Below, piece by piece: positions 1 through 64,000 of a stretch of 64,000 nt of DNA (its first letter is position 1; each line of letters opens with the position of its first letter). The notes beneath the pieces were generated by a model, which saw only the letters and a program-made list of their open reading frames with translations, made no database searches and was not told the DNA's origin. This DNA comes from Azospirillaceae bacterium (lineage in GTDB: Bacteria; Pseudomonadota; Alphaproteobacteria; Azospirillales; Azospirillaceae): positions 124,001 through 188,000 of the forward strand of contig JAPWJW010000002.1 in assembly GCA_028283825.1 (NCBI GenBank). The letters run 5' to 3'. Both the position numbers and the translations under genes were made by a program.

Positions 1-1005
1 CCCCGAGCAAATGGGTGGATCAAGCATGTCGTCGGCATCGGGATCACCGTGCTTTGCCTGATCATCCTGGTCCGCAAAGTCGATTTCGCCCAGGCGCGGG
101 AGGCGTTGGACCATTTCAAGTGGCCCTACCTGCTCCTAGGATTGTTGTCGCTGGCGATTGACTATGCCTTGCGTATTCATCGCTGGGGCATGATGCTGCG
201 CGCCACGGGGGCGAGGGTGAGTTTCCGCACCTGCGCCGCCCCGTTCCTGGGGGCGATCACCCTCAATAATGTCTTGCCGTTGCGCTTGGGGGACGCGATC
301 CGTGCCTTCGTCTTCCCCCAGGCGATGGGTCTGACGCGTGTGACCGCCCTGACCAGCTTGGTGGTCGAGCGCCTGATCGACCTCATCACCCTTTTGGCTT
401 GCCTGTCGCTGGGAGTGTGGTCGATCCGCACGGTCGACATTCCGCCGTCCATCAAAGACTCCGGCATCTTGCTCGCCGCTGTTGCGGGGCTTTTGTTGAT
501 CGGGGGCTTCTTGCTGAGTGGCCGCCTGTCGCTTCTGTTCATCCGTTTGCAAGACCGCTGGGGAGAGACCAGCCGCATGGGGCGCGCCCTGGGTTTGCTT
601 GCCGAGTTTCTTCGTAACTTCAAGCAGATGTCCAGTTTGCGGGTGCTGTTCCCGATGATCCTGGTTTCCATGGCCATCTGGTTGGGGGAGGCAGGTCTGT
701 TCTACTCGGTCCTGCTGGGTCTGGGTTTCCTGCCCGCCCCCACCGCGGCGCTGCTGGTCATGTCCCTGGCAACCCTGGCGACGCTGGCCCCCTCTTCGCC
801 AGGTTATGTCGGCCCATTTCATTTGGCAGCGTTCACTGCGATTTCCCTGGTCGGCGGCACGGATGCCCAAGCGGGGATTTACGCGGTGTTGGTCCACCTG
901 GCACTGTGGTTATCCACCACCATCGTCGGCGCGGCGGCCATTTGGACACACCCCCAATTGTTCCGTCTGGCACGCCAGCAATCGCACTCTACCTCTCCCT
1001 CTTGA
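1..1005 (+). CDS. YbhN/UPF0104-family membrane protein, flippase-like (5' end outside window)
   Basis: The reading frame is open from the first base, so the start lies upstream; the first in-window start codon is a GTG at 49. The protein is mostly hydrophobic with about seven or eight membrane segments. The RIHRWGMMLR stretch, then an acidic/basic loop, then the NNVLPLRLGDAIRAF motif are typical of the lysylphosphatidylglycerol synthase membrane domain/UPF0104 (YbhN, AglD-like) family. Members commonly sit beside glycosyltransferases and are thought to move lipid-linked sugars. It ends 19 bp before the FAD oxidoreductase on the same strand, so the two are probably co-transcribed. Family assignment is good; the substrate is unknown. 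Confidence 0.8.
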   Translation, partial: PRANGWIKHVVGIGITVLCLIILVRKVDFAQAREALDHFKWPYLLLGLLSLAIDYALRIHRWGMMLRATGARVSFRTCAAPFLGAITLNNVLPLRLGDAIRAFVFPQAMGLTRVTALTSLVVERLIDLITLLACLSLGVWSIRTVDIPPSIKDSGILLAAVAGLLLIGGFLLSGRLSLLFIRLQDRWGETSRMGRALGLLAEFLRNFKQMSSLRVLFPMILVSMAIWLGEAGLFYSVLLGLGFLPAPTAALLVMSLATLATLAPSSPGYVGPFHLAAFTAISLVGGTDAQAGIYAVLVHLALWLSTTIVGAAAIWTHPQLFRLARQQSHSTSPS

Positions 1006-1024
1006 AATCGCCGGATTCTGATTC

Positions 1025-2338
1025 ATGGATAAGTATGATGTCGTCATTGTCGGTGCCGGCTTCACGGGACTGACCGCCGCTTATGTTCTGGCTAAGCAGG
1101 GGAAGAAAGTCTGCGTGGTGGAGGCTGATTCCGCGCCCGGTGGCCTCGCGGGAATATTCGAATTCTCCGATGGCGTCCGGTTGGAGAAATTTTATCATCA
1201 CTGGTTCAACAACGATGTCTATGTTCCGGAACTGGTAAAGGAACTGGGTATGGACGGTGATGTGGTCCTGCTGCCCAGCCGAACGGGGATGTATTTCAAC
1301 GGCCGCATGTGGAAGCTGTCAACCCCGCTGGATTTGCTCCGCTTCAAGGCCCTGTCCTTCGTTGATCGCATCCGGTTGGGCCTGCTGGTATTCCAAGTCC
1401 GGCGCATCAAGGACTGGAGGACCATTGAGAATTTAAGCATCCGGGAGTGGCTGGAAGGGCTCTGCGGCAAGGCCGTTTACAAGGTTGTGTGGGAACCGCT
1501 GATCACCGCCAAGTTCTCGGTTTACGCCGAGGCGGTCAATGCTGTCTGGATGTGGAAGAAGCTGGTCCTGCGGGGTAGCACGCGCAACGACAAGGGGGGG
1601 GAGGAACTCGCCTATTTCAAGGGCGGTTTCGGCCGCCTCGCGGAGTCTTTGGTTGCAGCCATCCGCCACGCCGGTGGGACTGTGGAGTTCTCATGCCCCG
1701 CCACCGGTGTGGTGACGGATCAGGGCCGCATTACCGCGTTGAAGACCGCGCGGGGCGAGATCGCTGGCGAGAATTTCCTATTCAGCCCCTCCTTCCCCCA
1801 GATAGCGGACATCCTTGAAGGTGCCGCCGACCCGGCGTGGCTGGCCAAGTTGCGACGCGTGCGGTACCTGGGAAATATGTGTTTGGTCCTGCGTCTGAAG
1901 CGCAGCCTGTCGGAAACTTATTGGCTCAACGTCAATGATCCCGGTTTCCCCTTCGTCGGCGTGATTGAGCACACCAATTTCGACTCGCCGGATAATTACA
2001 AAGGCTCGCGCATCGCCTATCTATCCCGATACCTGGCGGTGGAGGATCCTGTTTGGTCCTACAATGACGCGCAATACTTTGATTTCGCGTTGGCTCACCT
2101 CAAGCGCATGTTCCCCAACATGGATGAAAGCTGGGTGTTGGATTACAAGGTATGGCGATCCAGCTATGCACAGCCCGTGACGGAGCGGAACTATTCCCAG
2201 TACGTGCCAGGAGCGGAAACGCCCTTCATCAACGCCTGGATTTCCACCATGGCGCAAATCTATCCGGAGGATCGCGGCACCAATTACGCCATCCGGGAAG
2301 GCCGCGCCTTCGCCAAGCGTCTATTGGCGGGGGAATAA
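1025..2338 (+). CDS. NAD(P)/FAD-dependent oxidoreductase (amine oxidase/UDP-galactopyranose mutase-like fold)
   Basis: The 437-residue protein starts with a classic dinucleotide-binding motif, VIVGAGFTGLTAAYVLA followed by VVEAD, at residues 5-35, as in flavin amine oxidases, protoporphyrinogen oxidase and UDP-galactopyranose mutase. A second conserved patch near the C-terminus (NAWISTMAQIYPEDRG) closes the FAD site. No signal peptide is visible, so it is cytosolic or membrane-peripheral. Such enzymes are frequent partners of YbhN proteins and glycosyltransferases in surface polysaccharide clusters, where they are suspected of modifying sugars or lipid carriers. The exact reaction cannot be read from the sequence. 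The stop codon abuts a repeat element at 2338. Confidence 0.8.
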   Translation: MDKYDVVIVGAGFTGLTAAYVLAKQGKKVCVVEADSAPGGLAGIFEFSDGVRLEKFYHHWFNNDVYVPELVKELGMDGDVVLLPSRTGMYFNGRMWKLSTPLDLLRFKALSFVDRIRLGLLVFQVRRIKDWRTIENLSIREWLEGLCGKAVYKVVWEPLITAKFSVYAEAVNAVWMWKKLVLRGSTRNDKGGEELAYFKGGFGRLAESLVAAIRHAGGTVEFSCPATGVVTDQGRITALKTARGEIAGENFLFSPSFPQIADILEGAADPAWLAKLRRVRYLGNMCLVLRLKRSLSETYWLNVNDPGFPFVGVIEHTNFDSPDNYKGSRIAYLSRYLAVEDPVWSYNDAQYFDFALAHLKRMFPNMDESWVLDYKVWRSSYAQPVTERNYSQYVPGAETPFINAWISTMAQIYPEDRGTNYAIREGRAFAKRLLAGE

Positions 2339-2509
2339 TACCAGCGGCACGAGATTCCGCCTCGTGCCGTTGTAGACCGCGACCATGGTCGCCGAAGCTT
2401 TCCGGGAAGCGCAGCGAACTGGAAAGCGAGGGATGAGCCCAGCGGGAATGTCGGCACCCAGCGACTGCGGGGCGGCATTTGGGCGGCCACGGTCAAATGC
2501 CGCTGGTAT
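2338..2509 (+). repeat. Structured intergenic repeat, copy 1, with 12-bp perfect terminal inverted repeats
   Basis: The ends ATACCAGCGGCA (2338-2349) and TGCCGCTGGTAT (2498-2509) are perfect reverse complements. Inside is the family hairpin 1 (CGGCACGAG 2345-2353 pairing with CTCGTGCCG 2361-2369), the linker GAACTGGAAAGCGAGG, and a second long stem formed by GCGGCATTTG and CAAATGCCGC at the right end. The left end overlaps the stop codon of the upstream oxidoreductase. It is the most divergent of the clear copies but the only one with obvious terminal repeats, as in a MITE. Confidence 0.8.
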
Positions 2510-2564
2510 CACGTCTCCTGCCATTGATGCCGGCGCCCCCAACTCGGGTTTTCCCGTTTCACCA

Positions 2565-3392
2565 TCATGAAAACAGGGCCGCGACGGTCCGGGGCGAAAC
2601 CCTATGCCCGTAGGCGGCATAAAGCTGGTAACGGGGTGGCACGTGGATGTCCCGGATGTCGACCGGCACCTCCGGGAACCTGTCGGCGAATTCGCGAGCA
2701 ACGAAGAACGCGTTCGCCCCGGAATAACCGTTGCAGCAGACCAGGTCGTAATCAAAGGCGGAGAACAGGTCGACGAAGTTCTGGAGCGCCGCCCCGAAAT
2801 AATCGTCACCACCCCAACGGTGTTCCGGATCATAATCTATCTGGAATCGCGCCGGCGGCAGGAATTTCGCATTGTATTCAACAATGAACAGCTTCGGCCT
2901 TACACTGTCCGCCAACAGCGCCCCGACAAGGTGGATGTCGTTGCCGTCGAGATCCAGCGACACGAGGTCCACCGCATCCACCCCCAGGGCCGCCCTACCG
3001 GCCCGGGCATGGCCGGCCACGTTGTCCAGGGTGATCCAGTCCCGGATGTAAGACAAGCGGGGCAGGGGCGCCGGATCGAAAGCCAGGTCCTGGCCCCCCA
3101 CCCAGAAGCCGCGCCACCCCAGGCTTCCCAGAATGACGGTATTGTTTTCCAGCCCGTTGCCGACCCCGAATTCCGCGAACGTCCCGGCGGACAGGTCCAG
3201 CCGACGGATGATCTCAAGGGTGATGCCGTCCTCGTCGGACTGGGAGAAACACTTGCGGCCGAACCGGTTCAGGGGATTGGGATGAGCGGCCTGGAACCGC
3301 AGGTTCGCATCCTGGATGGCGACATCCCTCAACGAACTGGCGCACGCCTGCAAGGACGCCGCCATCCGCCGGATCTCCGCCAACTCATCCAT
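2565..3392 (-). CDS. Conserved protein of polysaccharide clusters, FkbM/methyltransferase-like
   Basis: A 275-residue cytosolic protein with no signal peptide. Residues 48-60 (KCFSQSDEDGIT) and 73-85 (FAEFGVGNGLENN) resemble the start of a Rossmann methyltransferase fold in FkbM-like proteins: an E-x-G-x-G-x-G type glycine loop and then an acidic segment (DLVSLDLDGND). I cannot assign a substrate. It lies 39 bp downstream of another methyltransferase-like gene on the same strand and converges with the oxidoreductase. In surface glycan clusters such enzymes usually methylate sugars or glycan ends. Function is inferred from fold and context only. Confidence 0.55.
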   Translation of the reverse strand: MDELAEIRRMAASLQACASSLRDVAIQDANLRFQAAHPNPLNRFGRKCFSQSDEDGITLEIIRRLDLSAGTFAEFGVGNGLENNTVILGSLGWRGFWVGGQDLAFDPAPLPRLSYIRDWITLDNVAGHARAGRAALGVDAVDLVSLDLDGNDIHLVGALLADSVRPKLFIVEYNAKFLPPARFQIDYDPEHRWGGDDYFGAALQNFVDLFSAFDYDLVCCNGYSGANAFFVAREFADRFPEVPVDIRDIHVPPRYQLYAAYGHRVSPRTVAALFS

Positions 3393-3431
3393 TTCCGCCT
3401 TGCCCCCTGTTCCTCAATGCATCGCCGGGCA

Positions 3432-4577
3432 TCAGATGAAAGACGGCCGGAGCCTGACCTTGACCACCACGATCGTCAGCGTCCCGAATTCCTTTTCAAA
3501 ACAATCGCGGATAGGCAGGTATTCGACAAGATAACGCGGATCTTCGGCAAGGCGCCCGACCAGGCTGTTGCAGCCTAAGCCATCCAGTGCGGCGACCTTG
3601 TCGAGATAACAATCGTCGAAAATGACGACCGTCCTTTCCGACATCAGCGGGGCGACGTTGTTCCAATCGGACTCGATCGTCTCTTCGCTATGGCCGCCAT
3701 CGATGAAGACGAAGTCCACGGGCGAAACGGCGCCATCCCATGCCGCACCGAACGCCTTCAGGCTGTCCTGGGTGTAGCCCTGGACCAGGAGGTGATTGTC
3801 ATTGAAGGCCGACAGCGCAGCGCCGACCTCAAGGCGCGACAGCGGGTATTTGGAGAACTCCTTCTTGTGGACTTCCGCCGTCATCTCCTCGAACAGATCG
3901 AAACCGATGTAGCGAAGCGCGCGGGTGCCGGCCGGCGTGCGGCCGCCGGCATGGATCATGTCGGCCCCGTTCCTGCCGTCGAACACGCCGATCTCCAGGA
4001 TCGATCGCGGTCGACGCGCCAGCAGGCACTGCAGCAGCTGGCCGTACCGTCGCGGCCGCCGGTCCCGCACCGTCCGCAACACGTGCTCGATCGCCTCAAG
4101 GGCGTCCCCATCTTCATCGGCGGGTGTCAGGAGTGTCTCGGGAACCAACTGGCGGAACGCCACGGCATCGCGTTCTTCCGGGAAAAGCCGAACCTGCCGC
4201 TTTGCCGCCAAACCGAGCAATTCCAAATCGCCCGCGCGCGCGGCCGTCTCCATCAGCAGCCGGCCGTATTCAGGGGCGTCGATAGCGCGCGCCAGGGCGG
4301 CAACCGCGAATTCCGTGGCCGACGCGTAATCCGCGACGGCCAACCGGCACCTGGCCTTGCCACCCCATGCCACCGCCCCGTCCGGATCGGCGACGATGCA
4401 TGCGTCGTAGCACCTTTCCGCCTCAGCCGGATTGCCCTCATGCAGATGCAGGACAGCCCGAGCCAGCAAGGAAGCCGGATTGGTCAGGTCCGTTCCGCCA
4501 ACCGCCGCCGGCGTGTTGTCGGCGGATAGCGGCCCAGCAGTGTCATGTGAGGTCAAGGTATCGATACCTATAAAGAA
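3432..4577 (-). CDS. TPR-like domain plus class I SAM-dependent methyltransferase (TylF/cephalosporin-hydroxylase-like)
   Basis: The N-terminal part has tetratricopeptide-like helices (for example LHEGNPAEAERCYDACI, an A-x-x-x-Y-x-x-A pattern). The C-terminal half has the SAM-binding motif SILEIGVFDGRNGADM and a VDFVFIDGGHSEETIESDW segment, typical of Methyltransf_24/TylF-like enzymes that methylate sugars. The open frame extends to an ATG at 4646, but residues before about 24 are not protein-like. A TTG at 4577 preceded by AGG is the start I prefer, with low certainty. The upstream DNA is AT-richer and carries three palindromes. Likely role: methylation of the surface glycan made by this cluster. 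Confidence 0.6.
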   Translation of the reverse strand, partial: FFIGIDTLTSHDTAGPLSADNTPAAVGGTDLTNPASLLARAVLHLHEGNPAEAERCYDACIVADPDGAVAWGGKARCRLAVADYASATEFAVAALARAIDAPEYGRLLMETAARAGDLELLGLAAKRQVRLFPEERDAVAFRQLVPETLLTPADEDGDALEAIEHVLRTVRDRRPRRYGQLLQCLLARRPRSILEIGVFDGRNGADMIHAGGRTPAGTRALRYIGFDLFEEMTAEVHKKEFSKYPLSRLEVGAALSAFNDNHLLVQGYTQDSLKAFGAAWDGAVSPVDFVFIDGGHSEETIESDWNNVAPLMSERTVVIFDDCYLDKVAALDGLGCNSLVGRLAEDPRYLVEYLPIRDCFEKEFGTLTIVVVKVRLRPSFI

Positions 4578-4972
4578 TAAGGGAATATTCGGCGTCAGAG
4601 ACCGTACCATCGAAATTGGCTGTAACCGGCATCGGCTGTCAATCATAAGGCGCTTGCGGCGTTGGAAGATAAACTCTCATGCGAGCCGGCCGACCGCGCC
4701 CGTCCCGCCCCTACCTCTCCCGCGATTCGGGGCGCCGTCGCCTTGACAGCGTCGGGGCCGGAATGTCACTGTGACATCAGTTGTGTTGACGTCGACGACG
4801 TCATGGGGGCGCTGCAGTGGCAGCTAAAGAATTGGGTTATCCTAAGATTAAATGGCCGTTTCCTGTAGCAGAATTTAATAGATTTACTGACATCTATCCG
4901 CCATGTGGCCCACGCCAATCATAATTACAATTATGATTTGGTTTCGCCGCCACTTTAGCGTCAAGGTTTGTA
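4578..4972. promoter_or_regulatory. Divergent intergenic control region with three perfect palindromes
   Basis: This AT-richer stretch separates the leftward methyltransferase genes from the rightward glycosyltransferase block. It contains ATGTCAC-T-GTGACAT (4763-4777), TGACGTC-GAC-GACGTCA (4787-4803), and AATCATAATT-AC-AATTATGATT (4917-4938), each with perfect arms. The last lies about 35 bp before the ATG at 4973. These are plausible binding sites for dimeric regulators controlling both directions; none matches a site I can name with confidence. No convincing gene was seen here. Confidence 0.55.
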
Positions 4973-5896
4973 ATGATTCGACGTTTTATTAAGAAAATCG
5001 CAAAGCTGGCATTCATGCCGATCTGGCGGCGGGTCGCATACCGGATGGACGTGCGCCTTATACCGCTGCACGGGCGCCTGGACAGGGTCGAGGTGTCGTT
5101 GCACGAGCGCCTGGACAGGGCGGAAGTGTCATTGCTTGAGCGCCTGGACGACGTCGAGGCGCCATTGTACGGGCGCTTGGACCAGATTGAGGGATCGTTC
5201 CGTGAACGGCTGGACAGGGTCGACATCTCATTGCTTGAACGCCTGAACCAGGTCGACGCTCTGGTGGGGCACGTGGCCAACCTGGAAGTGTCCGTGCGCA
5301 ATCACGTGGAGGCGCGCCTCGCCATCTTGGAGGCGCATGTCGCCGACCGGAATGCATCCAGCGAGACACGACTGCATCAGATCGAAACACGACTGCACCA
5401 CATTGAGGCGCAGTTGCACCGCGTTTCCACGACGGCCAATGACCTGCAGGCGCAATGGCGTGTCTATGTGCCCAGCTTCGTCGGCGCCATCGCGGCAGTG
5501 AAGCGTACGGGCACCGACATCGGCGCCCTGTCGTCTCGCCTGGACGCTGTGTCGGCATCCCTGCCCGCCGAGCGGAATTTGACCGCCGAAGTGGTGGAGG
5601 CCGGCACCTTCGCCTCCACGGTGGAGATGGCGACGCTGGAGGAGCGCGTCTCCATGCTTGAGGGGCGCTTGAGCACCCACGCCGAGAACCTGACCAGTGA
5701 ATTGAGCGCCGGCGCCCAAGAACTCAACACCACCCTGTCCGCCCGCATCCGGTCCGTGGTCGATCAGACCGACGCGCTGGAGGATCAACTGATGAACGTG
5801 CGGCACTCATTGTCGAATGACATGACCGACCTTTGGCAATTCGTCCGTGCCCAAACGGCACACGGCATCGCGAGCAAGGCGGAGCCGGTGGACTAA
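4973..5896 (+). CDS. Coiled-coil protein with six 11-residue (hendecad) repeats
   Basis: A 307-residue protein with a basic amphipathic N-terminus (MIRRFIKKIAKLAFMPIWRR) that could bind a membrane. Residues 33-98 are six tandem 11-residue repeats on the pattern x-E-R-L-D-R-V-E-x-S-L (DNA 5069-5266, six units of 33 bp). The spacing changes to heptads around residues 131-151 (ETRLHQI, ETRLHHI, EAQLHRV). The rest is also predicted helical. No catalytic motif is visible. It begins the rightward block and precedes the multi-domain glycosyltransferases, so a scaffold or length-ruler role in glycan assembly is possible but unproven. Confidence 0.75.
   Translation: MIRRFIKKIAKLAFMPIWRRVAYRMDVRLIPLHGRLDRVEVSLHERLDRAEVSLLERLDDVEAPLYGRLDQIEGSFRERLDRVDISLLERLNQVDALVGHVANLEVSVRNHVEARLAILEAHVADRNASSETRLHQIETRLHHIEAQLHRVSTTANDLQAQWRVYVPSFVGAIAAVKRTGTDIGALSSRLDAVSASLPAERNLTAEVVEAGTFASTVEMATLEERVSMLEGRLSTHAENLTSELSAGAQELNTTLSARIRSVVDQTDALEDQLMNVRHSLSNDMTDLWQFVRAQTAHGIASKAEPVD
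5069..5266 (+). repeat. Six in-frame 33-bp tandem repeats
   Basis: Consecutive 33-bp units encode HGRLDRVEVSL, HERLDRAEVSL, LERLDDVEAPL, YGRLDQIEGSF, RERLDRVDISL and LERLNQVDALV. The unit length equals exactly three turns of an 11-residue helix repeat, and the DNA is well conserved among units, so recent tandem expansion is likely and unit number may vary between strains. Confidence 0.9.
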
Positions 5897-6114
5897 CGCC
5901 ATGGCGCCACTGGCCCCGGAACCCGGTTTCCCCCACGCACAGGAATGGCGCGCCGGGACCCCTGCGAAAACGGCGGCGCAACTGCGGGCATTCCCTAATT
6001 TCGTGCGATGGGCGGCCTTTCCACTGGTGGTCAAATTTTCTTGCTGTTAGTCAGAGTTTTCCTTCCCCGGGGGCCAACGGCCTCAGGGGCACGGGTCCAT
6101 CGACAACAAAACCT

Positions 6115-8529
6115 ATGGCCAAAATGCTTAGATATCTGAGCGCGTCGGAGTTGCTAGCATTTGGCAAGGCGCTGAATAACCAGCGATATCTGAACCACTT
6201 GTATGAACAGATCTTTCTGCGGCCAGCCGAAGAAAACGCCAGCGCGGACCTGCTGCGCCAGTTGGAAGAGGGAGAGGTCAGCCGCCTGTCGGCCATCGCC
6301 ATTCTCGCGGACAGCCCGGAAGGGGCCGCGACCACCCGCGTCTTCTATCACTGGCGGGATCTGCTGCATCCCGACGCGCATTTCCTGCCGGACCTTTATA
6401 CTTTCCTGCTGAGCCGCGACATCGACGAAACCGGCTGCGCCTATTTCCAGGACCAGGTGGCGAGCGGCGCGATGACCCGGGCCGGCGTCATCCTGAGCAT
6501 CGCCCAGGGCGAGGAATGCCGGTCGCGCGGACCGTTACGGGTGGCCGTCAGCGACCTTGACCAGGACAACACCCGCCCCCTGGTCAACATCATCCTTGCC
6601 GACCGGGGCTGGATCCTGGAACGGCTGGCGTCCGAAATCGAACAACGCCTGCCCTATGTCACCATCGGCACGGCCCCCGGATCGGCGCCCATTCAATATT
6701 TCCTGCCCTATTCCGCCCGACAGGAGACCGCACCCGGCGTCAATGTGGCGCTGTTCACCCATGTGGAGCAGGACCCGGTGATGCGGGAACGGTTCATCCG
6801 CACCTGCGGAGAGGTCGACCTGGCCATCTACATGTCGGACTTCTATCGTTCGTTGGTGCAGACACACGCCCGGCGCGGCGCGCGCATCACCCCCGGCGTC
6901 GACCCCGATGAATTCCCGCTGGCCCCCCTGCGCATCGGCGTGGCCGGGCGCACCTACGGCAGCGGCCGCAAAGGCGAAGCCCTGGTGGCCCAGCTGATGG
7001 ATCTGCCCGGTGTGGAATGGCACTTCTCCGGCGAGGGATGGCCGGGGCCTTGCGTCATGTATGCGGACCATGACCGCCACCGCTTCTTCCATGCCATCGA
7101 TTATCTGCTGGTGCCGTCGTCTTATGAAGGCGGCCCCATGACGGCACTGGAGGCGCTGTCCTGCGGCACGCCGCTGATCGCCCCGGAGGTCGGGTTCGTC
7201 AGCGAGCTGCCGCACCTGAGTTATCCCACCGGCGACGCCAAGGCCGTGCGGCGCATCCTAGCCCGGCTGGTGGAAGAACGGGTCAACCGTCGGCAGATGG
7301 CGCAGCGGTACAGCTGGGACGCGTGGGCCCACCAGCACGACAGCCAATTCCAATATCTGCTGAAGGGCGCCAGGACCGGCCGCACGAAACCGGCTGATCC
7401 CTTGCGGGCGGCGCTTGTGCTGCACAAGCCGGAAGGCCAGGGCCGCATTGGCGGCCCGTCGCGCCGCGCGGCGGAGACGGCCGCCGCCCTGGTTCGGGCA
7501 GGCCATGCCGCCATCCTGCATCGTGGGGATCTGCCCAGCCCCGCGGTCGCCGACGTGGCGCACATATTCAACGTCTGGGAGCCGAACAGCGCGCTGCAAC
7601 TCCTGCAGAGCGCACGGCGCCGGCACCTGCCGACGGTCTTTTCCTCAATTTTCATCGACTTGGCCGTCGATGAGGTTCAGACGGCGGTACCGGACGCCTT
7701 TGACGCCGCCCGCACCTTCGGTGAGGTGGAGCAGGCGCTGGCCGCGCTGGGGGAACGGCATCGTGACGCCGTGGTGGATCGCCGCCGAACCCTTGCCCGG
7801 GTGGTTCCCGGTTATGCCGACCTGGTGCAGCGCATGCTGGCCCTCACGGACCATCTGGTCCTGACCAGCGGGTTCGAGTTGAACCTGCTGCGGGATTACC
7901 GCCTTGACCTGCCTGTGCATTCCATCGTCTGCAACGCCCCCAGCCACCAGCTGCTGAATGTGCCTGCGGCCGGCCATGTTCCGGCGATCATCCGGGAAGG
8001 CGGCTATATCCTGTGCATCGGCAATCTGGAACCTCGCAAGAATCAACTGTTGCTGCTGCAAGCCTGTCGCGACCTCAACCAGCCGCTGGTGCTCGTGGGT
8101 GGTGACGACAACAGCCCCTATGGCAAACTGCTGCGGCGCTTCGCGACGCCGTGGACGCACATAACCGGCCATATCAAGGATGACGGCCTGCTTCGCGCGA
8201 TGATGGAAAACGCCGCCGTGCTGGCACTGCCCAGCTGGGCGGAAGGGGCGCCCCTTTCCGCCCTGGATGCGGGCGCGTTCGGCGTGCCGCTGGTGCTCAG
8301 CAGCCAGTCCTCGGAACGCGAGTATTTTGGCGATTACGCCCATTACTGCGACCCTTGGAGCGTCGAGTCCATATATGACGCCCTTCGCCTTGCGCTGGGT
8401 GGCGACACGCCGGAACGGCGGCGGCAGCGTGCCGCCTTTGTGCAGGACCGCTTCAACTATGGCCGGGTCGCCGATCAACTGATCGACGTCTACACGCACG
8501 CCGTCAGCAAAAGAGAGACATTGCGATGA
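6115..8529 (+). CDS. DUF4214 domains fused to two GT4-type glycosyltransferase modules
   Basis: The open frame reaches back to 5833, but that part overlaps the previous gene and is not protein-like; ATG 6115 (MAKMLRYLSASELLAFG) or 6124 fits, giving about 804 residues. Residues 5-75 and 95-140 look like two DUF4214 repeats. A first GT-B C-terminal domain follows (residues about 150-420; VPSSYEGGPMTALEALSCG holds the E-x7-E motif). A second GT4-like half follows at 440-800 (ILCIGNLEPRKNQ, then SWAEGAPLSALDAGAFG). No signal peptide, so it is probably cytosolic with membrane contact. It overlaps the acyltransferase start by 4 bp (ATGA). Double GT4 proteins usually add two different linkages. Donor and acceptor are unknown. 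Confidence 0.75.
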   Translation: MAKMLRYLSASELLAFGKALNNQRYLNHLYEQIFLRPAEENASADLLRQLEEGEVSRLSAIAILADSPEGAATTRVFYHWRDLLHPDAHFLPDLYTFLLSRDIDETGCAYFQDQVASGAMTRAGVILSIAQGEECRSRGPLRVAVSDLDQDNTRPLVNIILADRGWILERLASEIEQRLPYVTIGTAPGSAPIQYFLPYSARQETAPGVNVALFTHVEQDPVMRERFIRTCGEVDLAIYMSDFYRSLVQTHARRGARITPGVDPDEFPLAPLRIGVAGRTYGSGRKGEALVAQLMDLPGVEWHFSGEGWPGPCVMYADHDRHRFFHAIDYLLVPSSYEGGPMTALEALSCGTPLIAPEVGFVSELPHLSYPTGDAKAVRRILARLVEERVNRRQMAQRYSWDAWAHQHDSQFQYLLKGARTGRTKPADPLRAALVLHKPEGQGRIGGPSRRAAETAAALVRAGHAAILHRGDLPSPAVADVAHIFNVWEPNSALQLLQSARRRHLPTVFSSIFIDLAVDEVQTAVPDAFDAARTFGEVEQALAALGERHRDAVVDRRRTLARVVPGYADLVQRMLALTDHLVLTSGFELNLLRDYRLDLPVHSIVCNAPSHQLLNVPAAGHVPAIIREGGYILCIGNLEPRKNQLLLLQACRDLNQPLVLVGGDDNSPYGKLLRRFATPWTHITGHIKDDGLLRAMMENAAVLALPSWAEGAPLSALDAGAFGVPLVLSSQSSEREYFGDYAHYCDPWSVESIYDALRLALGGDTPERRRQRAAFVQDRFNYGRVADQLIDVYTHAVSKRETLR

Positions 8530-9683
8530 CGCAACGACTTCCGGCGCTGGACGGCCTGCGGGGATGGGCCGCCGTGATTGTTTCGTTGCACCATGGCATA
8601 TTGTTTATGGCCCCCGCCACCCAGACGTATCTGGCGGTCCGGATACAGGACACGGACAGCGTCTTCGCAGCCATATCCAAGCTTTCCCTGATGATCTTCA
8701 ACGGCAATGCCGCCGTCATCGTGTTTTTCGTGCTGAGCGGCAGGGTGCTGTTCGGTTCCCTGCAGCGTGCGGGGGAAAGGCCCGGTTCCACAATCCTGGC
8801 TTTCACTGCGAAACGCCTATGCCGCCTCTATCCCCCGTTTTGGGTCGCGTTGGTGGCCTATATCGGCGTGTTTGTCGGCGCGGCTTATCTGATGCCCGAC
8901 CTCTGGGTCGTGTATTTCACCTTCAAGCAGGTGCTGATCAACGCATCCTTGATGTCGGCCCCCATGTTCGGTGCCTCCTGGACCCTGTCCATGGAATTGC
9001 TGGCCATTCCCATCCTGCTGGGCGCGGATTTCATGCGCCGTGGCCTGGGTAATGCCGGTGTGCTTCTCCTGGCCGCGCTGCTGATGCTGCTGCCCCCCAT
9101 GCTTGATCCGAACGCCCCCCGCCCCATTGGCGTGGTCGCCTTCCTTTCCACCCTGGGCGCGAAGCATGTGTTTCTTTTCGCCTTGGGCGCGCTGGCGGGC
9201 ACGGAAGTCGGCACCCGGATCGGCGGCACCATGAAACGCATTCCGGCACCCGCCCTTCTTGGCCTGCTCTTGCTGGGGGTCATGTTCTCCCCCTACCGGC
9301 ATTTCAGTGTGGTCATTTGCCAAGGCCTGCTTGTCTTCCTGCTGATTTGCAAGATCTCCAACGCCGATGCGGAGAGGGATCCGATGGCGCGCCTTCTCTC
9401 AAACCCCCTGTCTCAATATCTTGGCCGAATATCGTTCAGTTTTTATTTGCTCAACCCGCTTGCGTTGGAAATCTTAAATCGCACTGCGTATCGGATCCTG
9501 CCGCCGCACAATGATCGGCACATCGAACTTGGGATTGCCATCGGTATCGGCGCATCGATTCTGACAATAATACCTGCCAGGTTGATGTATAAGTACGTGG
9601 AGATTCCAACAATAAATGCTGGCCGCCGCATCGCCGGCCATTTGACGGGCCACGTCCAAGGTGCTGAAAGCTGTGCCGCCTAA
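8526..9683 (+). CDS. Acyltransferase 3 family membrane protein (O-antigen/polysaccharide O-acyltransferase)
   Basis: The 385-residue protein begins RLPALDGLRGWAAVIVSLHHG, the signature of acyltransferase-3 (OafA/NodX-like) enzymes, with the catalytic histidine in the first helix. About ten membrane segments follow, including one with SFYLLNPLALEI near the C-terminus, as in the family. These inner-membrane enzymes O-acetylate or otherwise acylate sugars of surface glycans. The start overlaps the preceding glycosyltransferase stop by 4 bp, so translation is probably coupled. The acyl donor and target sugar cannot be deduced. Confidence 0.85.
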   Translation: MTQRLPALDGLRGWAAVIVSLHHGILFMAPATQTYLAVRIQDTDSVFAAISKLSLMIFNGNAAVIVFFVLSGRVLFGSLQRAGERPGSTILAFTAKRLCRLYPPFWVALVAYIGVFVGAAYLMPDLWVVYFTFKQVLINASLMSAPMFGASWTLSMELLAIPILLGADFMRRGLGNAGVLLLAALLMLLPPMLDPNAPRPIGVVAFLSTLGAKHVFLFALGALAGTEVGTRIGGTMKRIPAPALLGLLLLGVMFSPYRHFSVVICQGLLVFLLICKISNADAERDPMARLLSNPLSQYLGRISFSFYLLNPLALEILNRTAYRILPPHNDRHIELGIAIGIGASILTIIPARLMYKYVEIPTINAGRRIAGHLTGHVQGAESCAA

Positions 9684-9698
9684 GCCAGGAATTTTGAC

Positions 9699-11426
9699 AT
9701 GGGTTCGTCCGACATGCGTGATGCTGATTTAGATAAACGGATCGTCTTCGTCAGCAATTTTTATCCCCCGGTAACCGTGGGGGGCGCCGAGGTCGTTGCC
9801 CATCGTCAGGCCCTGGCGCTCAAGAACCGGGGCTGGGAGGTCTTCGCCTTCGCCGGCATGGTTTCCTCCGGGGCGGTACCCGGCGGCACGCTGACCGTGG
9901 ATGAGTATGACGGTATTCCCGTCTACCGTCTGGAAATGGCCTCGCTGGATCCGGACCACAATTTCCGCTGGCCCCTGGCCGAGGCCTATTTTCGCGCATT
10001 GGTGTCGGCCTACGATATCAAGGTGGTTTTCTGTCACAATCTCATTGGCTTGAGCGCGGGCATCATTCCCCTGGCCCGTTCAATGGGCCTACGCGTGATG
10101 ACGACCCTGCATGACAATTGGGGGCATTGCTACCGGGCCACGCGCCTGCGCGAAGACGGCAGCGTCTGCGATACACCACAAGAATGCTGGGCCTGCCATC
10201 CCGGCATCGAGGTTCCCCGGGCCGGACGCCTGCCGATGCGTGTGCGGCGCGATTACATCGCCTGGTGCGTGGAGCAGACGGACACCCTGATAACCCCCAG
10301 CCACTTCATGGCCCGATCCTACGCCGAGGCCGGGGTGGGGGCGGAGCGTATCCATGCGATCTCCAACGGCATCGACCTGGATTCCATTCCGTCGTGCGTC
10401 CGTAGCGGCGAGGGGCCGGTGAGGTTCCTGTGCGCGGCATATATGGGTGAGCACAAAGGCATCCCCCAACTGCTGGAAGCCGCCGGCTTGTTGTACCGCC
10501 GCCAAGACCTGCGCGGCCGGTGGAGCCTGACCCTGGCCGGCGGGGGACATCTTGCCGCTGTGGTGCGGGCCCGCATCGACAGCGGTGAATTCGGCGATAC
10601 CGTCCGCTTTCTGGGCAAAGTGCCGCGTGCCGAACTGATCCGCACCCTGGGCCAATCGGACGCGGTCGTCCTGGCGTCCATCTGGCCGGAAAACGAACCG
10701 GTGATCCTGCTGGAGACCATCGCGTCCGGCGCGGTGCCCATCGCCACCAATCTAGGGGGCAACCCGGAATTGATCAGCGATGGCGAGACCGGCTTCCTGG
10801 TCGAACGCGACAATCCGGCGGCCCTGGCGGCTGTCATGGCCCGCCTCGTCGAGAACACAAAGGCATTGATCCCGCCTATCAGCGCCGCCAATTTGGCGCG
10901 GTCCCAATCCTTGTCGGAACATTACACCGCTGATCGGATCGAAACCCTGCTGACCGATCCCCCGCCACCGCTGCCAGCGTCGGCCCCGGTGATCATTTGC
11001 GGCGGCGGCGAAGCGGACATTGGTGCCAAAACGCTGATCAACCGCCTGAACGAACTGCTGCCGGATACGCCCGTCCGCCTCATCTGGCAGGATTGGGCGG
11101 AGGCGCGGACCTGGACCGGCGCGCTGGCCTACTGGCATTGGACGACGGGCGGGGATCTGCTACCGGCCATCGAGCGGGCGGCGCGGTATGGCATCCCCAT
11201 GCTGATCCACAACCATCCGGATCTAAAAACTCGTTTCGCATGGGTAACGGATTTGCACGCCTACCAGCGGCCGGAGGATTTCGCCGGCATCATCCAACAC
11301 CTGCTGACGCGGAACGCACCGAAAGAAGACGGCATCGCGGCGGCCAGAACCGAATCCATCCTGAGGGCCTACACCATGCTGCGGGATCGGCGTGATTTTC
11401 GCCTGGAGGCAGCGGATCTGAAATGA
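9699..11426 (+). CDS. GT4 glycosyltransferase with an additional C-terminal domain
   Basis: The N-terminus (IVFVSNFYPPVTVGGAEVV) is the acceptor-side motif of GT4 enzymes of the WcaI/PimA type. The donor-binding half has the E-x7-E region SIWPENEPVILLETIASGAVP around residue 330. Residues about 425-575 form an extra domain (starting PVIICGGGEADIGAKTL) with few recognisable features; it could be a degenerate second transferase domain. The stop overlaps the next start (ATGA at 11423). Four cysteines near residues 150-170 (CDTPQECWACHPG and nearby) suggest a bound metal, as in some family members. Start codon ATG 9699; ATG 9714 is possible. Confidence 0.8.
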   Translation: MGSSDMRDADLDKRIVFVSNFYPPVTVGGAEVVAHRQALALKNRGWEVFAFAGMVSSGAVPGGTLTVDEYDGIPVYRLEMASLDPDHNFRWPLAEAYFRALVSAYDIKVVFCHNLIGLSAGIIPLARSMGLRVMTTLHDNWGHCYRATRLREDGSVCDTPQECWACHPGIEVPRAGRLPMRVRRDYIAWCVEQTDTLITPSHFMARSYAEAGVGAERIHAISNGIDLDSIPSCVRSGEGPVRFLCAAYMGEHKGIPQLLEAAGLLYRRQDLRGRWSLTLAGGGHLAAVVRARIDSGEFGDTVRFLGKVPRAELIRTLGQSDAVVLASIWPENEPVILLETIASGAVPIATNLGGNPELISDGETGFLVERDNPAALAAVMARLVENTKALIPPISAANLARSQSLSEHYTADRIETLLTDPPPPLPASAPVIICGGGEADIGAKTLINRLNELLPDTPVRLIWQDWAEARTWTGALAYWHWTTGGDLLPAIERAARYGIPMLIHNHPDLKTRFAWVTDLHAYQRPEDFAGIIQHLLTRNAPKEDGIAAARTESILRAYTMLRDRRDFRLEAADLK

Positions 11427-13807
11427 AGAAGCCAATTCGCGTACAGATCTGCAACGAGCGTTTGCTGTCCCGTTTCGGCTTGGACCGCGTGATGCTTTTG
11501 GCCGCGCAGCATTTCCGGTCCCAGGGGGCGGAAGTCAGCTTGGCCGCGCTGCGATACGATCCCGCCTTGGTGGATGCCCTAGGTTTCAAGGTCGAGAAGG
11601 TCGAGATCCCCCCCGGGCTGGACATGCAGGCGACCGAAAAGCTAACCACCCAGCATATGATGGCCAGTTGGCTGAAACAGCGGCCGGATGTCCTGATGGT
11701 TGGCGGCTGGCCTTTTTTCGACCTGGCCTCCAAGGCCCCGGCGTTGGGCATTCCCAGCTGTTACCAGGACGTGGGGGCTGTGCCCCACAGCGGCCTGCCT
11801 GAACACGCCACCAACGCGCAGCAGGAATTGCGCCGCATCCGCGCCCTGACCCTGCCCTTCATCAGCGGTTTGCTGCCCATCAGCGACTTTCTTCGCCTTT
11901 CCCAGACGGAACGGGATCGGGGACATGATCGCGGGGTGCGCACGGTGCTGATCGGCACGGATCACCTCGTCGCGTCGGCGGCGGAGCCGGATGCCGCGCA
12001 CCAGTCCCTGCTGAACCCCTTGCGCGCGATCACGGCCGGGGGCGGCAAGCTGATCATCAACCTGGGACGGTTCGAGGAAGAGGGCTATAAGAACTCCCCC
12101 GTCAGCCTTGCCATCCTGCGCGAGGTGCGCGCGGCCGGCATTGACGCCCGGCTGGTCGTACTGGGCCGCGCATCGGATTTCACGGTTCCACCGGATCTGG
12201 CGCCGGCCGTGCTGGCCATCGGCAACCCCAGCGACGCCGGCCTGCTGGCCGTGATGCGGGAATGCGACCTGGGCCTGACCACATCCCTGTGGGAAGGCTT
12301 CAACCTGCCCCTGGCGGAAATGCAGAACATCGGCAAGCCGGTCCTGGGCTTCGTGGCTGGCGCGCATCCGGAGGTGGTCGCCGACCCCTGGTTCCTGTGC
12401 GCCAATGCGCACCAGATGGCCGACAAGGCCAAACTGCTGTTGGGGACGGATGCGGAAAGGTGGCCGGAGCGGCCCTTTCGGGCCCTGGCGCGTTATTCCA
12501 GCCGCCTGCCTTGGAGCCAGACCCTGGATGCCTGGTGGCGGGAGGTCGTCACCCTGGCCGAACGTGCGGACGCGCCGACGCCCACCGGCCGCCGCCTGGT
12601 CCTGGTTGATCTGTCCAACAGTTGCCAGGACCCCGCCAATTCCGGTGTCATCCGCGTTTCCCGCCAGCTGACCAAACGCCTGCAACGCCATCCCGGCCTG
12701 GATATCGTCTGCGTCCGTTGGGACAGGGATCGCTACAGCTACAGCCTGATCAATCCGGACGGCAGCCAACTCGCCAGTTATGCCGGTCCCCATGACGACC
12801 ATGGGATCTTTTACGATCCGTCGACAGCCCACATTCAGCCGGATCGCCTGCTGTACGCGGCCGACCCCCGGCTGCCCCTGGCCCCCATCCTGTTCATGCC
12901 GGAAGTCTGCCTGGACGGTTCCCTGGAAAGCCGGATGCGCTGGGCCCGGGACCGTAGCCTGCTGGTCTCCACCGTCCTCCACGACCTGATCCCCCACTAT
13001 CACAAGCAGTACTGCACGCATGAGGTGATCGACGGCTTCGCCACCTATCTTCCCGTCATCCCGAAAATGGACCAGGTCATCGCCGTTTCGGACAACACGC
13101 TGACGGACCTTCGGCACTATGCGGATGAACAGCAGACCGAGTTGCCACCGGATGCACGGTCTGTCTGGTCGCCGGCGCAATTCTCCAACACCCTGCGGAT
13201 AAGGGAGGCGCCGGTATCGGCCGGGCCCGAAATCCGCCTGCTGTGCGTCTCCACCATTGAGCCGCGCAAGAACCACCAGCGCCTGGTGGAGGCGTTCAAC
13301 CGCCTGGCCCGGCGGCGTCCGGACCTGCCGTTGCGTCTGACCCTGGTGGGCAACCGCTATGTCGGCGCCGATGAACTGGCGGAACAGATCGCGGCGGCAG
13401 GCCGCGAAGGCATCGCCATCGCCTGGCGCGGCATCCTGAGCGACCAGGAACTGCTCGCGGAATACGCGGCGTCGCGGTTCACCATCTATCCATCGGTTTT
13501 CGAAGGATTCGGGCTGCCCATCATGGAAAGCCTCTGGCTGGGCAAGCCGGTCATCTGTTCGCAAGGGGGCGTCATGGCGGAATTGGCGCGGCCCGGCGGT
13601 TGCCTCACCACCGACGTGTTCGACATCGACGCGATATCGACCGCCATGGAGCGCCTGGCCACGGACGATGCCCTGCTGGCACGGCTGCGGGCCGAATTGA
13701 CCGCGCGCCCCATGTCGGACTGGGAGGATTACGCCTTGAAGATGGGTGACATACTGTATGGTCTCTGCAATCCCTATCCCACGCCCGCTTGGGGCGCGCC
13801 CGATTGA
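11423..13807 (+). CDS. Bifunctional glycosyltransferase with two GT4 modules
   Basis: A 794-residue protein made of two transferase halves. The first (residues 1-380) ends with TTSLWEGFNLPLAEMQNIG. The second (about 395-790) begins RRLVLVDLSNSCQDPANSG, has LCVSTIEPRKNHQRLVEAF, and ends with the motif SVFEGFGLPIMESLWLG. The second half resembles the C-terminal module of the 1169-residue enzyme encoded at 18682-22191 and of WbdA-type mannosyltransferases. Two modules usually mean alternating or sequential linkages in a repeat unit. It is translationally coupled to the preceding glycosyltransferase by a 4-bp overlap. Donor sugar is not deducible, though gmd nearby makes GDP-activated sugars plausible. 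Confidence 0.8.
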   Translation: MKKPIRVQICNERLLSRFGLDRVMLLAAQHFRSQGAEVSLAALRYDPALVDALGFKVEKVEIPPGLDMQATEKLTTQHMMASWLKQRPDVLMVGGWPFFDLASKAPALGIPSCYQDVGAVPHSGLPEHATNAQQELRRIRALTLPFISGLLPISDFLRLSQTERDRGHDRGVRTVLIGTDHLVASAAEPDAAHQSLLNPLRAITAGGGKLIINLGRFEEEGYKNSPVSLAILREVRAAGIDARLVVLGRASDFTVPPDLAPAVLAIGNPSDAGLLAVMRECDLGLTTSLWEGFNLPLAEMQNIGKPVLGFVAGAHPEVVADPWFLCANAHQMADKAKLLLGTDAERWPERPFRALARYSSRLPWSQTLDAWWREVVTLAERADAPTPTGRRLVLVDLSNSCQDPANSGVIRVSRQLTKRLQRHPGLDIVCVRWDRDRYSYSLINPDGSQLASYAGPHDDHGIFYDPSTAHIQPDRLLYAADPRLPLAPILFMPEVCLDGSLESRMRWARDRSLLVSTVLHDLIPHYHKQYCTHEVIDGFATYLPVIPKMDQVIAVSDNTLTDLRHYADEQQTELPPDARSVWSPAQFSNTLRIREAPVSAGPEIRLLCVSTIEPRKNHQRLVEAFNRLARRRPDLPLRLTLVGNRYVGADELAEQIAAAGREGIAIAWRGILSDQELLAEYAASRFTIYPSVFEGFGLPIMESLWLGKPVICSQGGVMAELARPGGCLTTDVFDIDAISTAMERLATDDALLARLRAELTARPMSDWEDYALKMGDILYGLCNPYPTPAWGAPD

Positions 13808-13956
13808 AATGGCGGGTGGGGGGCGGCGCCGGGAACAAGCGTGGCCAGGTTTCATTGACACCAGCCCGTCGCCAGCCATGATATCGGTTCGTCGCCTTCA
13901 CCAATCACCGACCATGGCATAGCCTTGGAACCATATTCCCTGATGGAGTGAGCGTC

Positions 13957-14847
13957 TTGTTCGATGGCCGTCTGAACACGCCCTTCGCGGTCTTCAACAT
14001 TGAACTGACCAATCATTGCCCCTTCAAATGCGTGATGTGTCCGCGAACGCACGACATGACACGCGCCCTGGGGCACATGTCGTTCGACGTTTTCCAACGC
14101 ATCATCGACCAGCTGGTCGACGCCAATCCGGAATACGCGCGCAACCATGGTGTCTGGCTGCATCATTTCGGCGAAAGCCTGGTGCATCCGGAATTCGACC
14201 GGCTGATGGCTTATGCGGCCGGCCGCGGGGTCGCCCCCGGTTTGTCGGTCAATCCCCTGATGCTGACCGAAAAGACCGCCGAGCGCCTGCTGATGGCCAA
14301 ACCCGCCAAGCTGTACCTGTCGCTTGACGGCCATGACGACGAAAGCTTCGCCCGCATTCGTGGTGTCGAGAACGCCTACCAGAAATCCGTGGAACGGCTG
14401 CTGGCCTTTCTGGAGCAGAAAAGGGCGCTGAGCCCCGCCACCCGCGTCATCCTCTCGATGATTCATTTCGACGCCAATATCGAAAGCATCGAAAAGATGC
14501 GCGCCTATTGGGAAAACAGGGAGGGCATCGACCAGTTTTTGGACAAGCCGTTCACGACCTTTGACGGCAACTCCCCGGAAGTCTCCGCCCTTAGGCGTCG
14601 TGAGGCGTCACCGGATACGGCGCCCGTCAGCTGCAAGTTCCCGTCGCAGAGCGTCACGATCACCTGGGATGGCGACGTCGTCCCTTGCTGTTTCGACTTC
14701 GACAAGCGTTATGTCCTTGGGAACGTCCTGTCGGAATCGCTGGCCGATATTTGGAATGGTCCGGCCCTGCGCGCCTTGCGCCTGGAATTCCTGTCCAACC
14801 GCGTCGAAAATCCCCTCTGTCGCAATTGCGAATCCCTGCGCCAGTAG
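13957..14847 (+). CDS. Radical SAM protein with SPASM domain
   Basis: CPFKCVMC (residues about 19-26) is the CX3CX2C cluster that binds the radical-SAM [4Fe-4S] centre. The C-terminal cysteines (CKF, VPCCFDFD, and CRNC near the end) form a SPASM region for auxiliary clusters. A GTG at 13948 opens the frame, but the GGAG at 13945-13948 overlaps it; a TTG at 13957 is 8 bases from GGAG and is preferred. The family modifies peptides or sugars (for example aminosugar dehydratases and epimerases). Inside a glycan cluster a sugar-modifying role is likely, but the reaction is unknown. Confidence 0.75.
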   Translation: MFDGRLNTPFAVFNIELTNHCPFKCVMCPRTHDMTRALGHMSFDVFQRIIDQLVDANPEYARNHGVWLHHFGESLVHPEFDRLMAYAAGRGVAPGLSVNPLMLTEKTAERLLMAKPAKLYLSLDGHDDESFARIRGVENAYQKSVERLLAFLEQKRALSPATRVILSMIHFDANIESIEKMRAYWENREGIDQFLDKPFTTFDGNSPEVSALRRREASPDTAPVSCKFPSQSVTITWDGDVVPCCFDFDKRYVLGNVLSESLADIWNGPALRALRLEFLSNRVENPLCRNCESLRQ

Positions 14848-14874
14848 ATAATAAAGCCGTTATACTGCCCACAT

Positions 14875-15825
14875 ATGCTGAAGCAACCGCGTCGGTTCAG
14901 CGGGATGGCGGTGCGTGACTTGGCCATGGAGGCGATATTGTTCATCGACAGGTTCCGGGAATTCGTCAGGTCGCTGACCGCCAAGCCCGTCGAGACCAAG
15001 GTCGTGGAGGTAAAAACCCCCCGCCTCGCCCCCTTCCGCTTCCACATCCACACCGGCGGCGACAAGTACATCTCCACCGAGCTGGAGAAGGACGGCATCT
15101 GGGAAGCCTTCGAAACCGAGGTTTACTGCCGGCTTTGCCGGGAAGATGAGTTCATCCTGGACATAGGCGCCAACATCGGTTGGTACACCGGCGTCGGCGC
15201 CCGCGTGACCGGCAGCCGCGGCTGCGTGTACGCGTTTGAACCGGATCCGACGAATTACGCCATCCTTCGCAAGAACGTGGGCCTGATTCCATCGGCGGCC
15301 GAGGTTCGCACCTTCAACATCGCCATCGGCGACGGGCGGCAGAAAGGCACCCTGTTCCTGTCGCCCATCAATCGCGGCGACCACAACCTATTCGCCCATC
15401 ACGAAAACCGCGATTCCATATCCATCGACATCCGGACGCTGGATGAGCTGCTTCTCGGGCGCAAGCGTTTGCCGACGCTGCTGAAGTCCGACACCCAGGG
15501 ATCGGAGGCCCGCGTCCTGCGGGGCGCTGGCAAGTTGCTGGGCCAGGGCTGGCGGCCCGACATGATCCTGGAATTCTGGCCGTACGGCCTGCACGGCACC
15601 GGCGATGACGCCGGCGCCCTCTGGCGGCAGCTGGATGCGCTGGGGTATGCCACGTACAAGCTGCTGGAGACGGAACCGCGCCTGACGCGGCTGAGGCAGG
15701 ACGACGTGGCGTCCTGGCTTGAGCGGCGCATCCCGGTGGAAAGCCGCGGGTTCATCAACCTGCTTTGCCTGCACCCCTCGGGCGGGCGCCGTGAGCGGCT
15801 GGCCGACCTGATCGACGACGAATAG
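14875..15825 (+). CDS. FkbM-family SAM-dependent methyltransferase
   Basis: A 316-residue protein. Residues about 87-130 (FILDIGANIGWYTGVGA, then YAFEPDPTNYAILRKN) are the SAM-binding loop and acidic strand of FkbM methyltransferases, and LLKSDTQGSEARVLRGA is the family's second conserved block. FkbM enzymes O-methylate sugars and are common in exopolysaccharide and O-antigen clusters, sometimes as chain-capping enzymes. It lies 27 bp after the radical SAM gene. Its last 438 bp are overlapped antisense by the reading-through tail of the gmd-like gene. Confidence 0.85.
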   Translation: MLKQPRRFSGMAVRDLAMEAILFIDRFREFVRSLTAKPVETKVVEVKTPRLAPFRFHIHTGGDKYISTELEKDGIWEAFETEVYCRLCREDEFILDIGANIGWYTGVGARVTGSRGCVYAFEPDPTNYAILRKNVGLIPSAAEVRTFNIAIGDGRQKGTLFLSPINRGDHNLFAHHENRDSISIDIRTLDELLLGRKRLPTLLKSDTQGSEARVLRGAGKLLGQGWRPDMILEFWPYGLHGTGDDAGALWRQLDALGYATYKLLETEPRLTRLRQDDVASWLERRIPVESRGFINLLCLHPSGGRRERLADLIDDE

Positions 15826-16968
15826 GCCGGGGCCGCCTGGAACCAGCGGCAACGCCTTCCCGGAAAGAACGCCCGGCCTCATACCAAATTGCGTTGAGTG
15901 GAACTCATCGCCGTTTGGTATCGGCGGCGGCCGCCCGATGACGGCGCCGGCGTCTGAGGGCGATGAGCCTGGCCGTAGGTCAGGATCATCGCTACTTGGT
16001 ATCAGTCGCCCGTCACTGAGTTCGTGGGCCATCAATTCGGCGATGGTGGACGAGATGCCCATCTCCGCCTTCCAGCCCAGAAGGCGCTGGGCCTTGAGCG
16101 GATTGCCGACGCTGTGATCGATTTCCGACGGGCGGAAAAAGTGGGAATCGACATCGACATGGTCATGCCAGTTCAGGCCAACGGTCTCGAAGACCAGGGC
16201 CACGAAGTCCTCGAGCGACCGGGACTCACCCGTGGCGATGACGAAATCCTCCAGGGTGTCGCGCTGCAGCATGCGCCACATGGCATCGACGTACTCCGGC
16301 GCCCAGCCCCAGTCGCGATAGATCGACAACCGGCCCAGCTTCAGGCGTTCAGCTGAACCGCGGGAAATCCGGGCGGCGGCGGCAATGATCTTCCGGGTCA
16401 CGAACTGCGACGGCCGCAACGGTGATTCATGGTTGAAAAGGATGCCGGTGCAGACGGGCAGATGATAGGCCTCACGGTAATTCGCCGTCATCCAGAACGC
16501 CGCCGCCTTGGCCGAGGCGTAGGGGCTGCGGGGCTGGAACGGCGTCTCCTCGGTGGCCGGCACGGGCGTGTTGCCAAAGCATTCGCTGGAGCCCGCGTTG
16601 AACAACTTGGCGGGCGTGTCCAGCATGCGCAAGCATTCCAGGATGTTCACGGTGCCATTGGCAATGCTGCCGAAGGTTTCTATGGGGACTTCAAAAGACA
16701 AACCCACCGACGTCTGGCCTGAGAGATTGTAAATCTCATCAGGACGCAGCTCCCGCAAGGTACGGTACAGGCTGTAGAAATCGTCAGTCTGAATGGAATG
16801 GACGGTCACATCATCATGGATGCCCAATCGTTCCAGATTGGCGATCCGCTGGTATTTATCCCGCCGGGACGAGCCGTGAACCTCATACCCTTTCGATAAC
16901 AGATGTTTGGCAAGATAAGCACCGTCCTGCCCACTCACCCCAAGTATCAAAGCGGTCTTCTGGCTCAT
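15388..16968 (-). CDS. GDP-mannose 4,6-dehydratase-like SDR with a read-through C-terminal tail
   Basis: Residues 1-321 are a complete extended short-chain dehydrogenase of the Gmd type: [15 protein letters not shown] (NADP loop), NAGSSECFG (Ser/Glu), YASAK (Tyr/Lys), and a Gmd-like end around LLGWKAEMGISSTIAELM. A normal enzyme would stop near 16003. Here no stop is met; the frame passes through a hairpin repeat (15881-16002) and then runs antisense to the fkbM gene, giving 526 residues. The tail (Pro/Gln/Arg-rich) looks like shadow coding. The domain probably makes GDP-4-keto-6-deoxymannose or acts on it (Rmd-like); which one is unclear. Confidence 0.7.
   Translation of the reverse strand: MSQKTALILGVSGQDGAYLAKHLLSKGYEVHGSSRRDKYQRIANLERLGIHDDVTVHSIQTDDFYSLYRTLRELRPDEIYNLSGQTSVGLSFEVPIETFGSIANGTVNILECLRMLDTPAKLFNAGSSECFGNTPVPATEETPFQPRSPYASAKAAAFWMTANYREAYHLPVCTGILFNHESPLRPSQFVTRKIIAAAARISRGSAERLKLGRLSIYRDWGWAPEYVDAMWRMLQRDTLEDFVIATGESRSLEDFVALVFETVGLNWHDHVDVDSHFFRPSEIDHSVGNPLKAQRLLGWKAEMGISSTIAELMAHELSDGRLIPSSDDPDLRPGSSPSDAGAVIGRPPPIPNGDEFHSTQFGMRPGVLSGKALPLVPGGPGLFVVDQVGQPLTAPARGVQAKQVDEPAAFHRDAPLKPGRHVVLPQPRQARFRLQQLVRGIPQRIQLPPEGAGVIAGAVQAVRPEFQDHVGPPALAQQLASAPQDAGLRSLGVGLQQRRQTLAPEKQLIQRPDVDGYGIAVFVMGE
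15881..16002. repeat. Palindromic hairpin repeat (REP/BIME-like) at gene end
   Basis: The element opens with ATACCAAA (15881-15888) pairing with TTTGGTAT (15914-15921), with an inner stem TGAGT/ACTCA. A second hairpin pairs GCGATGA (15960-15966) with TCATCGC (15986-15992), with CCTGGCC/GGTCAGG inside it. It closes with TTGGTAT (15996-16002), complementary to the opening ATACCAA. It differs from the repeat family found at 2338 and elsewhere. It lies exactly where the gmd-like gene should terminate. Confidence 0.75.
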
Positions 16969-17047
16969 TCTAGCAACTCGTACGGGAAGAAATGCCGCCG
17001 GCAGCCCCGGTGTGACGCGGGGCTGCCGATTTACGATTATCCGGGCA

Positions 17048-18115
17048 TCAGTCGCGGTAGCTGTGGCGGATCGGTTCCACCTTCAACAGTTCCACGTCGG
17101 AGGTCACCATCTCACGCACCAGTTCTTCGAACGGCGTAGTGGCCTGCCAGCCCAGCTTTTCCTTCGCCTTGGCGGGATTGCCCAGCAGCAGGTCGACTTC
17201 CGTGGGGCGGAAGTATCGCGGATCAATGTCCACCAGCAACGAACCGTCCCGCGCGTCCAGGCCCTTTTCATCGGCGCCGCTGCCCACCCATTCGATGGTG
17301 CGGCCGATGTGACCGAACGCCAGGGTCACGAATTCACGGACGGAATGGGTCTCGCCGGTGGCCAGGACATAGTCGTCGCCCTCGGGCTGCTGCAGCATCT
17401 GCCACATACCGTAGACGTAGTCGCGGGCGTGGCCCCAATCGCGCCGGGCGTCCAGGTTACCCAGGGAAAGCTTGTTCAGCCGGCCGTGATTGATGGCGGC
17501 CACCGCACGGGAAATCTTGCGGGTAACGAAGGTTTCGCCGCGGATGGGGCTTTCGTGGTTGAACAGGATGCCGTTCGAGGCATGGATGCCGTAGGCCTCA
17601 CGGTAGTTCACCGTGATCCAATAGCCGTACAGCTTGGCGACGGCATACGGACTGCGCGGATAGAAGGGCGTCAGTTCGCTTTGCGGGGTTTCCCGCACCT
17701 TGCCGTATAGTTCGGAGGTGGAGGCCTGGTAGAAGCGCGTCTTCTCTTCCAGCTTCAGGATCCGGATGGCCTCCAGCAAACGCAGGGTACCCGTGCCGTC
17801 AGCGTTGGCGGTGTATTCCGGCGTCTCGAAACTGACCTGCACGTGGCTTTGGGCCGCCAGATTGTAAATCTCATCCGGCTGGATTTCATGGACAAGACGA
17901 ATCAGGTTCGTGGCGTCGGTCAGGTCGCTGTGGTGAAGCCGGAACGTCGAGGCCGCAGTCACCTCTTCCTTGAAGAGATGGTCTATGCGATCAAGGTTGA
18001 ACGTCGATGCGCGCCGCATCGTGCCGTGGACTTCATATCCTTTAGCCAGCAGGATTTCGGCCAGATACGCCCCGTCTTGCCCCGTAACCCCGGTGATTAA
18101 AGCAACTTTTCCCAA
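17048..18115 (-). CDS. gmd: GDP-mannose 4,6-dehydratase
   Basis: The 355-residue length and motifs match Gmd: [19 protein letters not shown] (NADP-binding loop), GTMRRAS (NADP phosphate), [12 protein letters not shown] (catalytic Ser/Thr and Glu), [10 protein letters not shown] (catalytic YxxxK) and [19 protein letters not shown]. It converts GDP-D-mannose to GDP-4-keto-6-deoxy-D-mannose in the cytosol, the precursor of GDP-D-rhamnose, GDP-L-fucose and GDP-perosamine. The gmd-like paralog follows 79 bp downstream on the same strand, so together they may yield a GDP-deoxyhexose for the cluster's glycosyltransferases. No fucose synthase or perosamine aminotransferase is visible in the window. 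Confidence 0.95.
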
Positions 18116-18681
18116 CTACCCCTCCTGGAAATTACCACGAACGCGTCAAGGCGTTCAGAAAACAAGAAAACAACACTGTCAAGATAAATCCGCTTGAGAA
18201 TGTCGTTACCGCCATCTATTCCAGGACTATACCAAACCGCCGACCAAGGAGTGAAGGGGAGATTTACCCAGGGAAGAAATGCCAAAAACAATCATGCAAA
18301 AGAATTTGCGAAATATTTCATTATGACTTTCGTTGGATTTCATCCAAATTCGCGAGCATGCGGTCAATAACCGCAAATAAACACCCCAAAATTACGATCT
18401 ATAATTAATGGGCCATGACTTCGCGCCAAACAAAATGGTCAAATCTCTGCCATCATATCCTCGACGTGACTTTTCCCCTAATTCGAATTTTATGCACAAG
18501 CAAGCCGCCGATCATTCGGGAAGGCAGTGACGGCCCAAAGGACATTCCCGCTCCAGTTCCCAAAGCTCAGGCGGCCTCTCTCCTGAAGGGGACAGGGGCA
18601 TACGGCGGCACAAGGCTCTGTCTCGTGCCGCCGCAATGATGTTTGCGCACCCTTTTGATCATTCCGCCTTGGCCAAGAGAC
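18116..18681. other. 566-bp intergenic region with small palindromes, no gene seen
   Basis: AT-rich middle part (about 18170-18500) upstream of gmd. Visible features: TTGACA on the minus strand at 18177-18182, without a good -10 partner; the perfect inverted repeats TTGGAT-TTC-ATCCAA (18333-18347) and TGCGGT-CAATA-ACCGCA (18359-18375); and a degenerate copy of the dispersed hairpin repeat near the right end. It probably holds the promoter for gmd and the gmd-like gene. I see no credible coding sequence. Confidence 0.5.
18543..18636 (-). repeat. Degenerate copy of the structured intergenic repeat
   Basis: A GCGGCAC...GTGCCGC hairpin (18604-18634) lies 47 bp past the stop of the 1169-residue glycosyltransferase, in the same sense as that gene. 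On the minus strand it is followed by a GGAACTGGAGCGGGAATG stretch reminiscent of copy 1. The central hairpins of the better copies are not recognisable, so membership is tentative. Confidence 0.4.
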
Positions 18682-21600
18682 TCAGGACCCGGACGGACTG
18701 TCCGCCAGCCACTCCATCCGGATCTCCGATACCGTGCACACGGTCTCTTCCACGACGAAAAAGCGGATCTCGAAATCGGCGATGGGCTCATCGACTGTGA
18801 CAAGGCCGCCGATTTCCATGGGATCGGCAAGCGGCAGCAGGTCGCCGACGTCATATCGAACCAAGGTGCGGCTACCCGCCTTGCCGCTGATGTCCAGGAA
18901 CTCCTCGCCGGTCATGTGCCCGGCATGTCCCCTGACCGTCAATCGATAGGTTCCTGGCCGCAACGGCAGATAGGGACCGAAAAAAAGGAAACCCCGCGTA
19001 TTCGTCGTCACAATGTCGCGCCCGTGACGTGAACCGCAGCTGGTGTTCAACCGCCGGTCGCTTCCCCAAAACACGTGGTCATCCCGGGACCGCATCGACC
19101 AGTCGACGGACCGGCTGCGATCCCGGATGGCGTCCCACAACTGACGCGCGCTTTCCTGCCAGGTTTGGTGACTGAGGTCGTCAGCGCGAACATGCCGGCC
19201 TTGGCCATATGCCTCCAGCCAACGGCGCACCGCCGCCGCGATGGTCGCCGGGTCGGGATCATCGGGGAAATAACTGGCGTGGCCGCCGGCCACTTCCCGG
19301 AAGACCGCAAGGTCCCGCGCCAGGATGGGCAACCGATGGTGGGCCGCTTCGATCAGGGGCAAGCCGAAACCCTCGCCCTCACTGGCAGCGATCAGGCAGG
19401 CCGACGCCTCATAGACTTGTTCCAAATATTCGTCGCTGATCTTTTCCAGAAAGAACAACCGGGAATTAGCCAAGGGATGGTGACGCAGCCTGTTCACCAC
19501 ATCTTCATTCATCCATCCCTGCTTGCCCACGATCACCAGATTGGCCTCGAGCCCCTTCCGCCACAGTTGCTCGAAAGCCGCCAATGTCTGGGCATGCCCC
19601 TTGCGGGGCTCAAGGGTGCCGACCATCAGAAACGACGGATGGGCCCGCAGTTGTTCCAGGACCGCCTGGGCTTGCGCGGGCAGGCCTTGCGACGGCCACG
19701 ACCGGGCGATATCCGCCCCGTTATGGTACCAGCCCACGGCGACCGGACGGCTGCGTTCGGGATTGACGGTTTCAAGCCAATTCAGAATATCCGCCGCCAC
19801 CGTCTTCGAAACACCGATCAGGGCGTCGAACTGCGCGACGGTCGTCAGCCAATTCAGGAACGCGCCATAGGTTTCCGGCGGAAAACGATGCGGCAGCAGC
19901 AGCGGCAACACGTCATGGACGACGAAAGCGACCCTGACGCCGCGGTTTCGCCAGTCGTGCAAGGTCGGCGCCTGGGCCGGAATGACGACCGGTTGCAGGT
20001 CCACCGCCACGAACACGTCGCCATCCCATGCTTCGACGGCGTCATCCTCCATCCACGCGCCGGAAATATCGAGAGAAGCGGCGGTGTACCGGCGCGCATA
20101 ACGAAAGCCCGGCTTGTCGGCTGTGGCATAGACAGGCTCCACCACGTAACCGGCCGGCGGGTCACGCAACCATTCGCTCAAGACCGCCCGGGCGACCCGC
20201 TGGATACCGGCGCCGGCGTCATGGCGCACCAGTTCCGAGACATCGACCAGCAATTGCCGGGGGCGGGGCGTGGGGGGATGATTCCGGTTGAACGCGCGCG
20301 CCGCGTCCGCCAACTCGTCCCCCGTCAGGCGCAGGCCCGACAGTTTCCCCGGCACTCCATGGCCACCACGATGCAGCCGCGCATAGATTTGCTCCACAAC
20401 GTGCGCATATTGCTTGGCGCAGTGCCGCGGATGGTACCGATCCCGGACAAACCGCATCGCGGCCGATCCCAAGGCTACGCGGCCCGCCGCGTCGACGGAC
20501 AGGGCGGTCAGTACCTCGGCCAGTTGGGCCGGCCCGACATCCGCCGGCAGCATGCGGACGGCCCCATCGTCCAGTTCCGCCACGCCGCCGATGGCGTTCA
20601 CCACCGTTGCCAGACCGAAGCCCAGGCAGTCCAGGATCGCGTCAATGCCGTCGCCGGACGCGGTTTCCTGCAATTGCACGGCGACATCCGCAGCCGCCAA
20701 CCACGTTCTATAGTCATCCGACGTGATGTGGCCGCAGACCAGAACACGCGGCCCACGGGGATCCCGCCGCAGCCGCCGCCGGAGGTGCGCCGACCTTTCC
20801 GGTGCCAATGGCCCCGCGAACACGAGATAGGCGTTATCGGCCTTTGAGATCGGCGATTCCAACCAGGCGTCCAGCAGCAGGGGACTGAGCGTCGTGCCGC
20901 CCGGCACATCAAAGGCACAGACGATCAGCGCATCGGGATCCATCCCAAGCGCGTCGCGCGCCGAATTCCGGCGGGGCGGTTTTTCCGGCGCGTGAGGGGG
21001 TGCCACCACCGCCCAATCCCGGCTTGTGCCCTCACCGTACCAATCATCCGCCAGGCCAAGGGTATGGTGGTCGGACGCGATGATGCCCAATGCGTCCTGC
21101 AGCACGGGAAGGTTCGCGGGATAGGACGGGACGGCTTGGTCGCGTTCAGCCACGGCCTTGTAACCATGCGCCCGCATCAGCGCCCGGGTGCGGCAATGGG
21201 GACGCCGGCCCTGGCGCTCACTATATTCCTGGGCCCCGGCAAGGGAAAAGTCACGCAGGACGACGACGCCCGGAATGTCCCGCAGCAGATCGAATAACGG
21301 GTCGCAGGCGTCGACGTTCGCGAAGTTGTAGACGACCCGGTCATAAGAAGGCGCCGACCGCCAGAACTGATCGATCGAGACCAGGCCGCAGTGTGCGCGG
21401 TCCAGGCGGTCACCCACCATTTCCGGCGCCTTGACGACGACGTCGACCTCATACCAGCGGGCCAGTTCCGGAACCAGGTCGGCGACCGGGCCTGGAACGC
21501 CGTCCTGATGGACGGGCTGGGGCACGACATAAGCCAAGCGGGGGCGCCCGCCCCGATCCTGCGGCATCGACAGCGGGGGACGGCCTTGGTGGAATTGCGC

Positions 21601-22191
21601 CAAGCCCGACCAGGCGTATCGGGCCACGCGGTCCCACGCGGCCTCGTCCATGGCCTGACCATCGTCAAAACCGGCCCATTCCGGCAGGGTGATCACCCGC
21701 TCGGGCTCGAAACCCAAGCGGTCGACCGCCTGTGCACCCGCCTGTGGCGACGGCGTCAGAATGAGGTCGGCGCATCGCGCATCATCCAGGCGGTCATGCC
21801 AGCCCGGGGATGAGGCCGGGCCCAGCAGCAGGTGCACCGTCGGCAGGCCGTAAAATTGATTGCGGCCGATGATGGCATCATCCGCATCCAGCAACAGCGG
21901 CTGCAACACCCAATCCGGTTCCAGCGCCGCCATATAGGCTTCACGCAGCAACGGTGCCGCCGGATGGCCGGGGGTCGGCGCGCTCCAAACCTTGACGCAC
22001 TGTGGCGGCAAGGCCGGGAATCGGGCCCGGATCGCATCGACGGTTTCCACCGCGCTACCGTTCAGGGCGATGATGACCTCATGCGCCGCCTGCTGGCGAA
22101 CCAATGCCGAGGCAAAAGCCAATACGGAAAGGCTGGCATCGCACTGGAGGCCCCGCCCTTGGCAGACCTGCAAATCAATAACGACCCGCAC
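18682..22191 (-). CDS. Very large multi-module GT4-type glycosyltransferase with C-terminal beta-domain
   Basis: A 1169-residue protein from a GTG start, 6 bp after the stop of the coiled-coil gene. It can be divided into an incomplete N-terminal transferase-like part (1-205), a GT4-like module (about 210-620; AYVVPQPVHQDGVPGPVADL at its start), a full GT4 module (about 650-1040; VGTLEPRKGHAQTLAAFEQL and SEGEGFGLPLIEAAHH), and a final domain of roughly 120 residues that looks like a beta-sandwich (FLFFGPYLPLRPGTYRLTV). The last could bind glycan. The layout recalls WbdA-type polymerases of mannan O-antigens, which work with a coiled-coil partner. Catalytic residues are clear only in the last GT module. 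Confidence 0.75.
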   Translation of the reverse strand: MRVVIDLQVCQGRGLQCDASLSVLAFASALVRQQAAHEVIIALNGSAVETVDAIRARFPALPPQCVKVWSAPTPGHPAAPLLREAYMAALEPDWVLQPLLLDADDAIIGRNQFYGLPTVHLLLGPASSPGWHDRLDDARCADLILTPSPQAGAQAVDRLGFEPERVITLPEWAGFDDGQAMDEAAWDRVARYAWSGLAQFHQGRPPLSMPQDRGGRPRLAYVVPQPVHQDGVPGPVADLVPELARWYEVDVVVKAPEMVGDRLDRAHCGLVSIDQFWRSAPSYDRVVYNFANVDACDPLFDLLRDIPGVVVLRDFSLAGAQEYSERQGRRPHCRTRALMRAHGYKAVAERDQAVPSYPANLPVLQDALGIIASDHHTLGLADDWYGEGTSRDWAVVAPPHAPEKPPRRNSARDALGMDPDALIVCAFDVPGGTTLSPLLLDAWLESPISKADNAYLVFAGPLAPERSAHLRRRLRRDPRGPRVLVCGHITSDDYRTWLAAADVAVQLQETASGDGIDAILDCLGFGLATVVNAIGGVAELDDGAVRMLPADVGPAQLAEVLTALSVDAAGRVALGSAAMRFVRDRYHPRHCAKQYAHVVEQIYARLHRGGHGVPGKLSGLRLTGDELADAARAFNRNHPPTPRPRQLLVDVSELVRHDAGAGIQRVARAVLSEWLRDPPAGYVVEPVYATADKPGFRYARRYTAASLDISGAWMEDDAVEAWDGDVFVAVDLQPVVIPAQAPTLHDWRNRGVRVAFVVHDVLPLLLPHRFPPETYGAFLNWLTTVAQFDALIGVSKTVAADILNWLETVNPERSRPVAVGWYHNGADIARSWPSQGLPAQAQAVLEQLRAHPSFLMVGTLEPRKGHAQTLAAFEQLWRKGLEANLVIVGKQGWMNEDVVNRLRHHPLANSRLFFLEKISDEYLEQVYEASACLIAASEGEGFGLPLIEAAHHRLPILARDLAVFREVAGGHASYFPDDPDPATIAAAVRRWLEAYGQGRHVRADDLSHQTWQESARQLWDAIRDRSRSVDWSMRSRDDHVFWGSDRRLNTSCGSRHGRDIVTTNTRGFLFFGPYLPLRPGTYRLTVRGHAGHMTGEEFLDISGKAGSRTLVRYDVGDLLPLADPMEIGGLVTVDEPIADFEIRFFVVEETVCTVSEIRMEWLADSPSGS

Positions 22192-22197
22192 CCTGGC

Positions 22198-23124
22198 TCA
22201 CTCCCGTCCGCGAATGGTTAGCCTGCGGCGACGCTTCACCAGCCGTTGGGCACCCTCTGGCAAACGGGTCATATCGACAACGATGTCCGGCGCCACCGGC
22301 GCCTCCAAACGCTTAACTTTATTTTCCAATCTATGTTCAAGCGTATCCAGGTTTTCCCGCAAGCGCAGGGCGATCATCTCCGTTTTTTTCTCAATGTTTT
22401 CCTGAAAACCATCAATACTATTCTCTATTTTTTCCGTTCCATTTGCGACATCGCCCTCAAGGTCCAGAATTCTACCCTCAAGACTTTGCATTTTATCCAA
22501 GACTTTGCCCTCAAGGGCGGCCATCGTCCCTATAATTTTTCCATTTAGATCTTCTGAAAATTTCTTAATGCCCGTTATCTCTCTGTCAATTTTTTGATTC
22601 ATGGCATCAATTTTGGCGGACAGCGTCAGTACGCTCAGTGATATCTCTTCAATTGATTGCTGCAATACCATGACGCTGGGATAGATTTTCTCATATACTT
22701 CCTGTGCCGTACCGCCAACCTTATGGTTTATACTTAATATGTTCCCAGCCAAACCCGTCATGGTTTGATGTATATGAGAAACGTCCGTATTCAGTTCTAC
22801 GGTGGACTCATATTGCATCCATTCGAGCTGATGGATTTCGCGCTCTAGTCGCCGGCCGCGCCGGAGCCAGCCCCAAGCACCCCGCTCCCGCTTCGCTTGC
22901 GACAGCATGTCTTCCAATGTGGGATCGAATTCTTTCGCCCCTGACGGCGATTGATCTTTTTCCGCCTGCAGGATCTCCAGCAGGACCTGACGCTTTCCCT
23001 GGCCATCCCGCAATAGCCCCAGGCCCTTGTCCATCTCCTGCGCCCTGGGCTGCCGCCCGAGGACCTTCTCGTAAATCGCCTGGATGAATTCAGCCCCGTA
23101 GGACTTCAGGATATCGTTGATCAT
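22198..23124 (-). CDS. DUF4214 domain plus long coiled coil
   Basis: Start chosen at ATG 23124, preceded by GGAGGAGGAG at suitable distance; the frame extends to 23223 without protein-like sequence. Residues about 8-55 (FIQAIYEKVLGRQPRAQEMDKG) match DUF4214. Residues about 90-270 form a long helical coiled coil with repeated hydrophobic spacing, rich in I/L/M and E/K. The C-terminus is basic (LVKRRRRLTIRGRE). Its stop is 6 bp before the GTG of the 1169-residue glycosyltransferase, so the pair is probably co-translated. A structural partner or molecular ruler for that enzyme is a reasonable hypothesis. Codon use is AT-richer than in its neighbours. Confidence 0.7.
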   Translation of the reverse strand: MINDILKSYGAEFIQAIYEKVLGRQPRAQEMDKGLGLLRDGQGKRQVLLEILQAEKDQSPSGAKEFDPTLEDMLSQAKRERGAWGWLRRGRRLEREIHQLEWMQYESTVELNTDVSHIHQTMTGLAGNILSINHKVGGTAQEVYEKIYPSVMVLQQSIEEISLSVLTLSAKIDAMNQKIDREITGIKKFSEDLNGKIIGTMAALEGKVLDKMQSLEGRILDLEGDVANGTEKIENSIDGFQENIEKKTEMIALRLRENLDTLEHRLENKVKRLEAPVAPDIVVDMTRLPEGAQRLVKRRRRLTIRGRE

Positions 23125-23274
23125 CTGCGAAGCGGCTCCTCCTCCACCCAGGCATATACCATTCGCCACGCGCCCGACAGGGGTGTTCCCGGCCATAGCC
23201 GGGGGGCCAGAAGGGGTAGGCATCGCCCAGCATCACACGGAGGATATTTCCGGACACTGTTGCCTTCAGTCCCG

Positions 23275-24168
23275 TCAACGCCCCTCCCCCGCCAGCATCG
23301 TGAAAATCGCCGAGAAATCCAGCTGGCCGTTGCCGGCGCCGGCGAACAGGGCGTACAGCGCCGCGGCGTTGGCGCCCAGGGGCGTGGCGGCGCCGCTGCT
23401 TGCCGCCGCCGCCTGCGCCAGCTTGAGATCCTTCAGCATCATGTCGACGGTGAATCCCGGGGCATAGTCGCGGTTGGCGGGGGAGGTCGGCACCGGCCCC
23501 GGCACCGGGCAATACGTCGTCAGCGACCAGCACTGGCCGGACGCGGTGGAACTGACATCGAACAGCTTCTGTCGGTCCAGGCCCAGCTTGTCGGCCAGGG
23601 CGAATGCCTCACCGACGGCGATCATGGAAACGCCCAGGATCATATTGTTGCAGATCTTGGCCGCCTGGCCCGTGCCGGGGCCGCCGGTGTGCACCACCGT
23701 CCGGCCCATCAGCGCCAGCAGGGGCCGGGCGCGCTCCACCGCCCCCTCATCCCCGCCGACCATGAAGGTCAGCGTGCCGGCGGCCGCCCCGCCGGTGCCA
23801 CCCGAGACCGGCGCGTCCACCATGGCGAAGCCGCGCGCCGCCGCCGCGGCCGCCACGGCGCGGGCGCTGTCGACATCGATGGTGGAGCTATCGATCAGCA
23901 GGGCGCCGGGCGCGGCGCTGTCGAACACGTTGCCGGCATCCTCATAAACACCGCGCACATGGCGGCCGGCGGGCAGCATGGTCACCACCACCTCCGCCCC
24001 CTGGGCGGCATCCCCCACCGATCCGGCGATGACGCCGCCGGCCTCGGCCAACGCCGCCAGCGATTGCGGCGCCAGGTCGAAACCAGTGACGGCGTGACCG
24101 GCCTTCAGCAGGTTGCGGGCCATGGGCAGGCCCATATTGCCCAGGCCGATGAACGCGATGCGGGTCAT
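23275..24168 (-). CDS. mmsB: 3-hydroxyisobutyrate dehydrogenase
   Basis: The 297-residue length and motifs fit the beta-hydroxyacid dehydrogenase family: FIGLGNMGLPMARNLLKAGH (NAD loop and family signature), DAPVSGGTGGA, and GQAAKICNNM with the catalytic lysine. The start is ATG 24168, preceded by GGGAGAAAACGACC; the upstream extension in frame is discarded. It oxidises 3-hydroxyisobutyrate to methylmalonate semialdehyde in valine breakdown, although close relatives act on tartronate semialdehyde or other 3-hydroxy acids. The aldehyde dehydrogenase gene lies 38 bp upstream on the same strand, so an operon of dehydrogenases for a short 3-hydroxyacid/aldehyde is likely. Confidence 0.8.
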   Translation of the reverse strand: MTRIAFIGLGNMGLPMARNLLKAGHAVTGFDLAPQSLAALAEAGGVIAGSVGDAAQGAEVVVTMLPAGRHVRGVYEDAGNVFDSAAPGALLIDSSTIDVDSARAVAAAAAARGFAMVDAPVSGGTGGAAAGTLTFMVGGDEGAVERARPLLALMGRTVVHTGGPGTGQAAKICNNMILGVSMIAVGEAFALADKLGLDRQKLFDVSSTASGQCWSLTTYCPVPGPVPTSPANRDYAPGFTVDMMLKDLKLAQAAAASSGAATPLGANAAALYALFAGAGNGQLDFSAIFTMLAGEGR

Positions 24169-24206
24169 GGTCGTTTTCTCCCGTGGTTTTTTTGAAAGGC
24201 CGGCGG

Positions 24207-25739
24207 TCATCCCATGTTCAGGATGATGGTCTTCTTATGGGTGAAGTGTTCCAGCATGGATTCCAAGGTGGCCTCCTTGCCCAATCCTGAGGATTTGACG
24301 CCGCCGTAGGACAGGTTGGGCTGCACCACCAGGTTCTGGTTCACCTGGACGAAACCGGCCTGCAGGCGGTGGGTGGCGTCCAGCGCCGTCTTCAGGTCGC
24401 GGGTCCAGATGGTGGCGGCCAGGCCGTATTCGCTGTCGTTGGCCTGGTTGATGACGTCGTCATAGTCGGTGAAGCGGATGACGCAGGTGACGGGGCCGAA
24501 AATCTCCTCCCGCGCCAGACGGCTGTCGTTGGCCATGCCGGTGAAGATCACCGGGCGCACGTACAGGCCCTGGGCCAAGGCCGGGTCGGTGGGCAGGGCG
24601 GAGCAGGCGTGGGCCACCGCACCCGGCGACGCCTCGCCATCGGCGATGTAGCCCCGCACCTTGTCGTACTGCTGGGGGGAGACGATGGTGCCGATGTCCG
24701 TCTTCTCATCCAGCGGATCGCCCATCACCATGGCATCCACCTTGGCCTTCAGCGCGGTGACGAAGGCGTCGTGCAGGCTGTCGTGCACGAAGATGCGGCT
24801 GGCGGCAGTGCAGCTTTGCCCCTGGCGGGTGAAACGCATGCCGGACACGGCCCCGGCGATGGCCTTGTCCAGGTCGGCGTCACCCATGACGATCATCGGG
24901 CTTTTGCCACCCAGTTCCAGGGTCACGGGAATCAGCTTTTCCGCCGCGGCCTTTGAGACGATGCGGCCGGTCTCCACCGAACCGGTGAAGGTGACCTTGG
25001 CGACCTTCGGGTGCGCCACCAGGGGCGCGCCGCAGTCGGGGCCGAAACCGGACAGGATGTTCAGCACGCCGGTAGGCAGCACCTGGGCCATGATCTGGCA
25101 GGCGCGCAGCACGGCGAACGGCGCCTCCTCCGCCGACTTCACCACCACGGTGTTGCCGGCCACCAAGGCGGGCGCGATCTTCAGCGCCATCAGCATCATG
25201 GGCACGTTCCACGGGATGATGGCGCCCACCAGGCCCAGGGGTTCGCGCACCGTGAGGGTCAGCATCCTGGGATTGAAGGGCACCGTCTCGCCCTTCAACT
25301 CGCCGCCCAAGCCGCCGAAGAAGGTGAAGGCGTCGGCCAGCACCCCCGCCTCGACCCGGCTTTCGGTGCGCAGGGCCTTGCCGGTTTCCAGCGCCACCAG
25401 GCGGGCCAGTTCCTCGGCATGCGCGGTCAGGCGGCGGCCGCATTCCGCCACCAGGCGGCCGCGTTCGCGCGCCGGCGTGTCCTTCCACGCCGGGCCGGCC
25501 GCGACGGCGGCGGCGACCGCGGCGTCCACATCCGCCGCCTCGCCAAAGGCGGCGCGGCCCATGACGGTGCCGTGCGCGGGATTGATCACGTCGAAGGTCT
25601 TGCCCGAGACCGCCGGCACCAACTGGCCACCGATCAGGTGCCGGCCCGACAGCGCATCCGCCAGGGCGTGCGGATCCAGCTGCGGCGCCAAGTCATCGCC
25701 GGCGGCGTTGGGGCCAGTGGGGGGGATGGTGGGGGCCAT
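24207..25739 (-). CDS. NAD(P)-dependent aldehyde dehydrogenase
   Basis: A 510-residue ALDH superfamily enzyme. IIPWNVPMMLMALKIAPAL and the GSVETGRIV stretch bind NAD; the catalytic glutamate lies in VTLELGGKSP and the catalytic cysteine in RQGQSCTAASR. It is closer to the general ALDH/betaine-aldehyde class than to CoA-acylating methylmalonate semialdehyde dehydrogenase, because the active-site surroundings match the former. The substrate is uncertain. Start ATG 25739 has a good GGAAGGAACG ribosome site. It precedes the 3-hydroxyisobutyrate dehydrogenase in a probable operon. Confidence 0.85.
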   Translation of the reverse strand: MAPTIPPTGPNAAGDDLAPQLDPHALADALSGRHLIGGQLVPAVSGKTFDVINPAHGTVMGRAAFGEAADVDAAVAAAVAAGPAWKDTPARERGRLVAECGRRLTAHAEELARLVALETGKALRTESRVEAGVLADAFTFFGGLGGELKGETVPFNPRMLTLTVREPLGLVGAIIPWNVPMMLMALKIAPALVAGNTVVVKSAEEAPFAVLRACQIMAQVLPTGVLNILSGFGPDCGAPLVAHPKVAKVTFTGSVETGRIVSKAAAEKLIPVTLELGGKSPMIVMGDADLDKAIAGAVSGMRFTRQGQSCTAASRIFVHDSLHDAFVTALKAKVDAMVMGDPLDEKTDIGTIVSPQQYDKVRGYIADGEASPGAVAHACSALPTDPALAQGLYVRPVIFTGMANDSRLAREEIFGPVTCVIRFTDYDDVINQANDSEYGLAATIWTRDLKTALDATHRLQAGFVQVNQNLVVQPNLSYGGVKSSGLGKEATLESMLEHFTHKKTIILNMG

Positions 25740-25951
25740 CGGACGTTCCTTCCCTGATGTTTATTCTGCGCGCCACGGTACCGCATTCATGAAATGGCGG
25801 CACCGTCGGGCACTTGCCAGTATCCCGGCGGCCACCCGAACGGCATAGACGCCAAGACTGCCCAACCATTGTGCAAAAATGCGCGCATGAGGGTGGGATG
25901 GAAGCGATTTAGGTAACGCCATTAAAATTTGTTACCGCTAACAAAAGACAC

Positions 25952-25980
25952 TTGACGATCATCGGACCAATAAATAATAT
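25952..25980 (+). promoter_or_regulatory. Near-consensus sigma70 promoter
   Basis: TTGACG (25952-25957), a 17-base spacer, and TAATAT (25975-25980) make the best -35/-10 pair in the window. Transcription would begin near 25987 and run rightward into a stretch with no substantial open reading frame that ends in a canonical terminator. Confidence 0.7.
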
Positions 25981-25986
25981 ATTTCT

Positions 25987-26278
25987 CAAGCGACCGGTCC
26001 GGCGGGATGGGTCGCATAAGATGGGGATGGATATAGACCCGAAGTTGTAAGCGCCGCCCTTGAGAGGGCGCGGGTCGGCCCAACGGCCGGCACTTCCGGT
26101 TTCCAAGACATCACATCGTTGAGTTTCGTCGGTCAACCACCGGCACATCGCATCTGGCAAGTCCTGCAATGGCCCGCTCATGGTCCGGCAGGGGTTACCT
26201 GATGGCCCTGTGAGAACCCTCCCGTTCCCAGGGTCTTATCTCCCCAAGCCGGGACGCGCGTCGTCCCGGCTTTTTTTT
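25987..26278 (+). ncRNA. Candidate small RNA of about 290 nt
   Basis: Bounded by the promoter at 25952-25980 and the intrinsic terminator at 26246-26278. The interval has no open frame above about 15 codons in this direction but several stems: GACCCG...CGGGTC enclosing CGCCCT/AGGGCG (about 26035-26075), CGGCC-CAA-CGGCCG, CCTGC...GCAGG around 26165-26195, and ACCCT/AGGGT just before the terminator. It does not match tmRNA, RNase P or SRP RNA as far as I can judge. It could be a free sRNA or a leader/attenuator of the hydrolase gene that starts 110 bp further on. Confidence 0.5.
26246..26278 (+). terminator. Canonical rho-independent terminator
   Basis: A perfect 11-bp stem AAGCCGGGACG/CGTCCCGGCTT with a 5-base loop is followed by eight T residues (26271-26278). 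No protein gene ends upstream on this strand, so it must terminate a non-coding or leader transcript. Confidence 0.9.
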
Positions 26279-26387
26279 GCCCGCGCCCCGGGGCGTGCGC
26301 TGAGCAATCCCACAACTTGACCGTTTGCGACCGGCCCTGCTTCCGGCAGGATGGGGCTGGGGATCTTGATAGTTCCAGTGGGGGACC

Positions 26388-27318
26388 ATGCGCGCACGCC
26401 TGTTCACCGCCGCCCTGACGGCGGGCCTGATGATTGCGACCGCCAGCGCCTGGGGCAAGGGGCCGCCCGCCAGCATCGACCTGGCGACCCAGACCATCCC
26501 GGCCGCCATGCGGCGCCGACCCGGCCCCCGACGCCCAGCATCCGGCCCGCATGGCGGTGCTGCACATCCCCACCGGCAAGGGGCCCGGCGGACACGCGGT
26601 GGCCATCAACGGCGTCGCTTACCTGGCGTCCGGCGCCGGCCCCCACCCCACCCTGCTGCTGCTGCACGGCCTGCCCGGCAACGAGAAGAACCTGGATCTG
26701 GCCCAGGCGGTGCGGCGTGCCGGCTGGAACGCCGTCACCCTCAACTATCGCGGATCGTGGGGCAGCCCCGGCAGCTTCCGCTTCGCCCGCAACCCGGACG
26801 ACGCGGCCGCCGCCCTGGCCTATTTGCGCGACCCCAATCACGCGCAGGAACTGGGCGTGGACACCAAGCGCCTGGTCATCGCCGGCCACAGCATGGGCGC
26901 CTGGGTGGCGGCCCAAACGGCGGCGAAAGATCATGCACTGGCCGGCCTGATCCTGATTTCCATGGGCGACATGGGCGTCCTGGGCAAGATGCCGGCCGAC
27001 AAGCTGGTGGCCGTGATGGCCGATAACCGCGAAACCCTGGAAGGGGTGACCCCCGACAGCATGGCGCAGGAGGTGGCCAAGAACGCCGACGCCTTCGCTA
27101 CCCCGGCCCTGGCGCCCGACCTGACGGCCACACCCCTGCTGGCCCTGACCTCCGACGACGGCCTGGCCAGCCATACCGACGCCCTGGTGGCCAGCATCCG
27201 CGCCCACGGCGGCACCAAGGTGACGACAGCCCACGCCGCCACCGACCATGGCTGGTCCGACCACCGCGTGGCACTGGAGGCGGCGGTGATCAATTGGCTG
27301 CAAGGCTTGAAGCCCTAA
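26388..27318 (+). pseudogene. Secreted alpha/beta hydrolase, split by a one-base frameshift after the signal peptide
   Basis: ATG 26388 encodes a Sec signal peptide (MRARLFTAALTAGLMIATAS, AWG) and about 20 mature residues. The frame then changes between 26508 and 26518, and the rest (RMAVLHIPTGKG onward) continues in the +1 frame to 27318. The body has LLLLHGLPGNEKN (oxyanion region), the nucleophile elbow AGHSMGAW, an Asp in LALTSDDG, and a His in ATDHGWSDHR. One extra base in the GC-rich stretch explains the break: true mutation, sequencing error, or far less likely programmed shift. If intact, it is a periplasmic or secreted esterase/peptidase-like hydrolase of about 309 residues. Confidence 0.75.
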
Positions 27319-28193
27319 CCCCGCCGCGTCAGACCCACACCCGCCAGCGCCAGGGCGAAGCCCGCCAGCTGCACGGGCGTCAGCGTTTCCCCGAACAGGA
27401 AGAAGGCCTCCAGCGCCGCCAGCGGCGGGACCAGCAGCATCAGGGCGGTGGCCTGGGTGGCGCCACCGTGGCGCACCATCCACACCAGCAGGGAGATGCC
27501 GGCCACCGACAGGCCCAGTGCCGCCCAGATCAAGGCGCCCCACAGCACGGGGTGGGGGTCCCAATGCGGCGTGCCGATGGTGAGGAACAGCAGGCCGGTC
27601 ACCGCCGCCCCGCCCAGGTTCTGCACCACGCCGGCGGCGCGCAGGTCGTTGCCCGCCGTGGTCGGCGACTTCTGCAACAGGGTGCCGACGGTGACGCTGA
27701 GCACGCCCAGCAATCCCAGGATGATGCCGAAGGGCGTCAGGCCACCGGCGCCGGACAGGCCGATGCGCGGCGCCAGCACGCAGGCGACGCCAGCGAAACC
27801 AATGGCGAGGCCCGCCCAGGCGCGGCCGCTCAGGCGCTGGTGGAACAGCACCCCGCCGATCAGGGCGGTGAACAGCGGTTGCAGGGCGCCCAGCAGGGCC
27901 ATGATGCCGGCGGCCAAGCCACGCGCAATGGCCCAGTAGGACAGCCCCATGTAAGCGCCCAGCATCAGCGCGCCGGTCAGCAGGTGCAAACCCAGGACCC
28001 GCCCCCGCGGCCAGGCCACCCCGGCCGCCAACGCCGCGAGGACGAAGACCAGCGCCGTCAGGCCAAACCGCGCCACCAGGAACAGCTGCACGTCGGCATA
28101 CGGCATCACCGCGCGGGCGACCAGGAAACCCGTGGACCACAGCAGGACGAAGATCCAGGGGGCGAAAAGGCGCAGGGCGGCGGCGCGCGGCAT
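27315..28193 (-). CDS. EamA/DMT-family transporter
   Basis: About 292 residues with ten predicted membrane helices in two repeated halves, the EamA layout. The first half starts APWIFVLLWSTGFLVAR (conserved W-S-t-g-F), and the second has FFLFGETLTPVQLAGFALALAG, the E-x-L-T-x-x-Q-x-x-G motif closing each half. Start ATG 28193 has GGAA 6 bases upstream; an upstream extension overlaps the regulator gene and is rejected. Members export metabolites or amino acids. It lies 25 bp after the AraC gene on the same strand and may be its operon partner. Confidence 0.85.
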   Translation of the reverse strand: MPRAAALRLFAPWIFVLLWSTGFLVARAVMPYADVQLFLVARFGLTALVFVLAALAAGVAWPRGRVLGLHLLTGALMLGAYMGLSYWAIARGLAAGIMALLGALQPLFTALIGGVLFHQRLSGRAWAGLAIGFAGVACVLAPRIGLSGAGGLTPFGIILGLLGVLSVTVGTLLQKSPTTAGNDLRAAGVVQNLGGAAVTGLLFLTIGTPHWDPHPVLWGALIWAALGLSVAGISLLVWMVRHGGATQATALMLLVPPLAALEAFFLFGETLTPVQLAGFALALAGVGLTRRG

Positions 28194-28218
28194 GGGAATT
28201 TCCAGGCGGTATAGGGCC

Positions 28219-29151
28219 TTACAAGATGCCGGCGACCGGCGTTTCGTCAAGGGCGCTTCCCCGCACCGGCCCCGGGGCCGACCGCAGGCGCTGGGCATCG
28301 CGGCCGGGCGGCACGCCGAACTGGCGGCCGTATTCGCGATTGAACTGCGTGGCACTTTCATAGCCCACGGCGAAGGCGGCGGCGGTCACATCGATGGGCT
28401 GGCCCAGCAGCAGGCGCCGGGCCTCATGCAACCGGATCTGCTTCTGGTATTGCAGGGGACTGAGGGTCGTCACCGCCTTGAAATGGCGGTGCAGGGACGA
28501 TGGGCTCATGCCCGCCGCCTGGGCCAGCGCGGCGATGCTGAACGGCTGGGCGAAGTTGGTGCGGATCCAGGCGATGGCGCGGTTGACCTGGGCCATGCGG
28601 CCGTCGGGCAGGGCGATCTGGCGCAACTGCGCGCCCTCCGGCCCCGACAGCAGGCGATACAGGATCTCGCGCTCCACCAACGGCGCCAGCACCGGGATGT
28701 CGGCCGGACGGTCCAGCAGCCGGACCAGGCGCAGGAAGGCGTCGTGCACCTCCGCCGGCAGGGGACGAATGGTCAGGCCGGTGGCGGGCGTGCGGGCCGA
28801 GGAGGGCGGCGGCATGTCCAGCAGCACGCCGGCCATCACGGCCGGGTCGAAATGCAGGCTGGCGGCCAGGTAGGGCTGGGCTGGGCTGGCGCCCAGCACC
28901 TCACCACTGGCAGGCAGGCTGACGGTGGCCATCAGCAGGTCGCCAGCACCATAGTCGAACACCCGGTCGCCCAGCGACACCCGCTTGTTGCCCCGGGCGA
29001 TGACGCACAGTTGCGGCGTGACCGTCATGCAGGATCGCGGCATGCCGCTGGTGGCGCAGGCCACCGACAGGCGCGGCACGGCGGTGCGCCACAGGCCTTG
29101 GCCGCCGGCATGCCGTTCGATCAGGTCGCTGAGTTCATCCACAAGCGTCAT
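28219..29151 (-). CDS. AraC-family transcriptional regulator
   Basis: The C-terminal about 100 residues contain two helix-turn-helix units: FSIAALAQAAGMSPSSLHRHF and the second ending VGYESATQFNREYGRQFGVPP. The N-terminal half (PQLCVIARGNKRVSLGDRVFDYGAGDLL) is the AraC_N effector domain often found next to oxidoreductases. The start is uncertain between GTG 29169 and ATG 29151, neither with a strong ribosome site. A short-chain dehydrogenase gene is divergent at 29323, which fits local control of that gene. The EamA gene follows 25 bp downstream. Confidence 0.85.
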   Translation of the reverse strand: MTLVDELSDLIERHAGGQGLWRTAVPRLSVACATSGMPRSCMTVTPQLCVIARGNKRVSLGDRVFDYGAGDLLMATVSLPASGEVLGASPAQPYLAASLHFDPAVMAGVLLDMPPPSSARTPATGLTIRPLPAEVHDAFLRLVRLLDRPADIPVLAPLVEREILYRLLSGPEGAQLRQIALPDGRMAQVNRAIAWIRTNFAQPFSIAALAQAAGMSPSSLHRHFKAVTTLSPLQYQKQIRLHEARRLLLGQPIDVTAAAFAVGYESATQFNREYGRQFGVPPGRDAQRLRSAPGPVRGSALDETPVAGIL

Positions 29152-29322
29152 CCCCAAAGTATGCGGCACAGGTGGGCAGGCGCCCCCGCCCGGCCAAGCC
29201 GATGCCGGCCCCAGTTTGGCAGTTTGAGAGGATTAGGCAAGAAGGCGGCAGCATCCGGCTAACGCCGATGGCGACCCAACCGTCATCTCTGATGCGACAT
29301 CGCAACCCGGAGAGTGATCGAG

Positions 29323-30054
29323 ATGACGACCGAAAAGAAGACGGCGCTGGTGACCGGCGCCAACAAGGGCATCGGGTATGAGGTGGCCAGGCGCCTGGCG
29401 GAACAGGGCCACGCCGTGTGGCTGGGCTGCCGCGACACCGGCCGGGGCGAGGCGGCGGCCGGGGCCTTGCGCGGGGCCGGGCTGGACGTCCGTTTCATCG
29501 CCCTGGACGTGGCGGACGGGGCCAGCGTGGCCCAGGCGGCAGCGGCGCTGGCGCAGGAGATGTCCCACCTGGACATCCTGGTGAACAACACCGGCATCCT
29601 GGCGGAGGCCCGCACGCGGCCCAGCGACGCAAGCATCGACGCGATGAAGGCGGTGTACGAGGTCAACGTCTTCGGCCCCGCCCGCGTCACCCAGGCCTTC
29701 CTGCCCCTGCTGCGCGCGGCGACCGCCGCCCGGGTGGTGATGGTCAGCAGCGGCTTGGGCTCCCTGACCGGGCAGTCGGACCCGAACGGGCCCTATTACG
29801 CCGTCAATTCACTGGCCTACTGCACCTCGAAGACCGCCCTGAACGCCGTCACCCTGGCCTTCGCCAAGGATCTGGCCGACACCGGCATCAAGGTCAATGC
29901 CGCCTGCCCCGGCCACACCGCCACCGACCTGAACGGCCACAGCGGGCCGCGCACGGTGCAACAGGCGGCAACGGTGATCATCGACCTGGCAACCCTGCCG
30001 GCGATTGGGCCCACCGGCGGCTTCTTCAATGAGGATGGCCCGTTGCCCTGGTGA
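29323..30054 (+). CDS. Short-chain dehydrogenase/reductase
   Basis: A 243-residue classical SDR: TGANKGIGYEVARRL (TGxxxGxG), NNTG instead of NNAG, catalytic serine in MVSSGLG, and YCTSK (YxxxK). GGAG lies 10 bases before ATG 29323. The sequence resembles the carbonyl reductase-like SDR group that acts on small aldehydes or ketones with NADPH. It is divergent from an AraC regulator of the type often controlling such genes. The stop codon is directly followed by a structured repeat (30056). Confidence 0.85.
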   Translation: MTTEKKTALVTGANKGIGYEVARRLAEQGHAVWLGCRDTGRGEAAAGALRGAGLDVRFIALDVADGASVAQAAAALAQEMSHLDILVNNTGILAEARTRPSDASIDAMKAVYEVNVFGPARVTQAFLPLLRAATAARVVMVSSGLGSLTGQSDPNGPYYAVNSLAYCTSKTALNAVTLAFAKDLADTGIKVNAACPGHTATDLNGHSGPRTVQQAATVIIDLATLPAIGPTGGFFNEDGPLPW

Positions 30055-30055
30055 A

Positions 30056-30185
30056 CGGCATGAGCCCTTTGCTCATGTCGTTTTAGGCCCCGACGGGGCC
30101 GCCGGAGGTTTCTGGGGAGCCATAGGCGAACTGGAAACCGAGGATAGCCCAGCCAGCGGATGCTGGCGCCCGGCGCTTGAGGGCG
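30056..30185 (+). repeat. Structured intergenic repeat, copy 2
   Basis: It starts one base after the SDR stop codon in the sense direction. Hairpin 1 is CGGCATGAG/CTCATGTCG (with a C-to-T change compensated in the partner strand relative to CGGCACGAG copies). Hairpin 2 is GGCCCC-GAC-GGGGCC. The linker is GAACTGGAAACCGAGGAT. Hairpin 3 is GCCAGC-GGAT-GCTGGC. The tail is CGGCGCTTGAGGG. Confidence 0.9.
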
Positions 30186-30201
30186 CGCGTATCCCCTCCC
30201 A

Positions 30202-31242
30202 TCACACCCCGTCCAGCGCCAGCACGGCGAAGCTGGCCAGCCAGTGTTCGCCCATGTAGTCGCTGTCCAAATGCGGCAGGGCGTCGGCCAGGTGGATGTC
30301 GGCGGCGGCCAGCGCCTGGGCCGCCGCCGGATCGGCCGGGTCCAACTGGGCGGCGATGGCGCGCCAGCACCAGGCGCGGCTGAGGTTCAGGCCATCCAGA
30401 TGGGCGATGGTGCCGTCGCTGCGATCACTGACGGTGGCGGGGGTGAACAGGGGGACGGGCTGGCCGGCCGACACGCCGGGCAGCAGGCGGGCGAACCAGG
30501 CGCGGAAGTCGGCCTGCGGCAGGACGGCGGCCATGCAGGCGGCCGACGTCAGCACCGGCGACAGAAAGTCGGTGCCCGACGGTTCCCACACCTGGGCGTC
30601 GGCATCGGCGCCATACCACGCCTGGGCCGTCCGGGTGATCAGCGCCGCCAGGCCGTCATCACCCCGGCGGCGGGCATAGGCCATGGACAGCACCAGGGCG
30701 AAGGCGGTGTTGATGTGCAGGCCGGTGCGCACCGGGTAGGTGGCCTTGGGCAGGTAAACCTTCAGCCGGCCCACGATCTCCGCCGTCAGGGGGGCCAGCG
30801 CCGTGGCCCAGGCCGCCCCCACCGCCCCCATGCCGGTGTGGCGCAATTCGGCCGCCAGCAGCAGATACCAGGCCCAGCCGTAGGGCCGTTCGAACGTTTC
30901 AGTGTTGGGGCGCCGGAAGTAGGCGATCTCCCCCGCCACCTTGTCGGGCGTGTAGCTGTCGGCGAACAGGCTGCGGATGCGGTCCGCCACGGCGCTGTCG
31001 GGGAACAGGCGCAGGGTGCGGGCCAGCAGCCAATGGCCGTGGACGCAGGAATGCCAATCCAGGCTGCCGAAAAAGATGGGGTGCATGGCGCGCGGCGCCT
31101 GGATGTCCTGCGGCCCGTTCAGCATGTGGGTGATGACGTTGGGGTATTCCCGCGTCACGTGGCCCAGCGCGATTTCGGCGAAACGCACGGCGTGGGCCTC
31201 ATCAAGGCCGGAGAAAGCGCTTTCAGTCATGGCATCACTCAC
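30202..31242 (-). CDS. DUF2891 family protein
   Basis: A 346-residue soluble protein with the DUF2891 hallmark HPIFFGSLDWHSCVHGHWLL near residue 55; it is helical and Trp/His-rich, reminiscent of an alpha/alpha toroid. No catalytic function is established. The GTG start at 31242 overlaps the DUF979 stop (GTGA), or translation starts at ATG 31230. It is the last gene of an operon with 5-oxoprolinase and two membrane proteins, so a role in 5-oxoproline or pyroglutamyl-peptide use is inferred from context only. A structured repeat lies just downstream, antisense to this gene. Confidence 0.75.
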   Translation of the reverse strand: MSDAMTESAFSGLDEAHAVRFAEIALGHVTREYPNVITHMLNGPQDIQAPRAMHPIFFGSLDWHSCVHGHWLLARTLRLFPDSAVADRIRSLFADSYTPDKVAGEIAYFRRPNTETFERPYGWAWYLLLAAELRHTGMGAVGAAWATALAPLTAEIVGRLKVYLPKATYPVRTGLHINTAFALVLSMAYARRRGDDGLAALITRTAQAWYGADADAQVWEPSGTDFLSPVLTSAACMAAVLPQADFRAWFARLLPGVSAGQPVPLFTPATVSDRSDGTIAHLDGLNLSRAWCWRAIAAQLDPADPAAAQALAAADIHLADALPHLDSDYMGEHWLASFAVLALDGV

Positions 31243-32198
31243 GAATGGGGAAAGCCGAGGAATTCGATCAGCAGGGTGTTGGCGGCCAGCACCAGCAGGG
31301 CCGTGGGTATCTGCACCCGGATGACGGCGTTGCGGTTGGGCAGTTCCAGCAAGGCCGCCGGCACGATGTTGAAGTTGGCGGCCATGGGCGTCATCAGCGT
31401 GCCGCAGAAACCCGACAGCATGCCGATGGCCGAGATCACCGCCGGGTCCCCGCCGAAGCGGCCCACCAGCAGCGGCAGGGCGATGCCCGAGGTCATGACC
31501 GGGAAGGCGGCGAAGGCGTTGCCCACCAGGACGGTCAGCAGGGCCATGCCCACGGTATAGGCGCAGACCAGCGGAAAGCGGTGGTCCAGGGTCAGGTACT
31601 GCCCCACCAGGGTGGCGACGGCGTCACCCACCTTGCCCAGGGCGAAGATGCCGCCGAGTGCGGCCAACACCTGGGGCAGGATGGCGGCCCAGCCGATCAG
31701 GTCCACCAGGCGCCGCGCGTCGCGCAACGCGGTGGGCGGCCGCCGGCGGCTGACCACCAGCACCAGGGCCAGCACGGCGACGATGCCAACGGCCAGCCAG
31801 ATCAGGGTACCCTGCTTGGGGTCCACCAGCGGCTGGCCGTTCCACGTCAGATGCGGGCCCCAGACGGTGCCGGCCACGGCGATGATGGGCGGCAGGAACA
31901 GCGGCGGGAACAGCCAATAGCCCCAGCGGCGGGCCTGGGCCTCGCGCGCCTCCTTCGGCGCGCATTCCTCCGTCCCCCGGCCCATCAGGCCGAAGCCGCC
32001 CAATGCGGCCAGCGCCAGCACCAGGACGCCGTTGCCCATGTCGCCCAGGTAATCGCCGGCCAGGAAGCTGAGCGCCAGCAGAGCCCAGAACAGCCCGGCG
32101 CCAAACCGGCGCGGGTTGCCCCGGTCGCGCGCCGCCACCCAGGCGATGGCGGCGAACATCAGGCCAGCCAGATCGTAGGCCAGGGTGATGGTGATCAT
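31239..32198 (-). CDS. DUF979 membrane protein, likely transporter subunit
   Basis: A 319-residue protein with about nine or ten membrane segments. Glycine/proline-rich membrane loops, such as SGIALPLLVGRFGGDPAVI and GFCGTLMTPMAANFN, are typical of ion-transporter-superfamily permeases. It overlaps DUF969 by 4 bp (ATGA) and DUF2891 by 4 bp. DUF969 and DUF979 nearly always occur as a pair, often near pyroglutamyl peptidase or oxoprolinase genes. That context suggests uptake of 5-oxoproline, which is inference. Confidence 0.8.
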   Translation of the reverse strand: MITITLAYDLAGLMFAAIAWVAARDRGNPRRFGAGLFWALLALSFLAGDYLGDMGNGVLVLALAALGGFGLMGRGTEECAPKEAREAQARRWGYWLFPPLFLPPIIAVAGTVWGPHLTWNGQPLVDPKQGTLIWLAVGIVAVLALVLVVSRRRPPTALRDARRLVDLIGWAAILPQVLAALGGIFALGKVGDAVATLVGQYLTLDHRFPLVCAYTVGMALLTVLVGNAFAAFPVMTSGIALPLLVGRFGGDPAVISAIGMLSGFCGTLMTPMAANFNIVPAALLELPNRNAVIRVQIPTALLVLAANTLLIEFLGFPHS

Positions 32199-32868
32199 GG
32201 GGCCACCGCCTTGCGGCGCAGGCGCCGGTCCAGCAGCAGCAGGCGGGTCCCGTGCACCACGACCGCCACGATGGCGGTGGGGATGGCCCAGACGGAAACG
32301 TCCAGCGGGCTGACCTCGATACCGTTGGCCGACAAATAGCCCTTGATCAGGATGACGGAGCCGATGGCGACGAAGATGTCCTCGCTGAAGAACAGGGCGA
32401 TGTTCTCCGCCGCCGCCGCATGGGCCCGCACCTCGGTGCGCTCGGCCCCATCCAGGGAGCGGCCCAGCGTCTCTTCCGCCACCGCCACGCCCATGGGGGC
32501 CAGCACCGGGCGCACCATCTGGGCGTGGCCGCTGAGGTCCTTCGCACCCAAGGCTGCCAGCGCCTGGCGCATGACGAAGAACACCAGGTAGGTGCGGCCC
32601 ACGGTAGCGGCCTTCAGGCTGCCGATCAGGCGCTGGGCCTGCACCTGGATGCCCAGCCGCTCCAGCAGGCCGATCAGCGGCAGGAACAGATAGACCAGGC
32701 AGATGTAGCGGTTGGAATTGAACAGCCGGCCGAAGGCCGCGACGATGGCCAGTACGTCCATGCCCGCCGCCAGCCCCGTACCGAAGGCGGCGGCCACCGC
32801 CACCAGCAGCGGGTTCAGGCGCAGGGCGAAACCGGCGGCGACGATGGCGATGCCGATCAGGCTCAGCA

Positions 32869-32869
<1 letters not shown>
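32195..32869 (-). CDS. DUF969 membrane protein, partner of DUF979
   Basis: A 224-residue integral membrane protein with about six segments. The central loop contains YICLVYLFLPLIGLLERLGI and later IALFFSEDIFVAIGSV, as in DUF969 proteins. The ATG start shares one base with the oxoprolinase stop (TGATG), and the stop overlaps the DUF979 start. It probably forms a two-subunit inner-membrane carrier with DUF979. The substrate has not been shown; oxoprolinase linkage suggests 5-oxoproline. Confidence 0.8.
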
Positions 32870-36501
<3,632 letters not shown>

Positions 36502-36604
36502 GACACTTTTCCCTGTTCCTGCCGCCCGCACCCTACATCGGGCGGGCGGCCAGGGCCAAGGCGCTATTGGCGCATATTTTATCCAATTATCCGCGCAAAA
36601 TGAA

Positions 36605-36740
36605 ACCAGCGGCACGGGATTCTGACTCGTGCCGCTGTAGGCCCCGACCGGGGCCGCCGGAAATTTCCGGGGAGCTGAAGGCGGACTGGAAATTGAGGAC
36701 GAGGCAAGCGGCCGGATGGCCGCGCCCGCCGCCTGAGGAC
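36605..36740 (+). repeat. Structured intergenic repeat, copy 3
   Basis: Hairpin 1 is AGCGGCACG (36608-36616)/CGTGCCGCT (36628-36636). Hairpin 2 is GGCCCC-GACC-GGGGCC. The inner palindrome is CCGGAAATTTCCGG. The linker is GGACTGGAAATTGAGGA. Hairpin 3 is GCGGCC-GGAT-GGCCGC. This is the one clear copy not in sense orientation after a stop: it lies between the regulator's stop (36748) and the oxoprolinase start, in the oxoprolinase 5' region. Confidence 0.9.
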
Positions 36741-36747
36741 AAGAAAC

Positions 36748-37338
36748 CTACTTCCCCCGCACGATCTTCTTGAAGACGCTGGGCGTGCCCACGTACAGCA
36801 GCACGGCCTCTTCCTCCGTGCGGTTTTCCACCGTGTGCTTCATGCGGGCGTCAAAATGCATGCTGTCGCCGGCCTTCAGCGTGGTGCGCGTGTTGCCGGC
36901 GGTGGCGTACAGTTCGCCCGACAGGACGTAGCGGAAATGTTCGCCGTTGCGGGTGTCCACCGGGAAGGCGTGCCCGGGCGGGATCCGCATCAGGATGATG
37001 TCCAGCTTGCGGTCGTCCAGGTCCGACGCCAGGTCGATGTACTGGACGGGGCTGTCGACCTCGATGACGTTGGGCTTGGCGGCGCGGTGGACGATGGTGC
37101 CGGTGTTGGGCACCTGCATGAAGAAGGAGATGTCGACCTCCAGCGCCTCGGCCAGCGCCAGCAGGGACACCAGCGACGGGACGCTGAGGTTGCGTTCGGC
37201 CTGGCTGATGAAGGGTGCCGACAGGCCGGAACGGTCGGCCAACTGCTGCAGCGTCAGGCCCATTTCCTTACGACGCTTGCGGATTTGCTCCCCAATCGGC
37301 ATCGCCGGCTTTTTTGTCCGGGTACTCAAAATCTGCAT
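36748..37338 (-). CDS. XRE-family regulator with cupin sensor domain
   Basis: A 196-residue protein. The N-terminal helix-turn-helix (GLTLQQLADRSGLSAPFISQAE) is of Cro/XRE type; the C-terminal half is a cupin (residues 110-190, with PGHAFPVDTRNGEHFRYVLSGE and AGDSMHFDARMKHTVEN supplying the metal-binding histidines and glutamate). Start ATG 37338 follows AGGATTCCCT. Such SutR/PuuR-like proteins sense amino acids, polyamines or related small ligands. It lies upstream of the 5-oxoprolinase operon on the same strand, and a 19-bp palindrome sits 131 bp upstream of its start. Control of that operon by 5-oxoproline is a fair guess. Confidence 0.88.
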   Translation of the reverse strand: MQILSTRTKKPAMPIGEQIRKRRKEMGLTLQQLADRSGLSAPFISQAERNLSVPSLVSLLALAEALEVDISFFMQVPNTGTIVHRAAKPNVIEVDSPVQYIDLASDLDDRKLDIILMRIPPGHAFPVDTRNGEHFRYVLSGELYATAGNTRTTLKAGDSMHFDARMKHTVENRTEEEAVLLYVGTPSVFKKIVRGK

Positions 37339-37468
37339 AGGGAATCCTCGACCTTCCACAATGGGCAGGCCCGGCCCTACCGGCTGCCCCCCAACGCCCC
37401 CTCCTGAAATACCCTTAAGGCCCCCCACCGGGGCGGTGGCCGCCCCAGCCCTGTCAACGAATGGCATT

Positions 37469-37487
37469 GGCTCAAAATTTTTGAGCC
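37469..37487. promoter_or_regulatory. 19-bp perfect palindrome, putative operator of the XRE-cupin regulator
   Basis: GGCTCAAAA-T-TTTTGAGCC has 9-bp arms around one base. It lies upstream of the regulator gene, close to a TTGACA on the minus strand (complement of 37452-37457). The size and symmetry suit an XRE dimer. I found no second perfect copy before the oxoprolinase gene. Confidence 0.55.
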
Positions 37488-37642
37488 GGAAAATTTAGCG
37501 TTGCCACCATAGGATAATTTTGTTCCGTGACCATTACCCGTTGGCGGGGCCTGCATTGCGCGTAGGTACTTGGTCAGGGACATTTTATTTCAAGAACTCT
37601 GGTTCCGGCCGCATCCGGAAGCAGGGTTTCTTTGTCCGTGTT

Positions 37643-37776
37643 CCCCCAGGCGCCGGACGGGCGCATCCGCGCCCTTGGGCTATCCTCACTTTCCAGTCCG
37701 CCTTCGGCTCCCAGGAACGCTCCGGCGGCCCCAGTCGGGGCCTACAGCGGCACGAGGAAAGTCCTCGTGCCGCTGC
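37643..37776 (-). repeat. Structured intergenic repeat, copy 4
   Basis: It begins 12 bp after the M61 peptidase stop in the sense direction. Hairpin 1 has a 13-bp perfect stem (AGCGGCACGAGGA/TCCTCGTGCCGCT at 37746-37758 and 37762-37774) and a 3-base loop, strong enough to act as a terminator core. Hairpin 2 is GGCCCC-GACT-GGGGCC. Hairpin 3 is GGGCGC-GGAT-GCGCCC. Linker and tail match the family. Confidence 0.92.
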
Positions 37777-37786
37777 TGTCATGCCA

Positions 37787-39790
37787 TCAGCCCTTGGGCG
37801 CCAGCAGGTCGTCCAGGCGGGCCGGCTGACCCTCCACCTTTTCCAGGTGCGGGTAGCGCAGGCCGCCGTGGTAGTCCAAGCGCACGGTGCGGAAGCGATC
37901 GCCGTTCTTGACGATCAGTTCCACCGCCGGGCCCTGGCCCTTGGCCGCCATCACCGCCGACTTGATGCGTTCAACGTCATAGGCCACGCCGTTGACCGCC
38001 AGCACCTGCGCGCCCACGGTCAGCCCCGCCTTGAAGGCCGGGCCGTCCCACTGCACCGCGGTCAGCATCCCGCCCTTGTCCAGCGCCAGGCCCAGCGAAT
38101 AGGTCATGGCGAGGGAGCCGGGCGCCTCGCCGGCGCGGCTGGCCTCGGGCGGCTGCTGGTCGGTGTAGACCAGCTTGTAGCCGCCGCGCGCCAGGCCATC
38201 CAGGGGGGCCGACTGGTGGGTGTCCAGCCGCTGGCGCAGGAAGGACGCCCAGTCGTAGGGTTCCACCTGGTTCAGGGCCTTCACCACGTCGTCGAAGGTG
38301 TAGGTGGCCGGCACGAAGCTGCCGTCGTTGACCCCGAAGAAGGCCTTGGCGAAGTCGTCCAGCGAACGCTTGCCGCCCGACCGCTCGCGGATCAGGCTGT
38401 CGGCGTCCAGCCAGACCAGCAGGCCTTCGACGTAATAATCCTCGGCCCGCTGCCAGCTGACCCAGGGGGCGGGGCGGCGCATGGCGACCGGCGGACCGTT
38501 GGTCGTGTCCTCCAGGTCGCGCCAGGCGCGGCCCACGCGGGTTTCCAGGGTGGCGGCCACGCTGGCCAGGCTGTCCATCGCCTGCTGGTGGGTGGTCAGG
38601 CCGCTGCGCGCCGCCAGCACCCAGCCCCAGAACTGGGTCTGCCCCTCATACACCCACAGGCCGCTGTCGCGCATGGGCACGTTGTAGTTGGGCGTCCACA
38701 GATCCGCCGGGCGGCGGAACTTGCCGTTCCAGGAGTGGGTGTACTCATGGCTCATCAGGTCATGCCCGGCCGACTTGTTCCAGTCGGTGAAGTAATTGGG
38801 CGTGGTGCCATTCTCGCTGGAACGGTGATGTTCCAGGCCGATGTGGCCCAGCTTGTCGCTGAGCGCCAGCAGCAGGTCGTAATGGTCGTAGTGGCGGGCG
38901 CCGAACAGCTTATCGGCCTGGACCACCAGGTTGCGGTGCAGGGCGATCTGGTCGGGCGTGGCCTCCAGCAGTTCCGGCCGATCGGCGACGATGTCCAGGT
39001 GCACGGGCGAGCGTCCGCCCGGATCCAGGTCCAGCCGGCGGAAGTAGCGGCCGGCGAACATGGGGCTGTCCACCAGGGTTTCGAACGGCACCGGCTTGAA
39101 GGTGGTGACACCGTCCTTACCCGTTTCCTTCGCCGCCTCAAGGGCGGTGCCGAAGGACCAGCCGTCGGGCAGCTTCACCGAGGCCTCCACCGGGATGCGG
39201 CGGGTGAAATAGCCGGCGGGGTACAGGGCCACGGCGTTCCACTGCACGTTCACCATGTCGGGGGTCATGACCACCCGGCCCTGGTTTTCCGCCGTGGGCG
39301 ACAGGAACTGGAATTCCATGTCCAGCGCCGTGGCACCCTTGGGCACGTCGACGTGGAAGCCCGCGATCTCCACCGGGTCGCGCCGCCATTCCACCCGCTG
39401 ACCGTCATTGGGGCCGCCCTTGGCGCGGATGATCAGGCCGGCCAGCTTGTCGATGGCGCCGGTGGGCGAATGGTTGCCGGGCAGCCATTTCGGGTACAGC
39501 AGCACCAGGGGCCCCGGCCCCTTCACCGGCAGCATCTCCTTCACCCAGAAGATGCGGCGATCGGTGTCGGTGGCGTCCACCGCCAGGCGGATGGTGCCGG
39601 GATAGGCCACGTCCTGCGGTTCGGGGATGGGCGGTTCCGGCGGAAACGGCTGCGGCAGGGCCTGGGCGGCCTCAGGAGCATCGTCGGCCAGGGCCGGCGA
39701 CAGCAGCGCCAACGGGCCGACAAGGGCGGTTCCGGCCGCCAGGACGGCGGCCAGGGACAGAACGGTAGGCTTCACGTACACAAACCCCAT
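37787..39790 (-). CDS. M61 family metallopeptidase (glycyl aminopeptidase-like) with PDZ domain
   Basis: About 667 residues. The start is ATG 39790 or the nearby GTG 39775; after it comes a Sec signal peptide (VLSLAAVLAAGTALVGPLAL, ALA). The zinc site is HEYTHSWNGKFRRP with the third ligand in LWVYEGQTQFWG. The C-terminal part (LALDKGGMLTAVQWDGPAFKAGL) is a PDZ-like domain, the usual M61 layout. It acts in the periplasm or outside the cell, cleaving N-terminal glycine or similar residues. The in-frame extension to 39862 is unlikely. It is followed by a strong repeat hairpin. Confidence 0.88.
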   Translation of the reverse strand: MGFVYVKPTVLSLAAVLAAGTALVGPLALLSPALADDAPEAAQALPQPFPPEPPIPEPQDVAYPGTIRLAVDATDTDRRIFWVKEMLPVKGPGPLVLLYPKWLPGNHSPTGAIDKLAGLIIRAKGGPNDGQRVEWRRDPVEIAGFHVDVPKGATALDMEFQFLSPTAENQGRVVMTPDMVNVQWNAVALYPAGYFTRRIPVEASVKLPDGWSFGTALEAAKETGKDGVTTFKPVPFETLVDSPMFAGRYFRRLDLDPGGRSPVHLDIVADRPELLEATPDQIALHRNLVVQADKLFGARHYDHYDLLLALSDKLGHIGLEHHRSSENGTTPNYFTDWNKSAGHDLMSHEYTHSWNGKFRRPADLWTPNYNVPMRDSGLWVYEGQTQFWGWVLAARSGLTTHQQAMDSLASVAATLETRVGRAWRDLEDTTNGPPVAMRRPAPWVSWQRAEDYYVEGLLVWLDADSLIRERSGGKRSLDDFAKAFFGVNDGSFVPATYTFDDVVKALNQVEPYDWASFLRQRLDTHQSAPLDGLARGGYKLVYTDQQPPEASRAGEAPGSLAMTYSLGLALDKGGMLTAVQWDGPAFKAGLTVGAQVLAVNGVAYDVERIKSAVMAAKGQGPAVELIVKNGDRFRTVRLDYHGGLRYPHLEKVEGQPARLDDLLAPKG

Positions 39791-39928
39791 GCTGTTGGCC
39801 CGCCCCCGCGCAGGCCTGTTGCCAACGGCCGAATCCAGCTCAGCCATCCAATTTATGTGCAAAAGTCTTGTATTGTTTCTCTAATATTTTGAATAGCGAA
39901 ATTCTTGATCGAAATGTCGCGCCCCACC

Positions 39929-41743
39929 CTAGCCTAACACCTCATCCAGGCTGACGGTCCGGTCGGCATGATCCCGGCTGGCCAGCACGATGGGCAGCTC
40001 GTCGCGCAGGCGTGACTGATAGGTCGCGGCCACGCGGTCGTCCGGCCAGCCGCGCCGCCGGTACTCCTCCGCGAAGCGGGCTTGGCGCCGGTCCTCGTCC
40101 CCGCCCACGAACCAGCGCCGTGCCGCCAGCGCGCGCCAGGCCGCCTGGGTCAGGGCGGGCACGCCCTCGACGATCAGGATGTCGTCCGGCGCCAGGGTCA
40201 CGGCCTGCTTCCCCGGGTGGCTGAGGCGGGTCAGCACGTCGTAGCGCGGCGGGGTGACGGGCGTGCCCCGGTCCAGCAGCGCCGTCAGGGCCTGATCCGC
40301 CGCCGCCAGGTCATAGCGGTCCAGCACGCCATCGCCCTCACCGCGCTGGTCATGCGATTTCAGCCAGTTGTCCAGGCTGACCACCACCGCGCGCCGGCCC
40401 AGTTGCCCCAGGCGCAGCGACAGGCATTGCGCCAGCGTGGTCTTGCCCGAGCGGGCGGTGCCGCCGATCAAGATGACCTCACCGGCCGCGACGCCGGCGG
40501 CCAACCCGTCCAGCCAGGGCGCCAGCCGGGGCCAGGTGTCCAGGATGAAGGTGACGGCGGCGGCCATGTCATCCACCACCATATGGGGCACGGCCGGGCT
40601 TTTGCCGTCACGGCCGCCATGGCCGTCGCGCACCAGGATGCCGCCGATGCCGGCGGCGCGGGCCAGCCCGATGTCGCTGGAGCTGTCGCCGATCATCCAG
40701 GACGCCCCCAAGTCGATGTTCAGGTCGGCCGCCGCGGCATGGACCATGCCCGGCCGCGGCTTGCGGCAATCGCACGGGCCCAGGAAGGCCGGCACCCCGC
40801 CCGCCAGGTTCCGGTCCGGATGGTGGGGGCAGAAATACAGCCGGTCGAAATAAGCGCCCTCCGCCACCAGCAGCGTTTCCAGCCGGGCGTGGATGGCGGC
40901 CAGGCCGTCCAGGGTGCAGCCGCCCCGGGCCACCACCGCCTGGTTGGTCACCACCGCCGTGCGATAGTCCGCCCGGTTCAGGCGGGCCAGCGCCGGTGCC
41001 GCCCCCGGAGCCAGGACCAGATCCTTCGGCCGGCTGATGCTGTCCCGCTCCACATTCAGCACGCCGTCGCGGTCCAGGAACACCGCCGGCAGGGCCTGGC
41101 GCAACGACAGTCGCCGGACATGGCCGCTGGCCACATCCGCCCGGGCGCGGGCCAGATCACCGGCCGACACGATGCGGCGGACATATTCAGGGGTCTGATA
41201 GCCCCGCACCGGCCGGCCGGCCACCAGCATGCGGTCGAAGATCAGGCGGCCCGGCAGGTCGCTGGCCTCCACCGCCGAGGTGGCGACGACGTAAGGGCCG
41301 GCCCAGGCCAGGTTGTGGAAATTCCCCGCCGGTGCCGGGGGCAGGAAGCCGCGCACCCGCCCGTCGTCCGCCAGATCGACCAGGTCGGCCGCCGCCGGCC
41401 GTTCGGCGGGCCGCAGCAGCAGGGTGGCCGCGGCGCCATGCCGATGGTGATGGTCCAGCAGCCGGTCCAGATCCACGTCCATCACGGCATCACCGGGCAG
41501 GACGACCACGACATCGGCCAGCAGGGTGCCGACATCGCCGCGGTGCGCGGTGCGAACGTTCAGCCCCCAGGGGCCACCATCGCCGCAATAGCCGGCGATG
41601 CTGGCGGAACCGGTCAATACCAGGACATCGCGCAGGGTGGACTGCGCGACCATGCGCAACTGCCGGCCCAGCAACGGCACGCCGGCCACATCGACCAGGG
41701 CGCGCGCCTCATCCTCACCCGCAAGAATAACCACCTGGGCCAA
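39929..41743 (-). CDS. Three-domain fusion: sugar nucleotidyltransferase / HAD phosphatase (GmhB-like) / P-loop kinase
   Basis: Domain 1 (residues 1-210) is a nucleotidyltransferase-like fold (VVILAGEDEARALVDVAGVP, then VVVLPGDAVMDVD); the usual glycine-rich GGxGTRL loop is replaced, so activity is doubtful. Domain 2 (about 220-390) is HAD-IIIA: AVFLDRDGVLNVERD, VVTNQA, CPHHPD, and CDCRKPRPGM with the Cys/His zinc set of GmhB. Domain 3 (about 415-604) is a uridine-kinase-like P-loop: IGGTARSGKTTLAQCL and LIVEGVPAL. Start TTG 41743 with GGGAG upstream is preferred over GTG 41827. It follows a SIS isomerase gene, so heptose sugar-nucleotide synthesis is likely. Confidence 0.75.
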   Translation of the reverse strand: MAQVVILAGEDEARALVDVAGVPLLGRQLRMVAQSTLRDVLVLTGSASIAGYCGDGGPWGLNVRTAHRGDVGTLLADVVVVLPGDAVMDVDLDRLLDHHHRHGAAATLLLRPAERPAAADLVDLADDGRVRGFLPPAPAGNFHNLAWAGPYVVATSAVEASDLPGRLIFDRMLVAGRPVRGYQTPEYVRRIVSAGDLARARADVASGHVRRLSLRQALPAVFLDRDGVLNVERDSISRPKDLVLAPGAAPALARLNRADYRTAVVTNQAVVARGGCTLDGLAAIHARLETLLVAEGAYFDRLYFCPHHPDRNLAGGVPAFLGPCDCRKPRPGMVHAAAADLNIDLGASWMIGDSSSDIGLARAAGIGGILVRDGHGGRDGKSPAVPHMVVDDMAAAVTFILDTWPRLAPWLDGLAAGVAAGEVILIGGTARSGKTTLAQCLSLRLGQLGRRAVVVSLDNWLKSHDQRGEGDGVLDRYDLAAADQALTALLDRGTPVTPPRYDVLTRLSHPGKQAVTLAPDDILIVEGVPALTQAAWRALAARRWFVGGDEDRRQARFAEEYRRRGWPDDRVAATYQSRLRDELPIVLASRDHADRTVSLDEVLG

Positions 41744-41850
41744 GCACCGCTCCCTAACGTCGCCATCGCCGCCAATCGCCGGCAGGCGGCCACCATAAGA
41801 GGGCGGGCCCCGGCGGCGCAATCCCACGCCTGCTCGAAACGTGGCGCCGG

Positions 41851-42474
41851 TCAGAACTTGCGCTGGGCGATCAGGCCGCCGTCCATGTGCCGCTGGCGCA
41901 GGTACTGGGCCAGGATGTGCATCAGCGACTGGTGCACATCCTCCACCACGCCATAATTGTGGGCATCGACGTGCAGGCTGACATCGGCGGCCGGCGCGGC
42001 GGCCCCGCCGGTGAAGCCGGTCATGGCGATGGTGGCCATGCCCAGGCCCCGGGCCGCCTCAAGGGCGCGCACGATGTTGGGCGAAACACCGGAGGAGGAG
42101 ATGGCAACCAGCGCGTCGCCCGGCCGGCCCAGCGATTCCAGCTGATAGGCGAAGACGTCCTGATAAGCGATGTCGTTGGCGATGGCGGTCAGGATCTCGA
42201 CATTGGCCGACAGGCTGTGCACCCGGGGACGCAAGCCCGTATCGGTGCGCACGCCCTTCAGGCAGTCACAGGCCAGATGGTTGACGATGGCGGCCGAGCC
42301 GCCGTTGCCGCAGGCGTACAGGATGCCGTCACCGGCGATGGTCCGGGCCAGCAGGTCGGCGGCGGCGTGCAGTGCTGCCCGGTCCACGCTGGCGGCAGCC
42401 TGCGCCAATTGTTCGAAATAATCGTCGCCGTAGGCGCCGCAATCGTCATAACGCGCGTTCGGAAATTTCAGCAT
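41851..42474 (-). CDS. SIS-domain protein, phosphoheptose isomerase (GmhA)-like
   Basis: A 207-residue protein with the SIS signature ILYACGNGGSAAIVNHLACD and, later, DALVAISSSGVSPNIVRAL, as in GmhA/DiaA proteins. GmhA converts sedoheptulose 7-phosphate to D-glycero-D-manno-heptose 7-phosphate in the cytosol. The next gene encodes a fused phosphatase/nucleotidyltransferase/kinase, the other activities of the pathway, which supports GmhA over DiaA. Histidine and glutamate positions match GmhA only partly, so the assignment is moderate. Confidence 0.75.
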   Translation of the reverse strand: MLKFPNARYDDCGAYGDDYFEQLAQAAASVDRAALHAAADLLARTIAGDGILYACGNGGSAAIVNHLACDCLKGVRTDTGLRPRVHSLSANVEILTAIANDIAYQDVFAYQLESLGRPGDALVAISSSGVSPNIVRALEAARGLGMATIAMTGFTGGAAAPAADVSLHVDAHNYGVVEDVHQSLMHILAQYLRQRHMDGGLIAQRKF

Positions 42475-42633
42475 CGGCCCCGCCGCCGCAACTCCATCCT
42501 ACGGTGAAAATAACACCGAAGGGTGGCCGGGCGGTACGGGGATGTGGGGAACCGGACGGGCGGCTCGGCACTTCTGCTGGGGATCGGGCGCCCTTAGGCC
42601 GGCGACCCACCTTCCCAGCGAGGAGCAGCCATC

Positions 42634-43206
42634 ATGAGGATCCCCAGCGCCAAGGCGACCACCACCGCCGCCCTATGCCTGATGCTTTTCACCCCGGCCC
42701 TGGCATCGGCCCAGGAAAGCGTGGGCGACAAGGCGAAATCGGTGGGTGAGAAGACCGGCGCCAATTCCGTGCTGGGCGTCACCCCGCGGACGGAGGACTT
42801 CGTCAAGGAGGCCGCCATCGGCGACATGTTCGAGATCGAGTCCAGCCAGCTGGCCCAGCAGCAGGGCGACCCATCCACCAAGGACTTCGCCACCCGGATG
42901 ATCGACGCCCACACCAAGACCTCGGCCGAACTGAAGGCCATCGTCACCGGCGGCACGGTGCAGGCCACCATCCCCACGGCCCTGGACAGCGCCCACCAGA
43001 AGAAACTGGACAAGCTGAAGGGCCTGACCGGCACCGACTTCCTGAAGCAATACCATGAGGACCAGGTGAGCGCGCACAAGGACGCCGACAGCGCCTTCCA
43101 GCGCTATGCCAAGGGCGGGGAGAACGCGGCCCTGAAGGACTGGGCCGCCAAGACCGAACCGGCCATCGCCCACCACCTGGACATGGCCAAGGCGCTGGAC
43201 AAGTAA
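42634..43206 (+). CDS. DUF4142 periplasmic protein
   Basis: A 190-residue protein with a signal peptide (ALCLMLFTPALASA) and a ferritin-like helical DUF4142 domain: DFVKEAAIGDMFEIESSQLA, ATRMIDAHTKTSAEL, and FLKQYHEDQVSAH. The repeated His/Glu spacing may bind metal but no function is proven. Members are often induced in stress or stationary phase. It stands alone between divergent heptose genes and the convergent molybdenum hydroxylase. Confidence 0.85.
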   Translation: MRIPSAKATTTAALCLMLFTPALASAQESVGDKAKSVGEKTGANSVLGVTPRTEDFVKEAAIGDMFEIESSQLAQQQGDPSTKDFATRMIDAHTKTSAELKAIVTGGTVQATIPTALDSAHQKKLDKLKGLTGTDFLKQYHEDQVSAHKDADSAFQRYAKGGENAALKDWAAKTEPAIAHHLDMAKALDK

Positions 43207-43218
43207 GGGCACCGGACA

Positions 43219-43242
43219 GGGCGGCCTCCGCAGAGGCCGCCC
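43219..43242. terminator. Bidirectional terminator-like hairpin
   Basis: A perfect 10-bp stem, GGGCGGCCTC/GAGGCCGCCC with CGCA loop, lies between the convergent DUF4142 and molybdenum hydroxylase genes. No T tract follows, so it may need Rho or serve only as a 3' end stabiliser. Confidence 0.6.
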
Positions 43243-43246
43243 ACCG

Positions 43247-45577
43247 TCAGGTCGCCAGCATCGCCTTGACGTATTCCGGTCGCAGCGGAATCCGGCGCGC
43301 GGGCTTGCCCGTGGCATCGAAGAAGGCGCCGGCGATGGCGGGGGCGGCCAAGGCGTTGGCGCTTTCCGAGCCCTGGCCGTAGACGCCGACATCCGGTTTC
43401 GGGGCCAGGACCACCTTCACGTCCGGAATTTCCGCCATCGTCAGGATGGGATAGCCGGTCCAATCCTCGGACGTGACACCACCCTGATCGAACGCGACCT
43501 CCTCATGCAGGGCCTGGCTGACGCCCATCAGGCTGCCCGCCTGGACCTGCCGCCGCAGCTGCAGCGGGTTCACCACGATGCCCGGATCGACGACGATGGT
43601 CAGCCGTTCCACCCGCACCTCCCCCGTGGCGGGGTTGACCGCGACATGGGCGGCGCAGGCCCAGTATCCGTTATCGCGCAGCATGATGGAAACACCCTGC
43701 CCCCGCACCACGCCGTCACCCGTGGCGCGGGCGTGGGGTGCCGGCGATGGCCGGGTGGTCCACCCGCTCTCTTCCCGCAGGCGGGCCAGGATGGCCTTGA
43801 AACGCCCGTCATCCGTATGGTCGATACGGAACTGCAAGGCGTCGATGCCCGCCAGGGCGGCCGCTTCCGTGATCGCGACCTCACGCGGGAAGTTCTGCTG
43901 GAACTGGATGGGGGTGCGCATGCTGTGGTCGCGCAGACCCACGCCGATGGGCGATTCGCGCTGGCCGATCTGATAGGTGCCGTGGCCGATCTCGGCCACA
44001 TTCGGCACCGCACCATACACCCAGCGGTCAGCGATGTTCATCACCGCGCCGTGGACGGGGGATTTGTTGTCCGGCCCCGGCGGATCGATGGTGGGCAGGC
44101 CGGCCAGGATGGCGCCGATGGGGCGGTCGTCCTGCATGGGCGGGCCCTTGTGGTCAGCCTGGTAGGACACGATGCGGCCCTTGCCGTCCAGGCCGATGGT
44201 GATGTCGGCCTGCGAGGTCGAGGACTGGGTGGACCATTGCATGTCGTCGGCCCGCATCCATTGCACGCGCACCGGCCGACCCAGTTCCCGCGACAGCAGC
44301 ACCGCCTCGTCCTCCGACCCGGCATTGCCACCGTTCGACCGGCCGAAATGCCCAGGGCCCGGATATGTGCGGATCACCACCGCATCCTCCGCCCGGCCCA
44401 GCATCTTGGCGATCAGGTGACGCAGGTATTGCGGGTTCTGGGTGTGGGTGTGGAGGGTCACCGAACCGTCGGGCCGCACATCGGCCAGCGAGACCGTGGG
44501 GCCGATGGGGGCGTGCTTCAGATAGGGCATGAAATAGGCGGCGGCATGGGTCTTCGCGGCGGCGACCACCACGTCGCCCTTGTTGGCGCCACCCTTGCCC
44601 GCCGGCACCTCGTCCCACTTCACCGACTGGCGGAGATGGTCGCGCAGCCCCTCATGGCCGGGCAGCCCCTTCCATTCCGTCCATTTGGTATCGGCGGCGA
44701 CCTGCTGGGCGGCCTGCACCGCCTCCCACTCGTTTTCGGAAACCACCGCCACCAGGTTGCCGATCACCACCACACGCGCGCCGGGGAACTGCGCCTTGTC
44801 CACCTTGCCGGCGGCCACCAGCTTGGAACCCAACGTGGCGGGGTGCACGGCGCGGGCGTGCAGCATGCCCGGCAGCTTGACGTCGCCCACCCAGACCGTC
44901 TCGCCCGACACCTTGGGACGGACGATGGTGTTCTTATAGGGCTTGCCGACGATGGTGTAGTCGGCGGTGGGCTTCAGCGGTGGCGTGCCCAGCACCTGAA
45001 GCCCGCCGAAGCCCGTCAGCTCACCCCCCACGGGGATGGTCAGGCGCAGATCCTGCCCGGCCACCAGCTGGCCGTAGGTGGCGGATTTGCCGCCGCCGGC
45101 GACCACGCCGTTCGCCACCGTCACCTGGTCGCGCGGCACGCCGAAGCGCTGGGCCGCCAGTTCAAGGGCGGCCTCACGCGTGTAGGCGGCGGCCTTGCGC
45201 AGGTTCATCACATTGGTGCGCAGCAGGCCGAAGGTGCCGCCGCCATCGGGCGTGCGGTCCGTATCGCCGGACACCACGGTGGTGATCGCCTCGAACGGGA
45301 CGCCCAATTCCTCCGCCACGATCTGGCGATAGGCGGTGAAGATGGAGCTTTGCCCGAAATCGCACTTGCCGGTGCGGATCAGCAGCGTGTCGTCGGCATG
45401 GATCTCGATCCACGAGGCCGGCCGCGTCGCGTCCAGGGAGGTGGCGGGGGCGCCGGGTGCCGCACCGGGCTTCATGGCGACGGCGACGACCAGGGCGCCG
45501 CCCGCCGCCAGGAAACCGCGCCGGCTGAGCGCAGCACCATGGATGGAACGGTCCTGGGTGGATTGCCAGTGGTTCAT
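43247..45577 (-). CDS. Molybdopterin-binding subunit of an IorB-like aldehyde/isoquinoline oxidoreductase
   Basis: A 776-residue protein. The start is ATG 45577, overlapping the iron-sulfur gene stop by 4 bp. A Tat signal (LSRRGFLAAGGALVVAVAM) sends it to the periplasm folded with its cofactor. It is a xanthine-dehydrogenase-family large subunit: RTGKCDFGQSSIF (substrate/cofactor domain), YPGPGHFGRSNGGNAGSEDE, and the C-terminal PDVGVYGQGSESANALAAPAIAGAF with the catalytic glutamate region. In this family it oxidises aldehydes or N-heteroaromatics using molybdenum cytosine dinucleotide. No cytochrome subunit is adjacent. Substrate unknown. Confidence 0.88.
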   Translation of the reverse strand: MNHWQSTQDRSIHGAALSRRGFLAAGGALVVAVAMKPGAAPGAPATSLDATRPASWIEIHADDTLLIRTGKCDFGQSSIFTAYRQIVAEELGVPFEAITTVVSGDTDRTPDGGGTFGLLRTNVMNLRKAAAYTREAALELAAQRFGVPRDQVTVANGVVAGGGKSATYGQLVAGQDLRLTIPVGGELTGFGGLQVLGTPPLKPTADYTIVGKPYKNTIVRPKVSGETVWVGDVKLPGMLHARAVHPATLGSKLVAAGKVDKAQFPGARVVVIGNLVAVVSENEWEAVQAAQQVAADTKWTEWKGLPGHEGLRDHLRQSVKWDEVPAGKGGANKGDVVVAAAKTHAAAYFMPYLKHAPIGPTVSLADVRPDGSVTLHTHTQNPQYLRHLIAKMLGRAEDAVVIRTYPGPGHFGRSNGGNAGSEDEAVLLSRELGRPVRVQWMRADDMQWSTQSSTSQADITIGLDGKGRIVSYQADHKGPPMQDDRPIGAILAGLPTIDPPGPDNKSPVHGAVMNIADRWVYGAVPNVAEIGHGTYQIGQRESPIGVGLRDHSMRTPIQFQQNFPREVAITEAAALAGIDALQFRIDHTDDGRFKAILARLREESGWTTRPSPAPHARATGDGVVRGQGVSIMLRDNGYWACAAHVAVNPATGEVRVERLTIVVDPGIVVNPLQLRRQVQAGSLMGVSQALHEEVAFDQGGVTSEDWTGYPILTMAEIPDVKVVLAPKPDVGVYGQGSESANALAAPAIAGAFFDATGKPARRIPLRPEYVKAMLAT

Positions 45578-46101
45578 CCCACGTCCCCCCCGGCCATGAT
45601 CTGGGCCGCGCGGTGCACCCCCTCCAGGATGGCGGCGTAGCTGGCGCAGCGGCACAGGTGGGGCGACGGGCCGGAATTGGTCAGCGCCTCCTTGATGTCG
45701 GCGTCGCTGGGCCTGGGATTGTGCTCCAGCAATTCGGTGACCTTGATCATCATGCCGAACTGGCAGATGCCGCATTGGGGCACCTGCTCATCCACCCAGG
45801 CCTCCTGCACCGGATGCAGGGTCTTGGCCGCCGCCTCGGGCGTCAGCTTGCGCTGTTTGGCCCAGCGGGCGGCCAGGCCATCCACCGTCGTGACCTCCTT
45901 GCCCACCGCCATGTCCACCGGTGTTATGCAGGCGCGCACCTCTTCCCCGTCCAGCAGGATGGAGCAGGCGCCGCATTGCGCCAGTCCGCAGCCGAACTTG
46001 GGCGTCATCACGTTCAGTTCATTGCGCAGGACGTACAGCAGCGGCGTATCGGCCGACGATTGGACGTCCCGCCTTTCGCCATTGACGACGATCGTGACCA
46101 T
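45574..46101 (-). CDS. (2Fe-2S) iron-sulfur subunit (IorA-like)
   Basis: A 175-residue protein with a plant-type ferredoxin cluster (KFGCGLAQCGACSILLDG, then C) and an all-helical second cluster domain (CGICQFGMMI and CRCASYAAIL). This is the electron-transfer subunit of two-subunit periplasmic molybdenum hydroxylases. It is co-translated with the large subunit (ATGA overlap). It has no signal peptide of its own and is presumably carried out with the Tat-tagged partner. Confidence 0.92.
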   Translation of the reverse strand: MVTIVVNGERRDVQSSADTPLLYVLRNELNVMTPKFGCGLAQCGACSILLDGEEVRACITPVDMAVGKEVTTVDGLAARWAKQRKLTPEAAAKTLHPVQEAWVDEQVPQCGICQFGMMIKVTELLEHNPRPSDADIKEALTNSGPSPHLCRCASYAAILEGVHRAAQIMAGGDVG

Positions 46102-46246
46102 GCCTGTTCCCCCAATCGGTCAGGGCGCCCGTCACCGGGGCCAAAGACCAGAGATAAAGAGCGGGGCGGCCCGCCATTAGGGGGGTGGAACAGGATAAGC
46201 CTATGAACGGCTTTCATGAATGCGGCGGCGTGCTGGGCCAGGCCCC

Positions 46247-46636
46247 TCAGCCCGCCGTCATGCAGCCGACCAGCAGCGTGGCGGTGGCGGGGTTGCAGGC
46301 GAAGGGCAGGTCGCACAGGGTGGCCAGGCGGATCAGGGCCTTCACGTCCACGTCATGCGGCAGGGTGCCCAGCGGATCGACGAAGAAGATCAGCATGTCC
46401 AGGCCGCCCTCCACGATCAGGGCGCCGATCTGCTGGTCGCCGCCCAGCGGCCCGCTGCGGAAGCGGGTCATGTCCAGGCCGTCCATCGCCTCTTCCAGGC
46501 GGGCGCCGGTGGACGAGGTCGCGTAGAGCTTGCCCGCCCGCAGGAAGCCGGCATGGGCCAGCGCCCAATCCACCATCGCCTGTTTCTTGCCGTCATGGGC
46601 GATCAGCCCGATGGCGCGGCGGCCGTCCTCACGCAT
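46247..46636 (-). CDS. mgsA: Methylglyoxal synthase
   Basis: A 129-residue protein with conserved motifs: LIAHDGKK (His near the N-terminus and Asp), ATSSTGARL, RSGPLGGDQQIGALI, FFVDPL and PHDVDVKALIRLA, CNPAT. It converts dihydroxyacetone phosphate to methylglyoxal and phosphate, a relief route when phosphosugars accumulate. Length is slightly below the E. coli enzyme. It lies alone between a repeat and the molybdenum hydroxylase genes. Confidence 0.92.
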   Translation of the reverse strand: MREDGRRAIGLIAHDGKKQAMVDWALAHAGFLRAGKLYATSSTGARLEEAMDGLDMTRFRSGPLGGDQQIGALIVEGGLDMLIFFVDPLGTLPHDVDVKALIRLATLCDLPFACNPATATLLVGCMTAG

Positions 46637-46659
46637 TCTTAAGCTCCAGTTTTTTTTGT

Positions 46660-46784
46660 GCCCTCAGGCGCCGGGCGCCGACATCCGCCGGCTTGGCTAA
46701 TCCTCGATTCCCAGTCCGCTTGACGCTGCCCGGAAATCTCCGGCGGCCCCAGTCGGGGCCTACGGCATGAGCGGGCTCATGCCG
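46660..46784 (-). repeat. Structured intergenic repeat, copy 5
   Basis: It begins 21 bp after the FCD regulator stop in the sense direction. Hairpin 1 is CGGCATGAG/CTCATGCCG (46763-46784), carrying the same compensated C-to-T change as copy 2. Hairpin 2 is GGCCCC-GACT-GGGGCC. The linker is GGACTGGGAATCGAGGAT. Hairpin 3 is GCCGGC-GGAT-GTCGGC, with one G-U pair. The tail is CGGCGCCTGAGGGC. Confidence 0.9.
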
Positions 46785-46805
46785 CCGCGACCCATATTCC
46801 GGCAA

Positions 46806-47549
46806 TCAAATCAGCGCCGGCTCGGCCACGGCGGGCTTGGGCTCCGCCTCATCGCCGCGGGTCAGCAGATCCAGCGCCTCCTGGATCAGGGAGCGCATGG
46901 CCGTCTCGGCGCGGGCCGGGTCGCCGGCCAGGATGGCGTCGGCCACGGCGGCGTGGTCGGCCACGCTGGCCAGGCGCACGCCCTTGCGCTGGTTGGTGCG
47001 CCGGATGCTGAAACGCAGGGCGGTGTCGATCAGTTCCCGCAGCTGAAGGTAGAAGCGGTTGCCGCTGGCCTTCAGGATGGCAACGTGGAAGTTGATGTCG
47101 GTGGTCAGGGGATCATCCTCCCCCTGCTCGGCCGCATACATGCGGTCGATGGCGACCTTGATGGCGGCCTTTTCCTCCGGCGTCGCCCGGGCGGCGGCCA
47201 GCTGCGCCGCCAGGGGTTCCACCGCCAGCCGGATCTCGGTGAATTCCGCCAGCAGGGGCAGGGAGAATTTGCGCTCCAGGATCCAGCGCAAGACGTCGGG
47301 GTCCAGCAGGCTCCAGCTTTCCTCCGGCTCCACCCAGGTGCCCTGGCGGGGCCGGGCGCGCAGGAGGCCCTTGGCGGTCAGCATCTTCACCGCCTCGCGC
47401 AGGACGCTGCGGCTGGCGCCGTAGTGTTTGCAAAGCTCGGCCTCGATGGGGAAGGGCTTTTCGGCGCTGTAGGTCCCGGTGACGATCGCCGCCCCGAGAT
47501 CCTGGACGATGCTGAACGTCAGGTTCTGGCCCCGAAACTTGGCAATCAT
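46806..47549 (-). CDS. GntR-family (FadR/FCD) transcriptional regulator
   Basis: About 247 residues. The N-terminal winged HTH (IEAELCKHYGASRSVLREAVKML) and the FCD domain with metal-binding Asp/His residues (FTEIRLAVEPLAAQLAA, DINFHVAILKASGN, VADHAAVADAI) define the class. Start ATG 47549 follows GGGGAGGCGGT. It lies at the end of the sugar-acid operon, in the family that commonly senses sugar acids and represses the genes, so it is probably the local regulator. Confidence 0.88.
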   Translation of the reverse strand: MIAKFRGQNLTFSIVQDLGAAIVTGTYSAEKPFPIEAELCKHYGASRSVLREAVKMLTAKGLLRARPRQGTWVEPEESWSLLDPDVLRWILERKFSLPLLAEFTEIRLAVEPLAAQLAAARATPEEKAAIKVAIDRMYAAEQGEDDPLTTDINFHVAILKASGNRFYLQLRELIDTALRFSIRRTNQRKGVRLASVADHAAVADAILAGDPARAETAMRSLIQEALDLLTRGDEAEPKPAVAEPALI

Positions 47550-47580
47550 ACCGCCTCCCCAACGCGTTTCCGGAACCAGC

Positions 47581-48507
47581 TTATAGCCCCGCCGTGGATA
47601 ATTTAAACTCATTGTCCACCAGGCCGCGCACGCCCGCGATACCGGTATCATAAACGAAAAGGTTGCCCGACTGTGGATCGGTTGCAATTTCGTCGTCGCT
47701 CATGCCTTCACGCGCCGTGGTGACGAACAGCAGGCCCAGATCCGGCCCGCCGAAGGCGACACAGGTGACCCGCGGCGTGGGGATGGGCAGCACGCCCGCC
47801 ACGCCGCCGTCGGGGCTGTACCGCACCACTTGGGATGCACCCCACTGCGCGCTCCACAGATGGCCGTGGGCGTCGATGTTGGCGCCGTCGGGATAGGCCC
47901 CCTCCGCCGTCGTCACGAACACGCGTTCATTGCCGGGAGCACCCGTGGCGGGATCGACGTCGAACACCCGGATCTGCCGGGTGGGGCCGTCGGTGTAGTA
48001 CATGGACGTCCCGTCCGGGCTCCAGCACAGGCTGTTGGAGATCAGGGCGCCGTGCACCAGGGGCGTGGCCTGGTCGCGCCCATCCAGGCGGTAGAGCGCG
48101 CCGGCCAGGCTTCGGGACTCACGCGCCGCCTCATCCTCCACCATGCTGCCGGCCCAGAAGCGGCCCTGGCGGTCGACGCGGCCGTCGTTGAAGCGGACGC
48201 CCGCCGCCAGGTCCGGCCGCACCAGCCAATCGACATGGCCGGTGCGGGGGGTGAACAGGGCGAAGCCGGATTCGAACGCCACCACCAGGCGCTGGGGATC
48301 GCCCTCGACCAGGCCGAAGGAACAGACGCGTTCGGGGGCATCGAACGTCTCGATGGTCCGGCTGGCCCAGTCCAGGCGGTGCAGCCGCCGTTCGTGGATG
48401 TCGGACCACCACAGCGACTGGTCGCGCTGGTCCCAGGTCACCCCTTCGCCCAGGGTGTTGCCCATGGGGAAGGTGGCGATCAGCGGCGCGTCTATCCTCA
48501 GGCTCAT
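47581..48507 (-). CDS. SMP-30/gluconolactonase family sugar lactonase
   Basis: A 308-residue six-bladed propeller protein. Motifs: LGEGVTWDQRDQSLWWSDI (metal-ligand Glu), RFNDGRVDRQGRFWAGSM (Asn/Asp), NSLCWSPDGTSMYYTDG, and PDGANIDAHGHLWSAQW. It hydrolyses aldonolactones to sugar acids. In this operon, before 2-keto-3-deoxygalactonate enzymes, the substrate is probably galactono-1,4-lactone or a similar lactone. It starts 4 bp after the symporter stop. Confidence 0.88.
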   Translation of the reverse strand: MSLRIDAPLIATFPMGNTLGEGVTWDQRDQSLWWSDIHERRLHRLDWASRTIETFDAPERVCSFGLVEGDPQRLVVAFESGFALFTPRTGHVDWLVRPDLAAGVRFNDGRVDRQGRFWAGSMVEDEAARESRSLAGALYRLDGRDQATPLVHGALISNSLCWSPDGTSMYYTDGPTRQIRVFDVDPATGAPGNERVFVTTAEGAYPDGANIDAHGHLWSAQWGASQVVRYSPDGGVAGVLPIPTPRVTCVAFGGPDLGLLFVTTAREGMSDDEIATDPQSGNLFVYDTGIAGVRGLVDNEFKLSTAGL

Positions 48508-48511
48508 GGGT

Positions 48512-50077
48512 TCACCACCAGGTTATGTAGAGGGCGGAAACGATCACCAGCACCACCAGCGCACCCAGGTTGAAGCTGGTGCTGGTGGAATAGTCGATGC
48601 CCTTCAGTTTGACCTTGATCTGGCCGGGCTGCAGGGCGGGTGCCACCAGCGACACCACCACCGCCGCGGCCAGGCAGGCCAGGAAGGTGACGCCGACGCG
48701 GTCGATGAAGGGCAGTTCGGGCAGCCAGATCTTCAGGATCAGCGACAGCACGGCGGACCCGACGGCCGCCGTCAGGGCGCCCGCCGCGTTGGCGCGCGGC
48801 CAGAACATGCCCAGCAGGAAGATCACGCAGATGCCCGGCGTGAAGAAGCCGGTGAATTCCTGGATGTACTGGAAGGCCTGGTCGAAGTTGCCCAGGAGCG
48901 GCTTGGCCACCACGATGCCGATGATCACGGCCAGCACGCTGACGATGCGGCCGACGGCCACCAGGTGATGCTGGGTCGCGTTCTTCTTGGCGTGGGCGTA
49001 GAGGTCCAGGGTGAAGATGGTGGCCACGCTGTTGATCTTGGACGCCAGCGAGGCGACGATGGCCGCCACCAGGGCGGCGAACACCAGGCCCTTCAGCCCG
49101 GCGGGCAGCATCTTCATCACTTCCGGGTAGGCCTGGTCCGGCGTGGCCAGGTCGGGCACCAGCAGCAGGGCCGCCAGGCCCGGCAGCACGATGATGACCG
49201 GCATCAGCAGCTTCAGGAAGGCGGCGAACACCACGCCCTTCTGCGCCTCGCGGATCGACTTGGCGGCCAACGCGCGCTGGATGATATACTGGTTGAAGCC
49301 CCAGTAGGACACGTTCATGACCCACAGGCCGCCCACCAGGACGGAGATGCCGGGCAGGTCCTTATAGTTCGGGTTGTCCTTGGTCAGGATCAGCTGGAAC
49401 TTGTCCGGCACCGCCTGGGTCAGCTGGTGGAAACCCGCCAGCACGCCCTGGCCGCCAGAGATCTGGTTCAGCGCCAGGTAACCGATGATCAGGCCGCCCA
49501 GCACCAGCAGGGTGACCTGCACGATGTCGGTCAGCGCCACCGCCTTCAGGCCGCCGAACAGCGAATAGGCGCAGGAGAAGACGCCCAGCACCACCAGCGC
49601 CGTCATCTGGTCCACGCCCGCCACCGCGTGCACGGCGATGGACCCCAGCCACAGGATGGAGGCCAGGTTGACGAAAACGTAAACGCCCAGCCAGAACACC
49701 GCCAGCGTCAGGCGCACGCTGGGGCCGTACCGCTGCTCCAGGAACTGGGGCATGGTGTAGATCTGGTTTTCCAGGAAGATGGGCAGAAAGAACTTGCCCA
49801 CCAGGATCAGGGTCAGCGCCGCCATCCATTCGTAGCAGGCGATGGCCAGGCCGACCTTGTAGCCGGAACCGGCCATGCCGATGATCTGTTCGGCGGAGAT
49901 GTTGGCGGCGATGAGCGAGGCGCCGATGGCCCACCAGGGCAGCGAACGGCCGGCCAGGAAATAGTCCTTGGCGTTCTTCTCATGCCCGGCCTTTTCCCGC
50001 GACACCCACTGGGCCAGCAGGAAGATGAACACGGCGTAGACGCCCAGCACCGCGATGTCGATCGTCGCCAAACCCAT
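48512..50077 (-). CDS. Sodium:solute symporter (SGLT-like sugar transporter)
   Basis: A 521-residue membrane protein with about 13 or 14 helices of the SSS family: GRSLPWWAIGASLIAANISAEQ (the conserved S-L/I-A-A-N-I-S motif), then GLKAVALTDIVQ, QYIIQRALAAKS and FAALVAAIVASLASKINS (sodium-site serines). The SGLT subgroup takes up galactose, glucose or related sugars with sodium. The operon suggests galactose, a galactoside or its lactone. Confidence 0.9.
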   Translation of the reverse strand: MGLATIDIAVLGVYAVFIFLLAQWVSREKAGHEKNAKDYFLAGRSLPWWAIGASLIAANISAEQIIGMAGSGYKVGLAIACYEWMAALTLILVGKFFLPIFLENQIYTMPQFLEQRYGPSVRLTLAVFWLGVYVFVNLASILWLGSIAVHAVAGVDQMTALVVLGVFSCAYSLFGGLKAVALTDIVQVTLLVLGGLIIGYLALNQISGGQGVLAGFHQLTQAVPDKFQLILTKDNPNYKDLPGISVLVGGLWVMNVSYWGFNQYIIQRALAAKSIREAQKGVVFAAFLKLLMPVIIVLPGLAALLLVPDLATPDQAYPEVMKMLPAGLKGLVFAALVAAIVASLASKINSVATIFTLDLYAHAKKNATQHHLVAVGRIVSVLAVIIGIVVAKPLLGNFDQAFQYIQEFTGFFTPGICVIFLLGMFWPRANAAGALTAAVGSAVLSLILKIWLPELPFIDRVGVTFLACLAAAVVVSLVAPALQPGQIKVKLKGIDYSTSTSFNLGALVVLVIVSALYITWW

Positions 50078-50122
50078 CGGCGCACCCCCCTCTATGATCT
50101 ATTCTTTTAAGGACCGGCGTTC

Positions 50123-50162
50123 TTGTCCGCCGGCGCCCGATCACTAGGGCGCCGGCGGACAA
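50123..50162 (-). promoter_or_regulatory. Long intercistronic hairpin between dgoA and the symporter gene
   Basis: A perfect 16-bp stem (TTGTCCGCCGGCGCCC at 50123-50138 with its complement at 50147-50162) and an 8-base loop lie 8 bp after the aldolase stop. In the operon transcript it could attenuate, mark a processing site, or protect the upstream mRNA, setting different levels for dgoKA and the transporter. Confidence 0.7.
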
Positions 50163-50170
50163 AATCCGGG

Positions 50171-50800
50171 TCAGGCCAACTTCAAAACCGTGCGCACAGC
50201 CGCCACCAGGGCCACCGCGCGTTCCCCGATCAACCCCACATCCATGCCCGGTCGGTACAGGTCGCCGCCGGAGCCGAAGCCGGTGACGCCCGCATCCACC
50301 CAATCCTGCAAATTGGCCGGCGTGACGCCACCCACCGCATAGACCCCCACGTCCGGCGGCAGCACGGCCTTCAGCGCCTTCACATGGCCGGGCGCGTGGC
50401 TGGAGGCCGGGAACAGCTTCAGGTACCTTGACCCGGCGCCGATGGCGGCGAAGGCCTCCGTCGCGGTGGAGAAGCCCGGCATGGAGACCATGCCCAGGCT
50501 GACCGTGCGGGCGATGACGGCGGTATCGACATTGGGCGACACCACCAGCTGGCCGCCCACGCCATGCACCTGGCCCACCTGGTCCGGGGTCAGCACCGTG
50601 CCGGCGCCCACCAGGCAATCGTCACCGAAATGCTTCACCAGCCGTTCGATGCTGCGCAGCGGCTCCGGCGAGTTCAGCGGCACCTCGATGGCGCGGATGC
50701 CGGCGGCGTGCAGGGCGGTGCCGACGGCGACGGCCTCCTCCGGCTTCACGCCGCGCAGGATGGCCACCACGGGCAGCTGCTTCAACCAGGCTTCAGTCAT
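50171..50800 (-). CDS. dgoA: 2-dehydro-3-deoxy-6-phosphogalactonate aldolase
   Basis: About 209 residues from ATG 50800; a much longer open frame upstream is shadow of dgoK. Motifs: VVAILRGVKPEEAVAVG (with the catalytic Glu shortly after in AIEVPLNSPEPL), LVGAGTVLTPDQV, SPNVDTAVI, and KLFPASSHAPGHVKAL with the Schiff-base lysine. The PLNSPEPL motif marks KDPGal rather than KDPG aldolase. It yields pyruvate and glyceraldehyde 3-phosphate. It is 11 bp after dgoK. Confidence 0.9.
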   Translation of the reverse strand: MTEAWLKQLPVVAILRGVKPEEAVAVGTALHAAGIRAIEVPLNSPEPLRSIERLVKHFGDDCLVGAGTVLTPDQVGQVHGVGGQLVVSPNVDTAVIARTVSLGMVSMPGFSTATEAFAAIGAGSRYLKLFPASSHAPGHVKALKAVLPPDVGVYAVGGVTPANLQDWVDAGVTGFGSGGDLYRPGMDVGLIGERAVALVAAVRTVLKLA

Positions 50801-50811
50801 GACGTCTTCCT

Positions 50812-51741
50812 TCAGAGGCGACGGAAATAGGCCAGCAGGCCGGCCGTCGATTGCTGGGCACCGTCCAGCGCCAGCGACGCGATGCCGTGGCTGGCCAATG
50901 CCAGGGTATATAGGGTGTTCAGGGCCGGCGCGCCCACCAGCACGACCCGCGTGGGTGCGGGCCGGCCCAGGGCGCGATGCCGGGCCAGGGTGGCGGCCAC
51001 GTCGCCGCCGATGACCAGGCCGGACAGGAAGCCCAGGGCGTCCGTCGCCGACAGCACGCCCGCCATCTGCCGGGCGCGGGTTTCGAACAGCAGGTGCAGG
51101 ACATCGGCGCCGGCCTCGGCCACCCGGGCCAGGCCCTGGCGGAAACCGGCGTCGGGCGTGCCGTCCCAGGGTGCGGCCCCGCGCGCCAGGGTGCTGTGCC
51201 GGGACAGCAGCGCGTAGATTTCGCCCGACATGGCGGTGGTGAAACCGGTGATGCGGCCGTCGGCCAGGTCCACCCACTTGGAATGGGTGCCGGGCAGGCA
51301 CAGCAGATGATCGCCCGTCGCCAATACCGGGTGGGTGATCAGGGCGCCCAGGACCTGGGTTTCCTCCCCCCGCATGACATCGGGGGCGCCCTGCAGGTTC
51401 AAGCCCTTCACCCCCGGGGCGATGTAGACCTTGCGGCCGTCCAGGTCGATGGGATGCAGGTGGTCCGCGATCTCGGCAGCACCGGCGGGTGCGGCCGCGT
51501 AGGGCACCTCAACCCAGCCCAGGGTGGATCCCACCATGCCGCAGAGCAGCAGGGGCAGTTTGCCGTGGGCGACATCCCAATCGGCCAGCAGGCCGCGCAC
51601 CGTGTCGGGGAAACCGCCGGCCGGCACGGCCGCGGCACCGGGACCGGTGCGCGTGTCCAGCACGGCGCCGTCGGCATCGACCAGCGACAGGCGCAAATTG
51701 CTGGTGCCCCAGTCACCGGCGATGAAAACAGGCGTGCTCAT
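50812..51741 (-). CDS. dgoK: 2-dehydro-3-deoxygalactonokinase
   Basis: A 309-residue ASKHA-fold kinase: GDWGTSNLRLSLVDADG (phosphate 1), LLCGMVGSTLGW, LCLPGTHSKWVDL, FTTAMSGEIYALL, and a late GLVIGGDVAATLAR. It phosphorylates 2-keto-3-deoxygalactonate. Start ATG 51741 has GGGAG upstream; the longer frame is rejected. It is the first gene of the operon dgoK-dgoA-symporter-lactonase-regulator. Galactose dehydrogenase and galactonate dehydratase are not in the window. Confidence 0.9.
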   Translation of the reverse strand: MSTPVFIAGDWGTSNLRLSLVDADGAVLDTRTGPGAAAVPAGGFPDTVRGLLADWDVAHGKLPLLLCGMVGSTLGWVEVPYAAAPAGAAEIADHLHPIDLDGRKVYIAPGVKGLNLQGAPDVMRGEETQVLGALITHPVLATGDHLLCLPGTHSKWVDLADGRITGFTTAMSGEIYALLSRHSTLARGAAPWDGTPDAGFRQGLARVAEAGADVLHLLFETRARQMAGVLSATDALGFLSGLVIGGDVAATLARHRALGRPAPTRVVLVGAPALNTLYTLALASHGIASLALDGAQQSTAGLLAYFRRL

Positions 51742-51921
51742 TCCACTGCGACTCCCGGGCGATACGCGCCATGCGGCATGCCGGGATACCCCCGGGGCCA
51801 AAGCCGCGCAAGGTGGGTGATGGCCGGACAGCGCTCGACCGGGCCCATTGAGGCCCCGCACCCGCCGTTTCCCACCCCGAATTCCTTGATGCCCCGGGCC
51901 ACGACCCGAGGTTTGGGTATG

Positions 51922-51936
51922 ATTTATCGGACAATA
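51922..51936. promoter_or_regulatory. Possible GntR-type operator upstream of dgoK
   Basis: ATTTATCGGACAATA contains a near-palindromic TTATC-G-GACAA (TTGTC-type half sites with one mismatch) about 180 bp upstream of the dgoK start. FadR/FCD regulators bind sites of this general form. Weak evidence on its own. Confidence 0.3.
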
Positions 51937-51955
51937 TAGGGGTGGTAAAGCGGAA

Positions 51956-52300
51956 TTGCGGCCGGCGCCGCCCCAGGTGGCCGGCCTGGGCGCCAGTGCG
52001 ACGTCGCAACGCTATGCGCTGGCCTCGGTGGATGAGGCGCGGGCCTATCTGGAACACACCATCCTGGGCGGCCGGCTGCGGCAAATGACGGCGCTGGTCA
52101 ATGAACTGCCGGGCCGGGATCCGGTGGCGGTCTTCGGGCCGGTGGACGCCCTGAAATTCCGCTCCTGCATGACGCTGTTCCACCTGGCGGCCGGCAATTG
52201 CGACAGCCTGTTCCAGGACGCGCTGGACAAGTACTTCGGTGGCACGCCGGATGCGGCGACATTGCGGCTGACCTGCGCGACTGAAGAAATGCATTCATAA
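51956..52300 (+). pseudogene. DUF1810 family protein remnant lacking its N-terminal third
   Basis: The 114-residue frame matches the DUF1810 body: PQVAGLGASATSQRYALASVDEARAYL, then HTILGGRLRQM, VFGPVDALKFRSCMTLF and FQDALDKYFGGTPDAATL. Normal members begin about 40 residues earlier with a segment ending WMWFxFPQLAGLG; here the match begins abruptly at PQVAGLG and the upstream DNA does not encode the missing part in any frame I could see. It probably results from a deletion. The C-terminal residues after DAATL also differ from the family. Confidence 0.65.
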
Positions 52301-52323
52301 GTGGTATAGATGTGGATGGGTGC

Positions 52324-52356
52324 CTGCCCTTCGGGTAGTTTCCCCAACGGGGAAAC
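52324..52356 (+). promoter_or_regulatory. Two adjacent hairpins in the leader of the multicopper oxidase
   Basis: CTGCCC-TTC-GGGTAG (52324-52338) is followed directly by GTTTCCCC-AAC-GGGGAAAC (52338-52356, perfect 8-bp stem). They lie 18-50 bp before the ATG at 52375, so they may form a 5' leader structure; a terminator for the DUF1810 remnant is an alternative. Confidence 0.5.
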
Positions 52357-52374
52357 GCAAAAGGGGGCGGGCTT

Positions 52375-54546
52375 ATGTCATCCATCAACGCATTCCGGAA
52401 ATTGCCGGCCGCCATGGTGGCGGCCGGATTGTTGGCGGCGGTTGGCGCGGCGCGCGCCCAGACCTTGGAACTGGCCATGCCGCCGGCCATCCCGCAGTTG
52501 GATGGCATATCCTTCCTTGTCCTGGCGCCGGAGGTCTACACCGTGCCCAACGGCGCGGGGGCAAGCCTGACGGTGCAGGCCAACGCGTTCGTCAGCTTCG
52601 GCGGCCAAGGCGCCCAATCATCGGGTGCCCAAGGCCGGGGGACGCTGGCCAAGAAGCGCGTGGACGCGGCGAAGGCGGCCGGGCTCAAAGGTGAGACGCG
52701 GGCGTCCACGCCCGTGCCGACCACGTCGGAACTGCTGGTCGGGCCGACCATCCGGGTCCATCCCGGCGACACCCTGAACGTCCTCATGGCCAATCTGCTG
52801 ACATTCAGCGTGGACCAGGGCGATGGCTTCATGTCCAGCGACGTGCCGCACGGGCTGGACGTGGTGAACCTGCACACCCACGGCCTGCACGTCAGCCCCC
52901 AGGGCAATTCCGATAACGTGCTGCTGAGCCTCTACCCGGTGGGGACGGACCAGGCGACCATCGATTCCTGTGCCAGGCACATGGGTGACAAGGACCTGTG
53001 CCAGCGGGTCGCCTTCGACTATTCCATCAAGATCCCGGCCCAGCACCCGGCCGGCACCTATTGGTACCACACGCACAAGCACGGCTCGGTCGCCTACCAG
53101 CTGTCCAATGGCGAGGCCGGCGCCCTGATCGTCCAGGATCCGGTGAACGGCATCGACAGTCTGCCCGCCGTCCAGGGTGCTGCGGAAAAGGTGATGGTGA
53201 TCCAGGCCATCCAGGCCGGTACGCTCCAGGGCGCATCGGCCTCCGCGTCATTGAAAATCACCTGCTCCGGTGTCTACGGCACCAATGGCAGCACCTGCGT
53301 CTATCCCCACGGGTCGAAGACGCCGGTCGCCGTCAACAACGTGAACGGCCAGTTGTCCGTGAACGGCCAGTTGTCGCCCACCGTCACGATGCGGACGGGT
53401 GAGGTGCAGCTGTGGCGGGTGGTCAACGCCACGGTTGGCAGCGTCGTGCCCATGTGCCTGGTGCCGGCGACGGGGGCCGGCGCCACCGTCCCCACCCCCT
53501 ACGTTCTGACGGCGGACGGCGTGCCCATCCACCGTCCCGTCCCGACCGGCGGCCCCGACCTGCCCATCGCGCTGACGGCGCCGGCCCCGAACCCCGACGG
53601 CAACGGCGTGATCAACAATGAACTGCTGCTGTTGGCCCCGGGTCAGCGACTGGATCTGATGATGCAGGCGCCCGCGGCCGCCGGCACCTATCAGCTGATT
53701 CAGCCGGCGGGCGCCGCGGGTCTGGCCATGGCGCCGCCCACCAACCCGGGCAATTATCAGTTGGTCTCGACCTCCGGCACCGTCCCGGCGGCCGACACCT
53801 TCAACCCGCCGGTGCTGCAGCCCACCATGGCCAGCCTGTGCCAGCCGGGGCAGGGCGGCACGGTGATCCTCACGGTCAATGTCGTCGCCGGCGGCGGCTA
53901 TTCCACCGCCCTGCCCACGCAAACCCAGCTGAACGCGCTGTACACGCCTGCCAATCTCAAGGGCACGGCGGGCGAGCCGACCTCCCCCACCCAGGGGGTT
54001 GTGTTCGGCTTCACCAGCGGCACCTACGCCAGCAGCACGGGCGGCGCTTCGGTCGTCAACGGCCGGCCCTTCACGCCGGAACGGCCGCAACGCATCCTGG
54101 CCCTGAACCAAACGAACCTGTGGGGGGTGCAGAGTGCCGCCGACACCCACATGTTCCACATCCACACCAACTCTTTCCAGGTGTTCCGGCGCGGCATCGT
54201 GGACTACGCCTATCCCATCTGGCGCGACACGGTGCTGATCAACTGCGCACCGGCCATGGGCGGCGGCAACTGCGCCTTCCCGCAGGGCCTGACCAACGCC
54301 AGCCAGTCGGTCAACAACTATGGTGAAGTGGTGCAGTTCCTAAGCCAGGCGCTGGACTACACCGGCCAGATGGTCATGCACTGCCACAACACCAATCATG
54401 AGGATACGGGCATGATGGAACTGGTGGAAATGGTGGCGGCCGACCAGGCCACGCCCTCGCGCCATGTACACATGGATGAACCGGTGGGTGGCCCGGCGCC
54501 GGCTGGCGTCCGAGGTGCCGGACATCCCGACCACACGCCGCACTGA
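52375..54546 (+). CDS. Multicopper oxidase
   Basis: A 723-residue protein with a signal peptide (LPAAMVAAGLLAAVGAARA). Copper ligands: NLHTHGLHVSP and HPAGTYWYHTHKHGSVAYQ (domain 1, type 2/3), THMFHIHTNSFQVF and MVMHCHNTNHEDTGMMEL (last domain, type 1/2/3; HCH flanks the trinuclear site, Met is the axial ligand). It oxidises metals or phenols, reducing oxygen in the periplasm. It is longer than CueO-type enzymes because of an insertion around residues 75-110 (A/G/K-rich) and extended loops. Substrate not deducible. Confidence 0.9.
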   Translation: MSSINAFRKLPAAMVAAGLLAAVGAARAQTLELAMPPAIPQLDGISFLVLAPEVYTVPNGAGASLTVQANAFVSFGGQGAQSSGAQGRGTLAKKRVDAAKAAGLKGETRASTPVPTTSELLVGPTIRVHPGDTLNVLMANLLTFSVDQGDGFMSSDVPHGLDVVNLHTHGLHVSPQGNSDNVLLSLYPVGTDQATIDSCARHMGDKDLCQRVAFDYSIKIPAQHPAGTYWYHTHKHGSVAYQLSNGEAGALIVQDPVNGIDSLPAVQGAAEKVMVIQAIQAGTLQGASASASLKITCSGVYGTNGSTCVYPHGSKTPVAVNNVNGQLSVNGQLSPTVTMRTGEVQLWRVVNATVGSVVPMCLVPATGAGATVPTPYVLTADGVPIHRPVPTGGPDLPIALTAPAPNPDGNGVINNELLLLAPGQRLDLMMQAPAAAGTYQLIQPAGAAGLAMAPPTNPGNYQLVSTSGTVPAADTFNPPVLQPTMASLCQPGQGGTVILTVNVVAGGGYSTALPTQTQLNALYTPANLKGTAGEPTSPTQGVVFGFTSGTYASSTGGASVVNGRPFTPERPQRILALNQTNLWGVQSAADTHMFHIHTNSFQVFRRGIVDYAYPIWRDTVLINCAPAMGGGNCAFPQGLTNASQSVNNYGEVVQFLSQALDYTGQMVMHCHNTNHEDTGMMELVEMVAADQATPSRHVHMDEPVGGPAPAGVRGAGHPDHTPH

Positions 54547-54560
54547 CGGGAAAGAGGCGC

Positions 54561-54584
54561 GGCCGCCGGCGGTTGCCGGCGGCC
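54561..54584. terminator. Bidirectional hairpin between convergent genes
   Basis: GGCCGCCGGC-GGTT-GCCGGCGGCC, a perfect 10-bp stem, lies between the multicopper oxidase stop and the M1 peptidase stop (54590). There is no T tract. Confidence 0.6.
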
Positions 54585-54589
54585 CATCC

Positions 54590-56638
54590 TTACTTCATCT
54601 CCCACACATCGTCGTCCCGGTTGGTGTCGGGCAGGGCGTGGGTGGGGTCGATGGTGACGCGGCGGATGGCGGGGCCGCCGTCAAGGCGGATGGTGGCCTC
54701 CGCCGTGCCCCGCCAGGTCTCCACAGGAATGCGTACGGTGCGCTGGCTGCCGTCGGCGTATTCGACCAGCAGGGTGGCGGGCATGACCAGGCGGTCCAAT
54801 GAGGCCAGGGTGACCACAGCACCCTTGTCGGGGCCGCCGTCGGCGTAGGCGACCTTGCGCACGGCCAGATCCACCGCCCAGTTGTTGAAGTACCAGCCGC
54901 GCCAGAACCAGGTCAGGTCCTCGCCCGCCCCATCCTCCATGGCGCGGAAGAAGTCGGACGGCGACGGGTGCTTGAACGCCCAGGCGCGGATATAGCGGCG
55001 GAAGGCGGCGTCGAACCGCTCATGCCCCAGGATCTGCTCGCGCAGCAGCACCAGGCCCAAGGCCGATTTGAAATAGGTGACGGGGTGGCGGTACTTCTCC
55101 GTCATGCCGTCGGGGGCGGCGACGACGTTGGGTGCGGCGACGTCGGTCAGCAGCGGCAGGATCTCGTCCACCGGGTTGCCGCCGCCGGGGGCGTATTCGC
55201 CGTCGCGCTTGGGCGCGAACTCACCATGGTTGAAGGCGTCCTGGGCGTAGACGTCGATGAAGGTGTTGAAGCCCTCGTCCATCCAGGCGTCGCGCCGCTC
55301 GTTGGATCCCACGATCATGGGGAACCACGTGTGGCCGATCTCATGCGTGGTGATCCAGTACAGCAGCTTGCCCTTGTCCTCATAGCCGTCGAACACCATG
55401 CCCGGATATTCCATCCCGGCGCCATGGCCGCCCAGATTGACGGCCGCCGGCCAGGGATATGGGAACCACTGGCTGGAGAAATGCTCGATGGAGGCCTTCA
55501 GATATTCCGTCGACCGGTTCCAGCGGTCGGGGCCCACGCCCTCCACCGGGTAGACCGACATGGCCAGCGCGTGCTTGCCCTCCGGCAAATTGATGCGGGC
55601 GGCGTCCCAGACGAAGGCGTTGGAGGCCGCGAACACCACGTCGCGCGTGTTCTTCATGCGGAAGTGCCAGGTCAGCTCGCCATCCTGGCGCGGCCGGCTT
55701 TTGGGATCCGTCACTTCTTCCGGGGTGCGGATCAGCACGGTGCTGTCGCTGCCCCGCGCCTGGTCCAGGCGGGTGGCCTGGGTGGGCGTCAGCACCTCCT
55801 TCGGGTTCACCAACTCACCCGACCCCGCCACCAGCATGGTGGACGGCACGGTGACCGTGTAGTCGAAGTCGCCGTATTCCAGATAAAACTCCGACCCCAG
55901 ATAGGGCAGGGTGTCCCAGCCGCGCAAATCGTCATAGACGGCCATGCGCGGGTACCACTGCGCGATCTCATAGATCTCGCCATTCTTGGTGGGGGTGTGG
56001 GCGGTGCGCCCGCCCCAGGTGCCGGGGATGGTGTAGCTGTAGTCGATATGCAGGGCGATCTTGCCGCCCTTGGCCGCGACCAAGCGGGGCAGGTCTACCC
56101 ACATGCGCGTGTCGTCGACATGGAAGGGCACGGCCGCCACCTTGCCGTCGCCCGTGTCGATGGCGACCGCCGTGATGACGAAGCCGTCGGTGACGCCCCG
56201 GCGGGGCCGGCCGCCGCTGGCCACGGCCGCGCGGGCGTCGGCGCGATAGATGTTCTGGTCCAGTTGCAGCCACAGCCGGTCCAGCGCGTCGGGGCTGTTG
56301 TTGGTGTAGTGGATGACCTCGCTGCCGTTCAGCGCCGGCGCGTCGGCGTGCGACAGGTCCAGCCGGGCGTGCAGGTCATAGTCGGCACGGTTCTGCCAAT
56401 ACGCCGGCCCGGGCACGCCGCTGCCCGACCGGTACTGGTTCACCGCCTGCGGCAGGGTCAGGGCGGCGAAGGCCTCGAACGGGCGGTAGGCGGTGGCCAG
56501 GGGCGGCTCCGGGTCCGCCGGCTTTTCCAGCCGCTGAGTCGCCTGCTGGGCCGCCGTCGGGGTTGGGGCCAGGGTTGGAACCAGGGAACCAAGGGCGAAC
56601 ATGACAAGGGTGGTACGGCGAAGCCAGGGCGACGTCAT
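54590..56638 (-). CDS. M1 family metallopeptidase
   Basis: A 682-residue protein with a signal peptide (LVMFALGSLVPTLAPTPTAA). Zinc site HEIGHTWFPMIVG with the third ligand in DAWMDEGFNTFID; substrate-binding motif GAGMEYPGMVFDG (GAMEN position). The first 300 residues form the beta-rich N-terminal domain. It is a periplasmic or secreted aminopeptidase of the gluzincin type. Start ATG 56638 is chosen since the earlier frame overlaps promoter-like sequence. Confidence 0.9.
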   Translation of the reverse strand: MTSPWLRRTTLVMFALGSLVPTLAPTPTAAQQATQRLEKPADPEPPLATAYRPFEAFAALTLPQAVNQYRSGSGVPGPAYWQNRADYDLHARLDLSHADAPALNGSEVIHYTNNSPDALDRLWLQLDQNIYRADARAAVASGGRPRRGVTDGFVITAVAIDTGDGKVAAVPFHVDDTRMWVDLPRLVAAKGGKIALHIDYSYTIPGTWGGRTAHTPTKNGEIYEIAQWYPRMAVYDDLRGWDTLPYLGSEFYLEYGDFDYTVTVPSTMLVAGSGELVNPKEVLTPTQATRLDQARGSDSTVLIRTPEEVTDPKSRPRQDGELTWHFRMKNTRDVVFAASNAFVWDAARINLPEGKHALAMSVYPVEGVGPDRWNRSTEYLKASIEHFSSQWFPYPWPAAVNLGGHGAGMEYPGMVFDGYEDKGKLLYWITTHEIGHTWFPMIVGSNERRDAWMDEGFNTFIDVYAQDAFNHGEFAPKRDGEYAPGGGNPVDEILPLLTDVAAPNVVAAPDGMTEKYRHPVTYFKSALGLVLLREQILGHERFDAAFRRYIRAWAFKHPSPSDFFRAMEDGAGEDLTWFWRGWYFNNWAVDLAVRKVAYADGGPDKGAVVTLASLDRLVMPATLLVEYADGSQRTVRIPVETWRGTAEATIRLDGGPAIRRVTIDPTHALPDTNRDDDVWEMK

Positions 56639-57164
56639 CAAGGGATGGCAACCTTCGGACGGAAGAGGGGCGCGGAAAAGGGATAGGCCCCATGCGACCG
56701 GGTCGCATCTCGGAATGGGACCGCTACCATCGCAACACCATTCCGTTGGTGTCACAATCCGCATCATGGGTCATTCCGCGCCCCGGCGAAACCCCCTGAA
56801 AACGGTTTCACGCGGCACCCAAGGGTTTGTAAGATTTCGTGGATTCCGGTTTCCGGCCTCGGGTTGGGCGGGAACCGTCACAAAACGGCCCCCAATACGT
56901 GGGGCGACTTGTCGCACGGCTGGCTCCAGCCCAATAAACCCGAACGCGGGCCCGGCAGCGGTGGGGCATATCCCTCAGGATATATAAAGTGTAATGGCGA
57001 AATCGCCCTTATTCACACTACGTTCAAACCAATAAATCCCGCAAAAAACCGATCTTGGGACACCGCCTCGACTCTGGCGGCGTTGGGATTTGTTTTCCCG
57101 GGGTGATCTGCCTTGAGGGTTCCATCCATGCATGGGCGGGCTCAGGCGAAATGGAGAGTGCCTT
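56639..57164. other. 526-bp divergent intergenic region, no gene seen
   Basis: Holds the 5' regions of the M1 peptidase and the chemoreceptor. Visible: a palindrome ATATCC-CTCA-GGATAT (56968-56983) in an AT-rich patch followed by TATATAAAG, which may belong to a promoter reading rightward; a GGCGAAATCGCC inverted repeat nearby; and a run of A residues. I see no coding sequence or repeat-family copy. Confidence 0.45.
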
Positions 57165-58649
57165 ATGTTCCGTTCAATGCTGGCGCGCTTTAGTCAGGAA
57201 ATGAAGGCGAAGCTGGCCGCCTTGGACAAGTCGCAGGCGGTCATCGAATTCGCGCTGGACGGCACCATCCTGACCGCCAATTCCAATTTCCTGAAGACGA
57301 TGGGCTACACCCTGGCCGAAGTCCAGGGCCGCCCCCACAGCATGTTCGTCGAACCCGGCTACAAGGACAGCGCGGACTACCGCCAGTTCTGGGATAAGCT
57401 GCGCCGCGGCCAGTTCCAGCTGGCGCAGTTCAAGCGCCTGGCCAAGGGCGGCCGCGAGGTGTGGATCGAGGCGTCGTACAACCCCATCTTCGATGGCGAC
57501 GGCAAGCCGTTCAAGGTGGTGAAGTACGCGACTGACGTGACGGCGCAGCAGCTGGAATACGCCGATCTCAAGGGCCAGATGGCCGCCATCCGCAAGTCGC
57601 AGGCGGTGATCGAGTTCGACATGGACGGCACGGTCCTGCGCGCCAACGAGAACTTCCTGAAGGCCATGGGCTATACGCTGGCGGAGATCGAGGGCAAGAA
57701 CCACAGCATGTTTGTGGAGACGGCCTACAAGAATAGCCCCGATTACCGCCAGTTCTGGGACAAGCTGCGCCAGGGGGAATTCCAGGCCGCACAGTTCAAG
57801 CGCCTGGGCAAGGGTGGCCGCGAAGTGTGGATCGAGGCGTCGTACAACCCCATCCTCGATATGAACGGCCGGCCGTTCAAGGTGGTGAAGTACGCCACCG
57901 ACATTTCCCGCCAGGTCCAGATGCTGACCGACCTGAAGAACCTGATCGACACCAATTTCGGTGAGATCGACGACGCTATGGACCGCTCCACCCGCCAGTC
58001 GGGCGACGCGGCCCAGGCCGCCGGCGAAACCTCGGGTGCCGTGCAGATGATGGCCACCAGCGCCGAACAGCTGGCCCTGTCCATCCGCGAAATCTCCGAA
58101 AGCATGACCAAGTCGCGCATGGCCGCCGACGGGGCGGCCGATCTGGCGACGCAGGCGGATGCCTCCACCCAGCGCCTGGCCGAAGTGGCGAAGTCGATGG
58201 AAGGCGTGGTCGACGTCATCCAGGCCATCGCCGGGCAGATCAACCTGCTGGCCCTGAACGCCACCATCGAGGCCGCCCGCGCCGGTGAGGCCGGCCGCGG
58301 CTTCGCCGTGGTGGCGACGGAGGTCAAGAACCTGGCCAGCCAGGCCGCCGCCGCCACCCAGCGCATCTCCAATGAGATCGAGGGCATGCAGGCGGTGTCC
58401 GACGATGTGGTCGGCGCCCTGGGCGCCATCCGCCAGTCCATCGGCACGGTGCAGGAATACGTGACCACCACCGCCGGCGCGGTGGAGGAGCAGAGCGCCG
58501 TCACCCGCGACATGTCGCTCAGCATGCAGCGCACCGCCGCCGCCGTGGAAACCGTCACCCAGAACCTGGACGACATCGGTGTCGCCATCGGCGACGTCGG
58601 TGCCGCCGTGACCAAGACCAAGGAAGCCGCCCGCGTCCTGGTGCGCTGA
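57165..58649 (+). CDS. Soluble methyl-accepting chemotaxis protein with two duplicated PAS domains
   Basis: About 494 residues from ATG 57165 (GGAGAG upstream). There is no membrane segment. Residues about 22-125 and 145-248 are two nearly identical PAS domains (compare [19 protein letters not shown] with [19 protein letters not shown]; both contain FWDKLR and [11 protein letters not shown]). The signalling tip is [24 protein letters not shown]-MCPs of this type are usually cytosolic energy or redox/ligand sensors feeding CheA. No haem-binding residue stands out, and FAD binding cannot be told from sequence. Confidence 0.92.
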
Positions 58650-58663
58650 TCTTCAAACGCCGG

Positions 58664-58701
58664 ACGGGGAGGCGTGGGGGGCGCCCCCCACGCCTCCCCG
58701 T
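58664..58701. terminator. 38-bp perfect palindrome followed by a T-rich tract
   Basis: A 19-bp arm beginning ACGGGGAGGCGTGGGGGGC is followed directly by its exact complement, with no spacer, then TTCCTTTT. It ends the chemoreceptor transcript and faces the convergent PstS-like gene, so it likely works as a strong terminator. Confidence 0.85.
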
Positions 58702-58706
58702 TCCTT

Positions 58707-59729
58707 TTACAGGGCGTTCAGCTTGGCCAGTTCGGCGGCCAGGTCCGTCGGGCTCAGCGGCACGTAACCCTCCTCGCCGGCGCTTTCCGTCGCCAATGCC
58801 GCCTGGCCCGCGCTGGACAGCGCCAGGGCCACGTATTCTTTCGCGACAGGGTCCAGCGGCTGGCCCGGCGCATGGTTGACGTACAGCACGACGGGTGCCG
58901 ACAGGGGATAGTGGCCCTGGCGCACGTCGTCATACGCGGGCGTGGCGTAAGCGCCGCCGGCCTTTTCGGCCACGGGCAGGATGCGCACGTCGCCGGAGAC
59001 GGCGGCGGCGTTCACCCAGCCCGCCAGGCCGATGCCGTAGGGGTCGGCCGCCACCGCCTTGATGACGGCGGCGTAGCTTTCCAGCGGCTCATAGGTGGCG
59101 GTGAAGGGCAGGCCCTTGAAGTGGGCGGCCCGGAAGGCGGTGGCGAAGCCGCCGTTGTCACGCAGGCCGTAGACATGGATGCGCCGCCCGGCCCAGTCGC
59201 CGTCCACGCCCAGCTGTGACCACAGATGGACGTCGCCGTCCGGCGCGCCGCTGGCGAACACCTGGGCCAGTTGCGCCACGCTCACCCCCGCCAGCGGGTT
59301 GTGGCCGTTGACATAGATGGCGGGCGGCGTCTTGGCGGGCGGGCGGGGCCCGTAACCGGAATAGCCGATGCGGATGGGCGTGGCCTCATAACCATAGACC
59401 TGTTTGAAGCCCGCGGCCTCCGCCCGCCATGCCTCCCGCGCCATGGGGGCCAGCAGGGTGACCCCGGCGGTCAGCGCCGGCAGGGCGGTGGATGAGCCTT
59501 TCAGCGTCATGGTGAAGCGGGCGCCGGGATGGGCCTGGGCGTAAAGCGCGTTCAGCTTGCCCAGCAGGCTGTCCATGCCGTCGTTGCCGATCAGGGTGAT
59601 GGCGCCGTCGGGCTGGAGATAGCTGGTGGTGGAGGGGGCGGGCACGGCCTCGGCGGGGGCCGCGACGGCGGTGCCGCCGGTCAGGATCGCCAGCGTGCCG
59701 GCGATCAGGGCGGTGTGGAAACGGGACAT
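58707..59729 (-). CDS. PstS-like substrate-binding protein (paralog A)
   Basis: A 340-residue protein with a signal peptide (ALIAGTLAILTGGTAVAAPAEA). Residues 40-330 follow the PBP-II phosphate-binding fold: GAITLIGNDGMDSLLGKLNALY, FTMTLKGSSTALPALTAGVTL, and a late DPVAKEYVALALSSAGQA region. It is close to its neighbour but without Pst permease genes alongside. It may bind phosphate, a phosphorylated ligand or an oxyanion. Function beyond periplasmic binding is uncertain. Confidence 0.75.
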   Translation of the reverse strand: MSRFHTALIAGTLAILTGGTAVAAPAEAVPAPSTTSYLQPDGAITLIGNDGMDSLLGKLNALYAQAHPGARFTMTLKGSSTALPALTAGVTLLAPMAREAWRAEAAGFKQVYGYEATPIRIGYSGYGPRPPAKTPPAIYVNGHNPLAGVSVAQLAQVFASGAPDGDVHLWSQLGVDGDWAGRRIHVYGLRDNGGFATAFRAAHFKGLPFTATYEPLESYAAVIKAVAADPYGIGLAGWVNAAAVSGDVRILPVAEKAGGAYATPAYDDVRQGHYPLSAPVVLYVNHAPGQPLDPVAKEYVALALSSAGQAALATESAGEEGYVPLSPTDLAAELAKLNAL

Positions 59730-59774
59730 GGGTGCGAAATCCTCAAAGGACGGCCGCGCGGGCGCGGCGGATGA

Positions 59775-60791
59775 TCAATCCAGCTTGGCCAGCTCGGCCT
59801 TGGCCTCGGCGGCGGTCAGGGGGATGTAGCCCTTGGCCTGCGACGCCATGATGGCCTGGCCCTCGGGCGACAGGACCAGGCGCATATAGGCCTTCACCAC
59901 CGGGTCCAGCGGTTTGCCCGGCTCCCGCCGCAGGTAGAAGTAGAGATAGCGGCCATAGGCGTAGGTGCCGGCCGTGACCTCCTCCGGCGTGCCCAGGGTG
60001 TAGGGACCGTTGGGATCGGTCGCCACCGCCACCTGCTTCAGGGCCGGGGTCTCGCGCCCGATGGCGGCCACGGCGATGCCCGCCGGGTCCTGTTCCAACC
60101 GCTCCAGGATGGCGTCGGTGTCGCCATAGGCCTCATACCCGGCGGCCAGCGGCCGGCCGGCCAGCTGGTACTTCTGCATATAGGTGCCAAAGCCGGTGTA
60201 TTCCGGTGTGCCGATGGGGTGGATCAGGCGGGACTTCCAATCCTTGTCCAGGCCCAGCTGGCCCCAGCGGCTGTAGTCCCCGCCCGGGTTGCCTTGGGCG
60301 AAGATGCGGGCGATCTGCGCCGTGGTCAGGCGGTCGATGGGGTTGGCGCGGTTGACGTAGACGGCCAGCGAGGTCGCCAGGTGCTGGCTGGTGTCGTTGG
60401 AGGTGTGCGCCACGCGGATTTCCAGCGGCGGCGCGCCCACCGTCTTGGCGAAGGAGGCGCTCTCCAGCGGGTCGATCTCCCGCCCCATGGCGCCGAACAG
60501 GGTGACGCCGTAGGTCAGCAGCGGGATGGCGCTGGTGGTGCCCTTGGATTCCATCTGGAAACGCGTGCCGGGATGCGCCTTGGCATATAGGGCGTTCACC
60601 CGCTCCACGATGAAGCGCACATGCTCCGCCCCGCCGATACGGATGGCGCCGTCGGCGGTGAGGTAATGGGCGTTTTCCGTCCTGGCGGCGGCGATGCCGG
60701 CGCCCGACAGGGCGATGCCGGCAAGGGCCAGGGCGGCCAGCGCCCGGCGATAAGGGCGGCGGGGACGGGGCGGGGTAGGGCTGGATTTCAT
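59775..60791 (-). CDS. PstS-like substrate-binding protein (paralog B)
   Basis: About 338 residues from ATG 60791. The signal peptide is basic then hydrophobic (RALAALALAGIALSGAGIAAA). The order of motifs parallels paralog A: GAIRIGGAEHVRFIVERVNALY, RFQMESKGTTSAIPLLTYGV, and a final LDPVVKAYMRLVLSPEGQAIM. It is transcribed away from the TonB receptor gene, sharing a 144-bp control region. Tandem PstS-like genes by a TonB receptor suggest uptake of one scarce nutrient, possibly iron-linked, but this is inference. Confidence 0.75.
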   Translation of the reverse strand: MKSSPTPPRPRRPYRRALAALALAGIALSGAGIAAARTENAHYLTADGAIRIGGAEHVRFIVERVNALYAKAHPGTRFQMESKGTTSAIPLLTYGVTLFGAMGREIDPLESASFAKTVGAPPLEIRVAHTSNDTSQHLATSLAVYVNRANPIDRLTTAQIARIFAQGNPGGDYSRWGQLGLDKDWKSRLIHPIGTPEYTGFGTYMQKYQLAGRPLAAGYEAYGDTDAILERLEQDPAGIAVAAIGRETPALKQVAVATDPNGPYTLGTPEEVTAGTYAYGRYLYFYLRREPGKPLDPVVKAYMRLVLSPEGQAIMASQAKGYIPLTAAEAKAELAKLD

Positions 60792-60846
60792 CGACCGATC
60801 CTGACGAGCGTTGCACGCATGGGTGCGACGCAGTGACGCATTTGTT

Positions 60847-60865
60847 AATGCAAATAAGTCGCATT
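60847..60865. promoter_or_regulatory. Fur-box-like 19-bp inverted repeat
   Basis: AATGC-AAATAAGTC-GCATT is a 19-bp site with 5-bp perfect outer arms, resembling alphaproteobacterial Fur sites (AATGCGAATNATTCGCATT type). An overlapping GCATT-TGTT-AATGC precedes it. It lies 71 bp before the TonB receptor start and 56 bp before the divergent binding-protein gene. Confidence 0.5.
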
Positions 60866-60935
60866 TCGAGTTATAGCCACCGCGCAACGGTTTGAAAAGC
60901 CCGGCAGTTCACAAAAAACCGAAGGAAGCCAAATC

Positions 60936-63087
60936 ATGAAAAAAAGCGGTTGGCAGTTTGGAATCATTGGTGTTTCGGCGTTGGCGCTGATGGCGGGCGC
61001 CGCGCGCGCGGCCCGATGGCGCGGCGGCCGGCGACGCCGCCGCGGACGCGGTCACGGATGAGGTGGTGGTCACCGGCAGCCAGGGCTATCAGGCCAAGGT
61101 CTCATCGGTGGCGACCCGCACCGACGCCCCCATCGTGGAGGTGCCGCAGTCCGTCGTCGTGGTGCCGGAGGCGCTGCTGAACGACCGCCAGCCCACGAGT
61201 TTGGATGAGGCGCTGGCCACCGTCAGCGGCGTCAAGCAGGGCAACACCCTGGGCGGCACCCAGGACGCCATCCTGAAGCGCGGCTTCGGCACCAACCGCG
61301 ACAACTCCATCATGCGCGACGGCATGCAGTCGGTGCAGGCGCGCAACTTCACCCCCACCACGGAATCGGTGGAGGTGCTGAAGGGCCCGGCCTCCATGCT
61401 GTACGGGGTGCAGGATCCGGGCGGCATCATCAACGTGGTGACCAAGAAGCCGCAGCTGACGCCGGGCGCCACCCTGTCGGGCTGGGGCACCAGCTTCGGC
61501 GGCGGGGGCGGCCAGGTGGATTTGACCGGGCGCCTGGTCGGCACGGACCAGCCCTCATCCACCACCGGCCTGGCCTACCGCCTGATCGCCGATTACCAGA
61601 AGTACGATTACTGGCGCAACTTCGGCCAGATCGACCAGGCGGTGATCGCACCGTCCCTGGCGTGGTACGGCGAGAAGACCACCGTCGCCGTGAATTATGA
61701 ACGCATGAACTATTACATCCCGTTTGATCGCGGCACCCAGATCAACACCGTGACGGGCAAGCCGCTGAACATCCCGCGTGAGGAACGGCTGGACGAGCCG
61801 TTCAACATCACCAAGGGCCATTCCAACTCCGCCAGCTTGCGGGTGGAACAGAAGATCAATGACGATTGGCGGGCGCGCTTCAACTACGGCTACAGTTCCA
61901 ACTACTACAACGACCACCAGGCCCGTGTGATCTCCGTCGACGGCACGACCGGTGTCGCCACCCGGCGCGGTGATGCCACCCGCGACGCCGACCAGCAGGC
62001 GCACGTGGTGTCCGCCGACATCCTGGGGCATTTCCAGACCTGGGGGATGAACCACGAACTGCTGACCGGCGTGGACTACATGCACAACGACCGGGTGCTG
62101 GGCGACCTGCTGCGCGACACGCAGAACAAGACCTTCAACGTCTACAACCCGGTCTACGGCCAGATGGCCATGCCCAGCACGGTCAGCGCCAAGGACAGCG
62201 ACCAGACGGACAAGCTGCACACCTACGCCGGCTTCATCCAGGACAGCATCCACCTGGACGACAAGTGGATCCTGATGGCCGGCCTGCGTTACGACCATGT
62301 GCATGAGGTGACCGGCAAGGGCCGCCCCTTCAACACCAATGCCCTGGTGGACGACGGCAAGGTGGTGCCCCGGGCGGGCCTGGTCTATATGCTGCGGCCG
62401 GAATGGTCGGCCTATGTCAGCTACACCGAATCCTTCCGCCCCAACACCTCCATCGCCTCGCCCATCGGCGCCCTGCCGCCGGAAGAGGGCAAGGCCTGGG
62501 AAGTGGGCTCCAAATATGTGGGCCAAGGCTTCACGGCGACCGCCGCCCTGTTCAACATCGACAAGAAGAACGTCCAGACGACGCAGCAGATCAACGGCGA
62601 GGATGTCACCCGCGTCTCCGGCAAGGCGCAGTCGCGCGGGCTGGAGCTGGATGCCAGCGGCACCCTGGCGGAGGGCTGGGACCTGGTGGCCAGCTACGCC
62701 TTCACCGACGCCCGCACCATTGAGGACCACTATCTGAAGGGCAACCCGCTGGATGGCGTGTCCAAGCACGCAGGCTCATTGTTCCTGACCCATGATTTCG
62801 GCCAGGTCGCCGAAGGCCGGGTGCGGGGCGGCGTGGGCGAACGCGCCTTCAGTTCCTGGGGCGCCAATGACGGCACGGGCAAGGTCTATTACCTGCCGGC
62901 CGGTGCCGTCACCGACGCCTTCGTCTCCTACGCCACGGTGCTGGGCGGCTATCCCGTGGAACTGCAGCTGAACATCAAGAACATGTTCGACGAGACCTAT
63001 TACCTGTCGGACAGCGGCACCGGCCAGCCGGCCATCACGATCGGCGAGCCGCGCCAGTTCATGGTGCGCACCCGCATCAGCCTCTGA
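60936..63087 (+). pseudogene. TonB-dependent siderophore receptor, frameshifted just after the signal peptide
   Basis: ATG 60936 encodes a signal peptide (MKKSGWQFGIIGVSALALM, ending AARA). Between about 61006 and 61014 the frame shifts by one base; the receptor proper continues from PDGAAAGDAAAD to 63087 in the +1 frame. The plug domain has VPQSVVVVPEALLNDRQP, GFGTNRDNSIMRDGMQ and VEVLKGPASMLYGVQDPGG (the FhuA/FecA-type KGPxSxLYG motif); a 22-strand beta-barrel follows. It transports ferric siderophores across the outer membrane. Whether it is inactive or the extra base is an assembly error cannot be decided here. Confidence 0.85.
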
Positions 63088-63095
63088 TACCAGTG

Positions 63096-63121
63096 GCCTT
63101 TGACCTTGACCGGTCAAAGGC
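63096..63121 (+). terminator. Hairpin after the TonB receptor
   Basis: GCCTTTGACC-TTGACC-GGTCAAAGGC, a perfect 10-bp stem, starts 9 bp after the stop. It has a TGATACCAG lead-in like the ends of the repeat family. No T run follows. Confidence 0.6.
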
Positions 63122-63254
63122 TCCCTCAGGCGCCGGGCGGCGGACATCCGTCCGCCTTGGCTGATCCTCGCTTTCCAGTCCCCTCCGCTCCCCAGAAAAC
63201 TCCGGCGCCCGCGGTCGCGGGCCACAGCGGCACGAGGCAAAACCTCGTGCCGCT
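63122..63254 (-). repeat. Structured intergenic repeat, copy 6
   Basis: It begins 4 bp after the LysR stop in the sense direction. Hairpin 1 is AGCGGCACGAGG/CCTCGTGCCGCT (63226-63254, 12-bp stem). Hairpin 2 is GCCCGC-GACC-GCGGGC, a stem wholly different from the GGCCCC copies yet still paired. The linker is GGACTGGAAAGCGAGGAT. Hairpin 3 is GGCGGAC-GGAT-GTCCGCC, a 7-bp stem. Confidence 0.92.
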
Positions 63255-63258
63255 AATG

Positions 63259-64000
63259 TCAGCTGGGAAACCGGGTGCGCATGAAGTCGGCGAAGACGCG
63301 CAGTGGTACCGGTGTGTGGCGCTGCTTGGGGTAACACAGGAAGAAGCCGGGGAAGGGGCCGCACCAATCCTCCAGGATGGGCACCAGGCGGCCGTCCTGC
63401 AAATAGGGCAGGATGCGGTCCTCCAGCCACAGGGCGATGCCCACGCCTTGCAAGGCGGCGGCCAGCACCATGCTGCGGTCGCTGACGATGACGGGGCCCT
63501 TGACGGCGACGGAGAACCACTCGCCCCCCGGCTCCTGGAATTCCCAATGGTAGATGCGGCCGGTTTCCGTCCAGCGCCAGTTGATGCAGGCGTGGTCCAG
63601 CAGCTCGCGCGGATGGCGGGGCATGCCGCACCGGGCCAGATAGTCGGGTGAGGCCACGGCCACCTGGCGCAGCGATCCGCCCAGCTTGATCGCCACCATG
63701 TCCTCGGAAATCAGCTCGCCCAGGCGGATGCCGGCGTCGTACCCTTCGGCCACGATGTCGCGCACCACGTCGTCCACCGTGGTGTCCAGGACGATGTCGG
63801 GATAGGCCCGGTGGAATTCCCCCAGGATGGGCGCCAGGAAGCGTTCCGCCGCCACGCGGGATGATGTCAGGCGCAGGGTGCCGGCCGGCCGTTCGCGCAG
63901 ATCGTTGACATCGGCCACCGCGGCCTCCAACTCCTCCATCACCGGTTTCAGGCGGGCGTACAGGCGGGCGCCGGCGTCGGTGACCGACACGCTGCGGGTG
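63259..64000 (-). CDS. LysR-family transcriptional regulator (start outside window)
   Basis: The frame is open to the right edge; the HTH is mostly missing and only the end of the linker helix remains (TDAGARLYARLKPVMEELEAA). The effector domain starts PAGTLRLTSSRVAAERFLAP and contains YDAGIRLGELISEDM and a typical VGIALWLEDRI stretch of the CrgA/DsdC-like subgroup. Such proteins usually control a divergent gene, which would lie beyond 64000. A structured repeat follows the stop. Confidence 0.88.
   Translation of the reverse strand, partial: TRSVSVTDAGARLYARLKPVMEELEAAVADVNDLRERPAGTLRLTSSRVAAERFLAPILGEFHRAYPDIVLDTTVDDVVRDIVAEGYDAGIRLGELISEDMVAIKLGGSLRQVAVASPDYLARCGMPRHPRELLDHACINWRWTETGRIYHWEFQEPGGEWFSVAVKGPVIVSDRSMVLAAALQGVGIALWLEDRILPYLQDGRLVPILEDWCGPFPGFFLCYPKQRHTPVPLRVFADFMRTRFPS

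Follow-up and report, generated by a model that had tools for sequence, protein, structure and literature searches.

The window, by which the whole analysed stretch of 64,000 nucleotides is meant (C2:124001-188000 in a 7.16-Mb genome), contains on its reverse strand a gene for a coiled-coil protein, CC2, directly upstream of a gene for a giant glycosyltransferase (GT). The pair is surrounded by genes for a GDP-mannose 4,6-dehydratase, a second protein of that family, a radical SAM protein, an acyltransferase, methyltransferases and several multi-domain GTs, and a second pair of coil protein and GT lies on the forward strand. The features are as follows:

22198..23124, reverse strand: coil gene CC2, 308 residues, with DUF4214, coil and basic C-terminal helix
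22951..23121, reverse strand: DUF4214 domain, residues 2-58 (Pfam, and helices at 2-58 in the model)
22303..22923, reverse strand: helical/coil region, residues 68-274 (periodicity and model; low model confidence at 68-135)
22204..22257, reverse strand: basic C-terminal helix, residues 290-307 (model and comparison with Nitrospirillum amazonense)
22192..22197, reverse strand: 6-bp gap between the CC2 stop and the GT start
18682..22191, reverse strand: giant glycosyltransferase, 1169 residues, GTG start
21637..22191, reverse strand: GT1 remnant, residues 1-185, N-half only, C-half missing
20272..21594, reverse strand: GT2, GT4/GT-B fold, residues 200-640, keeping 63/101 conserved positions
19120..20271, reverse strand: GT3, conserved GT4 module, residues 641-1024, 90/98 conserved positions
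18721..19077, reverse strand: C-terminal all-beta domain, residues 1039-1157 (model and profile)
14875..15825, forward strand: stand-alone FkbM methyltransferase
4973..5896, forward strand: second coil protein CC1, 307 residues, with internal repeats
6124..8529, forward strand: neighbour of CC1, with DUF4214 domains and two GT4 regions (start codon inferred)

The reading frame of CC2 spans 22198-23223 on the reverse strand, and the ATG at 23124 (MINDILKSYG...) was adopted as the start. In a Pfam scan, DUF4214 was the sole family exceeding its cut-off (PF13946, 24.7 bits with a cut-off of 23.2; 35.2 bits for the N. amazonense orthologue), and neither a kinase nor a methyltransferase was matched. 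The hydrophobic periodicity at 3.5 residues is 10.1, a value reached in 0 of 100 shuffles (95th percentile 7.2), and the AlphaFold model (mean pLDDT 79) has a long helix at residues 140-274, with 10-residue block means above 90 across 171-270, a low-confidence helix at 68-135 (blocks 56-69), short helices within 2-58 and a C-terminal helix at 290-307. By a composition-only coil score of our own, CC2 barely attains the 95th percentile, as set by 732 other genes. Thus, the sequence-only reading, which had described a DUF4214 coiled-coil protein without kinase or methyltransferase that ends 6 bp before a 1169-residue GT gene, was borne out on these points, as was its mention of stand-alone methyltransferases elsewhere in the cluster, namely the FkbM protein, which is encoded about 6 kb away on the opposite strand, and a protein with TPR and Methyltransf_24 at 3432-4646.

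With CC2 alone as query, a scan of the named genomes found no relative. A two-row coil profile gave six weak matches besides its own genome in a sample of 385 genomes of the class (E 2.4e-5 to 9.7e-4). Among PDB sequences, a coil profile gave 17 rows up to E 1, none of them named WbdD. Foldseek found no match to the CC2 model at E <= 0.001; seven of its top eight entries are phycobilisome linkers (E 1.1-2.8), which we regard as a lead only.

The pair has a counterpart in N. amazonense BR 11880 (L059), in a syntenic cluster that includes both coil-GT pairs, and CC2 is present in two of the seven same-genus genomes searched, its own included. Between the two CC2 proteins the coil has diverged most (27% identity), compared with 41% for DUF4214, 43% for the linker and 52% for the tail (residues 281-308). 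Within the N. amazonense protein, a stretch of 58 residues is duplicated (self-alignment score 254 versus 36 for the best of 50 shuffles), and both CC1 proteins have internal repeats. The lengths of CC2 are 308 and 287 residues, two values being too few to show length conservation. In the second pair of the window (4973-5896 and about 6124-8529), DUF4214 is carried by the GT and the coil protein is without it; the genome has three matches to DUF4214, each of which falls within one of the two coil-GT pairs.

A docking tail common to CC2 and the other partners described below was considered but found no support, as a profile of 56 other partners' tails misses both CC2 (0.4 bits) and its N. amazonense counterpart (0.9 bits; L060, 22.1 bits); the score of CC2 was equalled in 256 of 1869 reported shuffles. 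Four of 1728 "null" ORFs exceeded 16 bits with this profile, and at least two of these are real FkbM-type upstream genes (L138, L134). A regular expression for an LSPxARxIY-like tail matched 38 of 71 upstream rows versus 10 of 732 other genes, but it had been drawn with the tail of the window's protein already in view, so that its match to that tail is circular and was not counted as evidence.

The model of the giant GT (mean pLDDT 88) ends in an all-beta domain, Pfam recognises GT4-type regions, and a profile of the protein matched two PimA chains and Tll1590 among PDB sequences. Conserved positions were counted in an alignment of 42 of the 81 giant GTs. The window's enzyme keeps 12/12 of them in the N-half of GT1, 6/46 in the C-half of GT1 (37 being gaps), 63/101 in GT2 and 90/98 in GT3, and the N. 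amazonense enzyme keeps 12/12, 5/46, 62/101 and 88/98, respectively. Because this first count had defined conservation on the very sequences that were compared, it was repeated with each sequence withheld in turn when the conserved positions were defined. The lowest GT2 retention among the other 40 GTs was then 80/93 (L132), and the degeneration of GT2 is thus confined to Nitrospirillum within the 42 aligned sequences. Loss of the C-half of GT1 is, by comparison, ordinary: it is mostly missing in 13 of the 42, 11 of them outside Nitrospirillum (11/40), and therefore its absence alone is no argument against a working polymerase. Two other enzymes (L111 and L116) retain less of GT3 than that of the window. 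The description of a WbdA-like multi-GT therefore held for the presence of GT-B-like regions and failed for the C-half of GT1 and for many conserved positions of GT2.

Some of the lost GT2 positions may be among the donor-binding or catalytic residues of GT4 enzymes. The GT2 model retains the GT-B fold, with Z of about 30 to several GT4 enzymes in a structure search that mainly covered GT2. All four parts of the protein are under purifying selection as judged from the sequences, with dN/dS between the window and N. amazonense of about 0.20 for the GT1 remnant, 0.31 for GT2, 0.16 for GT3 and 0.31 for the C-terminal domain, values that are rough because dS is high or saturated. From sequence comparison we infer that GT1 and GT2 have lost activity, and only GT3 looks intact among the GT modules.

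To place the pair in its family, the named genomes were scanned with ten aligned giant GTs, and the best 80 of at least 559 related stretches were taken as the locus set. Spacing was counted in 66 of these 80, six contig-edge loci, four fusions and four with unclear gene calls (L121, L133, L134, L138) being excluded; the 66 still include L086 and L099, where the listed upstream gene is no coil partner, and gaps refer to the start of the tblastn match, not to a proven start codon. In 46 of the 66 (from the best 80 of at least 559) the upstream gene overlaps the match start by 1-4 nt, and the remaining ones of this set have a gap of 0-20 bp (10), 21-110 bp (3) or more than 110 bp (6), or an overlap of 17 nt (1). 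A homologous giant GT with a partner gene within about 20 bp is likewise what the window contains.

Among 67 upstream proteins scanned with Pfam, that of the window included, 25 have a domain of the Methyltransf_23/11 type, 19 FkbM and 8 DUF4214, one protein combining FkbM and DUF4214. A methyltransferase is thus present in 44 of the 67 (from the best 80 of at least 559 loci), commonly followed by a coil. The median coil score of 65 upstream proteins is 14.1 versus 3.7 for 732 other genes, and 69% lie above the 95th percentile of the latter. In 39 of 65 partners, internal repeats score over 1.5 times as high as the best among 12 shuffles, a count inflated by heptad self-similarity; in the partners at L060, L063 and L067 the repeat corresponds to about one DUF4214 unit. 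Four of the best 80 of at least 559 loci (L075, L118, L123, L136) carry FkbM, coil and GT fused in a single ORF. Within the window's own family, Wzm, a Wzt bearing Wzt_C, FkbM-coil and the giant GT follow one another in one genome (G103), and the arrangement in another (G100) was judged by sequence look to be the same.

For several ABC-exported glycans, it is accepted that a defined chain length results from pairs of a terminator with a coil and a polymerase. The pairing of a coil gene with a giant GT is general and is this known terminator/polymerase design, and the analogy with WbdD and WbdA drawn at the outset fits the family, given the common methyltransferase-coil partners and the fusions. 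WbdD-WbdA of E. coli O9a and K. pneumoniae O3 consist of a terminator with a coiled-coil ruler and a multi-GT polymerase (PMC3482155, PMC11231755). The window resembles that system in the pairing of a coiled-coil protein with a multi-domain GT, and differs from it in that the coil is without kinase or methyltransferase, one GT module looks intact, the genome is without Wzt_C, and DUF4214 sits at the far end. In E. coli O101/O162, a methyltransferase with a C-terminal coiled coil, encoded in an O-antigen locus with Wzm/Wzt, has been proposed as a possible ruler (PMC13168486); the window shares with it a coil protein, but this one has DUF4214 and no methyltransferase, and no exporter was seen among those genes of the cluster that were examined. 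Homologues of the giant GT with an upstream coil partner occur in Acidithiobacillus (L062), Yersinia frederiksenii (L088) and Sporotomaculum (L106), with 46, 35 and 41% identity in the best segment; pairs of this type differ from the window by a methyltransferase head, and GT2 is conserved in the 40 compared. Searches of open-access PMC found no literature linking DUF4214 with glycosyltransferases and polysaccharides, and none joining FkbM, coiled coil, O-antigen and glycosyltransferase.

A search of the 7.16-Mb genome for the cap-binding domain Wzt_C (PF14524) gave no match, the control search being positive in 2 of 14 genomes. A Wzm/Wzt-like pair without Wzt_C is present on contig C5. ABC2_membrane gave seven genome matches, five of which were read by eye (L011, L012/L014, L016, L017), and among these five L016 alone has the look of a polysaccharide exporter. 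Flippases (PF13440) lie either at a distance of about 470 kb or outside this contig, and Wzz-type matches fall on C1 and C4. KpsE was matched in Nitrospirillum at sub-cut-off level only (in this genome 19.9 bits versus a cut-off of 437.5, on a different contig), and no capsule-type (KpsE/KpsM-like) exporter was seen among the cluster genes examined. For K. pneumoniae O2a, which has a transporter without a cap-binding module, PMC11231755 reports that chain length results from the transporter:synthase stoichiometry.

Partners with DUF4214 were found at the window and at L059, L060, L063, L064, L067, L071 and L122, and in the last six, as in the window, the gene that encodes the domain lies immediately upstream of the giant GT. 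The partner at L063 (Sphingobium) combines FkbM, coil and two DUF4214 in a single chain, and that at L067 (Sphingobium) is a DUF4214 protein without FkbM head, 31% identical to part of it over 207 residues. The partners at L064 and L071 have different N-termini followed by coil and then DUF4214, those at L060 and L067 have little coil, and at L122 the head gene is separate from a coil-DUF4214 gene, possibly owing to a frameshift in this MAG. Therefore, head, coil and DUF4214 vary independently (L060, L063, L064, L067, L071). The coil precedes DUF4214 at L063, L064, L071 and L122, whereas it follows it in the window, and the GT modules are conserved in the five DUF4214-type loci of the alignment (L060, L063, L064, L067, L071; L122 lies outside it), unlike those of the window.

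A profile of the C-terminal beta-domain (residues 1039-1157 of the window's GT) matched 7 of the 81 giant GTs, those of L060, L063 and L071 among them. The partner has DUF4214 in 5 of 5 visible partners of beta-domain GTs versus 3 of 70 others, a group in which loci lacking a clear partner are also counted (Fisher p = 3e-6, kinship ignored). It should be noted that there is kinship among the DUF4214 loci, three being from sphingomonads and two from Nitrospirillum, which the Fisher values given here do not take into account. The link is also not exclusive, because the profile matches other ORFs at six loci whose giant GTs are without the domain (L065, L068, L069, L074, L091, L106; the match at L069 is weak, with E near 1e-3). 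Wzt_C was found with a profile of our own in 40 of the 80 fetched loci (best 80 of at least 559) versus 0 of 7 DUF4214 loci (p = 0.012, kinship ignored), and with Pfam, in the records of 50 of the 80, in 32 of 44 non-DUF4214 versus 0 of 6 DUF4214 loci (p = 0.001, kinship ignored). KpsM-like genes are present at L060, L063, L064, L071 and L122, and KpsE-like genes, under NCBIfam cut-offs, at all three loci scanned (L060, L063, L122).

These results are best explained if CC2 serves as a coiled-coil adaptor of a GT in which a single site is intact, a reading to which we assign a probability of about 0.55. The pair would be a reduced offshoot, in two Nitrospirillum genomes, of a widespread assembly unit of terminator-coil partner and multi-domain GT4. 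CC2 would act as an oligomeric adaptor, with DUF4214 at one end of a long coil and a basic helix at the opposite end, and would hold the giant GT, with GT3 as its one intact-looking module, in a putative membrane-associated complex for polysaccharide assembly. The degenerate parts of the GT may have become catalytically inactive structural or binding modules, and the coil of CC2 would not measure chains. If the polymer is exported by the Wzm/Wzt-like pair of the genome, which has no cap-binding domain, its length may follow from the balance of transporter and synthase. A scaffold is favoured over a chain-length ruler because the pair seems to have lost the capping enzyme and the majority of its sugar-joining sites. 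The adaptor is in line with DUF4214 partners that have little coil; against it speak the variation of coils by internal duplication, as would be expected of a tunable spacer, the tail of CC2 that the other partners' profile does not recognise, and the GT-B fold still seen in GT2.

The last of these points leads to the alternative that the enzyme is a full polymerase with divergent modules, in which the specificity of GT2 has changed instead of its activity being lost, and which CC2 recruits in the manner of WbdD and WbdA, without acting as a ruler. The retained fold, purifying selection on GT2 and the frequency in the family of two-module GTs without the C-half of GT1 are consistent with it; however, about 38 of 101 GT2 positions conserved elsewhere are changed in both Nitrospirillum GTs, and we consider it unlikely.

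The sequence-only reading had proposed a split ruler. In such a design, a capping methyltransferase encoded by a gene of its own would bind the DUF4214 end and be kept at a distance from the GT by the coil, so that coil length would set chain length. The position of CC2 is equivalent to that of the methyltransferase-coil partners, the cluster contains methyltransferases, duplications alter coil length, and the separate head gene at L122 would be a precedent if it is no frameshift. Nevertheless, this proposal has become quite improbable in view of the missing C-half of GT1, the GT2 degeneration that is unique among the 42 aligned GTs, and the genome without Wzt_C. The idea that the window's FkbM protein is the partner's methyltransferase set free was discarded, as a BLAST comparison of it with the methyltransferases from eight fused FkbM-coil partners brought no significant match; its gene also lies on the other strand. 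The probabilities of the adaptor and of the split ruler were both kept unchanged after the leave-one-out control, because the GT2 degeneration on which they are founded survived it. Least probable of all is a decaying, now functionless relic, for which the lost modules and the presence of the pair in so few of the same-genus genomes could be cited, but both ORFs have stayed intact in two species separated by high dS, and dN/dS of the GT is well below 1.

Beyond the adaptor reading, a wider proposal can be put forward tentatively: DUF4214 might be a docking adaptor for giant GT4s, probably via the C-terminal beta-domain, that replaces the terminator head where exporters recognise no cap. In Nitrospirillum, this replacement might have been accompanied by the change of a polymerase into an enzyme with one active site and pseudo-GT domains, and a coil with the shape of a ruler but without its measuring function might have been left. 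The association of DUF4214 with the C-terminal domain is the most interesting lead of this analysis.

The pair would thus be a natural variant that has kept coil and GT but has no terminator, and in which much of the polymerase is gone, revealing which parts of the assembly unit are separable. It also suggests a role for DUF4214, and the fusions and length-variable coils of the family offer material for asking what a coil does when no cap is placed.

Besides the coiled-coil protein CC2 and the giant glycosyltransferase (GT) downstream of it, the window holds a second coil and GT pair:

4973-8529, plus strand: second coiled-coil gene (CC1) and GT gene

The coil of CC1 contains internal repeats with periods of 33 and 22, from residues 24-73 onward, and residues 156-180 share 92% identity with the Nitrospirillum amazonense counterpart; the GT of this pair carries two DUF4214 stretches. 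A further protein is similar by eye across both species:

Window 2565-3392, minus strand: 275-residue protein
L010:13066-13884, minus strand: 272-residue protein

Pfam returned no match for the 275-residue protein; the stretch FAEFGVGNG looks methyltransferase-like by eye.

Giant-GT loci in other genomes:

L050 (G100, the window's own family) 3823-11471, minus strand: two tandem giant GT genes, 1258 residues each
L071:6030-10001: partner gene directly upstream of the GT, 1323 residues
L122:6980-9996: 577-residue gene and coil-DUF4214 gene

The tandem copies are identical over their first 70 residues. The L071 partner is coil-like over residues 328-1061 and contains 90-residue repeats, and its head is resembled by the start of the separate 577-residue gene of L122, which ends 2 bp before the coil-DUF4214 gene. 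The L122 genes are possibly a naturally split partner, or possibly the product of a frameshift in the source MAG.

In a Foldseek comparison of the CC2 model, phycobilisome linkers occupied seven of the eight top rows for the DUF4214 part, with E values of 1.1-2.8, too weak for a claim; such a likeness would fit a protein-linking role.
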